This document shows, in pieces, positions 1 to 64,000 of a stretch of DNA of 64,000 nt; within the stretch, counting starts at the first letter, position 1, and every line of letters starts with the position of its first letter. The notes beneath the pieces are model-generated. The model saw nothing but the letters and a program-made list of their open reading frames with translations, did not search any database and had not been told where the DNA came from. The DNA lies in contig OZ025876.1 of NCBI GenBank assembly GCA_964019415.1, forward strand, positions 2,999,772-3,063,771, in the 5' to 3' direction. Origin of the DNA: Ianthella basta (lineage: Eukaryota; Porifera; Demospongiae; Verongiida; Ianthellidae). A program made the translations under genes and the position numbers.

Positions 1-921
1 CCGGATTGTTGCTGTACCCTATTTATTGACGAAACAAGTAAGCCGGGCGACCTGTGCATCGTATCGTATGTTATAGCGCCACAATTGTTATCACAGCTGC
101 AGGGATCTACGGGATTTAGACACCCGGTATCTAAATGATTTAGATCCCGCGCGAAATACAAGAGAAAGTCTACGAGTTTTAGAAACATCGCTTAGAACGC
201 CTGTTACCATGGTAACGGGATCTATGTAATAGTTAAATGCTGACCAAGAGGTGTCTCTGAGATTTAGAGCACGAGGCACGAGGGCGCGAAGCGCCCGAGT
301 GCCGAGTGGTCTAAATCTTCAGAGACACCGATTGGTCAGCATTTAAGTGTTATAGATCCAATGATTGGTCAAGGAGCGGCAGCGAATCAGTTTACGTACT
401 CGTTCTTGCGTCATCACGCGTCTACAGAAGTAGTTAGCTACTCTTGACAATGGCGGAGAAAACGTCGGGTCTAAAGTTTGGTTGTTCATCTCGCAGCGGA
501 CGTTTCCTACAGGTCGGCAGGGGATGCGGCGCGTCATCTAAGCGTAAGCTTACTCACTGTCAGCCACAGCGTTTCCCATAGCCGTGTACGTAGCTACCAA
601 AGCCTGTTCCCCGCGTAGCTTGTAACCAGCTGCAGTTCCAATTTCTTGGCTCTGGTTCGTAGCCGGATAGTTGCTGTACCCTATTTATCGACGAAACAAG
701 TAAGCCGGGCGACCTGTGCATCGTATCGTATGTTATAAGCCGGGCGACCTGTGCATCGTATCGTATGTTATGGCGCTACAATTGTTATCACAGCTGCAGG
801 GATCTACGGGATTTAGACACCCGGTATCTAAATGATTTAGATCCCGCGCGAAATACAAGAGAAAGTCTACGAGTTTTAGAAACATCGCATAGAACGCCCG
901 TTACCATGGTAACGGGATCTA
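1..921. repeat. Duplicated repeat block with a palindromic element between the copies
   Basis: A segment at 1-226 recurs at about 663-921 in the same orientation with few differences; both copies end in a motif reading ACCATGGTAACGGGATCTAT. The second copy carries an extra tandem copy of about 36 bases (roughly 701-771). Between the copies, 236-347 forms an imperfect palindrome whose arms start AATGCTGACCAAGAGGTGTC and return near 325-347. A related element lies at 41505-41813. No coding potential is visible; this is non-autonomous repeat DNA of unknown family. Confidence 0.6.
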
Positions 922-957
922 TTATTGTATGGAAAGATGCATAGTATGATACCCTAT

Positions 958-1285
958 CAGTGGCGTAGGAAGCGGGGGGGCGCGGGGGGCTGGCGCCCCC
1001 CTGAACGCCAGAAATGGGGGGCTGTGCCCCCCTAAAAATATGCCAAATTGTTTTATAACTTGCCCCATTTAGTCACTATTCTGTTGTACTGGACTGAATT
1101 CTGAACTTGTAGAACGCCCGGCAGTATAGTCTCGCTTATCTAGCCAGTCCAGCCCCTAGTGCACGTCCCGCACAACAATCCTACTCCATTTTGTATTGCG
1201 CAAGGGGCAGGTGTTGCGCAATAAGTGAAAAATTTTCCTAGCGCTACAGCCCCCCTTTACTGAAACTACTTCCTACGCCCCTGCC
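958..1285. mobile_element. Probable MITE with short inverted ends
   Basis: The segment opens with GGCGTAGGAAGCGGGG and closes with the near-inverse CTTCCTACGCCCCTG, giving short terminal inverted repeats around about 320 bases with a G-rich then C-rich left part. There is no ORF. This is typical of a non-autonomous DNA transposon; the family is not identified. Confidence 0.45.
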
Positions 1286-2568
1286 TATGCTATAATGCAA
1301 GTAGTCTAGTTACTTATCTAATCACTGTCCAATTTGCAAACTATGAAACGCTGTGTTGACATCATATATAAAATGTATAACAAAATATAATATTCTACAG
1401 ATATAGTATATATTCTAGTTTGACTTTGGGTTGGGCGCACAATAAATCAGTCAAACATTAGAATAGTTCTTAAATTGACTGCATGGTTTGTGTTGTCGAG
1501 ATAATGGCTGCACATGTTTATCAGAAGCAATACAAGGTTTATAAGTGTATTGGCATGGGCATGGATACAGCTGTGAACTTTGTTATATAACATAATATTA
1601 TGATTATGATGTGCAAATTTGAACCAGCAACCCCAGGCTTCTGGTGAAAGTGATATTGCATAGAGAATATTAATATTGCAGTCCTCTAACTACATATAAG
1701 GACACAGACACTGTCCCATGACGAATTGTTGCAATGTTCTGTTGATCTATCCCCCATTGATACCAGCCCATGGCTGAAGGGGTCACCTTTAATAATAACA
1801 ATAACAATAACAATAACAATAACAATCGTCTTGGACAATTATTGCAATATGCATCACATGAACTCTAACCCAGACATACTATTTATCATACCTGTTAACA
1901 CTGTGCAACATATCTCACCAGCTCACACATAGAGGTGGTCCTCAACTGACCGACTTCAGCCACCTCCCTGCTGAAGATGATCATTGGGAGAAGTGAGACA
2001 ACCAGAAAGACCATCAAGTTAGCTAAATGTGATAAGTGAGTGCACTGTGGGCAATGTATAGCTGTGATGGTGACAGACAAGTACACACACATGACATTGT
2101 ATTATTCTACACTGTGTGAATGCACGTATGCAATGCCTCCATAGCTACAGCTATATAGCCAAATCCCACCTTCCATTGCCGTGACCAATACCATCAAAAT
2201 ATGTTTCTATTACAGCTACTTTGCAGATTAACAGTTGTATCTTATGGTCTTGCAGTGGTTTCTTCATCACTCACTGCTAGCTAGCTAGCTATGCCTGAAG
2301 TGAGAAGGTAAATGATTTAACATGACTCGTAGCGATTTCAGCATGCTTTTAGCAATTTCGGCGAAATACCGGTGCACCGTGTAGGTCACCCGATCGTAGT
2401 CTATCGAGCTAGACTTCTTTCGCGTTTCCGCGTAACCGGAAGTAACGGCAGGGCGAAAGAGGTCTAGCTCGATAGACCCTCGATTATCTATGGATAGACT
2501 AACCCGATCGATGTCGTTACAAATCCCATTTCGGGAATTCATTAGAGAGATGTGAGACTAGGTGCGAG
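1286..2568. other. Upstream region of the ankyrin gene
   Basis: AT-rich non-coding DNA with an AATAAC-type microsatellite near 1792-1827 and a perfect-looking foldback at 2399-2477. No convincing exon is seen on either strand. It should hold the promoter of the gene starting at 2569, but no TATA box or other element can be assigned with confidence. Confidence 0.4.
2399..2477. repeat. Foldback (hairpin) element just upstream of the ankyrin gene start
   Basis: Two 25-base arms, 2399-2423 and 2453-2477, are reverse complements with a single mismatch and are separated by a 29-base loop. It lies about 90 bases before the start codon at 2569, so it would fall in the promoter or 5' UTR. It is probably a small MITE; a regulatory role is possible but only inferred from position. 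Confidence 0.6.
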
Positions 2569-5500
2569 ATGTCTCTTTATTCCATAATTTCCCGTCTTTG
2601 GAGCGTTCGTCGACAGTTGGAAGAAGTCTTTGAACGCCCCAAAGGGGCGAAGAGCCGCTTGGAAGTTGATCGATTGCTCGACCCAGTACGGAAGACTATT
2701 GATCTCGAGTTGAAGGAAGATGTGCTCTATGGCGGCGACAGTGCACTTTCGGAGGTCTCACGGGGCAGCGTGCCGCTAGACTACGGGCTTCAGATTGGTG
2801 TGGATGAGTTGTGAGTGTCATACACCTAATATCAATGCAATGAGAAGTGTACGTAGTTTCCTCTTTTTAGTCTTTTAGACCTGTTGACCTGCCATGGCCA
2901 ATCCCTCGTGCTCTGTATTTCTGCAGGGATCTGAGCAGCCGTGGGTTATTCTCAGAACTACCATGGCCAGATTCCACCAACAAGGTATGGCGCGCGTACA
3001 ACGGGGGGTCTGGTAGGCAGATCAATCAGGTTGCAGAAGCAAGCTTTTGTGGCTTAATAACGATATCCATCGATGTTGGACAAGAGAACTTACTGATGTC
3101 AGGAAAGAAGCATTTTCAGCTATTAAGGAGTTGTGCATGTACATTGGTTACAGGTTCACAGTGTACGTATCAGAATGAGCAGTGAAGTGAAATGGGGTAC
3201 TGTAACCCAGTGACTCAGCTGCGCATGGGCTACACAGTCAGATGTGAAATGCAGCTCCAATGAGCAGCAACTTCACCTGTTCACTCATTGAGGACATATT
3301 CCAGTATATCATGCATCTACAGTGACCACAGCTGGCTCACTTAAGTGTGCCGTCAACTTTGACGTACCCAATGGTCTATAGTCTGGCACAGCCAAGCCCT
3401 CCTTTCCTGCCTCCATTTTCTCGATGACATCATCACAAGGCAGGAATGGGGTCTTGTATATAACTCAATGTTGCCAGTTCTGACTATGCTTAGGCTACTA
3501 CTTTACGTTTTAAATCAACATTCCTTTAGGTGATAAATGAATAGCACAGCACAAGAGAGGCCAGTGGGCTAACGACCACAGCTGAGTGGTGGTTGATGAA
3601 TCCACGCACTCCATGGCAACCCAGGAATGTGTCAGGCCCACATAGCTAGAGTACCATTTAGTAGACTCCGCCCACCTAAAGGTTTCAGGTAGGTGGAGGT
3701 TACAAAGGGGCAGTCTGGCTATGTGTGTGAGACAATAGGGACTGTGAAATCTGACCAGACCCATCTCCAACCACGATTGTAAAATAAAGTCATTAAGAAA
3801 TAAGGGTTGGATATGCGATTAAATGTTGTCTATAGTATTGTAGAACTGTTACATGTGTATGAACAGTGTGTGCATGCTCGTGTACCCTTATCTTGTGCTT
3901 ACCTTGTGTTGCTGTACGTATTAGTGTTGTGATGTCATAATTGGTTTTGTATGCGCATGCGCAGTGCTTTTGACCTCAGATTTGGAGGGAGTCAATAATT
4001 GTGTTCCGTGTTACTGTTCGACCCGTGTCCGCCTTGCGAAACGCAGCGCACCAGTTACAGTATAAACACCAGTTTCATGCTGGTTCATGTCCATTTTGTT
4101 CACAAGATTTCGTGATGACGTAGAATAGCTATAGCTATTTGTAGTGACATTGACATGTTTATATACTTTTTAAGATGGTCTATGTACCATGCATGGTGAC
4201 ACGTATGAAAGATAACGTTCGGAACTACACATGGTAAGGAAACAAGGGGGAAAGGGAAAAATGGCAGTGAACTGGACCAGCACCTCCAGATCTTTAGCCG
4301 ACCCTTTAGCAGCCGGGTCACTGGTCACCGCCAACAGCCACTGATACATTCTCTCCTTATATATCGATGTAGCTACATACATTCTGAAGCCAATTTGTAG
4401 ATCTTTGCTTATGGGAGTGGGGAATGTATACGCACTTGTGGTCCACGTTGCCTGTACTGTTCCTTTGTGGGTGCTGGTGTGTGGCATATCTTACAACCAG
4501 CCAACCAAACCTGTATAAACTTCAGCCTGTTTCCAGTCTCAGAAGTTGATTAGCTGATGCAATTCAATCCTGTTTACTTATTCCCTGGGCTGCTTTGGTT
4601 GTCTGTACTAGGTGGAGTGTGGAGTTTTGAAGGCAGCGGCTGAAGGAAGGTGGGAGGAGATCCAGCAGGTGTTCTACACACCTAGTCAAGAAGCAGTAGT
4701 GCTGAATGTGAGGAACAAGGTGATTTGGACAGAACAATGCATGCAGTCCTTGTCTTTACTGGTGAGTTTTGAATTTTTGTGCACTTTCTTGTTCAATGCA
4801 GTTTGGCTGGAATCTGCTTCACACTGCTGCCTTCCATGGCCACTTGAATTTGGTAAAGAAGCTCATCAAGGTGTGCAAGCTTTCCCCAGAAGCGCTGAGC
4901 AAGGTACATCCAGATGAACTGCTTGCATACATGCCTACTAGGAGACACATGGACTTTATATTAACATACATATTATGGCAATGCAATGCCATTAACGTTT
5001 CACCGTCCATATATGGTGTGTTCTCTGCACTCAACTGACATTGTGTGTTGTCCTTTCCATCTGGTAGCACCACTGGACACCACTTTTTGCAGCAGCATGG
5101 TCTGGTTGGAAGGAAGTTGTTGAATACCTTCTAAAAGTCCAGCACTGCAGCATTGCGGTCACAGATGTGGTACGTTGCTAGGAACTTACAAAAAGTTTGT
5201 TGTATATTGTGTTGGCCTTTGTTATTTCATGCCATTGTACCGTCTATTCCCTGTCCCTGCCGTGCTTGCAGGATGGCCACACTCTCCTCCATGCTGCTGT
5301 GAGAAGTGGTAACCTTCAGCTTGTACAGTGGTTTGTAAAGGTGTATGATCCAGTACCCACTGTCACTAAGGTTTGCCACATACTTTCTACTTTCATATTC
5401 ATAAACTTGCTTGATCGGAATGTGCATGTTTGATGTGCTCCTAGCACAGTATAATTTAGCTGTTTAGCTATGTGATCATGCTTGTTGTAGTGCAAATGTT

Positions 5501-8500
5501 TACCATACTTGTCTGAATAATGTCTGAGGCCTGGGCCTCTATTTCCTTCAAGAGATTTTTGAGCCAGCTTCTATTCAGGCCCAGCCTAAATTGTACATCT
5601 GTGCAAAATGGACTGATTCCTAGCCATGTTCCATATAAACAATCTGTGATAACACATGGCTACCATTGAAATCCACACACACAGAGCTCTTTCTTGAAGG
5701 TGCAAGTTCTCAGAAGTCGCCAAGCTCACTATTTGGTCTGGTCCAGCGACACCCATCTCCCTTGCAGTGGCTCTTTCGCAACTCTTCTACATTCGCTCTA
5801 TAGCTTTAGCTTCAGAAATAGCACATGTACAGTACGCTTTCTTTTGAGCATCACTACTGCAGCAGGACTCCAATCGATCACCACACATCATGCTGCATTC
5901 AATTCGTACCTACAGCATGCACCTCAGATGCTGAAGATCCCCCATTGGGTCGTCCATTCATACCAGCCTTGGGCTGATAAGAATAATAATAATAATAATG
6001 ATAATAAAGATTGCCGGTGTATGTATTTCAAACTCTCAGCTTCAATTCGAACTCTGCCTCTATTCAAGACCCAGCCTCTATTAGATTCAGTACTTGGACC
6101 CTGGCCTCTGTTTGAGCCCGGCTTCTATATGGACAAATATGGTAAATAAGCATACAGATACCTGTACCTGCAACATGTTTAACTTCTGACCGTACTTGAA
6201 AGATACACAAATGGCCTTTGATGGTACACACAAGTCATGGCTGCAGCCAGCCTTAATAGTATGCCATGATGGCCAGCATCCGTATATTATTGATTTCCAT
6301 CTATTAGAATGCTGAGAATACTAGTTCACCAGCTCGCACTTTCGGAACTATCTTATTAAAATGCACTTTGTGATTCTTCAGTTTTTGACCCATGGTTCCA
6401 AACATACGTGATAAAAAGTAATAATACACAATGCACACAGGACTACCCAACAATGTGCATGCAGTACTCCATCAGTGAGAAGGTAAAAGTCCATTCAGGC
6501 TACCAAGTGCTGTGCCTGCATGGGCCTGAGCCGTAGAAGCCTAGATCTGCACTGTTGGAGCATTTCCTCTGCTCTGCCATGCTGCGCCTGAATGCAATTG
6601 GCGGACAATTGTGTTTGCATTGGGGGCTTGTTGTGTTAAACATGCATTTTCCCTGAGGGAGCAGTGGAAAGGGTCCAGGCCACACAGCCTCAATCAATAA
6701 AGTCAGCAAATTGATCGACTCGTCTCAGTTGGCAAGCGTGCGCTGAAAGGATAAGTGATGGCAAGGAATCCTTAAATTTCCCTCAAGTTTAATTTGCCAT
6801 CTCACCAATAGCCTGTGCTGCAGGGCGGCCAAAGTCCATTCATTATTAATATTGCATTAATTATTCTATGGTTTCACCCTTGTACTTTGCAACTTGCACT
6901 GGATATACAAGTATAGTGAAATCTCAAATAGAGTCTTGATCATTGGCCTCACTTCACTCGCTAACGCTTGCCCCTTGTCAAATATGGAGTAGTGTAAAAA
7001 GAGTAGTACAGTCAAGCTGAAATTTGGTTTAAAGTTCCTGCATTTTTTAAAGTCATCCCCATATCTACAAGATGGGGTAAACATTGTGTTTGGTTCACTC
7101 TTCCGGTTTTGCTACCAAATGTTGAAGATATCACAGCAACTGGGGAGTAAACTAAAGTGGTTGGCGCTTTCACCACTGGACTCCACACAGACAATTCTGT
7201 GCCTACTGGGCTTTTCAGAGATAGTCATCAGAATGTTCCTAATTAGCTCTGATTTGTTAAATGCTCCAATTTTAACAACAGGCTGGGAATGCATCCAAAG
7301 GGTGGGTACTCATCTAATAGCTGTAATGTGCTGTTTGTCTTTTTGTGCCACCACTTTCCTTCAGGATGGAGGTAGTCTGTTGACTCCTGCAGCTGCATCA
7401 GGCAACATATCACTTTTTGAATGGCTGGTGGATAGGTATAAGTTGATCCCCAACAAGTGGAGTGAGGTGAGCTATGTACTGGTAATATCACCTATGTATT
7501 TATGTGTTGTGTGTGATTTCCATGGAGTATCGTCTAAGTAGCTCAAATGTGAGCGTGCATGTGCATAGCTGTTTCTTTTTTGGTTGATTCCACACATTAG
7601 AATGGTCTTCAGCACCCACTACACAGTGCAGCAATGTATGGACGCTTGCAGCTTGTTCAGCACCTCATGCAGAAGTACTCATGTGATGTGTACTGCAAAG
7701 ACAAGGTTTGTATTGCAAAGGTGTACTGTTGCTGCATGTATAAAATGTATATAGGTACTGCACATATCTGGTGAGCAAATCATGTAGTAGTGATTACGTG
7801 TTTGGCATGCATGTACAATTTGATCACGTATGTTGGAAGTCTCTTCTATTGATGTTTGGCAAATGTAGGTGTAATGTACATTAGAGCTCCTATTATGGCA
7901 TAATAGTATTTGATGTGTTACAGACATATGTTCACTTCTTCAGAATGGGAAGACTCTCCTCCACTGTGCTGCATCTGGTGGAAATAAGGAGATGATTGAG
8001 TGGTTGATAGCACAGTACAAATTGGAAGTTAACGCAAAGATAGAGGTATCATTATATGTACCTTCATGTATTACTGGTGTTAGGAACAAATCACTCTTTA
8101 CCCAAGTTGACTCTGTTCATGTACAATGTGCTGCATGTGCCAGTGGACTCCTTTAATTGTGGTGAATCTCCTTGACCTCATGCAAGAAGTTGTAGAATGT
8201 TGCCATCATTATCATATTCTGTGTATTCCTTTGGGTACGCTAGTTCTACACACTTGTCTCTTTCATAGGACATGCGGCAGTGGCAGACCCCACTGTTTCA
8301 GTTTGTCCATGCATGGTGCCTGCAACACACAGTTGATTAAGCAACCTAGTTTACACACAGTTTGTTGCAATACTTACTGATGTTTCACTACCTCCGTCAA
8401 GCCCAATAGGGCAGTGTCTGTAAATGGCACTGGATGTCACCTCAATCTTCATGGGTGGCATTGGCATGCAAGGCTGTCTGCATCTTTGCCACCTACCTCA

Positions 8501-11500
8501 GAGAAAAGTGTGAACATGCTGGACAATTTCTTAATGTGCACTGCCATTTTAACTCAGAACTGGGGTTACAGCACAGATTTTATAATCTGTGCCTACTGTT
8601 TTTAAGTATATGCCACCAGATTATTGTTGTCACTGTTGTGTGGGCCACGTTATGTGATCCTCAGTGTATTTGCATGCTGTGAGACTCCATACTGTAGATA
8701 CCTGCACATGTTCTGTCACATCAGTTGACTGCATTTCCAGTAGTACACCAGCATTGACTGTGATGTACTGTATTAATGATGTCCTACCCAATCCTCAGGA
8801 TGGTCATACTCCACTGATGCTGGCAGCTTGGGGTGGTCACCTTCCAGTGGCCCGACTCCTAGTGGAGACATACCACTGTGATGTGAATGTGGAAAACAAT
8901 ATAGTGAGTGGTAGGAGTTAATGGGAGGAGTGAGCAAGCACTCAACTCAATGGTGAAGAGATTGGTTGTTATTTGGAGGAGTGATTGCATGTATGCAATT
9001 TGCATGGATAGACGTACTGTTCCACACAACACATACATGTTCTGAACCTGAAATCTGTGGTTAATCTCAACAGTTCTCGCAATTTGAGAGAGATAAACAA
9101 TTTGTATAATTATGATTACCAATTTGCTAACATTGACAATGGAAATAGTCTGTGAATTAATGCACACCTTTAGTAGCAAAAGAAATATTAACAACAATGT
9201 CTACTCACATGTTATATTGGTATCCATGTCAATTTCTTCATGGTGGGAGCCAGTGCAGTAAGTTGTTTGGTCCTAGAGATCATATACACTGATATGCCCA
9301 ACTACTGTTTTACCCAGATGTGTTTACAGTGTTTTTGCTTTCCGTGTTTATTTGCTCGTTATCTGTCTCTTTTCTCCAACTTCACTTAGCATATGTATGT
9401 GGTGGTTAATTGCAGTAAGCTACGGCAGAGGCAAGATTAGTAGAAGGGTATTCACTGGATACTATGCCTACCAGCCTGCTACACCAGTATTCCATGATCT
9501 CTCAGCAGGCTGGGGGACCAATGTCCTACTGATGGCAACCAGTGATCACCTCACCCCCTGGTGGGGAGGTGATCACTGGTTGCCATTGATAGTAATTTGG
9601 TCCCCCAGCCAGCTCATATCCAGTGATTACTCTTTATGTACTCTATTGCATGGGTATAAGTAGGTTTTATCTTGTACTAGTACTGGCAAGCCCTCTGCAG
9701 TAAACACTGTTTAATAGGAAGCTAACTTACCACTGTAGTTTGACCCATATACATGACATATACAGTCTTCTTTACTAATCCTTTCAGGGAAGCAGCATCA
9801 TTTGGCTGATGTACCTTCTTTCGATTCTGATTTCACTACACATCATAACACCCCTCATTGCTTCTTCATCATCTGTCTCTGACTCTGTATTAATATCACG
9901 CTTATCTGGCAAGATCTTTAGTGTCATCCACGTAAACACCCGTATTTTGTCCTGTCATTTTAACAAACCATCCATGCTTGTTCCAAGTCTCTGGATGTAC
10001 TTGTAGCCAGTGAGACAGGGCTGGATGAATCATTACCATCTGGGCCATTCAGGCATGGAGGAGGGATTACTGTATTCATCACTGAATAGCATAGCATCAA
10101 GTTGAGCAGCAGTGCCAAGGATAGCAGTGGTCTAGAGTATATGTGGCTGGAAGTTCCACTGCAACTTGCATGGACACTTTTATCTCCCACCCTCAACTCC
10201 CTAAAGCTCTGTTGACAATCTTTTTTTTATTCCATCGAACAGTCAATGGTTACTCACAGGCATATACAGTATGTCTGAGGTGATCTTAACATTGACAATT
10301 CGTCTGTCTCACATCCTTTCAGTAAGTCACTACTCTCCTTATTGAAGCCCACAATCTCCTCCAGCCCATCCCTTCAGCTACTCCTCATGTCAGTCTTAGA
10401 TCATTTCCCCGTCTCTCCAGATATGCAAATTCATGAATCAACTGTCCTCGATGATGCATTTTCTGACCATGCACTTAACCTATTTCTCCTAGCATCAAGT
10501 GACATAAACCAGTAAGGACTCTTCCCTTGGTTATTTGATCCTTAAAAACCTTTGATGCTCATCACCTCAAACAGGATCTTGCACCTTGGTCTCTTATGGA
10601 CAGGTTGGATTTTTGTTCCTCCACATCCAAAGCTGATTGGGACTCATGCAAACACCAGAGAATTCTAATCTGCAGGAAGCAATGCAAACCAAACATGACT
10701 GCCAGACTTTGCGGGACTTGGACAAACGAAACTGTCGCCGGAGCTTATTGTGTAGGTCCATCTCATGACCACTTCCTCTACCTTATTGCTTCTGGTACCC
10801 ATCTATCTGCCCTCTGGAAAGTTTGAAATCTGCTTAAATGACCTACACCAAGGTCAGAAATTTGGCCAGCACCTCCCTTGCACTCAGTTAAAGCTAGCCA
10901 CTAATTTCACTTCACTTCGAATCAGGTAGAGTTAATTACTTGCCATTTTTTGATCCACCAACTCTTGGACTGCTACATTGTGACAGTCATCTTCTTCAGA
11001 TCACTGAGCTAATTCTTCTTGGGTAAGAGAAGGCCTTGCTGAATCTTAAGACTAACAAATGTACTTGTCCTGATGGTATTCCTGAGTTTGTCCTTAATTC
11101 ATATGCTGAGGCCATCTCACACCAGTTTGCTCTATTATCATGCCTCAATAGCTTCATCCTCATTTCCGAGCAGTTGGAAGAGTGCCCACATTGAACAAGT
11201 CCACAATGGTAGAGACAAGACTTCCCTTTCAGCTGCCACCCCATCTCCCTGCTGCTAGTTCTAAGTAAATGCCTGAAACAAAGTGTGCATGCAGGCAACT
11301 CACATACGCATCATCTCAGTGACTAATTCACCCCTTTCAGTCAGGCTTCCAACCAGGCCACTCCACGGCCACTGCCACTTCACCACTGCATCCGTGGTCT
11401 CTCTCTATGGAATACACTCCCTGCATGGTGAAACCCAATCAGCCCCCTCTCTCATACAGATACTTCTGTAACCTAGCTACACCATTTCTGTGATCTTCAC

Positions 11501-14500
11501 ATGTGATACTTGTTTTAATTCTTCAATAAGTCTTGTCTTTGTATATTGCCTTACTATAATTATACTGCTCTCACTCGAATTTGACATTATTTTACAACAG
11601 GAATGCTGCATCCATCAGGGTGGGTTTTCATGTAGGTCCTGGGAACAAGGTACAGACAGACACACAATACAACATGAGATCATAGTAATAATAAATAATT
11701 ATTGAGTAAATCAGTGAAATTGTATTTCTTAGATCATTAGTGCATGTCTGAAGGATGATGATCTCGAGCTTTGCTTTGATCTTACATCTTGTGGCAGCCG
11801 GTTGCAGTGGTAGGCACCCTAGGCCTGGTACTCAAAGACTGTCTAAATGTGTTTGTACGAAGGGTGGGGGATGTGTAGTTTGTCTCCTCCTCTGCCGGTA
11901 GAGAGCCCATTTGGTGCACTCTATAATACCATAGTGGAGTTATCACACCCCACAATAGGTAGTTGTAGATTCACCCAATGGAATTAAGCCAGTTTGAAAC
12001 AGTGACAGAATTTCCCTTGCCTTAGTTCAAAATGGCTTGCTAAGGTAAAAATTACATACAACTGACACAGTTTTAGCCGCTGTAGAAGTAGTCTCAAGGT
12101 AAGGTCAGTCTGTTGGAGAGTATAGGTATGGTTTAGCTTCTCACATTGTGCCTAGGCCGGCCTATTTTAGCAAAAGACCATAATACTATCATTGTATCAT
12201 TTACATAGATATATGGGTGATCAGCCACTTTTGCTGTGAAAGTAGTAGGGGAGGGGCTTCAGACCCCTCTGCCCCTCCCCCTGCTTTTAGACTCCTACAC
12301 CTATGGTTATATATACACCACTAATCAGGGTCATGGTCAGGGAAACTTATTTCCCAGTTAAAATAAGATTCCCTGACCCCAACCCTGACACTGACTATTG
12401 GTGTATGCATAATTGTAACTTGCACTGTATAATTATAATGGATTCATGTTTACTATGCAAGCTTCCCTCTAGTATAAGTATATGTACATGTACGTAAGTC
12501 CTCATGAAAATTTACTGGCATGCCTCATGCAAAACTGGTGAGGTGTTTGGTTGGTACTGCTACTGGCCACAGAGAGTGCATGCCGTGCCAGTGTGGGGTT
12601 TATCTATTGGCATACTGCATGGTGCTTTTGACCACCCCTCACCCTGTCACACCATTGTAGCAGTGACCAATGTGATGTGATGTGGGGTGTGAGTGACTGG
12701 TGAGAGCGGGTATTGGAGGAGGCAGCTTGTGAATTCCTGTATGTATATAAGTGTGTGGATACCATTTGATTGCTCTTTGCTGTAGTCATGGACACCAGTG
12801 ATGTATGCTGCACGGTATGACCACCTCCCTGTACTGAAGATGTTGGTGGAACATGGGGCAGATGTGCTTCACAAGGCACAAGTGAGTAAACATTTGAGTG
12901 GTGCCCACAAACTATTGCAGCGTTTAACTCATGGTCCCAACCTTGTGTGCAGGCTTCAGCCACTGCCCTTCATGTTGCTGCATATGGTGGATCCCTTGAG
13001 TGTGTTGAGTACCTGTTGACCCTCTTTCAAGAGAAGAATTTTGTGATGAATGATCGTGGCTGGACATGCCTTCACTATGCAGTTGTAGGTGGTAGCCTCC
13101 CAGTGATGAGGTACCTCGTGGACCAGTGTGGATTTGACCTCAACATGAGAGATGTGGTGAGTTATGTAGTGGTACATTACAATACATTGTATAATAAGAA
13201 TTTTTCTTCAAAATCAAATTGGACTAAGGAATGCCTTGCTTTCTTGCTTCTTTCTGCTGGCCATTCCTAAATCCCTTTAATCTTTTTAAAAATATTTTCA
13301 TTACACTGGTAGTCTGTATAATTTTTGCATAATCAAAGGACTATAGCTACGTAAAATTAATTTATGAACTGACTACCCAAGTTTTAAGCCAATCAAGGTG
13401 GTTCAGAATACAGTCTACTACACTGCCATATATGTATGTACGTGTGATTTCAATTGTCTAGCAGAGCTCAGACCCTTTCCCTTTATGTCCGTATGCAAAT
13501 CCTTGTACATGATTTGGGTCCATACGTAGGTGCACTGCATCATGACTGGGAGTCCAAACATTTAGTGTGAAAGAGGTGAATAAGAACAAAGGGGGCCAGA
13601 GCAGCCTGCACCACTCTTCTAGTACATGTACTCTAGGCCAGCCTTGGGTGCACCGCCGACTCTCCTTTCATGTTCTTTGCCACTACTATTTGGTTAGTTT
13701 CACCAAAGCATGCTAACACTTTCAGACAGGAGTATATAGCCTTTTTTTATAAAGAACATTCCTAGTTTGACATCACAAGTGTGACATCTGATTGTGTACA
13801 CAATAGGCCTAGTACACAAATGCATGATGTCATTTGTGCACATTCAGGTATTGTATGCATACACAAACCCTGCACAAACGTATAATCACACTCTGATATG
13901 TACACAATAGTCAGAAGGCCGGTGCACTGTGCACAAACTAGCATGAAGTAGCACTCTAATTTGTATGTACACATTCATTGAAAGCCTATGCCCCAAGAGT
14001 AGTTCACAACACACACTGAGGACACTACCTAATGTTATAGTGCTCCATGTGGAAGCAGTGTACCATTACATGGCTGTACTGTCCCACAGTCCCACTCTGA
14101 CATATTGTAGCCATCTCACTATAGTGGTCACTCACACTTGCTGAGTACCAAGTGTAATAAAGTACTAATAGTTGCACTTGTATTTTCTGTGAAACCTTAA
14201 TACATATTACATGTTACTGCACAGGCATTCTATCCTTCTCACTTGCACAACAACACGACCCACTGAATTGTACAGTGTGGAATATGATGCACAGTATAAG
14301 TAACACTGATACTCGCACATTATTTCAAGTCTGTTTACCAGCTGTAACCCTGCATGTATGTGGCCTATGTTTTTTCGCAAAGGTAATGTCATGTCTACTG
14401 ACCTTTCTTCAGAATGGCCAGGACTGCTTCCTGTCGGCATGTGAGATGGGCCATCAAGAGATAGTCTGTGAACTGCTCACTAAAGACAAAGTGGACCGGA

Positions 14501-15658
14501 ATGTGGTGGACAAAGTGAGGAATTTTAACACGGTTCACTGTCTCATTGTCCACTGCATGTGTCATAGTTTGTGTTCCACACTTGCAGTATGGTTTTGGTG
14601 CAGTACACCTGGCATGTTTTAGTGGCTATGTCCAACTTGTGGTGACACTGGTGGAGGAGTTTGAGATGTCACTGGACATTACAGATTATGTGAGCTCTTT
14701 ACAGTGCACAAGATTGCACCTTTGAGGTGTGATATTTATCATGTATGCAGATATAAAGGAGAAGTTGGCACAGGTGGATTCCATGAGATGTAATGTAACT
14801 CAATTAGCCCATGAATTGGTACTTTCCTGTTTCAATAACTCCAGCCAAGTAAAGTACGTTAGGTGTTGCTTGGACCAGGGTGTATGGAGTTTGTCAAATG
14901 CACTAATTTTTGAAAAGACGCCCCTATAATATTATTGTTTTTAAATATAGGTATTCATATGGCTTCATTGTTGTAATCATGTATATAATATTTCTGTCAT
15001 TGCAAATGGCAGCGCTCACGTTGTTCTTTACAAAGCTTAAAATCATCTCTAATGGCATTTTGCCTTGTCTCAAATGAAGGAAATGTGTTCATGAACACGT
15101 GTTAGAGTGATACTAATCAAAAGCTTAATGAAAGACTCTTCTGCAAGATACAGCTCCAATTATCATGTATAAACATTGTAAAATGGCCACACTCAACAGC
15201 CGTGAATACAACAAAGGTGGAACAACCCTTTAGCCAATACTGACAGAGACAAGCAAATCTTGACATTACCACTTAGGGTAGCCCTTTTAGCCAGCATACT
15301 CCTCCAGCATATAGTAACATGTACATCCTCATTCAGAATGTTATGTAGATCAAAACGCAGACTGATCTCGAGACTTGAAGCTCTTGCAAACCCAACATTC
15401 TACTGCATCTAGATGTATCTTTCAGGCCATCAGCAATGCTTCATCCCCAACTATCTGAACTATAAAACATACATGAGGAAATTGCTAGCAAGTAGTTTGA
15501 GCTTGGGGCGCCCTGGCATCCCACAAATTTTTTAACTCGAAATACTCGTTGGTACAAGGATCTGTGTGCATGATACACATGATTCATTAATACTTTATGA
15601 TCAATTTATGTGTGCATGCACCCACTCAAATTTGCAGTCACAATCACAATAACACCCA

Positions 15659-15689
<31 letters not shown>

Positions 15690-18600
15690 CCTCATCTTCC
15701 TCTGTTCTTCAAGTCCTCTAGTCTAGAAACTGGGTGAGATCTATCAATTGCGGCTCTGCTGGTATGAGATTTAGGAGTTGGCTGATTTATAGACTCTCCA
15801 CTCCAGTCTTGTTGTTAACTGTGTGCTGTATTGACTATGTCCCACCCATTCCTCAGGGTGGCAATACCCCTCTGATGGTGGTTGCTGAAAAAGGTCACCT
15901 TTCAGTGGCCAGTCTCCTGGTGGAGACGTACCACTGTAATGTGAATGAGGAGAACAAACAAGTGAGTGAAAACGCAGCATTCATAATAAAGTCAAGTGAC
16001 CTCAGGCCCAATTCTTGGCAAGTAATCTTATCACTGAAGAACTACAATTATGCAAGCACTGTACAATGTCATTAAACTGATGGAGTACCTTATGTTTGCT
16101 TAGTTGTTGAATATACTTCACAACATCTAGTACGTATGTGTACAAGTACAGTGATTTGTATTGTTTTACTGCACATTTCCATTAGTAAGTGTCTCTACAT
16201 GTGAAAGTGATTCTTGAGCTACTCGTGACTGCATGCCTATGGTGCATTCTCTGAAACAGCCGGCTAATGGAGCATATAGCTAATTTTCCTTTCTTTCCTC
16301 TTACATACATTGAGCTGTCCCAGAGAACCCACTTTAGGCATACATTTATGAGCAGATTGAGAATGGCCTTTCACAAGCTTGCACACAAGTAGAGAATACA
16401 TCAAGACCTTGCCATTACTCCACATTTAGCCTCAACGGTGCAGTGCTTTCGGTTGCAGCTTGACATCTAACCAGTAGCTGGTACATACAGTTAGGAAAGG
16501 AAGGGTGAATGTTCACTGCCAGGAAGAGTGGCTCGGTGGCTGAAACTCCGTAGTAGAGGTCCCGTGCAGGTTCAATTCCCAGCTATCTGGCTAACTTTCT
16601 CTTTCATTCCTCTCACTTTGAGCTGTCTTAGAGAACCTACCTTAGGCAGTGTCTGTACATGTTGAATGGTTATAATGGGGATCTGCATGTTGTGAGTTTA
16701 CTAGCATGCCTGTCTCTTGAGACAGGTGAGGTGTTGGGTATAGTGTTTTGTTACTGATAATGTTCCTCCTACTGGCCACAAACAGTGCCATACCCCTAGG
16801 GTATGTCTAGTGACAAACTGGCACCCTTCTCTCACCCCACACCCTGCTACTGTACATGCACCAATGTGGTAGTGAACAATGTGATGTGATGGTATGAAGG
16901 TGACAGTGTGCTTTGGAGGCAGAATGTGAGCTATTGTAAAGGCTCATTACTACATCATATGTAGAACTTGAAATGGGGAGATTGTTGAGCCGTTCCCTCC
17001 CCCCCTCCCTCCCTTCCCCCTTTCAAGCATGTGAATTCCTGTATCTCTGTGTTATTTCCATGCATTGTTCTCTCCTGTAGTCACAGACACCAGTGATGTA
17101 TGCTGCAGGGTATGACCACCTCCCTGTACTGAAGATGCTGGTGGAACATGGGGCAGATGTGTTTTACAAGACACCAGTGAGTGACCTCTGCATTGGGTAC
17201 ACACAACCTACAGTACATTAAGACAATGATACATACTACCCATTTACACAGGATTCAGCCACTGCCCTTCACCTTGCTGCCCATGGTAGATCCCTTGAGT
17301 GTGTCGAGTACCTGTTGCCACTCTTTGGAGAGAAGGTGTTTCAGGTGGAAGATGGTTGGACATGCCTTCACTATGCAGTTGTAGGTGGTAGCCTACCAGT
17401 GATGAGGTATCTCGTGGACCAGTGTGGATTTGACCTCAACGTGAGAGATAGGGTGAGTTGTGTACTAGTACAATGATATTGTGTGCAGGCACTACGAGGA
17501 TTTCATTTGTGCATGTTCGCTTGCTGTGTGTACATAATTCCAACATCAACTTCCTATTATAGTCATACCTTGTGCATATGCATGTACAGAAGGCCAACAC
17601 TGCGTGTGCTGTGTACTGTGTAGCATGCTATGTTCACAACACACACTGAGGACACTACCTAATATTATAGTGCTCCTTGTGGAAGCAGTGTACCATTACA
17701 TGGCTGTACTGTCCCACAGTCCCACTCTGACGTACTGTAGCCATCTCACTATAGTGGTGACTCACACTTGCTGAGTACCAAGTGTTATATAGTACTCAAA
17801 GATGTACTTGTGCATGGTGTGAAGCCTTAGTATTACATGTTACTGCACTGGCTTTCTATGCATCCCATTTACCCAACAACATGGCCCACTGACTTGCACG
17901 GTGTGGAATTAGATGCAGAGTAGAAATAATGCTCATGCCTGCACACATGGCTTCATGTCTGTCTACCAACTGTAACCCTTGATGTGTGTAGCTTGTGCTT
18001 CTGCACAAGGATAATGTCATGTCTGCCAACTTTCCTTCAGGAAGACCAAGACTGCTTCCTGTTGGCATGCATGAAGGGCCATCAAGAGATTGTCCATGAA
18101 CTGCTCACTAAAGACAAAGTGGACCAGAATGTGGTGGACAAAGTGAGGAATTTACTCAGTTCACTGTGTGAGCTTTTTGACTGTACATGTGCACACACCA
18201 GTCTGACAACATGACATTTTCAGATTCTAATGCTTCTGCAATTCTCTTCAGTACCATCAACACAACTCACAGACTTGCACAATACATTGTATATCTGTAT
18301 TCCACATACAACCTGTGAAAACTGTGTATTATCATTGCTGTCTAGCTATTTGGCATTGGCTGTGTGAATTGTGTTGCAATTTGTGTACATGACATGACCC
18401 ACTCATGCCTGAGTGTGTGTGTGTGTGTTTGCATGTGTGTATCCACACTATGTACATACATACGTATGTATGTAAATGCAGAACACACAGCTAACTTACG
18501 TCCACACTTTCGTATACACTCTGTACCCAAGTGTGGTTACTATCCATTTATAATTAAGCCAATGAGGAACTATTGAACTCTGTTAATAGTGGAGCGAGTA

Positions 18601-21600
18601 AACAGTATGTCATAATTACACAAGCACAGATGCATACTTATAACAAATATCAGCAATTTACAATTCACGTTGAAGCTAGGTAATGTTATAGTGCTCCATG
18701 TGGGAGCAGTGAGCCATTGCATGTCTGCACTGTCCCACAGTCCCACTCTGACATTACCATCTCATTAGTGGTCACTCACTCTTGCTGGTGAAGTGAGGAA
18801 TTAACTTGGTTCACTGTCTCATTGTCCACTGCATGTGTCATAGTTTGTGCCCCACACTTGCAGTATGGTTGTGGTGCAGTACACCTGGCATGTATTAGTG
18901 GTCATGTCCAACTTGTGAAGACACTGGTGGAGGAGTTTGAGATGTCACTAGATATCAGAGACAATGTGAGTGTCTTGACTGTACATGAGTACACACCTTA
19001 GATGGTGAGAAGCATGCTACATTATATGTATGTATGTATTGTAAGAATATAAAGGAGTATTTCAAAGTTGCATAATTATTGGTATTCTTACTGGATCTAA
19101 AGAGATACATTTAACACAGTTTGACCATTGCCAGTTGTGTTCTTTTAGTCAGCTGAAGCATAGATCCTATGGTTGAAGTGGAAGTAATGTTTGTGGCATT
19201 CGTTAAACAGGCAATGACAAGGGTACGTTAATTAAACTGAAGTTGCAACTTGTATTGTATTAACTTAAGTGCTGTACTTATGTTACAAATGCGTCTTGAT
19301 GTACAGTAGCGATTAAAACTACTTAGCCAAACAACACGATCAGTCAGATGCATGTGAATGTGTACTCATGCAAGCGAAAGTGGCACTCGTGCGAGTGAAA
19401 TTGGCTCTCGTGCAAGCAAAATGGTCGACGTGCTAACTAAAAGCTATTTACCGGGTGCGAAATTGTATGCCAGGTGTGATCTTATAGAGTGAATTGGATG
19501 TGAACAGCAGAGCGAAGATATGCCTACCCCTCTATTAGCCTTTTATTGACAGCGCATTGTTAGTTTGTGGACGCAGGGCCATAGTATCACCTCCATCGTC
19601 AGGGTTCTCGGCGCGGAGGGAAGAGAGACCATGCGAACAACAGTGAGGAAGTGGATTTTACATTGAGAGAAGCAGGGTGGGCTGGAAGACAAGGCACGAT
19701 GTGGACGACCGTCCAAAATAACGCGTGAGATTGCGACTACCTCAACGAGCAGTTAGAAGACGACAATGAGCTGTCCTCCGTCGAGTTACAGCGCCTCATG
19801 GCACGGAAATTCGCTGTGGAACTCAGTCCTCCAACCATAAGAAGATACCTACGAACAACCTTGCAATGGACTGTTGTAAGGGCGAGATTTGACCCCATGA
19901 ATTCCGAGAAGAACAAGACGAAAAGCTTGGAATTTGCCAAGATGTGCATAGACACCAATGATGGCTTCAGTAATGTTATATGGACAGATGAATCTTCTGT
20001 TCAGTTAAGGAGACACAGCCAGACAATGTGCGTAAAGATTGGAAAAGAAAGAAAGCTGAAGCCACAAGCCAAACACACACTCAAGGTTCCCGTTTGGGCA
20101 GGCATTTCCATGAGGGAGCAATAAAAATTTGCATATTTGACCAGGTAATGGATGCATAGGTTTACATTGGGATTTTGACAGACCATCTCTTGCCATTCTT
20201 TGAGACGAAGTACCAGGGCAGCGAATACAGGTTCATGCAGGACAATGACCCAAAGCATACAAGCAAGAAGGCAAAGGAATTTTATTAGCAATAGGGAATC
20301 AATTGGTGGGCCATCCCAGTGAGTAGTGCTGACATTAACCCTATTGAATGGGTATGGAGAGAAATAAAATTCTACATTGCCCGTCATGTGAATCCATTGA
20401 CAAAGAAAGAGCTGGTAGACGGAATCAACTGCTCCTGGAAGAAAATAATGACTCGAGCAAAGTGTATCAGATACATTAGTCATACCCACGATGTCCTTCC
20501 AAAGGTAATCGCAAAAGAAGGGGGTATTACAGGAGAATGACTGACTCACTGAACTGTTTTACTATTTCACCATCGCCATTAACTTTTCCATATTTACATC
20601 AATAATCCTATGATTATACTGTCACAGTGTTATCATGCACGGCTAACACAATTGGTATAGTAGTGATGCATATATTTGGTTGTGGACAGTAGCAGGTGTA
20701 GGGGATGCAGACAGTAAAGCAATAGAACTGGATGTTATAGCTGTGGAGGCATTATTGCCAGGATGCATGTGTGTGATTCTACAGCTGAAATGTCCAGTTC
20801 AATATTATACTTGCTACATCATTCCCAATGCAGCCATATGGGAGTTTAGTGCACAAGCATGCATGTGCATATAATGGTGAATGATGCATCATTCACTGGT
20901 GGACTGCATTGACCATGAGTACAAGTACTTTCACTGGTACTGGTGATTAATGTTCCCCATTACTACTAACATAATAGTGAACACAGTGCAGGAGAATGCA
21001 TGATTCCCTTATGGTGCAGCATTATGGAGACTGAGTGCATATATACTGTGATGTGTCTGCTTCCAGGTTCAATTTCCTATACTCAAGTGAGGAGCAACTG
21101 AACAACAATCATGTACATGGAAGAGAGTAATATTACAGAGAGGGTGATAATGAATGAGAGTACCTTCAAAACATGCGTGCATATGTCTTCTTGTACCTCT
21201 TGAGCTGACGACAGCTACTGTCTATTGCTATTTTGTATTCTTTCCATATGGTTTCCTCTTCGTCCATTGGTCGAATTGAGTATATGGCATGGAGGGCTTC
21301 CTTTAAAGCCCTCATTCTGGTTGGAGACAATTTCTTCTTGCCATAATGATGATCTCCTGCACAATTTGAAGTTGATCACTCTTCCTTTGAATACACTTTC
21401 TTTACTAGCTGCACAGCAAGATTTCGCCTAGAGTTCGCCATCTTGTAGCACTGATCGATGACCTCTCTGCGTATCTTCAGTGGTGGTCTGTGCTCATATT
21501 CTATAAACACCTCTTCGAAGTCCACCCAGTTGTTGTCTTCTTCGGACTTTGTATCTTCACTGGGCCGATGCCTCTTGGGTGTACAGGGCTGATGTTGTGG

Positions 21601-22900
21601 GGTGCAGCATTGTGGGTGCAGGGAACTTGAGCAATGCATAGCTTGTAGTGGGTGGGAGTAACAATGGTGCGAGTATGGATGGTAAAGGGGATGAGGCAGG
21701 ATGGGGCTTAAAGGGTGCGAGTGGGTAGGAAGCGAGTAAGGTGAATATTGAGAAAACGGATGCAGAGAAGAGGGAGGGTAAGGCAGCTGATGTGAAGGAG
21801 AGTAGTCAGTTTGTTGTAGAGAATGGGGAGGACAGATGGGCTGATGTACAAGAGGAAGGGCTTAATTGTTGATGTGTAGGAGGAAGGGCAGGCTGATGTG
21901 TGGGAGGGAGGGTGGGCTGGCATGTAGGAGAGACGGTAGGTTGAGGCAAGGGGTAAACAGGTTGGTTCAGAGGAGATGACGGGGAGGCAAACTGATTGAA
22001 GGGAGGTGAGGGGGAGATCATCTGATCGTTGGTTTTGTCCTGCAAGGGTATCCTCTTCTGGTTGCTGTTCTCTACCAAAAAGGCACTGACATCGATCACA
22101 CTGTCTGTAGCAGGAGAACCACTCCCTAGCCACAGTGGCTTCTGCTGCTTCTTGTAAGAAGGACAGAGAAAGCAGGATGAACCATGCTGCGGCTGAATAC
22201 TTCTATAGAACGTTTTCTACAGGAATACCATCTCTCTATACTTACGTAAGTAATTACACAGCTATACGTAGATATGCGTACACTGATACCTTGGCTGCTT
22301 TCTTCTTTCTGCTTGCATTGTTCTCTTTCACTGGCTTTTGGATCTTTGATGTCTTCTTCTTCTGTTGAGGAGGGGCCCAGTCCAGCAAATTGGCCACATT
22401 GCCGCGGTAGCACTTGGCATTGAACCGCACCACTACTTCTGCTCCCACCATGATCTTCGCCAGCTGTCCAATAATGTGCTTCACATTTACACGGTTGATC
22501 TTGCCAGCGCCATTCAACTCTAGCCATATCACAGCGATTTCATTTGGCTTACAAGGCATCTTCTTCCATTCGGAAACAATTTCACAGGTTAGACAATTTC
22601 GCACGTTCGGATGCCTACTATTATAGTATTATAGAATTCAATGCTAATAATAATAATAATAATGTGTTAACATGCGAGTGAATACCACACTCACACGAGT
22701 GGATTATCCACTCGTACGAGTGAATTTTGTACTTGCACAGTATCTGTGAGCTAAACGTGACTTTATGGCTAGCTATTTTTAATCGGCACAGTATAAAAAC
22801 ATCATTGTTCACTTACTGCAATGAAGCACATTCACAACAATGTTCATGACATTGTAATGCAAATTAAATGAACACAACCCATGTCATTGATGATTAATGG

Positions 22901-22951
<51 letters not shown>

Positions 22952-25900
22952 TGTGATGTACAGGTTAATTACTAACTGTGTGCTGTATTGACTATGCCCC
23001 ACCCATTCCTCAGGGTGGCAATACCCCTCTGATAGTGGCTGCTGAAATGGGTCGCCTTTCAGTGGCCAGTCTCCTGGTGGAGACGTACCACTGTAATGTG
23101 AACGAGGAGAACAAAAAAGTGAGTGAGAATGCAGTATTCATAGTAAAGTAAAGTGACCTCAGGCCCAATTCCTGGCAAGTAATCTTATCACTAAAGAACT
23201 GCTATTTTGCAAGCACTGTACAATGTCATTAAACTGATGGAGTACCTTACTGTATGTTTGTTTAGGTGTTGAATTTACTGCACAACATCTAGTACGTATG
23301 TGTACAAGTACAGTGATTTGTATTGTGATTACTGCACATCTCGGGATGTCGTAGCTCAGTGGCTAGAGCACTGGCAGCTAAAGCCAGATGTCCTGGGTTC
23401 AATCCCCGACGGCGCCACTTTCATTTCAGCCCTATGTCATTTCAAAGGTCTATGGACAGTGACGACGCCAGTTGTGTCTTGTCAACACGTTGCCAAGAGG
23501 TCTTCGGACTGAGCCTTCTTCCATCGTGCCTGACTTTGGACGTTGTTCTTTTCCAACGGCCTAGCTGTGTTTACACTTAAGAATTTCTTCCTGCAACTGA
23601 TTTGTATTGTGTTTACTGCACATTTCCATTAGTAAGTGTCTTCTACATGTGAAAGTGATTCTTGAGCTACTCGTGACTGCATGCCTATGGTGCATTCTCT
23701 GAAACAGCCGGCTAATGGAACATATAGCTAATTTTCCTTCCTTTAATTCCTCTTACGTACATTGAGCTGTCCCAGAGAACCCACTTTAGGCATACATTTG
23801 CAAAGAGATTGAGAATCACCTTTCACAAGCATGCACACACGTAGAGGATACTTCAAGACCTTGCCATTACTCCACACTTAGCCTCGGCGGTGCAGTGCTT
23901 TCGGTTGCAGCTTGACATCTAACCTATAGCTGGTACATACAGTAAGGAAAGGAAGGGTGAATGTTCACTGCCAGGATGAGTGGCTCGGTGGCTGAAACTC
24001 CACAACAGAGGTCTCATGCAGGTTCGATTCTCAGCTATCTGGCTAATTTTCCCTTTCTGTCCACTCACTTTGAGCTGTCTTAGAGAACCTACCTTAGGCA
24101 GTCTGTACATGTGTACAGTGATTATAATGGGGTTTACTAGCATGCATGTCTCTTGAGACAGTGAGGTGTTGGGTAGTCTTTTGTTACTGATAATGTTCCT
24201 CCTACTGGCCACAAACAGTACCATACCCCTAGGGTATGTCTAGTGACAAACTGGCACCCTTCTCTCACCCCACACCCTGCTACTGTACATGCACCAATGT
24301 GGTAGTGAACAATGTGATGTGATGGTACGAAGGTGACAGTGTGCTTTGGAGGCAGAATGTGAGCTATTGTAAAGGCTCATTACTACATCATATGTAGAAC
24401 TTGAAATGGGGAGATTGTTAAGCCGCTCCACCCACCCACCCCCCCACCCCTCCCCCCTTTTCAAGCATGTGAATTCCTGTATCTCTGTGTTATTGCACTG
24501 TTCTCTCCCGTAGTCACAGACACCAGTAATGTATGCTGCAGGGTATGACCACCTCCCTGTACTGAAGATGCTGGTGGAACATGGGGCAGATGTGTTTCAC
24601 AAGACACATGTGAGTCACCTCTGAATTGGGTACACACAACCTGCAGTACATTAAGAAATTGCTACATACGTACTAACATTGTACACAGACTTCAGCCACT
24701 GTCCTTCACTTTGCTGCCCGTGGTGGATCCCTTGAGTGTGTCGAGTACCTGCTGCCTCTCTTTGGAGAGAAGGCATATGAGGTGGAAGATGGTTGGACAT
24801 GCCTTCACTATGCAGTTGCAGGTGGTAGCCTCCCAGTGATGAGGTATCTCGTGGACCAGTGCAGATTTGACCTCAACATCAGAAATTTGGTGAATTGTGT
24901 AGTGGTATAGTATATTGTGTATACCAGATCTAATTTGGTCACATTCACATGCTGTATGCATGCACACTCCTCACACAAATTTACCTACTGTATATGGTCA
25001 CACTCTGATACAGTACATATACAGTGCTCGGGAAGCCAGTATAATTTAAAATGCCCACTGAGAACATTACCTAATTCTGTAGTGCGGCATGTGGGAGCAG
25101 TGAACCATACATGAGTGTACTGTCCCACATAACCATCTTACTAATGGTCATTCACACTTGCTGATTACCAAGTGGTAATAATGCACTCATGGGTGCACAC
25201 ATGTGCATTAGTGCAGCCTTACAATTACATGCTAATACACAGACCTTCTATGCTTTTCACTTACTGACTTGACAGTAAGTGAACTGACTTGTACAGTATG
25301 GAATGTCTCTGTGGAAAGTCTCTGTGCTCCTCAAGTGATGCTCATGTATAATTTACATTTGCACTTACAGAACACACCTGCACACATGGTTTCAGGTCTG
25401 TCTGCCGTCAGTAACCCTTGATGTGTATAGCTTGTGTTTCTGTTCAAGGGTAATGTCATGTCTACCAACCTTCCTTCAGAATGGCCAGGACTGCTTCCTG
25501 TTGGCATGTGAGGAGGGCCATCAAGAGATTGTCTGTGAACTGCTCACTAAAGACAAAGTGGACCGGAATGTGGTGGACTATGTGAGGAATTAACTCAGTT
25601 TACTGTCTCATTGTCCACTGCATGTGTCATAGTTTGTGTCCCACACTTGCAGTTTGGTTGTGGTGCAGTACACCTGGCATGTAGTGGTGGTCATGTCCAG
25701 CTTGTGAAGACACTGGTGGAGGAGTTTGAGATGTCACTGGATATCAGAGACAGTGTGAGCTTCTTGACTGTGCACAAGATCACACCTTTGAGGTGTGATA
25801 TTTGCCGTGTGTGTAGTTGTACGTAGATATGAAGGAGAAGTTAACACAGTTGGATACAAAGAGATTTAATGTAACTTAATTAGTCCATATTTGGTGCTTT

Positions 25901-26095
25901 CCTGTTTCAATATCTCCCAGTAAGCAAAGTACATATATGGTTGCTTGGCCCAGGGTGTATGGGGTTTGTCACAATGCAGCACTAATTTGTGGTGCTAAGT
26001 TTGTGTGCATGATATGTATGATTCGTTAATACTGTATGATTTATGTACACATCCCCTTCTCAGATTTGCAGTCACAGTCACAATTACACACACAT

Positions 26096-26134
<39 letters not shown>

Positions 26135-29028
26135 TACGCGCGCGCGCACGCATGCACGCACAATACAATGTAACATTGTTCAAAGCTCTGCCACAATTCT
26201 GTGTACCCCTGTTGCCTTAATTTCCATTTTCATGTCTCCCGCTTTGCTACATATTTACTCCCTTGTCACTTCTGATGTGTCTGCATTTTGACTGTGTATT
26301 GCTTTACTTACCACATCATAATCCGATCAGTCTGCAGTCGCCTCCACATTAATGTTATGTAGAACACTCGCAAAGTGACTCCTCCAACAAGCCGGCTAGT
26401 AGATCGTTGTTTTGCTGCTGTAATTAGTCTGCCTCATTGGAATGACATCTTACTGGCCTTGCTTGTTGACACTCAGTCTTCAACCTATTTTCCTCAATTT
26501 AACCACTTCCATTGCTATTACTGCTACTTCATACCACTTCTCAGTCTTTACTATTTTCTCACTTCCTGATTTCTTTTTTATTCTTATTTAACCCATGAAG
26601 CCATTAATTAGCCAGGGCTACTATGATTGGCAGCCAGAAACAAAAATCAAAGGAGATAAACAGAGGCACAGTACAATAAGTTCATCTTAAACAGGCCACA
26701 CCCTCATGCTTCTCCACTGGGTTCTACTATCCTACATGAGCAATCTGTTTCTCCTCTGTTCACTTCAAAATATATACCAGCTGATATCCATTATGTCAAA
26801 CTCAGGGCCATTCAATTGCATGGGAAGCACCTTCCAAAGCACTCACCAAACTCAGTGGGCTAAATATTACTAGTGAATGTAAAGGAGTATATATGTAGTA
26901 CATTTTGATAGCCTTTCATTCACCAGTTCCTGCTGTACCATGTGACTTGAGTAGTATGTATACCTCTATTTGTCACTGTAGGCTGGAAGGACGCCTCTTC
27001 AGCTTACACCAGACAGTGTTCTGGCTGACCTTCTCAAAGCTCTGCATCTAGAAGAGGACAGCAGCAGTGCTCCTCAATGTATGCCATGTCACCAGTAACT
27101 CCTTACCCAGTACACATTGACAATCAGCACTAACGTTTACCTCAATGAACCTACACAGCTTCTCCACATGTCCTTTCTCCTTGATACATCTTGTACTCTC
27201 CCTTCACAACCCTTTCCTCCCTACACAGTCCATGAATCAGCTCTAGAGAACATTTGCTGGATTCCTTCAGGGATAGAGTCTCTTTTTGTCACTCCAGATG
27301 GAGGAGTGTTCCCCCTCCATCCTGAGGGAGAAGAGGAAGGAGACGAAGCAGTGATCCAGCTGCATGTGCCTCGTGGGGCAGTTAGAGAAGTTGAAGAGGG
27401 AGTGTTGGAGGTCCGCTATGCTGTGATTCCCAATGGTCCATTCAGGACACCAGAGGGCTACAGACTCTGCAGTATGGCAGTCTACCTCTACTACAACCCA
27501 GCCCAGACTGCCAAGCCCTTCCACCTCCTCCTCCCCCACTGGTCTGGTGCATCAGACCATCCTACCTTTGTCACCTCCCCCCACACCCTCCCAGAGGGAG
27601 AGAGCTGCTTTACTTTTCATTTGCTGGAGGGAGGGGAATTTGGTGAGGGGTATGGGGTGCTGGAAGTGGATGGCCACTGCTCCTTGATTGCACAGGCCTA
27701 CCGAACAGAAGACACCAGTAGGTACTATGCCTCACAGTGGAAGAGACAGGAAGAGCACATTTGGCATACACGAGTTGCTATTACCTATGCTGACACAGTC
27801 TGGATACAGGTAACTGTGATTATTAGAGGTAATGTACATGTGTGTGACACTTGAGATGTGCTGTGCCTCACACTGACATCTTGCATGCATAACATGATTG
27901 ATTTTATATCTGGTTCTAACATTTCATTTAGATCCTTAAGCACTACTGGAAAGAATGGATAAAAGAACGCAGTGTAATGTTTCAGTTTGCTGGCATCCTA
28001 ATTGAAGGCACTCTGGATGCAAAGGGAGAGAGTAATAACTGGGATGCATCCTTTGCTGGTCTGAACAGGGTTGGTACCTGTACTTCTCATACATGCGGCT
28101 TTAGAGAGGTATATATATATAGTTGTTACCTTGCTCTGCATTATGTATTCCGTTGTGACAGGTCCCAGCTGAAGCAGTTGAGTTCAAGACAGTATACAAA
28201 CCTGGTGAACTTAGAGGACATGTGATTGAGGAGGTTTATCCCCCATCTATCACTGTGGAAGTCACCCAAAGTGAAATGCCAAGAGCCCTGAAGCGTCATA
28301 GGATCATTCATCTACTTGTCTGTGGAACCAAAGTAGATCCATTGACCTTTCCTATTCATGTGTATGAGAAAGAAGGTGAGTTTGTGACCTGTACATATTC
28401 AAATGAAGAGAGACTGCATTTTTCAAGCATGCACTTGACTCAACTGTGCTGCCATGCCCATGCATAAGCTAGCAGGCAGGTATCTATACCTGCTGAGTGC
28501 ATTCCAATGTGAATTTGATTGTGTTGTCTATTGATACGTGCAGGTGAGGAGGAGGTTGCCCAGAGCAGGTCTGATGTAGCTGTGATGGACAGGGACCCCG
28601 TCCTCTCACAAACAGTGCACTGTGAGCGAACATGTGTGCCCGTGTTGCAATGATGTGAACCATGTGCATGCAAACAGCTTACCGAGTTTGCTGGTTTCTA
28701 ATCAGAATTCAAAGTCATCCAATTTTCTGTCTCTGTTACAGCTTGCAAGAGATGCAATGTCCTCTTCAGGATGTATGTCAGCAGAAAGGGTGCTGGCAAA
28801 GGCAAAGCCATTCTTGAGTGTTTGGAGCTTACTACGGAAGAAATTAACTTTTGTTACCAAAACAATCCACTTAATGAGGAGCAGGCTATTCAAGATGGCC
28901 TGAAGAGATGGAGAGATACTCGTGGTGACCAGTGCACCTGGCAAGTACTCACTGAAGCAATGCAGCTGGCAGGTATTGCCCAGCAACATTGCAAAGAGCT
29001 TGTAGAAGAGCTACATCTACATCAATAG
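2569..29028 (+). CDS. Ankyrin-repeat / ZU5-like / death-domain protein (30 exons)
   Basis: Exons: 2569-2810, 2927-2984, 4612-4719, 4802-4903, 5068-5169, 5272-5370, 7365-7466, 7601-7705, 7944-8045, 8799-8903, 12786-12881, 12953-13156, 14413-14514, 14588-14689, 15857-15961, 17081-17176, 17252-17452, 18041-18142, 18864-18965, 23014-23118, 24514-24609, 24689-24889, 25480-25581, 25653-25754, 26982-27078, 27271-27809, 27932-28069, 28162-28375, 28544-28621, 28742-29028. Every junction is GT-AG and phases agree throughout, giving about 1,397 residues. Residues 1-100 are unrecognised; 101-947 are about 25 ankyrin-type units (motifs such as TPLMLAA, TALHVAA), mostly one 34-35-residue repeat per phase-0 exon. 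Residues about 980-1159 look like ZU5 (GGVFPL, then IQLHVPRGAV), followed by a possible UPA-like part and a death domain at about 1318-1397 (LTTEEINF, W..L...LAGI). There is no signal peptide or membrane segment, so it is probably a cytoplasmic adaptor in death-domain signalling; partners are unknown. Exact exon ends are hand-placed. Confidence 0.85.
5449..7364. other. Large intron 6 of the ankyrin gene (from 5371), repeat-derived
   Basis: No coding exon is seen. The stretch holds an AAT microsatellite near 5982-6008 and several variants of a phrase about CCTCTATT...GGCCTGGGC (about 5525-5590 and 6050-6130), suggesting decayed repeats. A 151-codon open frame at 5694-6149 is low in recognisable motifs and is regarded as chance. 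Confidence 0.5.
9507..9610. repeat. Long hairpin element in ankyrin intron 10
   Basis: Left arm 9507-9557 and right arm 9561-9610 are imperfect reverse complements; the innermost 24 or so bases (GGCAACCAGTGATCACCTC and its inverse) pair almost perfectly around a tiny loop. Typical of a palindromic MITE. Confidence 0.6.
9860..11700 (+). mobile_element. Dead non-LTR retrotransposon (CR1/L2-like LINE)
   Basis: Broken frames on the + strand show, in the right order, an endonuclease-like start (FSVIHVNTR near 9915), SETWLDES-like text near 10000-10030, then a reverse-transcriptase fragment about 11050-11270 (CPDGIPEFVLNSYAEAISHQ, then PISLL), then FQSGFQPGHSTAT near 11335-11365. Many stops and frameshifts are present, so it is inactive. 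It sits in the intron between exons 10 and 11 of the ankyrin gene, in the same orientation, and explains much of that intron's length. The family assignment is from motif memory, not a search. Confidence 0.65.
12313..12405. repeat. Palindromic MITE-like element
   Basis: Imperfect inverted arms, about 12313-12350 and 12362-12405, start TACACCACTAATCAGGGTCA and return as the complementary text ending TTGGTGTA. No ORF. Lies 380 bases upstream of the exon at 12786. Confidence 0.5.
15665..15690. repeat. CA microsatellite
   Basis: Simple CA repeat in the d-e intron of cassette 1. A matching CA tract occurs at 26085-26130 after the third d exon, and a GT tract at 22903-22948 sits before the second e exon, so all three cassette introns carry a dinucleotide tract near the same position. 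Confidence 0.9.
16528..16600 (+). repeat. Old tRNA-like (SINE-like) fragment, duplicated with the cassette
   Basis: Contains a box-A-like string TGGCTCGGTGGCTGAAACTC and a box-B-like GGTTCAATTCC about 30 bases later. The same fragment is at about 23978-24045 in the equivalent intron of the next cassette, so it predates that duplication. Confidence 0.45.
19545..20540 (+). pseudogene. Inactivated Tc1/mariner-type transposase
   Basis: Translated pieces in more than one frame give a helix-turn-helix-like start (SITSIVRVLGAEG near 19580), then from 19799 a long open part with IRRYLRTT and VIWTDESSVQL (first catalytic Asp), then after a frameshift FMQDNDPKHTSKKAKEF near 20230-20285 (second Asp), then SSADINPIEWVWREIKFY near 20320-20370 (third acidic residue, Glu). 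This is the DDE order of the superfamily. A stop near 19665, frameshifts near 19735 and 20110, and stops near 20285 show it is dead. It would have bound the terminal repeats and moved the element. Confidence 0.75.
21166..22604 (-). pseudogene. BEN-domain protein gene inside the transposon (probably broken)
   Basis: Reverse strand. Exon 1 (22604 down to 22290; a second possible start is the Met of MPCKPNE) codes an N-terminal module (AVIWLELNG, VVVRFNAKCYRG) followed by a lysine-rich stretch and ends at a GTATCAG donor. A phase-matched acceptor puts exon 2 at 22150 downward (KQQKPLWLGSG), a proline-rich linker open to about 21806. The BEN-type domain is in another frame, 21639 down: SRRNLAVQLVKKVYSKEE, then a TGA at 21376-21378, then in the same frame STSNCAGDHHYGKKKLSP and a final part with WKEY and SSCRQLKR, ending in TGA at 21166-21168. 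BEN domains bind DNA or chromatin. The linker-to-BEN join needs another intron or is a frameshift; the internal TGA argues for a decayed gene. Confidence 0.6.
22903..22948. repeat. GT microsatellite
   Basis: Simple GT tract, 65 bases upstream of the exon at 23014 and just outside the transposon's right end. Confidence 0.9.
23340..23597 (+). mobile_element. tRNA-derived SINE with target-site duplication
   Basis: Begins with a tRNA-like head: box A TAGCTCAGTGGCTAGAGCA near 23350 and box B GGGTTCAATCC near 23395, followed by about 180 bases of unrelated tail. It is flanked by near-identical 26-base direct repeats (23314-23339 and 23598-23623, starting TGATTTGTATTGTG). The paralogous intron of the preceding cassette has the empty site at about 16153-16177. 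This shows a retroposon inserted after the cassette duplicated. Confidence 0.75.
26085..26130. repeat. CA microsatellite
   Basis: CA tract followed by alternating CG/CA, in the intron after the third d exon. Sequence before it matches the intron before the first e exon; sequence after it does not. Confidence 0.85.
26131..26981. other. Intron remainder before the C-terminal exons
   Basis: No exon found. Text near 26460-26600 is pyrimidine-rich and AT-rich and may be a decayed repeat. This is where a fourth class-e exon would be expected by cassette order; none is visible. Confidence 0.4.
27271..27809 (+). CDS. Exon 26 of the ankyrin gene: ZU5-like domain
   Basis: A single 539-base exon, far longer than the ankyrin exons, coding about 180 residues. 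It opens with a glycine pair before a hydrophobic strand (PDGGVFPL) and continues with an acidic loop and IQLHVPRGAV, matching the usual pattern of ZU5 domains in ankyrins, UNC5 and PIDD. It runs into FRTPEGYRLCSMAVYLYYNP and a histidine/proline-rich stretch. ZU5 is inferred from motif pattern only; the 3' part may start a UPA-type domain. Confidence 0.7.
28742..29028 (+). CDS. Exon 30 of the ankyrin gene: death domain and stop codon
   Basis: The last exon codes about 95 residues ending in TAG at 29026-29028. It carries the helical pattern of a death domain: LELTTEEINFCYQNNP, then EQAIQDGLKRWRD, then WQVLTEAMQLAGI and a final helix ending EELH. Death domains mediate homotypic interactions in apoptosis and NF-kB-type signalling; the partner here is unknown. 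The exon starts in phase 1 and fits the preceding exon ending at 28621. Confidence 0.75.
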
Positions 29029-29038
29029 ATGTCTCATG

Positions 29039-29044
29039 AATAAA
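29039..29044 (+). promoter_or_regulatory. Polyadenylation signal AATAAA of the ankyrin gene
   Basis: A canonical AATAAA begins 10 bases after the TAG stop at 29026-29028, so the 3' UTR is probably very short. Confidence 0.55.
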
Positions 29045-30147
29045 AGTGCCTCCTTTTGTCTTCAACTGACCAAATAACAACTGTTCTGTCACATCAAAGA
29101 GTAACATCTATCAATGTGTCTACTGATTAACAATGAATTGTGCAGTCTATATTATAGGTTGTGTGACACATGACATCGTATACATAATTGTATCACCCAT
29201 TTAAATGCTATGTTGTAGTACAGCATTCTTTAAATTTAAACCATAAGCAGTTATTATGATTCCTGTATGATCTGCAGTTTAATTTAAGTTTGCACATGCA
29301 AGCTACTCATGTACTGTATTCCTGCAATCTGTGGAGATGTAGCAATTTTTTGTCCTGCTTCTGATCCACCCACACTTTAAAGTCTACACACACTGCCCAT
29401 GCTTCCTTTGCATCATACAGTATTACAATTTTATATATCTGCAGGAATATGCCTGCAACTGTTGGAGGCTTTCTGTAAGCACTAATTATAAGCTTATAGC
29501 TTCTTTCTCTGATGGTTGTCATGCAATTGCAAAACACATACAAGGATGGCCTGGGAATGAATGCTTTCTTGGTTTAGCTAAGGATAGGAGAGCTGATTCA
29601 TTGTAAAATTTATTGCTGTTATAGTCTTGCATTTCATTAAAGTAATCATGCGACTCATGCATGAATGACATACCTAAGCTACTGTACAATACCATATAGT
29701 TACACTTTAACTTTCGTGGGGTAAAACCTTTGTAGTTTTTGCGGATCAGCAACCAACCACAAAAGATGCACCCCACAAATCAAAGACATATACAAGGCTT
29801 TAGCTAGCCATGCAGACTGAGACTATGCAACTGTAAAACTCTTGAACTGTAAAAGTTTAACTCCACAAAAGTTCAAGCATAAAACGGTAGCATGTTTGCA
29901 ACTCAAAGTGGATGAGCATTACTGTTTCTGATCTTATGATTATAGACAGTGGTTGTTTTACTTTTTCATTAGTTATTGACAGGGAGATTAGCTTTTGTTT
30001 GCACAGGGATAGAACTGCATATGAAATGATAACACAGTTTGAAATTAACTCTCAACAGATGATGATATTGATCAAATTCATAGAACAGGAAGGTTAGGGT
30101 ATACGTATGGTCCCCTAGTCATGTGACATGAACCTACAACTCCCTTG
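29045..30147. other. Convergent intergenic region between the ankyrin gene and ALG12
   Basis: AT-rich DNA between the 3' end of the + strand gene (29028) and the stop codon of the - strand ALG12 (30148). No gene, clear repeat or RNA feature seen. Confidence 0.5.
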
Positions 30148-35612
<5,465 letters not shown>

Positions 35613-36498
35613 GACACTCTAGGCAACTGCTGATGACCAGGTATCTTCCAGTAGTTAGGGTATTAGACACTCAGACAGCCATTTTGAATCTCTTTCGCAA
35701 TCATGTTGCCCAAAAATGGCTCTGGTAGACGAAAATTGGAACAACACTTCAGTTAGTGGAGTCAAGTCGAAATGATGGCACTACACTAGGCCTATATGAT
35801 TATAGTCGAAGTTGCATAAAAAGATAATCTAATCACTCACGAATGTCAAGGCAATACGGGATATACAGCTACCAGTGGTCAATGCCCTACTTTGATGTCA
35901 ACCACTTAGCTAGCGCTAGCTATAACCACTCGAGGATCTACCGTGCTAATTAGGTATTTATGGGTATACCTAGTGGCATTTGCGGGGACCATGAGTTGTC
36001 AGTTCATCCACAGAAACCTTCAAAGTGAAAGGTCACTTAGGTGCGAGGGTGGCAGGGGGCGTCCGAGGGGCCGCCCTGTATTAAAGGTAGTTAGCTATTT
36101 CCCCAAAACTATGTGTAACGGAGCCTTGAGGAAGACAGAACATTAAGGTCATGTGGATGCAAATGCTGCAGCGAGGATCGAGTTTAGTAACTAAGTTTAC
36201 GTCTCAAGTAGCTAGCTATCTAGCTAATTAGCTAGCCTGTAGCTAAACAAAGCAGTCAAAAGCAGAATAAGATGGACCTTCGAAGTAGCTATGGGTCACA
36301 TTTTATCTACTGCTTGTATACTGCAAAGTTTGGTATTTCAAGTTAGTTGATTCCAGCAGCCACAATTGTACAAATGTGTAGCTGCAGTGGCTGAATAATT
36401 ATGTGTAAGCTGACTCTGAAAACTGACTGCCATATTTGGCAGTGGGCAGGCCACAACATTCCATTAGGAGGACTCGAGGAGGGAACCAAACGAACATC
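35613..36498. promoter_or_regulatory. Divergent promoter region between ALG12 and hydrolase gene 1
   Basis: 886 bases between the ALG12 start codon (reverse strand) and the Met at 36499. It must carry both promoters. Tandem-looking TAGCTAGC text occurs near 36205-36245; no core element is assigned. Confidence 0.4.
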
Positions 36499-39400
36499 AT
36501 GCTGTTTCGCTGTCTTCTACTGGGCCTGGCCATTTTCGTTACCTTTCAGCCGGCATGCTTTGCTGGAGATGGCGACTTCTCATACAAGACTCTGCAAGGC
36601 GACCCGACTGAGTTTATGAACTTCAGCATCCCTGTGAAGGACAGGGAGGAGACGAGCAACGCCCTAGAGCTACCGATAGTCTATCTCAGTGCGGGTTTGG
36701 ACTGGAAGTATCCCTTTCCAGTCGATCCCGTGGACAGTATTGTCGTCAGTGTGGTGTACGGCCGGGCGGAGATGACGGACCTCACGGTGACGGCAGTGTT
36801 CACGGCACCGGACGGAAGTCAACCCAAACCTGACTACTATGAAGTACAGTCGTTCTCTCTCGTCGACGATACTTCTGACGCTGAGAATCTTGTAGTACAG
36901 TTCCTTCACCCAAAGCCAGGCAAGTGGCAACTGGTCCTCAGCATCAAAGGCCCTGCCACTACCAAGCCCATCAAAGCCCTTGTCTGGATTGCCTTCAACA
37001 ACTCCAGAGCTTGCATCACAGCCTACAGTGACAGTGCGGACCCACTGGTTGGCAAAGACATGGACATGAACATGATGGTGCCAGACCCAGAGAGGAGAGC
37101 ACTCGATGGTCGCTCCATCCCACTGCCCAACATGATGCAGAATGCAACCATGACTGTGACGTATCCTGATGGAAAGGAGGAAGTGCAAGTGATGTACAAA
37201 GAGAAGACTCCAGGTATGATGGGAGGAAAGTTTCGACCTCCAATGGCAGGAGACTACACAGTACAGCTTAAAGTGACAGGAGTGGACAATGCATCAGGCT
37301 ATGAGTTTGCTCGTACACTGACTAGGACATTATCTGTTGCATCTCCTTCCCTCAATGTAACTGGTCCCATCAGCAATGACTTGTATCATCACCCGGTGAC
37401 AGGAAACGAGATCATTCTCATTCAGGTGGGAGTGAAGTGGGACCCACAGTCAAAGGACACCTATCGTGGGTATGCTGAGGTGTATGGCACAGGGGAGGGC
37501 GGTGTGAGTGTCCCTGTGGCTTGGGTTGGCGGTCTGGTACAGGTGAAGCAGACAAGCTCAAGTTCATACATGTTGCAGTTTGAACTGGACAGTAGATGGC
37601 TGATTCTGGCAAATGCTACCTTCCCACTCAGTCTTCGCAATTTGACCTTTGAAGAAGTTGACGGTTTCATAGAAGTTGTGAAAGTGCAACAATTCCTGAA
37701 AGTTTCCAGTGAGAGCCAACTAATTGCACAGTGGAGACCGATGATGAAGGCTTCAGATGTGGTCATTACATATGAGATGAGGAATGGTTACAGCCCCTAC
37801 AGGAAGAAGGCCGCTGATACTGATACTGCTAACGCAGGAGGTGCTATTTTGCTGGTGCATGGTTACTGTGCAAACCATCTCCCATTCCCTACTGCACACT
37901 TCACCAATCCAGTAGCGTTCAGTGATTTGAGACAGAATAGGGACATTGACGATTTTGCCAGACGTATCATCTCCTTCACTACTAGTCATGGGCTCAAGCG
38001 CTTCAGTATTGTGGCCCACTCACAGGGAGGAATGGCTGCTGTGCACATGTTGGCATTCTATAATACCCCCCTGGATGGCATGGTATGTACATTAATAATT
38101 GTATAAATCTATACGTACATAACTGCAATACATACTTTCCATTCCTACATGGAACATATGTCAGCAACTACTTCATGCCATCTGTGTCTGTCCTCAGGCA
38201 CTGTGGCTGCCTGTGTCAAAGCCAGACTGATGGTAGTGACATATTTCCTCGCAATGTCTATCCACGTAAGGGTGGGGGTCCACAGGGTCTCTTAGCATCT
38301 CATACATTAAGGGCTGACGTAGCGGCCTATGCTCCTGGTGAGGTAGAAGCAACTCTATTGCAGTTGTCAAATCATTTCAACCTTCTTCACTGTACCATTT
38401 GGCTGATGGGCCCTGGCCTTTATTATTCAAAATGATGTTTAATTGGATGTCGGATTTGAATACTTCAGTAATTGTCTTCTTCCTTTGATTTGTGATCCAT
38501 CATAAAATGTCTAACCTGTGTGTGTATTAGCAAAGACTCACTGTAGTGCCTGCAGTGTAAGTGCTCAATGTTCCAAATAATTACTATGCATATTCTGCAG
38601 GTGGGCCGTGGAAGAGTGATTCAATCAGTGGGGACACCTTATTCAGGCACTCCTGTAGCTGGTGGACTTCTGCCCAAGGTAGCACGTATCATTGGCATTA
38701 GCTGTGGCCCGAACAATGATCTCACAGTTGAGGGAGCCTTGCGATGGCAAAGGGAGATACGCCGTTCTGTGCAGAGTGAAGCATTCTACTACACAACTCA
38801 AGTGAGGGCTTTTTGCTACTTGTCTAGAATTTGACAGTAAAACTGTCAAAGCTTTACTTTCTTTTAGTCCTTATCTTATTGTAATGGAGCTAGGCCGATT
38901 ATTTGTCCGCACTAATCTCCAAAACCGCGCGGAGGTTTCGCAGCAAACGCGGTCCGAATGCCTGAACGCTGGCAGGAGGGTGCCCTAGGCGGGGATTTTG
39001 TGCAACAACTTGCAAAATGAAGGTTTTCCGACGTTTCGCCATGCTTAACTGTGGGCAGCCATCTTTGTTTTACGGACGAATGCCAAGTAGATTACGGAAG
39101 TTGCAGGAAAATTGGTTGTCCACTAACTCCTCCTGTTTGGATGGTGCATCAGCTTCTTTGCCTCCGGTTTAGCTCGAAGTGGAAGACTGTGGGTGACATA
39201 AACTATATAGCGGAAAATGCCGTCGAAGGAGAAGGGAAGCGGCTTGAAGGCAAAAGTAGGGGCTCAAGATATCCAGGTTGGCCATTGCGCTATACCCCCA
39301 TTACTTCAGCGTAACTATAGTTACTTTGCGCACTTTGAAACCGCCTCTTCCAATAGCCGTATGCCTAAGTGTGAACCGAGCTATGCACCCACAATAGTCT

Positions 39401-40275
39401 AAAATGTCAGTTCAAGGGAACAACCACAAATCAGCTTAAGAGATCAACATTGAGCTTATTCCTGACTGTTCCATTGATGAGATACAAAACAATGCAAAGG
39501 CTGGCAATAAGACTCCTTGCATAATGTGCACATGTGTGTTTCTAGCTGTTACAGCATGACCTGGTGTATGACCAACTGTAGTTAGCGCACAAACAGCCGT
39601 CGTGCAAATAGATGTCGCACAAACAGCCAGAGAGCGGACACACCCAAAGGGCACATCTCTCTGCTAGTATACTATAATCCTCTTCTGTGAGCTCCTTGTA
39701 ATCTACCTATATGTACCTGGATGCCTACAGAAAGTCATGGATGGAGGAAATCAGAGCAGCTAATGATTTTCCATGTTTCATTCTATTGCAGTGCTGATCT
39801 GCACTGTTTGTGGTCTAGCAATGTAACTGCATGATTAGGCATATAACTGATCCTCCCATCACAATTAGCCCTTCTTACTCATTGTACAACCTACAGATAC
39901 AGTTAAAGAGCTATACATTTGACATGGTGCACTACTAGTCTCTTCCGAAGGTAGCATTCAGTGCATGCTTAAGTACCTTTGTACATTAATTGATATGTCC
40001 TGTTAGACCAGAGGTGAAACATCTATCTAACTCTGTCTGTTCCTCTGCAGGGTGGAAGTGGTTTCCTTGGCATTCCTAAGCCATGCAGCCGTTTCTTATC
40101 TCTGTTCCTCTCCTCACCAAATGATGGAGTAACAGAGCGGAAGAGAGCCATGCTCCCATCTGGCAACCATGTATCTGACAGTAGGGAGGAGTGTCATACA
40201 AATGCCTTCAATTGGCCATCACAAACAATAAACAGGCAAAGGAATGAAGAAATGGATAGAGCGGCAGCAAGGTGA
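36499..40275 (+). CDS. Secreted alpha/beta-hydrolase (lipase-like), paralogue 1
   Basis: Exons 36499-38082, 38601-38801 and 40051-40275, all phase 0, give about 669 residues. The start at 36499 is preferred over 36436 because it begins a signal peptide (MLFRCLLLGLAIF...CFAG). Residues about 25-430 are Asn-glycosylation-rich beta-sandwich-like sequence I cannot name. From about 450 comes a hydrolase fold: LLVHGYC (oxyanion loop), VAHSQGGMAA (nucleophile Ser), then exon 2 VGRGRVIQSVGTPYSGTP, and in exon 3 SSPNDGV (Asp) and EECH (His). This order matches triacylglycerol-lipase-like serine hydrolases; the substrate is unknown. Ends AAAR-stop, as do the two paralogues. Probably secreted. Confidence 0.85.
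38880..39400. other. CpG-rich insert in intron 2 of hydrolase gene 1
   Basis: Unlike its surroundings this stretch is rich in CG dinucleotides (for example CCGCGCGGAGG, CCGACGTTTCGCC). It includes a short open frame from 39217 (MPSKEKGSGLKAKVGAQDIQ) followed by a GTTGGC donor-like site. It could be an inserted promoter or first exon, or a repeat; I do not recognise it. Confidence 0.3.
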
Positions 40276-41034
40276 TTGGCGAGATTAGTGTGTGTTAATA
40301 TGCATAAGAGGATACATGCTTTTGCGTTTAATGTAAATATTGTGGCCTACAATTTAACTAAACCTGTAACTTAAAGAGATTGCATACATTAGAAATCCCA
40401 TTGTGTGTATATATATAGCTTTGGCATGCATTCATTAGCCATGCATGCAGACTCTGATCCTAACTGATCAATGCAATTATGGTGTGACTGTTACTATAGA
40501 TTAATTTTGCATTTCAGTGACGTACAGTGACATCACGGTAAGGAAGTGCTTCTGAGCAAAAGCATGCTAAAGCTGATGTAACAGCTGCATAGCCCAAGGA
40601 CATGCTGCTGGCAGCCCCAAGTTGGTGGTGCCTTTATTGTGTGAACAATTGTGCACTTTGCTACGTACATTACTTAGGTACGTAGGAATGATTGAATCTG
40701 TTTTATCACTTTGTGGTAGCATAGACCCAGAGCTGTAGTTACTACAATGTATACAAATTGCAGTCAGTTCTGAACCAAATACTACCCCTTTACCTTAAGA
40801 GGCCTGGTGTCCAATGACTATAGCATTGAATGAAACATTAGGTAATAGTTCTCTTGACCCTTGTTGATTCATACACTCCATGCAGTAGCAGACGTACGAG
40901 AAGAGAACGGCCGAAGCCATTTGTGGCATACCGTATAGCAGGACGTTTGCATGGGAGATATTTTCTTCACAGAATCCCCAACATAATAATGTCACCAATA
41001 AAATGGAGGGTAGGAAGCAGTCGGCTACACAATA
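40276..41034. other. Downstream region of hydrolase gene 1
   Basis: Non-coding AT-rich sequence after the stop at 40275. No supported feature. Confidence 0.4.
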
Positions 41035-41890
41035 CTAGGACAGTTCAGCTGCAGCTAGACTAACTGTTTGTTTGTCTGGGCCTGTAGTAGTGTCGCTGGT
41101 ATGTGCCTGCTACTTGTGCTGTTTGGCTAGCCATTCAACTGTGGCATTTTGATGACAAATGCACTCTGTTTTATCTGCTTAGGGTTACTAATGGTTAGCA
41201 GTACTAAGACATGTACTATAGTCACAGGCGTGTGGCGCATGAGACTACTACATTTGCTGGTAGAATTTCAGTATAGCTCTGTGCGATGCACAAATAATGT
41301 GTCTTACTTTTACCTGCCACAACAAGTGGCCCTAAGACTGCCTTTTATGATGCTTAGCCATTGTGCGTTGGTAGTCATGCATGTAGCTACGTATGTGTGC
41401 TTCAAGGCAAACTGGTAGAATAAAACCCGCATGCTATTCACCTAATGAGGTTGGGTGTTGATTGTAATAGTTGCTATGAACACAGTAGGCAGTGCTGGAG
41501 TTACACGTAATAGTTAAATGCCGCCCAAGAGGTGTCTGCGGGATTTAGAGCACGAAGCTCGAGGGCACGAAGCACCCGAGTGCTGAGTGGTCTAATTCTT
41601 CGCAGCGAGAACTGAAGGAAAAACTCACAGCGACAAGCTCGTATCACAGCAGATACAAAATGGCAGTGATGACGTCATTATACACTTCACGCGCACTCTG
41701 CCTGCAACGTACGTCTACGGGATTTATAATCACGCGCGAAGCAATTGGAATGCTTCTCTGCGATTTAGAATCATCATTTAGACGCACGTTACCATGGCAA
41801 CGGGATTTATATAGCTATTGGATGAAGTGGTTACATACAGCTGCTTTCTTATGTGTTTACATAATTTTGTGCTATAATAACAAAACTTGT
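41035..41890 (+). pseudogene. Fragment of a receptor-tyrosine-kinase gene (decayed partial duplicate)
   Basis: 41035-41390 resembles 53920-54185, the first intron of the RTK gene downstream (shared GTGCTGTTTGGCTAGCCATTC and CTGCCACAACAAG). About 41395-41450 then resembles the end of RTK exon 2, the juxtamembrane code at 56140-56206, with a stop codon in place (CTGGTAGAATAAAACCCGCA against CCGGAAGAAGAAAACCCACA). 41450-41504 and 41814-41890 match the following intron at 56207-56330. The ectodomain and membrane code is missing. It is a dead, internally deleted copy. Confidence 0.65.
41505..41813. mobile_element. Non-autonomous element inserted in the RTK fragment
   Basis: About 309 bases absent from the paralogous intron at 56266, where GTTACAC joins directly to ATAGCTATTGG. 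It begins GTAATAGTTAAATGCCGCCC and ends ACCATGGCAACGGGATTTAT, matching the repeat family at 236-347 and 770-921. Its exact ends come from this empty-site comparison. Confidence 0.7.
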
Positions 41891-42171
41891 CTTGAAAGCC
41901 AGACAGCTACTTTGCTTCCACTTATGCAGATTATATTATGTCACCTTGCTGAGCAATGACATAATCTGAAGCAAGTTTTTGAGTTAAAAACTTGTGGGGC
42001 TGCTGCTCTAACTTGAAATACTTGCTCCCTTTGGTCACTGCTGTGTAATCAACAATATATAATATAGCTATTTTGACTAATTTTGTATATGCATGAGCAC
42101 ACTTGTGCACACACTTCACAAACACAAGTAGTCATGAATAACTGAAGCAGACATGAATAGACTCATAATAT

Positions 42172-42255
42172 AGTCTCGTTCCTAGCCCACCATTTCCGCT
42201 AACAAGATGGCCGTGGAATATTGCTAGCAGAAGTGGTGGGCTGGGAACGAGACTA
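42172..42255. repeat. Palindromic MITE-like element
   Basis: Arms about 42172-42204 and 42221-42255, starting AGTCTCGTTCCTAGCCCACC and returning as the inverse ending GGGAACGAGACT. No ORF. Confidence 0.6.
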
Positions 42256-42311
42256 AGACACATACAATAATTTGACACGTGCACAATTGCACAGCACACA
42301 AACACAGCTAC

Positions 42312-43270
42312 CTAATCACAGAATATACATAATTTGCACCTTCGCGAGGTTGCCATAAATGCACAATTGCAATCAAGCTCGCCTGCATATCTCTGTCTCA
42401 CAAACACACACACACAACTCGTGCACACACACATGCATGCCATGATTATTGTCTTCCAAGTACTGATGGTCAGACCCATCTCCATACAACTCTTATCACA
42501 ATCCACTAGCATCTCTTCCAGCTCGTCCATTGAGGCACTGATTAGGCATATATCAGCTTCTTATGCTAGGTCTGGCGTCAGTGCTTGACAATGCATATGC
42601 TTTCTGTCCTGTTTGCCTCCCTCAGCAAGGTGGAATCACATGTACGTGTTGAAAAGGGGTCTGTGCTTGAAAAGGTTGATGGTTACCACTAGGTTGTTTA
42701 GGCACTTTCCATTTCCATTCTCATCATGCAGGGCCATGCCTGCCAATGATTCCTTTCCAGGCTACATAATTACATCCACCTCTTGCATTGAAATCTCCCA
42801 TTATCAACACCATATCCCATTTAGGTACATCACAAAGAACTTCCTGCAACTTTGCATAGAACCTCTCCGTCTCATCCTCTTTCCCCTCCTCATTTGTTGG
42901 TGCATACACAGCAATCACAGACACATGACCACTGTGCATATTCAGCCTTATGTGCAGGAGTCTCTCTGAGATGGGGTGAACTCTCCATGCCACTCAACAC
43001 CACTGCCACTCTTTTCCAATGAATTGCCTCCGGCCTTCTGCACTGGTACTGTATATATTATATAAACCTGGATACAAGATCACACTACCATATACCTGTA
43101 CTAGCTGTTCCATGCCCTGCCTACCTTAATTCCAACAGTGCCAGCAATTCAATCTGCTTCTCATTGTGTGCAACACATCTATAAGTCTGCTGTTCTACTT
43201 TGACGACTACCAAGTTAGTGTTCTCACATTCCAACACCCAATGAGGGTGCTGGACTTTGGTAGGAAGGAC
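42312..43270 (-). mobile_element. Dead RTE-like LINE fragment
   Basis: Reading the reverse strand: GCWNVRTL near 43240, the usual start of the RTE-type endonuclease; then VIAVYAPTNEEGKEDE and GDFNARGG at 42993-42724, the endonuclease metal site region; then DELEEMLVDCDKSCMEMGLT at about 42530-42430, a reverse-transcriptase palm fragment. The central reverse transcriptase is deleted. Frame breaks show it is inactive. Confidence 0.7.
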
Positions 43271-43289
43271 TGACTGGGCTGTATTGGTG

Positions 43290-44060
43290 CAGTAAGGTCC
43301 TCTCAGCTTTGCCTACTCCATGCCATAGGTACTGTGCATGACAGGGGGCATCCTTTCAGCCTACTTCCTGAAGTAACTGCTCATCCCTTGCGATTGTCTG
43401 TGCTTCTTGGAGATGAGACTAGCCAGTCTCTTGAAAGCTACCGTGGCTGAAGGGTCCCTCCTACACCACTGGAGGATAGGACCAGAGGGTGAAATTCCCG
43501 TGCTCCACCTTCAAGAACTGCTGCTCATAGCTTTGCCTTTTGTCCCATACATGTCTCTTACAGCAAGCATCTGAGGAAGATAAATATAAGCAGTTGTAAG
43601 GAGCATGAGTGTTGAAGACTCTCACATCAAAGAAGGTGGTCCATTTGCTTTTGTCCCAGACGTTCTGAGCCCTGATGTCTAGCCTAGCATTACTTTCTGC
43701 ATTCGTGAATGCTTCAAGGAGGGAAACTCTCTACGATCAGAGGTTGGAGATGGGGTTTGACACCCATGTTCAGGCACACTTCATGAGGAGCTGAGCAATG
43801 ATGTCTCAGATGGCATTGTGACAAATGGAAGGCAAGGCACTCTTAGGACAGTTGAAAGCATTCATGGCTGACACTGAAAGGTTGACCACATGGGCAGTGT
43901 GAGGCAAGCCCGAGTCCACCTGAACCTATGGCACGGGGCATCCCTGCAGGCCTGCATGACTTGTGCAAGTTGAAGCCATACCTCACGAAAGGCATGGTAG
44001 TGAGCCAGGAGGATGCACCATTTTCACTGGTCTGCTGCATCAGCACTTACTTGGCCTTGG
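43290..44060 (-). mobile_element. Remnant of a retroelement ORF with an FFDVRVF block
   Basis: Broken reverse-strand frames contain RYGFNLHKSCRPAGMPRA near 43985-43930, SNARLDIRAQN and TFFDVRVF near 43690-43625, and TVAFKRLASLISKKH near 43440-43400. I associate this order with the C-terminal part of retroelement-type ORFs common in marine invertebrate genomes; this is from memory of the pattern. Stops interrupt it. Confidence 0.45.
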
Positions 44061-45449
44061 ACAGTGTTGGCTTTGTGCATCTGCCTCTTTCACAATATGT
44101 CAGGTCATTGCTGACTTCATAGCCTGGCCTTGGCCTGCCTCTGTTCCAGCTGTGCCCGATGGGGATAAGTGGAGATATGAGACTGAACTAGGTTCACACA
44201 GGTACCGTGACCTCAGAACAGACTTCAAACTGCTTTCCAGCAAATCTGGAGGGTTGAGAGATGCCAAGCCCTCCACGCCGTGTTGGAACAGCCAAATGCT
44301 GTCTCTCTCTCTCTGTGTGTGTGTCACTAAAGGAAGATCTCCCTTTAAGAACTTGCAGTAACTGATGTCTGAGGCATCCTCTAGCAGTTGGAAAGGCTCA
44401 TCGATGTCAGAAATTGAGTGCATTTAAGAAGCTAGTCCAATTGTTTGTTAGTCCATGGGTCAAGGTGGCCATGGGGTTGGACCTTGGCAATGTCTGACAG
44501 GCTCTCATTCTTCGAGAACCAATTTCTAACTTCCTTCGCAGCAAATTCTTTAACTTTCTCCTTGATCCAGTGTGACACCCAGATATCTCTAACCCTGTGT
44601 TGTGGTGTTGAATCCCCGTACCTTTGCAGATGCATCACCGGCATGCCTGCATGTGCCATATTATGCACTTTAACATACACAGACAATCTCTTTCATACAG
44701 TAGCAATTAGAAAGGCAACACACAGCAGATTTCATACAAATAAAGTATAATATGTCATAGTTTCAATAAAGTGTGCATGGTGACTGCTCGTGGAGGACCT
44801 GTCTACATGCATACCACAGGGTGAATGTGTAAGATCTGGTAATGTTTTGCCCACATACGTACACAGGCACTAGTCACTCAAGAGGCACATATCAGTCCGA
44901 GAATAGTTGAGGAACACTTCTGTATAAGAATGTTCCTCATTACAATTGGTACTGGACTTTATACGCACCTATGTATAGGCTAGCATGCCATGATTGGACA
45001 ATTACACAACTTATCATTCTATTCACATCTCATAACTTGCAATTGTCATTTCAAAGGACTATCATCACTGGATATAATCTCTTTCCATGTTAACGTTCAT
45101 GCATGGTCAACAGTTGGATGATACACTGTTGTTGACTGTATACAAGAAGATGGGATTGTTATTAGATGTAGCTAACTGAATGTTGGGGTGGTGAAATATT
45201 GAAATTAAATAAATAGACAATAAGGTAGTGTATATATCTATCAATAATAGGAGCTATACACCATATTAGAAGTGAAATGTAATCAGCTTCAGTTGTATTG
45301 AAGCAATAACAGCATTGGAGTATTACCATAATTGGTAGAATGCCAGTCAATGCAACACTAGGCACTGTACCAAGTACTAAAACTCCAGGACACAAGGAGA
45401 CAAGCACACTACGTAGCTACTAAGTGGGGGACTCCTGGAGCAAGACATC
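44061..45449. other. Repeat-derived intergenic region upstream of hydrolase gene 2
   Basis: Open frames at 44100-44423 and 44432-44686 (reverse) lack recognisable domains and probably continue the retroelement debris. 44700-45449 is AT-rich and should hold the promoter of the gene at 45450. Confidence 0.4.
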
Positions 45450-47961
45450 ATGCCATTCATCTACCTTCTCCTGGTAATTGTATCAGCCTTTCATCTGGCT
45501 TCCTGTGCTGGAGATGGCAACTTCTCATACAAGACTCTGCAAGGCAAACCAAGTGACTTCATGAATTTCAGCATCCCTGTGAAGGAAAGTGAGGAGACGA
45601 GCAACGTTCTAGAGCTACCGGTAGTCTACCTCAGTGCGGGTTTGGACTGGAAGTATCCCTTTCCAGTTGATCCAGTCAACAGCATTGTTGTCAGTGTGGT
45701 GTACAGCCGGACACAAATGGCAAAACAGAATCTGACAGCAGAGGTAATGGCACCAGATGGACGTAGAGCCACACCTGACTATGAAGCAGTTCAGCCATTT
45801 GCTCTCTTCGGTGACCTTTCAGAGACTGAAGTTCTGTTCCTACAGTTCCTTCACCCAAAGCCAGGCAAGTGGCAACTGGTCCTCAGCATCAAAGGCCCTG
45901 CCACTGCCAAGCCCATCAAAGCCCTTGTCTGGATTGCCTTCAACAACTCCAGAGCTTGTATCACAGCCTACACTGACAGCATGGACCCACTGGTTGGCAA
46001 AGACATGGACATGAACATGATGGTGCCAGACCCAGAGAGGAGAGCACTTGATGGTCGCTCCATCCCACTGCCCAACATGATGCAGAATGCAACCATGACT
46101 GTGACGTATCCTGATGGAAAGGAGGAAGTGCAAGTGATGTACAAAGAGAAGACTCCAGGGATGATGGGAGGACAGTTTCGACCTCCAATTGCAGGAAACT
46201 ACACAGTACAGCTTAAAGTGACTGGAGTGGACAATGCATCGGGCTATGAGTTTGCTCGTTCACTGACTAGAACATTATCTGTTGCATCTCCTTCCCTCAA
46301 TGTAACTGGTCCCATCAGCAATGACTTGTATCATCACCCGGTGACAGGAAACGAGATCATTCTCATTCAGGTGGGAGTGAAGTGGGACCCACAGTCAAAG
46401 GACACCTATCGTGGGTATGCTGAGGTGTATGGCACAGGGGAGGGCGGTGTGAGTGTCCCTGTGGCTTGGGTTGGCGGTCTAGTACAGGTGAAGCAGACAA
46501 GCTCAAGTTCATACATGTTGCAGTTTGAGCTGGACAGTAGATGGCTGATTCTGGCAAATGCTACCTTCCCACTCAGTCTTCACAATTTGACCTTTGAAGA
46601 AGTTGACGGTTTCATAGAAGTTGTGAAAGTGCAGGAATTCCTGAAAGTTTCCAGTGAGAGCAAACTAATTGCACAATGGAGACCGATGATGAAGGCTTCA
46701 GATGTGGTCATTACATATGAGATGAGGAATGGATACAGCCCCTACAGGAAGAAGGCCACTGATACTGATACTGCTAACGCAGGAGGTGCTATTTTGCTGG
46801 TGCATGGGTATTGTTCTCCCTTTCTGCCCTTTCCCTCTAATCAATTCAGCAACCCAGTGGTGTTTCGTGATTTGTTTGCAAGCCGAACCATTGATGATTT
46901 TGCCAAACGTATCATCTCCTTCACTGCTAGTCGTGGCCTCCAGCGCTTCAGTATTGTGGCCCACTCACAGGGAGGAATGGCTGCTACGCACATGTTGGCA
47001 TTCTATAATACCCCACTGGATGGCATGGTAGGTTTAACAGGTTAAATGTAGCACTATACATTCAGTAGAAGTTTCCTATTCAGACAGAAGTCAAGTATTT
47101 GTGGCAACAGCTACAGTATATTGTCTCTTCCATTTGCTTCATTACATAGGTGGGCCATGGAAGAGTGATTCAGTCTGTGGGTACACCATATGGGGGGACT
47201 CCCCTTGCCAGGCTTGCAGTGCTAGGGGACTTATTGAGTCCATTGGTTCCTTGTGGCTTGGTTGATGACCTAACAGTTGATGGGGCTGAACGATGGCAAA
47301 GAATGATACCAGAAGATGCTCAAAGGGAGGTATTCTTCTACACTACTGAAGTTAGTTGGTGCACATTCATACATGTGCACATTTTAATTCAGAGCTAAGC
47401 CTATCTATCCTCGATCACTCTTTAGATTTGTACAGTGAAACATGTCTAAGACAGCCACCGCTGAGCCAGCTCAAACTGATCTTTATAGAGAGGTGGCTGC
47501 TCTATATGTAAATTGCAATGTTTTAGCACCAGCTGAGGACAATGAGGCTAGCTGTTTCAGAGAGGTGGCTGCTTAACACAGTGACCATCTTAGACAGGTT
47601 CCACTGTATAACATACAAATACAAGGGAGGAATGAATATGTGCATACAGTCTACATGTGTAGTACAAGTACTACTAATGTATGGAGATGTCTTTCACACT
47701 GTCATGATCTGCTCTTTGCCCCTTCTTCCTGCCCTTTACCTGCAGGCCAGGGGTTGCTTTATGTGTAGTTTTCTCACAGCAGTGAATCCATTTCTTTCCT
47801 CACCTAATGATGGAGTAGTGGAGCTTAAAAGATCCATGCTTCCCTTTGGCAACCATGTTTCTAACACCCGTGGAGAGTGCCATGTGCGTATCTTTTTCTG
47901 CCCCTCACAAACACGAAACAGGCAAAGGAATGCAGAAATGGATAATGCAGCAGCAAGGTGA
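45450..47961 (+). CDS. Secreted alpha/beta-hydrolase (lipase-like), paralogue 2
   Basis: Exons 45450-47027, 47150-47350 and 47746-47961, phase 0, about 664 residues. Signal peptide MPFIYLLLVIVSAFHLASCAG. Catalytic landmarks: LLVHGYC, VAHSQGGMAA, GTPYGGTPLA in exon 2, SSPNDGVVELKRSMLP (Asp) and RGECH (His) in exon 3. Residues roughly 130-445 are almost identical to paralogues 1 and 3, whereas the N-terminal 60-125 region (TQMAKQNLTAEV), the segment after LLVHGYC, and exon 2 (LARLAVLGDLLSPLV) clearly diverge. This patchwork suggests gene conversion. Exon 3 starts ARGCFMCSFL where the others have GGxGxxGIP. Confidence 0.85.
47433..47606 (-). mobile_element. CAGTG-type MITE, copy 1 of 3
   Basis: About 174 bases bounded by TA and by inverted ends (CAGTGAAACATGTCTAAG and, inverted, CAGTGGAACCTGTCTAAG). 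It lies in intron 2 of hydrolase gene 2. TA flanks and CAGT ends point to a Tc1/mariner-mobilised non-autonomous element. Confidence 0.7.
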
Positions 47962-49488
47962 TTGGCCATGCGGATTAAAGGGTGTTGATAGCAACACTGA
48001 ATTATAGATTCATTCCATATGTACAATAATCATGCCTTTGTGTTCATAGGTTTTCAGGTCTACAACAATACAATGTCATGTAACTAGCTACAGCTACCAA
48101 TGTACTTGTCTTTCAGTACAACATAGTGTAGGTAATGTGTATAACCTCTGCATACATACTAGACATTCCATGGCCATATAATACACTTGTAACTGACATC
48201 TATGAACTAGATCATTAACCAGATTATGATACTGGGTGTTCTCTGCATGGTGTGGTGGTTGTATTTGTGTATACAACAGAGGAACCACATGCACAGTGTA
48301 TATGTGTCGTACAGAACACATGTACAGATGCATTGTGTATATTCTGGCACAACTCGTATATCTTTCATCAAACATGGACATTCACAATTAATCATGCATG
48401 ACAAATCTTAAAAACTAACATAAATAGGTAATTAGTGTGTGCATGCATTTCAGTCTTCAGAATATTGATTATGAGCACACACAAGTGCACATGATGTACA
48501 CCCAAAGTGACCGGTTTGTGCGTCATTTCACATGACAATGAGGTAGATGGCTGCACACAGCTAGGTACACATTTAGTGCATGGTGCTACATAGCAACTAG
48601 GACATACACTATAGCACAGTTTGGTCACATATAAGTACTGGTCTTCATCAACTGCAATGCTGAGTTCAGTAGCTGATGATGCTCTTTGTGACCAAAACAT
48701 CCTATACCGAAGCAACTTATGATCATTGGCAAAAGCTACATTTATGACAATTTACTGGCCAAGCACCTAAGGAGACCAAAGTGGTGGACACCCACCACAC
48801 CCACCACCAGAGCTGCTGAATTGATTCATGGCACATCAGGTTGGAGACCACCACTATGCAGGGAGGAGGGCTACCTGCCACCAACCTACAGCCCACTTCA
48901 AAGCCATCCACATAATATCACATCTTACAATAGCAGCTGCTAGATTTGTTGAACCACAGCTAGTGTTATTATAGTATTCCCCTTTGAAAATTGTATTTAC
49001 ACACCTCCCACCAATGTCATTCTTCATTACAGTGGAACCTGTCTGTGCTAGGCAGCCACCTCTCTAAAACAGCCAGCCTCACTGACCCCAAATAGCACTA
49101 AAGCATTGCAATCTACCTCTATAGAGCAGTCACATATATATAATGGTCAGTTAGAACTGGCCCATGCACAGGCAGATGTCTTAGGATGACTGGTTCCACT
49201 ATCAACAGTGTCAATGTTGTTAGTATTGTCATTTTGGCAGCATTGACAATTTACACCAATACTTTGCTTGCAGATTCACATGATCCTCGAGTTCACCTTA
49301 CTAGCAAATACTCCAATCACAATTATTGCACATTTTGCACAAGAAAGGAATTCATACTAATAGGCAGAATTCAAAGTAAATTTAATATATTTCTTGCATG
49401 CCATGCAGCCTGCAAGCTGTTATCATTCAAATACAGAAATTAACAGAAATAATATAAAGATTCGCTTGAGTCAAATACTGATAAACAT
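47962..49488. other. Convergent region between hydrolase genes 2 and 3
   Basis: Non-coding. Contains the MITE copy at 49030-49200. Otherwise only chance open frames. Confidence 0.45.
49030..49200 (+). mobile_element. CAGTG-type MITE, copy 2 of 3
   Basis: Starts at TA-CAGTGGAACCTGTCTG and ends near GGTTCCACT, the same family as 47433-47606 in opposite orientation. Confidence 0.65.
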
Positions 49489-52400
49489 TCATCTTGCAGC
49501 CAATCTATCCATTTCTTCATTTCTTTGCTTATTGATCGTTTGTGAGGGCCAGTTGAAGACCCGTGCAATGTGGCACTCCTCCCTACTGTCAGATACATGG
49601 TTGCCAAATGGGAGCATGGCTCTCTTCAGCTCTGTTACTCCATCATTAGGTGAGGAGAGAATCAGAGACGCAATGCGGCTGCATGGTCTAGGGATGCCAA
49701 ATAAACCACGTCCACCCTGTTGAAAAGAACAGTAAGAAGATCCAATAACAGTTATTCTCAGCTACTGCCAGTATATTAGCACACATTAAAGGAACTTTGT
49801 AATTATACAGTACTAGCAGGAAAGCCCGCCTTCGACGGGCTTTCCTGCTCCGGCGCCCCCACGACGGCTGCTGCACAATAGCTACTCCACGACAGTGTGG
49901 CTTATGATTGTGTGGGTATGCCAGCTGGTAGGCTGCAATCATAGCTATGCATGCATGTTGCAGGCGATGCTGTGTGTAGCATGATGTGGACAGAGAATCA
50001 CCCAGAATAAGTGGAATCATGCATGCACTGACAATGGATATGACATAAAATCAACTGCAAAATTGGTAGTCTAAGAATGGAACTGAAGAACAGTGTATGT
50101 GGGCACATCAAGTAAATTGGAAGCTTATGCATGCTCAGGGGAACACCATGTCTAAAAATGGTTTTGGACAGGTCATGCATGGTACTGTTCCAAGTCAAAG
50201 TGTGACGAAAAGTCACTGATTGAGCTACTATATCCCACTTTGGCCTAGAATAGCACCATGCATGTACTGTCCAAACCATCAAGACATGTTGCTCACCTGA
50301 GTGTACTTAAGCTCCAATACTTGATGTGCCCACATGGATATACAACGGTGGATAGAAAGCACAAGATGTTGCCGACAGATAGTTAGCTATCATTGACTTG
50401 ATGCAAAAGTAGCAACATGCTCACAGAAGGAAGAGGTCTATGATGTTGCTGCATTGTAGACTCATAATTGTAGCTGATGTATATCAGAATTGTGCCATAG
50501 ATAGTGTTGGTTGCAGCTCTGTTGTTTCACAGAAGGAAGATGTTTACCATGTTGCCGCATTTTAGTCTCATATTGTATGTGATTTACACCAGTATGGTGC
50601 CACAGACAGTGTTAGTTGCAGCGCTGTTGCATGGCAGAGCGCGAGCGCTCTCCCTTTGGCATGGTGCTGCGTTTTGAAACGTTTAGTAACCAGAATCCCA
50701 TATATGCAGATTGTAAACGAACAAAAACATGGCATCTTTATCCGTTACAAAGGGAAAACATGCGGCGCTCTTCGCAGGCGCAGCAAATCATCTTCTGTCT
50801 ACCCCCCTATAAAAATCCCCATGCGGCGCTCTGTAATAATCCCGAGTTTCGCATCAATCGCGTGCAAACTGCATGAGGAGTTTGCGAACAAAGGATTTGA
50901 GCTCTAACAAAATATATAGAGAGATATAAAAGACTGATAACAGAGTCTTACTATAGGAATTCTACAGTACATACCCATACCAAATACATTTTACTTGCTA
51001 CACTCCTTATCATCCTCACAGTACATAATGCATTCACTGCCACTACCTCTAGTGCACATGATCTGGCCTAGCAGTAGATGCAGCAGCAATCAGTGATGAT
51101 GAATTGGAGAATTGGCACATCGCCCTACTTACACTCATAGCCCCCTAACTGATACCCTCTCACTCTCAATCACTAGCTGCATACACCCCTGGTGAGCCAA
51201 GTCTAGATCTCAAGGTCCCTTTTTACCGCCAGCTATGAGCATGCCTTTACAGAACCCACAAAGAGAATCAAAATCAAGACCTTGGCATGTCATAGTCTAT
51301 AGAGGCAATTGATTTGAAGTGGTAGCAAACACTCACTTGAGTGGTGTAGTAGAATGCTTCTCTCTGCACAAAAGGTGGTATCTCCCTTTGCCATCGCAAG
51401 GCCCCCTCAACCGTGAGATCATTGTTCGGGCCACAGCCAAGGCCAAGGATACTTCCCAGCCTTGGTACGAGTCCACCAGCTAAGGGAGTGCCTGAATAAG
51501 GTGTCCCCACCGATTGAATCACTCTTCCACGGCCCACCTGCAGAATATGCACAGTGTTCAGAGCATTGAACACTGACACTGCAGTATCCATTCAGTTATC
51601 ACATTTACATGCACCACTTCACCACTCTCCTCTGTAAGCTATCCTAATCTGCCTATTTCCAATGCTGTGCTCTATAACAATAGCTAATTTATATGTGAGT
51701 AAGATACATACCATGCCGTCCAATGGAGTGTTGTAGAACGTGAGCATATGTACAGCAACCATTCCTCCCTGTGAGTGACCTACAATGCTGAAGCGCTGGA
51801 GGCCACGACTGTTCGTGAATGAGATAACAAGTCGAGCAAAAGCATCAATGGTACGGCTCCTATCCAAATCACTGAACACTTCTGGATTGGTGAAGTGGTC
51901 AGAAGGAAATGGAGGCTGGTTTGCGCAGTAACCATGCACCAGCAAAATAGCACCTCCTGCGTTATCAGTATCAGTATCAGCGGCCTTCTTCCTGTAGGGG
52001 CTGTAACCATTCCTCATCTCATATGTAATGACCACATCGGAAGCCTTCATCATCGGTCTCCACTGTGCAATTAGTTGGCTCTCACTGGAAACTTTCAGGA
52101 ATTGCTGCACTTTCACAACTTCTATGAAACCGTCAACTTCTTCAAAGGTCAAATTGCGAAGACTGAGTGGGAAGGTAGCATTTGCCAGAATCAGCCATCT
52201 ACTGTCCAGTTCAAACTGCAACATGTATGAGCTTGAGCTTGTCTGCTTCACCTGTACTAGACCGCCAACCCAAGCCACAGGGACACTCACACCGCCCTCC
52301 CCTGTGCCATACACCTCAGCATACCCACGATAGGTGTCCTTTGACTGTGGGTCCCACTTCACTCCCACCTGAATGAGAATGATCTCGTTTCCTATCACCG

Positions 52401-53295
52401 GGTGATGATACAAGTCATTGCTGATGGGACCAGTTACATTGAGGGAAGGAGATGCAACAGACAATGTCCTAGTCAGTGTACGAGCAAACTCATAGCCTGA
52501 TGCACTGTCCACTCCTGTCACTTTAAGCTGTACTGTGTAGTTTCCTGCAATTGGAGGTCGAAACTTTCCTCCCATCATACCTGGAGTCTTCTCTTTGTAC
52601 ATCACTTGCACTTCCTCCTTTCCATCAGGATACGTCACAGTCATGGTTGCATTCTGCATCATGTTGGGCAGTGGGATGGAGCGACCATCGAGTGCTCTCC
52701 TCTCTGGGTCTGGCACCATCATGTTCATGTCCATGTCTTTGCCAACCAGTGGGTCCGTGCTGTCACTGTAGGCTGTGATGCAAGCTCTGGAGTTGTTGAA
52801 GGCAATCCAGACAAGGGCTTTGATGGGCTTGGCAGTGGCAGGGCCTTTGATGCTGAGGACCAGTTGCCACTTGCCTGGCTTTGGGTGAAGGAACTGTACT
52901 ACAAGATTCTCAGCGTCAGAAGTATCGTCGATAAGGGAAAAGGGCTTTATTTCATAGTAGTCGGGTTTGGGCTGACTTCCGTCCGGTGCTGTGAACACTG
53001 CCGTCACCGTGAGGTCCGTCATCTCCGCCCGGCCGTACACCACACTGACGACAATACTGTCCACGGGATCGACTGGAATAGGATACTTCCAGTCCAAACC
53101 CGCACTGAGATAGACTACCGGTAGCTCCAGAACATTGCTTATCTCTTCCCTGTCCTTCACAGGAATGCTGAAGTTCATGAACTCAGTCGGTTCGCCTTGC
53201 ATAGTCTTGTACGAAAAGTCGCCATCTCCAGTAGAGCACGCCGGATGAATAGCCAGTAGAATGGCCAACAGAAAGTAGTTGCAGATGGACACCAT
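49489..53295 (-). CDS. Secreted alpha/beta-hydrolase (lipase-like), paralogue 3
   Basis: Reverse-strand exons 53295-51712, 51537-51337 and 49716-49489, all phase 0, about 670 residues. Signal peptide MVSICNYFLLAILLAIHPAC. Exon 1 has exactly the same length as in paralogue 1 (1,584 bases) and the protein is very similar to it along the N-terminal half. Landmarks: LLVHGYC, VGHSQGGMVA (a classical GHSQG where the other two have AHSQG), GTPYSGTPLAGG in exon 2, SSPNDGVTELKRAMLP and REECH in exon 3. It reads toward paralogue 2 and away from the RTK gene, whose start is 428 bases off. Substrate unknown. Confidence 0.87.
49812..49847. repeat. Perfect GC-rich hairpin
   Basis: Arms AGCAGGAAAGCCCG and CGGGCTTTCCTGCT around a 7-base loop, in intron 2 of hydrolase gene 3. 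Probably the core of a foldback repeat. Confidence 0.55.
50420..50633. repeat. Two-copy tandem repeat of about 105 bases
   Basis: About 50422-50523 and 50531-50633 share CACAGAAGGAAGA, then a CATGTTGC/GATGTTGC phrase and GTGTTRGTTGCAGC, with moderate divergence. In intron 2 of hydrolase gene 3, followed by a CpG-rich segment (50635-50880). Confidence 0.55.
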
Positions 53296-53723
53296 GTCAG
53301 TCCTTCACCTCGCCCCTTTCGCACTACAGCTGCAGTAGCTATATAAAACGTACTCCGGTTGCCCCTACGTTATATAGGCCATACAAGTTTAAGGGTTCGT
53401 TCCCCAGTCTTGTGACCAGTGCATGTATGCCAAATACGGTTGGTTGTTTTAGCCACGACCTCTCAGACGCTGCTGATCATGCCAAGGTGACATGCTATGC
53501 TGGGTTGGACACAGCAGCGATCATTGGAAGAAATAAAGGAGCAACACCCCAGCCCTCTCACAGTGCGTGTAATGGCTTACTGTGGGAGGTGATCTGACCA
53601 GGGGAGCCTAGGCAGCTGGGGGCCTGGCGTACATACGTACGGTTGCAGCAACCTTCTGTATATGGGCAGAGTATCCGACAATCTAAACAATACTCCCACG
53701 CACGTGGGCGGAGCTCCTTGGCC
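53296..53723. promoter_or_regulatory. Divergent promoter between hydrolase gene 3 and the RTK gene
   Basis: 428 bases separate two start codons on opposite strands. No core promoter element is assigned; shared regulation is inferred from spacing only. Confidence 0.4.
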
Positions 53724-56700
53724 ATGCTTGAGTGGAGCATGGGGAATCTCAAGGCGTTGGAGCGGATGGCAGCGTCCACGCTGATTATCATAACCTTATG
53801 TTCCGTTGTGGTGCAGGTTAACGGGCAGTGTGAGCGCTGCGGCTTTTTGTTGCTGAGTGAGTTAGCTATTGGAAATCTCCTAAATCCTGTTTCTGAGCTG
53901 AGGAGATAACGCATTACTGGGCAGTTCAGCTGCTAACTTGTGCTGTTTGGCTAGCCATTCGATCATGGCATTTTAATGACGAATGTGCTCTGTTTTAGTA
54001 TTACAAGAATGCTTTTCTGTAGGTGTGGGGGCGCGAGACTAATACTTTTGCTGGTAGAATTTCGGTAGATGCGCGGTGCACAAATATTGTGTCTTGTGTA
54101 CTTTTAACTGCCACAACAAGCGGCCCTGAAATTGCCTTGTATGTATATATGATTGTTAAGCTAATGTGTGTTGGTATAGCCAATTTCAAAAGGTTGGCCA
54201 AAACAGCAAAAAGATAAAGAGTAAATGGCATAACATCATTGTGCAGTGTCATATACAGTTACATCAACCACGTCATTTCATTCACATGTGCTACTGGGGG
54301 CAATCACACTAAGATGTCACACTATTACGTCACGCCATTTGCCATTTAACATTGGTGATTTACCCTTTTCCATTTGGCCAGCCATTCTGAACTCAGCTGT
54401 ATGTGTAGGCAGCTATGGGTGAGCACAAGTGGAGTACATGGCTGCATGAATGTCACTACATTGTGGCAAACGGCACGGTAGCAGCTATCTCCTAGGGGTC
54501 CAAACAATCTTTATAAATGAGGGCAGCAGTACGGGGGGCTAGCCCCCTCCCCCACACGCACACACAATAATGCTAGATCTAAAATTGTGGCTATAGGCCT
54601 GACTGGGCATGGCACCAAGCAGCTAGCCCCCCCCCCCCCCCCCCCCCCCTCAATTCTCATTTATGTTCCACCACCACTGCACATATTAAGCACACATACG
54701 CAACATTCACGCATAGCTATATTCACAAACTTTCATGCATATTACGCACACACAGCATGCATACACTGATGGGCACATGGACAAACACAGAGGCTGTATC
54801 AGATATGAAAGGTATTCCAGAAAACAAGAGGGATGTAGGATGGTGCAGTGTCTCCAGAAACATGGCATACTGGTAGAAATGGTTAGAAATGAGGAGGGCC
54901 AGTTACCATCTTGTATCTTGAAAGAAATTCCTAGCAATTTTGCAATATGATATGATAAGGGTGATTCCCTGTATGAAGTGTAACAAAATAACAGGATTCT
55001 TAAGCACAGACACAGCAGTCACTTCACTGTAAGGACAGAGCATTCTGATCTGTGGATCTTTTTCAACTGATATAAAAAGTAACAGAATGCAACTCTAATT
55101 AATAATATGTGGGTGTGTCAATGGCGCTGTTGAAGAGGTGTGATGATGGCTGGAATGAGGTAAGAATAATAATTAAGGCGGAAGGCAAATTTGTAATTTG
55201 GCAGGAGTAATAATTAAGGTTGTCTATCCCATTAGAGTCACAGTCTGCTAAGGTTTATAACAAGTAAAGAAGATCCAAAGATCAAGGTACCCTATCCTTT
55301 AATGAAGAGGTTGCTGTGTTTAAAACTTAAGAATTAGTTATCCCACTTGCAACAACACTGACCAATGTAGGGAATGTCATTAGTTGTATACTCTGAAACC
55401 TTATATCGTTGTTGTCACCCATGCAGTGCATATTCCAGTTTGTGTCTGCTGGCCAGTCTAGCGCCCCTGGTCATGCATGTACATGTCCCTTCTCATAGGT
55501 TGCTGCGTGGAAGATGACTATCAATTCCCAACCTCGACTAGCACTGCCACTGTGACTGTCACCACAACTCAGCAACAGACTCTCACAGTTACTTCTACTG
55601 CACATTCAACGGAAACCCAAGTGCAAACAGTTACTGCTACTGAGCACAATACTGTGACAGAAACCTCCACAGAGATATCCACATCTACCGTCACTGAGGC
55701 ACAACAGCCTTCCACAGTCACCTCCACATCTACTCAGACTGTTACCGAAACAGCCACTGAAGAAGTAACTGCTGTGGAGACTGTAACAGCAGTAGAAACT
55801 GTTAGTGAAGTGGTGACACAGGAAGTCACACAAACAGTAACTGAAGCAGAAAGTGTGACCCTTATGATCACAGAAACAATCACTTCAACAGAAGAAAATG
55901 TGCGTACTGTCACTGAAACAAAGACCATTACCAACACAGCTACACTGCAATGTGCTACATCTGCATCCTTGCTGGCTGAGGAACCTGTTGTCTCATCCGA
56001 GTCCCCTTTCTGTCCGGGACAGCGGCAGGCCCTGGACACTGTCCTTACAGCTCAAAGCTTTGGCAGTGGGGCCATTGCAGCCATCGCACTTGCTGTCATT
56101 TTGGCGCTTGCAGCTGTAGTCTGCAGTGTCGCGTGGATGGTGTGCTTCAAGGTTAACCGGAAGAAGAAAACCCACATGCTAGACCCTGTTCATCTAATGA
56201 GGTTGGGTAAGTGTTGACTGAATTAGTTGCCTGAGCACAGTAGGCAGTGCGGAAGTTACACATAGCTATTGGATGGAGTGGTCACAGTTGAGCTTGCGTT
56301 GTGTTTACATAATTGTGTGCTATAACAAGGCAAGAATCTTTAGCAAGATAAGCACAGTTTAAACATTTAATTGTCACAGGATATTTCAACCAAAAAGTCC
56401 TACTGTATTCAATTGCGGTAGACAAAGACCATTATAGTTTGCTGCACCATTTGATGTAAAGTAGCAGTTGCACCTAGCCAAAGATTCCTTGTTTAACTCA
56501 TCACTGAAACAGCTACAGTATCAATCTCTATCTAATCCTGATTATAACTGTCTCTTAGAAATGTGAAACATACCATATCATGTGTCTGTTGCATGTCCAA
56601 AATGTCTGTGGAGATGCTGATAATCACTCTGACCACTCTACTGCTGCAATATGGTATACAGGTACAGGTACTGGTGCCACGAACTTGGATGTAGATTGTA

Positions 56701-59700
56701 AAACTGTGTCTGCAACCAACCCTGTGTATGCCACTTGTGATACACTCCCAAGTGTCACTGCTGGGATGGTGGAGAGTATGGATGAGGACCCCCCAGGCTA
56801 CAGCACAGTTCAAATGGTAGTTTGTGTATGCAAACAGAGGGAGATTGGTTAGCCAGCTGAGGTGGTGTCAGGACGTTGCCAGTGCAATGGGGTACCTGGC
56901 CAGCAAGGGGTTCATCCACAGAGACCTTGCAGCTAGGAACATCCTGAGGGATGGCAAGGACCGATGCAAGGTACATTGGTGCACTCCTTTCATGTACAGT
57001 GATAGTGCATATGGCCTATAGCTAGCTTATGAGTTGTAGTCCACTAGCTATGCATATCATTATAGACTGACGGAGGGTCAGATGGGTCTACACATGTAGA
57101 TATGTTATGGCTTGTATGAAGAAAGCTTGTTACTTAAGTGGTAGGATGTGCATACATGCATGAAATGCTACATCTGTTTCAATAGTTGTCACTATCACTG
57201 GACTAATGCAAGGTTACGTTGTCAGTGGTGTACATGTAATCCCTGATGCCCTCCATACCTGTACTGTCTGCAGATTGCAGACTTTGGGCTGTCGCGTGAC
57301 CTGGAACAAGAATACTACTACAAACCCAAAGGTGGGAGAATTCCTGTCAAGTGGACGGCTCCAGAGGCCATTCTCTACAGGAAGTACACCACAAAGAGTG
57401 ATGTGTGGAGCTATGGGATGGTGATGTACGAGATATGGTCAGTGGGGCACAAGCCATTTGACACCTGGACAACTGAAGATGTGAGTTAAGTGATATTTCC
57501 TACAAAACAAGCATTGCAACTGGCAACAGTGCATCACGGGTATTAAACTTCAATCATGCAAGCAGTTGGGACGACAGTATGCAGTCTGCATTACTACAGT
57601 GTGTGAGCCGTACTGCATTACTACAGTGTGTGAGCCGTACTGCATTACTACAGTGTGTGAGCCGTACTCTATTACTACAGTGTGTGAGCCGTACTGCATT
57701 ACTACAGTGTGTGAGCCGTACTGCATTACTACAGTGTGTGAGCCGTACTGCATTACTACAGTGTGTGAGCCGTACTGCATTACTACAGTGTGTGAGCCGT
57801 ACTGCATTACTACAGCGTGTGAGCCGTACTGCATTACTACAGCGTGTGAGCCGTACTGCATTACTACAGTGTGTGAGCCGTACTGCATTACTACAGTGTG
57901 TGAGCCGTACTGCATTACTACAGCGTGTGAGCCGTACTGCATTACTACAGTGTGTGAGCCGTACTGCATTACTACAGTGTGTGAGCCATACTGCATTACT
58001 ACAGTGTGTGAGCCGTACTGTGTGCTCTGCATGCAGTGGCACACACGCACATAAGATATGCAGTTAGACAATGAACCAGTTGCTAGTGGTGTGATCAGTG
58101 ACAACATTCCACAGTTTGTTTGCAAAAGTAAGGTCATTATAGCAATACTTATGTACAAGGCTTGCGTTGATCCCGCACCTCGCCAATATTAATTGTGAAG
58201 TCCAACTGGACAAACCATGACACCTGGCAAGTATTATGCTGCAGCATATGGAGAGTTTGTATGTAAAGTGACATCACTTTACTTCACATCATTACAATAT
58301 GATGTGTACTAACCTTTCAACGTACACCTCTGCATCTCTTTGCGGTATATAGCAAGGAGCAATGTATGACTGTATGAATGGGCTGGAAGGCCACACACAG
58401 GGTCATGGGTTTGAACACTATGTACGTTTGCCTTGCTGAGTTATCTGTGACCCTGACCATAACATTCCAATGTTTGGAATGTTATACAAACTGTTTACTG
58501 CTACCATGTAAGGCTTTGATAAGAGGTAAACCTTATACAGAAACCCTGACTTGTCCAAACCAGCATGCCGTTCCTTGCCGTACAACCCTTAAAGGTAGTT
58601 CCCCTTGTGCATGTATTGGGCTTTGTAGGAAGCTGAGTCAGAAAACACTCCCTGACCTTCCGAACCCACACCACCCTGGTCATGCATGCAAGTGACTGAC
58701 CTGTACATCATGAATACTACAGACACTGGCATACCGTACATGTCGTGTACAAATCATAGCATGTTTATAGAATATTCATAATAGTTTAATCCCCCCCCCC
58801 CCCCCAACTGATCACTTAGGTTGTGAAAGCCATCAGCAGTGGATTTTGCCACTCACCTCCCCCTGGCTGCCCAAGGGGAGTGTACAACTTGATGGTACAG
58901 TGCTGGTTAGTGAGTGCACTGCACCTTGCATACATACTGTACATACGTATTGTGTGGTGATTGCATAATACTGTACTGTAGTTAAGGATAGCTAGGGCAA
59001 ACGTATGTTATGCCGCCCCCCCCCCCCCCCCCCCCATGCATAGCAACTCTAATTGTATCACATCCACACATCCGCCATAATAGTAACAACATGAACAAGT
59101 CAGTTAAAAGGAATGCAAATGGAGTCACTGTGAAATTTGCATGAGTGTTGAATTCAACCTTTGCAATGCCAGAATAAGCTAAGTCTCGGTGTGTCATATG
59201 ATATTTTATACAACATATTATGGTATGGTTGGTTGATTGTGGACAGTATCAACCCAAGGGAGCTTTAATTCATTAACTGAGGTGAATATAAAGACTAACT
59301 GCCATACAACAGTAGTACATGTTGAATCTGTTTCATGAGAGCTAGCTTTATGTAGACACTACTGAAAGAGGCAGTACCATGGAACCTGTCTAAAGTGGTC
59401 ACTGTATAAGACAGGCACCTCTCTAAACCAGCCAGTTTCTCTGGGCCTGAATGGCACTACTAAAGCACTAAAACATTACAGCCCACCTCTGTAATCCAGC
59501 CACCTCTACATAAAGTCCAATTACAGCTGGCCCAAGGTGGCTGTCATAGACAGTTTCACTGTACTAAATTCTATAACAGTTAACCAGAAGGCTAAGTATT
59601 CAAGGGAAGCAATTTGAGTTTGCACACTGTGGACTGTTTCTACATTCATACAGGCACCCTGACTACCACCAGAGAGTCTCCTTTGATGACCTCACTGCAC

Positions 59701-59849
59701 AATTGGCTGAAAACCCCGACTCCCTTCTAGCTTGGACTGAGGAGGATAGAGCCACAGCTCCCCAGGCTAGCGTTCTTGGAGCACCGCTGGAGGAGGGAAC
59801 TGCTCTGTATCAAGACTTGCAGAAAATGTACAATGGTGCACGTGTGTGA
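53724..59849 (+). CDS. Receptor tyrosine kinase gene lacking the kinase N-lobe
   Basis: Phase-consistent exons: 53724-53829 (signal peptide, tentative), 55499-56206, 56662-56816, then a fused stretch to 56970, 57274-57480, 58820-58905, 59654-59849. Exon 2 codes a Thr/Val-rich ectodomain (TVTET-type repeats), a membrane helix (AIAAIALAVILALAAVVC) and a basic juxtamembrane stretch (KVNRKKK). Exon 3 ends EDPPGYSTVQM. The kinase resumes only at the hinge (YANRGRLVSQL), with HRDLAARN, then IADFGLSRDLEQEYYYKP, PVKWTAPEA, SDVWSYGMVMYEI, PPPGCPRGVYNLMVQCW, and a C-tail with ALYQDLQ. The glycine loop, catalytic Lys and helix C are absent, and exon 3 and the hinge text are out of frame. As it stands it cannot make an active kinase: either a recent deletion pseudogene or an assembly gap. 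Confidence 0.7.
55499..56206 (+). CDS. RTK exon 2: Thr/Val-rich ectodomain, transmembrane helix, juxtamembrane
   Basis: 708 bases, phase 1 at both ends. About 150 residues are built from irregular TVT, TET and VTA units with several acidic positions, then a cysteine-containing stalk (ESPFCPGQ), a membrane segment of about 22 hydrophobic residues and a positive stop-transfer sequence. The Thr content suggests heavy O-glycosylation, as in mucin-like stalks. No Ig, EGF or FN3 domain is present. Confidence 0.75.
56817..56970 (+). pseudogene. Kinase hinge and catalytic loop, joined to unrelated text at its 5' side
   Basis: Coding text for YANRGRLVSQL to HRDLAARNILRDG starts within about 10 bases of the donor that ends exon 3 (56817). 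There is no room for an intron or the N-lobe (about 80 residues). The frame differs from exon 3. This is the expected signature of a deletion from intron into the hinge exon. Confidence 0.65.
57586..58019. repeat. 27-base minisatellite, about 16 copies
   Basis: Unit of the form GTGTGAGCCGTACTGCATTA plus CTACA and two more bases, repeated with rare substitutions (GTGTG/GCGTG). Lies in the RTK intron between 57480 and 58820. As 27 is a multiple of 3 and the unit lacks stops in several frames, open frames of about 160-200 codons appear on both strands; these are not genes. Confidence 0.9.
58790..59035. repeat. Poly-C tracts
   Basis: Runs of C at about 58792-58805 and 59017-59034 flank the exon at 58820-58905; another long poly-C lies at about 54628-54649. 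Homopolymer runs like these are prone to sequencing error. Confidence 0.7.
59377..59561 (+). mobile_element. CAGTG-type MITE, copy 3 of 3
   Basis: TA-flanked, starts CCATGGAACCTGTCTAAAG and ends CAGTTTCACTG. Same family and interior (ACCTCTCTAAA, CAGCTGGCCCAA) as the copies at 47433 and 49030. In the last RTK intron. Confidence 0.65.
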
Positions 59850-60619
59850 TGATGTAATAAATATCTTTACTACAGCACTGCTTTGCTATAAAGTTCTATG
59901 ATATATATATGACATATACACACACATTAATACTGACACATGTACCAATTATACTTGTTCAATTATTGATGGTGTGCTGAAGTGTCCAGTGTCACTTTCA
60001 CCTAGCACACTTCAGAGCTGGGTATACAAGCACAGGGCCACTGCTGTTCCCCCACACATGGAGCACCGAAAAAATTTCACCATATCCACAAACAATTACA
60101 TCAAGAAGACAAAGTATAAAAACAATACACAAATCTACATACCTGTAACTATTTGAGGCAAAGTCTTCATGTACTGTATTTTATGCATGACAGAAGAACA
60201 GCAGTGGAAGTTTCTAATATGCGTATGCAAAGAGTTGTACAGTTACAGAGCTATGACTACAGCCACAAAGAGCTGTAGGAATACTTCTGACAATCCTTGG
60301 ACAAAATTCTGGGAATTTAACGTAGGCTGGTTACCTGAACCTATATTATATAGCTACACCAATCACCGAATCCCTTTCAAGCAAACCTCAGTATGCTGCA
60401 TCACACATCATGCATAATTTGCTAAAAAGTACTTTACCATTTTTTCAAAATTTGTTTATAAATTTACGTCAACACATCAACGCAAGTGCAACAAATAGCT
60501 ATCAGAAACTTTAGCACACTAGCACTCTCAGTGGTAGCACAGCAGATACGTATATTATACAGTACACAAGATCTGAAGGAAAATGTCTTCTAGTCTAGAA
60601 AAAATGCTTTGCATAATAT
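59850..60619. other. Convergent 3' region of the RTK gene and the aldehyde dehydrogenase
   Basis: AATAAA at 59856-59861, seven bases after the RTK stop, is a likely polyadenylation signal. The rest is AT-rich with no gene. Confidence 0.5.
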
Positions 60620-62875
60620 CTAAAACCGTAGGTCACCCATGCCAATAACCTTGGTGTTAATGTATTCATTGATGCCATATTTGGATCCTTCGCTACCAAA
60701 CCCGGACAGCTTAAATCCGCCAAATGGTGACTCGACTGACGTAGGAACGCCCACATTGACTCCAACAATGCCACATTCAAGGGCCTCACTCACCCTCCAA
60801 ATCTGACGATAATCTTCTGAGAAGACATACCCTGTCGGGTAGGAAATGAACACATAAGTAAAAGAAATAGCTATGCAAATTTAGAGCATGAAGCTTGGGG
60901 GTGCAATGTGACAGAGAGCTAAGAGGTCTAAATCTTCTCCTCTCTATACTCTCCAATCAACCATACCCTGGTCACACAAGCATCAGACGTATGCATTTAC
61001 TAGCTAAATACCTGTGCAGGGTTAAAGCACATGTGCAATGCACACAAAGCGGATGCACAGTGTAAGCAAAGTATGGTTCAACAGAACAACATGAACGACT
61101 AGCATGGCACACTAGTTGCATACGTACCTGCTAGCCCATGGCGGCTGCTATTGGCAATGTGCAAGGCTTCCTCTTCATCTGTGAACCTAAGCAACAGGAA
61201 GTGAAGTGAGAAGACAATAAAGCAGTACTGTAATTCAGCATCACCATATAGAAGGTGTACATCACAAGCTCTCATGTCATAGCTAACATGTATCACAGTG
61301 ATGAGGGTGATGAAGTAGTTGAGCATATGCGTAATGTACAGAATCTGCCTGTACATTACTATGGTGAAGTGCCCCTCATCTCACAGTGTACATCGCAATA
61401 TAAAATTACTACACGTATTCTGCTGTGCCCACCAACCTGGCCACAGGCACTACTGGACCAAATGTCTCCTCATGGTTGAACACCATGTCCTGCTGCACAC
61501 CAGTGAGTAGGGTGGGCTGGTAAAAGTAGCCCTCTCCTGCATCAGTAGCCCTCTGTCCCCCTGCAACCACCTCACTACCATGCTCACGAGCATCACTGAC
61601 ATGTGACTCCACCTGGACAGACAGAGAGCAAGCAAATACAGAACAGCACAACACACCCATATGTATAGTATACATGACCATGGCCGCACATGTACATTAT
61701 GTATATGCACCAAACATAAGCAGTGTTATAAGACAATAACTGTTGTGCTAGTGTTAAGTCTAATGAAAGTCACGACTCTGAAGAAATGTTGGAAAGAAAG
61801 GGAAAACTGGCACCAGCTAGCAGCCGAACCCAGGACAACTTACACCCTAACGCGGGGTTTCAGCAGCCCAAGCCAACCAACCATGCCGAAACAATTCATC
61901 TTTCATCTTACGTAAAATTAGAATAGGAGCATGGTACCAGGTTGATAAGTGGCAGCAGTTAGCAGCACACCTGCAAAGGTTAGTTGAACCATTCCATTCG
62001 GAACTAGCCTATAAGGAGAGAAAGGGTTAATTATTCCAGCCTGGTTGGTTGGCTTGGGCTGCTGAAACCCCCGCATTAGGGCGTAAGTTGTCCTGGGTTT
62101 GGCTGCTAGCTGGTGCCAGTTTTCCCTTTCTCTCCAACATTTCTTCTGAGTCGTGACTTTCATTAGACTTAACATGCTGTGCTAGTGTTGTAAAAGAAAA
62201 CTGCTATCTAAGGTAACTGTTATGAAGGAGACTTTTGAGTAAAGGACAAAGTATACAATAATTCAGACACAGGATTATTCAGCCACAACAGTCTTTGGCA
62301 GCTGCTACCATGCCCTAGCTCCTTCATAACAGTGATTATGCAATTGTACCTTTTCAATAGCTTTTGCATTGATAAGAGGGCCAATCTGAACACCAGCATC
62401 AAACCCATCTCCCACTTTTAGTGCTGATATTGCTTTGGACATCTCCTCAACATACTGGTCATGAATCCTGTCCTGCACTAGAACTCTATTGGGACTGATG
62501 CACGTCTACAAAGAAGACAGGAAAGTCACCAGTGGAATCACAGCAACTTGTATATTACACACTGCGATGGAGTTACGTACATTCAGCATTGCATCTGCTG
62601 TGTGAGTGTTTATCTGCACTCAAAGTGCACACACATACAGCAGCCATGTCCTCAGTGTATTTTTGTAAATGCATGCAAAATCTCATAACTACAAATTTGC
62701 TTACAGTCACACTCCCATGTGGTTCACACACCTGTCCAGAGCATCTGATCTTCCCAGTAAGGGTGCCTGGCACAGCCACCTTGATGTCAGCTGAGTTAAA
62801 CACAATTACAGGGGCATTCCCTCCCAGCTCCAATGACAAACGCTTCACATCCTCTGCAGCATAGTGCATCAAGAT
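60620..62875 (-). CDS. ALDH5A1: Succinate-semialdehyde dehydrogenase (ALDH5-type), C-terminal half
   Basis: Reverse-strand exons 62875-62732, 62505-62350, 61612-61437, 61186-61128 and 60831-60620; phases agree, about 248 residues and a stop. Landmarks: [12 protein letters not shown] (the Glu region), CSGQ joined to [11 protein letters not shown] (catalytic Cys), [56 protein letters not shown]. The ISPNR and SKYGI text fits ALDH5 better than other ALDH classes. The enzyme oxidises succinate semialdehyde to succinate in the mitochondrial GABA shunt, using NAD. The N-terminal half (coenzyme-binding part and targeting peptide) is not found between 62876 and 64000, so the gene is either continued beyond the window with the THAP gene nested, or truncated. 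Confidence 0.85.
61744..62189. mobile_element. Foldback element with 128-base inverted arms and 12-base direct flanks
   Basis: Arms 61756-61883 and 62043-62170 are reverse complements with about eight differences; both begin AAGTCTAATGAAAGTCACGAC from outside. Outside them a perfect 12-base direct repeat, TGTGCTAGTGTT, occurs at 61744-61755 and 62178-62189 and looks like a target-site duplication. In an SSADH intron; no ORF. Confidence 0.7.
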
Positions 62876-63646
62876 CTGAGAAGGGAGGGAAGAAGAAAGG
62901 CAAATAGGCACAAAAGGAGGGAGATAGAGGAGGGAGATTGAAGGGAGAAAATGGAAATGGTGGAGGCAAAGAGGTTTTGGCTTAGCAAATACTCCAAAAC
63001 AAGCAGACAAAGAAGGACCAATATACTGTACTTAGAATTTGCTGCGCACCCAAACACACAAGGGCTTGCAGTATGAACAGACCTCAGAAAAATTAACACC
63101 ACACCACAGGTGTGCATACACACAACCATGGATAGTATACATATTCCTAGGGAGCAGGTACAAATTAGAAACATGCCCAAAATATGAGAGCTATTGTACA
63201 CTGATGCACCACCGACACCACAGACCACAGAAGAAGAATATTGGATAGCATGTGGTAAATGTGATACGTACATGGTATCATGGACAATGCATGAATCCTA
63301 CATCAGAGCTAACTACGCTTATTTGCTCTGTCTGTACTACTCATCCTTAATTCATCAGTTACATACATAGCTATTTTAGTGGGGTTTGGGTTGAACCATG
63401 TCAGAGTCCATTGTTTGAGTTAAATGTAATCTCTTAAACTGAGTAGTGGTGTATTTGTGAGAAACATCCCTGGCAAGTTCAGGTCATACGAACATAGAGC
63501 GGTTGCACGTGACGTCATAAACATTGCGCAATCACTTCCATGTGGCAAAAGAGATCTGCGTATATACACACGGTGCGTTGGGGTCGATGCTACAAAGCAC
63601 GTACAGCTGCCAATGAGTTCTTAACTGACTGGAATATTGTTCTACA
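62876..63646. other. Region between the SSADH fragment and the THAP gene
   Basis: Begins with a purine-rich stretch (62876-62960, pyrimidine-rich in the SSADH sense, fitting an acceptor tract). No N-terminal ALDH exon is visible. GTGACGTCATAA near 63510 contains a CRE-like TGACGTCA, a plausible promoter element of the THAP gene. Confidence 0.45.
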
Positions 63647-64000
63647 ATGGTTCGATCGTGTTGCACGTACAATTGTACAGCGCGCGATGTTAAGGAGACC
63701 CGGGAAGCAGGAATAAAGTTTTATAGAATTCCTCAAGATGAAGCTAAACGAAGGCTGTGGCTCAATGCGATAAACCGAAGGGACTTTCACCCTACACCTG
63801 ACACAGTGATTTGTAGCCAGCACTTTGTAGGAGGTGGGGAGGCTGTAGCTGTCGTATGTAGTTAGCCTGAGATCTTCCTCTGCCTGCAGAGTGTATCTAG
63901 CAACTGTATTGTTTTATATATTGCTGTAGGTGAAAAGAAAGATGATCCCTTATCTCCCACGTATGTTCCTAGTTTGTTTTCCTTTACACCTGCTCTGAAG
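63647..64000 (+). CDS. THAP-domain protein, 5' part (cut by window end)
   Basis: Exons 63647-63833 and 63930-64000 (open at the window edge), joined in phase 1. The protein starts MVRSCCTYNC, giving the first Cys pair, continues GIKFYRIP and RRLWLNAINRRDF, and has VICSQHF, the C-x2-H end of the C2CH zinc finger, followed after the splice by DPLSPTYVPSLF, the usual C-terminal part of the domain. THAP domains are zinc-dependent DNA-binding modules shared by cellular regulators and P-element-type transposases. Which kind this is cannot be told without the rest. Confidence 0.85.

Follow-up and report, generated by a model that had tools for sequence, protein, structure and literature searches.

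Tc1/mariner elements are the standard example of transposons that work with one protein, and gene-transfer tools are built on them. The usual Tc1-type member is 1.3–2 kb long and carries one gene. In the window, the 64,000-nt stretch of Ianthella basta DNA analysed here, a first-pass annotation had placed a Tc1/mariner-like transposon at 19304..22791 and, in its right half, a second gene that encodes a BEN domain and converges on the transposase. Does the BEN gene belong to the element, and if so what does its product do there? Relatives of the element were sought in the 209-Mb assembly and compared with the window copy. The TA flanks, inverted ends and transposase pieces ascribed to the element were all found, and the element has the following ends and, in its left half, the following gene.

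19304..22791, no strand: whole element, with TA at 19302-19303 and 22792-22793; ends read, inverted repeat
19304..19329, plus strand: left terminal inverted repeat (CAGTAGCGATTAAAA...), from inverted-repeat comparison with ends read
22766..22791, minus strand: right terminal inverted repeat (CTGTGCCGATTAAAA...), from inverted-repeat comparison with ends read
19520..20540, plus strand: decayed Tc1-type transposase gene beginning MPTPLL..., with stops and frame breaks; start inferred from the conserved ATG of relatives

Positions 19302-19329 and 22766-22793 pair as an imperfect inverted repeat (28 nt, 79%, TA included). Taken alone this repeat is weak (self-BLAST E about 1.5). The relatives whose ends were read are bounded by ends of the same kind, TA followed by C[AT]GT...GATTA, and in these the element is 3.2–3.5 kb long. 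The subfamily E copy L012 sits within a GTGTACAGTGTGGGGT-type tandem array (L012:180-900 and 4127-4620), where it entered at a TA of the repeat unit and has TA on either side.

The transposase fragments in the window bear DDE motifs that are still readable despite the stops and frame breaks, and they score below the Pfam cut-offs (HTH_Tnp_Tc3_2, 20.1 bits; DDE_3, 14.3 bits). Since the window pieces alone score below these cut-offs, the element was identified through its better preserved relatives. The intact relative L017 matches DDE_3 (E 1.8e-14) and HTH_32 (E 1.6e-12), and the L071 transposase matches DDE_3 (E 3.3e-21). An N-terminal HTH region is present in both (HTH_32 at 48.2 bits in L017, which is over the cut-off, and at 35.0 bits in L071). 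The second D and the E are 34 residues apart in L017, L071 and L072, as in DD34E transposases, and the transposase matches the catalytic domain of Sleeping Beauty in sequence (E 1.7e-21). The family is thus like Tc1-type DD34E elements such as Sleeping Beauty in its TA target duplication, short inverted ends, DDE_3 domain and HTH region. It differs from the usual Tc1-type element in its length and in its additional, conserved BEN gene; a transposase as sole gene is usual in Tc1/mariner, though not strictly defining. By the features tested, these sequence comparisons confirm 19304-22791 as a decayed Tc1-type (DD34E) transposon with an additional conserved gene.

The convergent, spliced-looking gene that had been proposed for the reverse strand of the right half was recovered as a two-exon gene with its N-terminal module, proline-rich linker and BEN domain.

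22290..22559, minus strand: BEN gene exon 1, N-terminal module and basic stretch, open
22151..22289, minus strand: BEN gene intron, GT...AG, phase 0, predicted from the window and subfamily B sequences
21166..22150, minus strand: BEN gene exon 2, proline-rich linker and BEN domain, with a frame break and a TGA
22028..22054, minus strand: short conserved linker motif (RIPLQDKTN), D-box-like
21169..21543, minus strand: BEN domain region with one in-frame TGA (21376-21378)

The predicted window intron is 139 bp long and its GT/AG phase-0 junction is common to the window and subfamily B; the BEN genes of subfamilies C and D each consist of a single open exon. The BEN piece of the window reaches 14.7 bits against a Pfam cut-off of 23.2. 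Relatives above the cut-off are L018 (24.7 bits), L020 (31.6 bits), L071 (30.6 bits) and L015, while L060 stays below it (16.2 bits) and L028 gave no match. In the profile check suggested by the first-pass annotation for the BEN and DDE domains, several better preserved relatives pass the cut-offs and the decayed window pieces do not. The BEN domain also matches the solved chains of BEND3 (E 1e-9) and BANP (E 9e-5). In contrast to these two proteins, with which it has the BEN domain in common, the element protein is transposon-encoded and has a different N-terminal module and linker.

No confirmed relatives of the N-terminal module were found in the prokaryote-genome or viral collections. Weak phmmer matches to Piwi (E 0.014) had raised the possibility of a PAZ domain, which was rejected when they vanished with a profile search. 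Weak profile matches were obtained to ProQ_C for 3/12 members (best E 0.001), to PriA for 6/12 (best E 0.0069) and to MORC2-chromo for 1/12; they are a hint at some small beta fold. Single-sequence structure models were poor for both the module and the BEN domain (mean pLDDT 54.9 and 52.9, respectively).

Taken by itself, the window would also fit an unrelated BEN gene that had come to lie inside a single element by accident. The closest copy, L009, lies 120 kb away, is about 97% identical and is the sole copy at that level. Its flanks match those of the window copy (98.7% over 1500 bp on the left, 97.7% over 1315 bp on the right), which rules L009 out as a second insertion and makes it a segmental duplicate. 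Because the flanks are shared, the block must have been duplicated as a unit, and independence rests on the other copies. Ankyrin-repeat reading frames lie on both sides of the element (window 18792-23151) and the block recurs at L009; the element between these frames probably lies in an intron.

Five copies elsewhere, L015-L019, form subfamily B. They are 68–74% identical to the window copy in aligned pieces and each has both genes, which are open in 4/5 (L015, L017, L018 and L019). The L018 transposase is open from the conserved start and its sole in-frame stop lies upstream of that start; in L016 the transposase is open and a stop falls within BEN exon 2. The right side of L019 reads N, and 12/12 comparisons among L015-L018 gave no flank match. 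L016 is adjoined by a reverse-transcriptase frame (RVT_1, E 1.1e-32; L016:4952-5692). The same layout of matches was seen in subfamilies C (L020, L021, L023), D (L026, L028), E (L012, L014) and F (L022), with the N-terminal module match missing in L023 and in L014, where it is cut by the stretch fetched.

To count the association, a subfamily-B transposase was used as query and its 108 matches were merged into 95 loci, the counts for large families being lower bounds. Of the 47 loci that are ≥55% identical to this transposase, 39 have a BEN match within 3.5 kb. The match is downstream and convergent at near-constant spacing in 38 of the 39, and upstream at 3,489 bp in one. Among the eight close loci without a BEN match only two reach 800 bp, and both hold in-frame stops. 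Chance proximity of a BEN match is about 0.5% per transposase locus. The first-pass annotation had held that copies with the same ends and no BEN gene would mark the association as an accident, and the 39 of 47 close loci speak against one. Order, strands and spacing are alike at dozens of sites, and both genes lie within the terminal repeats. Accidental nesting is therefore ruled out by recurrence, by unrelated flanks and by the position of the genes inside the inverted ends, and we give it practically no credence.

The association extends to distant relatives. Below 55% identity, 26/48 loci have a BEN match within 4.5 kb when additional BEN queries are included, or 24/48 once two same-strand neighbours are dropped. 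Two of the 22 distant loci without a BEN match were read (L072 and L073), and both carry a BEN-like gene. Layout and sequence divide the distant loci into three clades or more, and transposase identity is 35–45% in the deeper clades that carry the pair. The BEN gene is upstream and head-to-head in clade II (L060, L061), and downstream and convergent within inverted ends in clade III (L071). L072 and L073, which are 98% alike and count as one lineage, make up clade IV. Each has a convergent gene of 357–358 residues with a similar N-terminal module (E 0.1), a stretch that by eye is probably a coiled coil, and a BEN-like C-terminal region. In a Pfam search this region stayed below the curated BEN cut-off; when nine sequences were searched with the clade I BEN profile, it matched weakly (E about 4e-5 and 2e-5). 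With the BEN gene between the inverted ends of the element at unrelated genomic sites, these results show that the two genes together are an old and integral part of the element, and that the association is deep.

An integral gene may still be passive cargo of host origin, carried without use. BEN genes without a nearby transposase match do occur in the genome, for example at L059 and L062. The L059 frame (473 residues, minus strand, L059:1304-2740, G000:C16:2333603-2335021) has HTH and BEN ends: its N-terminus fits the transposase HTH profile (33.5 bits), and its C-terminus gives 18.9 bits with Pfam BEN, below the cut-off, and a strong match to the clade I BEN profile. With one full-length match in the genome, L059 is possibly a host gene made of transposon parts. 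L062 has a 401-residue open frame (L062:1460-2662, minus strand) that probably forms a coiled coil and whose C-terminus fits the clade I BEN profile; it gave no Pfam BEN match and no transposase match nearby, and is possibly a host BEN gene. Against the cargo reading, dN/dS between subfamilies, from measurable pairs and with synonymous change often saturated, is 0.06–0.19 for the transposase, 0.08–0.35 for the N-terminal module and 0.08–0.26 for the BEN domain. These ratios show, at the level of codon comparisons, that both genes are under purifying selection between subfamilies. Within subfamilies the ratios are mixed (0 to 1.46), with few changes behind each. Because the BEN gene is under selection and recurs in deep clades, and a motif in its linker is conserved, we consider carriage without use very improbable.

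The transposase and BEN trees concur on a split of subfamilies C, D and F from A, B and E, where A is the subfamily of the window copy. The transposase tree places A with E and rejects a clade of A and B (AU p 7e-6 for protein, 1.5e-4 for DNA). The BEN tree places A with B, and a clade of A and E has an AU p of 0.086 for protein and 0.03 for DNA. The groups were picked after the distances had been seen, so these p-values flatter the result. It is probable that subfamily A arose by a swap of halves, with its transposase half and its BEN half coming from two lineages. In Harbinger elements the trees of the two genes are largely congruent with occasional exchange, according to the part of PMC9179366 available to us.

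A look for cis sites singled out two stretches inside the terminal repeats.

19385..19396, no strand: left subterminal palindrome ACTCGTGCGAGT, with degenerate neighbours 21 bp off at 19364-19375 and 19406-19417
22689..22721, no strand: right subterminal palindromes ACTCACACGAGT (22689-22700) and ACTCGTACGAGT (22710-22721), 21 bp apart

Palindromes of 12 bp, ACTCGTRCGAGT, newly described here, recur with a spacing of about 21 bp at the left and right ends in subfamilies A, B and E and in the non-autonomous relative L025. Subfamily B has them at element positions 60 and 81 on the left and has two on the right, 21 bp apart. Subfamily A has them at 61, 82 and 103 on the left, the outer two degenerate, in addition to the right pair. 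Those of subfamily E are similar and less perfect, and D has one, at one end. Eleven genome places match the right end of the element (query 3065-3488; G000:C4:6579574 and ten more). One of these that was read, L025, is an internally deleted derivative of 918 bp that keeps both ends and neither gene; its aligned parts are 73–76% identical to the window copy, and five perfect palindromes are spread over its two ends at spacings of 22, 21 and 20. Allowing at most one mismatch, A, B, E and L025 have 1–3 palindromes per end, compared with an expected 0.001–0.0015 for their two ends together; across shuffled ends in general the average is 0.001–0.004 for both ends together. Elsewhere in the window, over 60.5 kb, none was found within one mismatch. 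The palindromes are absent from the ends of subfamilies C and F, and across all subfamilies perfect palindromes of whatever sequence are not enriched at the ends. The core TCGTACGA also occurs in a 22-bp tandem array upstream of the clade IV transposase. Clade III has GTTAAC-containing repeats close to both ends, and clade II a 34-bp tandem repeat in 22 copies downstream of the BEN gene (L061:2261-3023).

ACTCGTRCGAGT consists of two ACTCGT half-sites and resembles BANP sites. The available passages of PMC10206803 give the BANP optimum in vitro as AAATCTCGT, also written AAATCTCG(T), and the cellular site as TCTCGCGAGA, and assign base contacts to S313 and R316 in the last helix. A BANP crystal contained a 12-bp palindrome (PMC11472053, seen in part). 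Clade I BEN domains have D, S, R and R at the spacing of BANP D312, S313, R316 and R320, so that the BANP DNA-contact residues appear conserved in a mapping that is our own, made from the residue names in the same part of PMC10206803. The match to BEND3 and BANP, the BANP-like half-sites and the D/S/R/R spacing make the BEN protein the likely reader of the sites. The recognition-helix residues are kept in subfamilies C and F, where the palindromes are absent, and the core is present in clade IV, where the BEN-like recognition residues differ. Because of these two mismatches, we attach moderate weight to the proposal that the element BEN protein binds the palindromes.

A different reader is conceivable. 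The palindromes may be inner transposase sites, as in elements with repeated end sites, leaving some other job to the BEN protein; their subterminal position and the presence of BEN without palindromes in C and F fit this reading. A Tc1 transposase, with its paired HTH region, is expected to read an asymmetric site. The palindromes, in contrast, are two-fold symmetric with BANP-like half-sites, and we think it unlikely that the transposase is their reader. The BEN protein could also be integral and bind the subterminal sites in order to act on expression, as an autorepressor, insulator or anti-silencing factor. The palindromes do lie upstream of both gene starts, and the BEN proteins described so far act mainly in transcription and chromatin in the portion of PMC10206803 consulted. 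However, five perfect palindromes persist at the two ends of L025, a copy with no intact gene for them to regulate, and their persistence speaks for a part in the movement of the ends. An effect on expression is accordingly a doubtful explanation in our judgement.

The reading we favour, by analogy and with somewhat better than even confidence, is a Tc1-type two-component system in which the BEN protein would be an element-encoded, end-binding partner like the Myb-like protein of Harbinger. Gene 1 encodes the transposase; the product of gene 2, which is convergent in most clades, runs from a small N-terminal module through a disordered linker to a BEN domain at its C-terminus. The BEN protein would bind the phased ACTCGTRCGAGT palindromes that lie directly inward of the two terminal repeats, and would probably do so as a dimer or oligomer. 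Once bound, it might recruit or position the transposase, or keep the ends accessible in chromatin. The first-pass annotation had suggested targeting or escape from silencing; end binding with recruitment is preferred because the palindromes are phased.

Among known systems, PIF/Harbinger is alike in having two genes per DNA transposon and a DNA-binding domain in the second protein (PMC9179366, in the part available). The present family has instead a transposase of another family (DDE_3 with HTH_Tnp_Tc3_2), a BEN domain in place of Myb/SANT, and TA flanks; it most likely works alike and is not a member. The ciliate TBE elements are Tc1/mariner elements with three ORFs, the extra ones encoding a 22-kD protein of unknown function and a 57-kD zinc-finger/kinase protein in the sections of PMC4724952 available, and so share the additional ORFs, which are not BEN genes. 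The present family does not belong with TBE/Tec: it has two genes, and no zinc-finger or kinase Pfam match was obtained in the relatives scanned. The earlier impression that no such family had been described agrees with the open-licence literature, Repbase lying outside this scope, in which no title or abstract opening that concerned a BEN-carrying Tc1/mariner element was found. A branch that keeps a DNA-binding partner over deep divergence would mean that even Tc1/mariner can turn two-component. Such a branch would be a system for testing the division of labour between transposase and partner, and would open one way for genes with a BEN domain to multiply and be put to new use in the genomes of eukaryotes.

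The linker that joins the two modules of the BEN protein has one more conserved feature. A core L-x-[DE]-[IVLK]-[TSN]-N was present in 6/7 linkers tested, clades II and III included, with surroundings that are otherwise repetitive, and was absent from the clade IV linker. Its shuffle probability is 0.0002–0.0036 for each linker, with a pattern derived from the same sequences. The APC/C D-box consensus is R-x-x-L-x-x-[IVL]-x-N. The R-containing form, a D-box by that consensus, occurs in 4/7 linkers, again with a pattern taken from the same sequences. An APC/C degron is one possible identity of this conserved motif, and it is speculative that a destruction box limits the BEN protein to part of the cell cycle. 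A tentative extension of the two-component reading, possible though short of probable, is that an ancient Tc1-type branch became an obligate two-protein machine. The BEN protein, possibly limited to part of the cell cycle by a conserved degron, would oligomerise on the phased palindromes and license the transposase, and L059 would be a host gene built of the same kinds of parts. The proline-rich linker itself is encoded by tandem repeats, with a 27-bp unit in 32 copies in L071 (L071:3203-4067). Its length differs among the subfamily B copies L015-L019, and exon 2 of the four open ones encodes between 311 and 416 residues.
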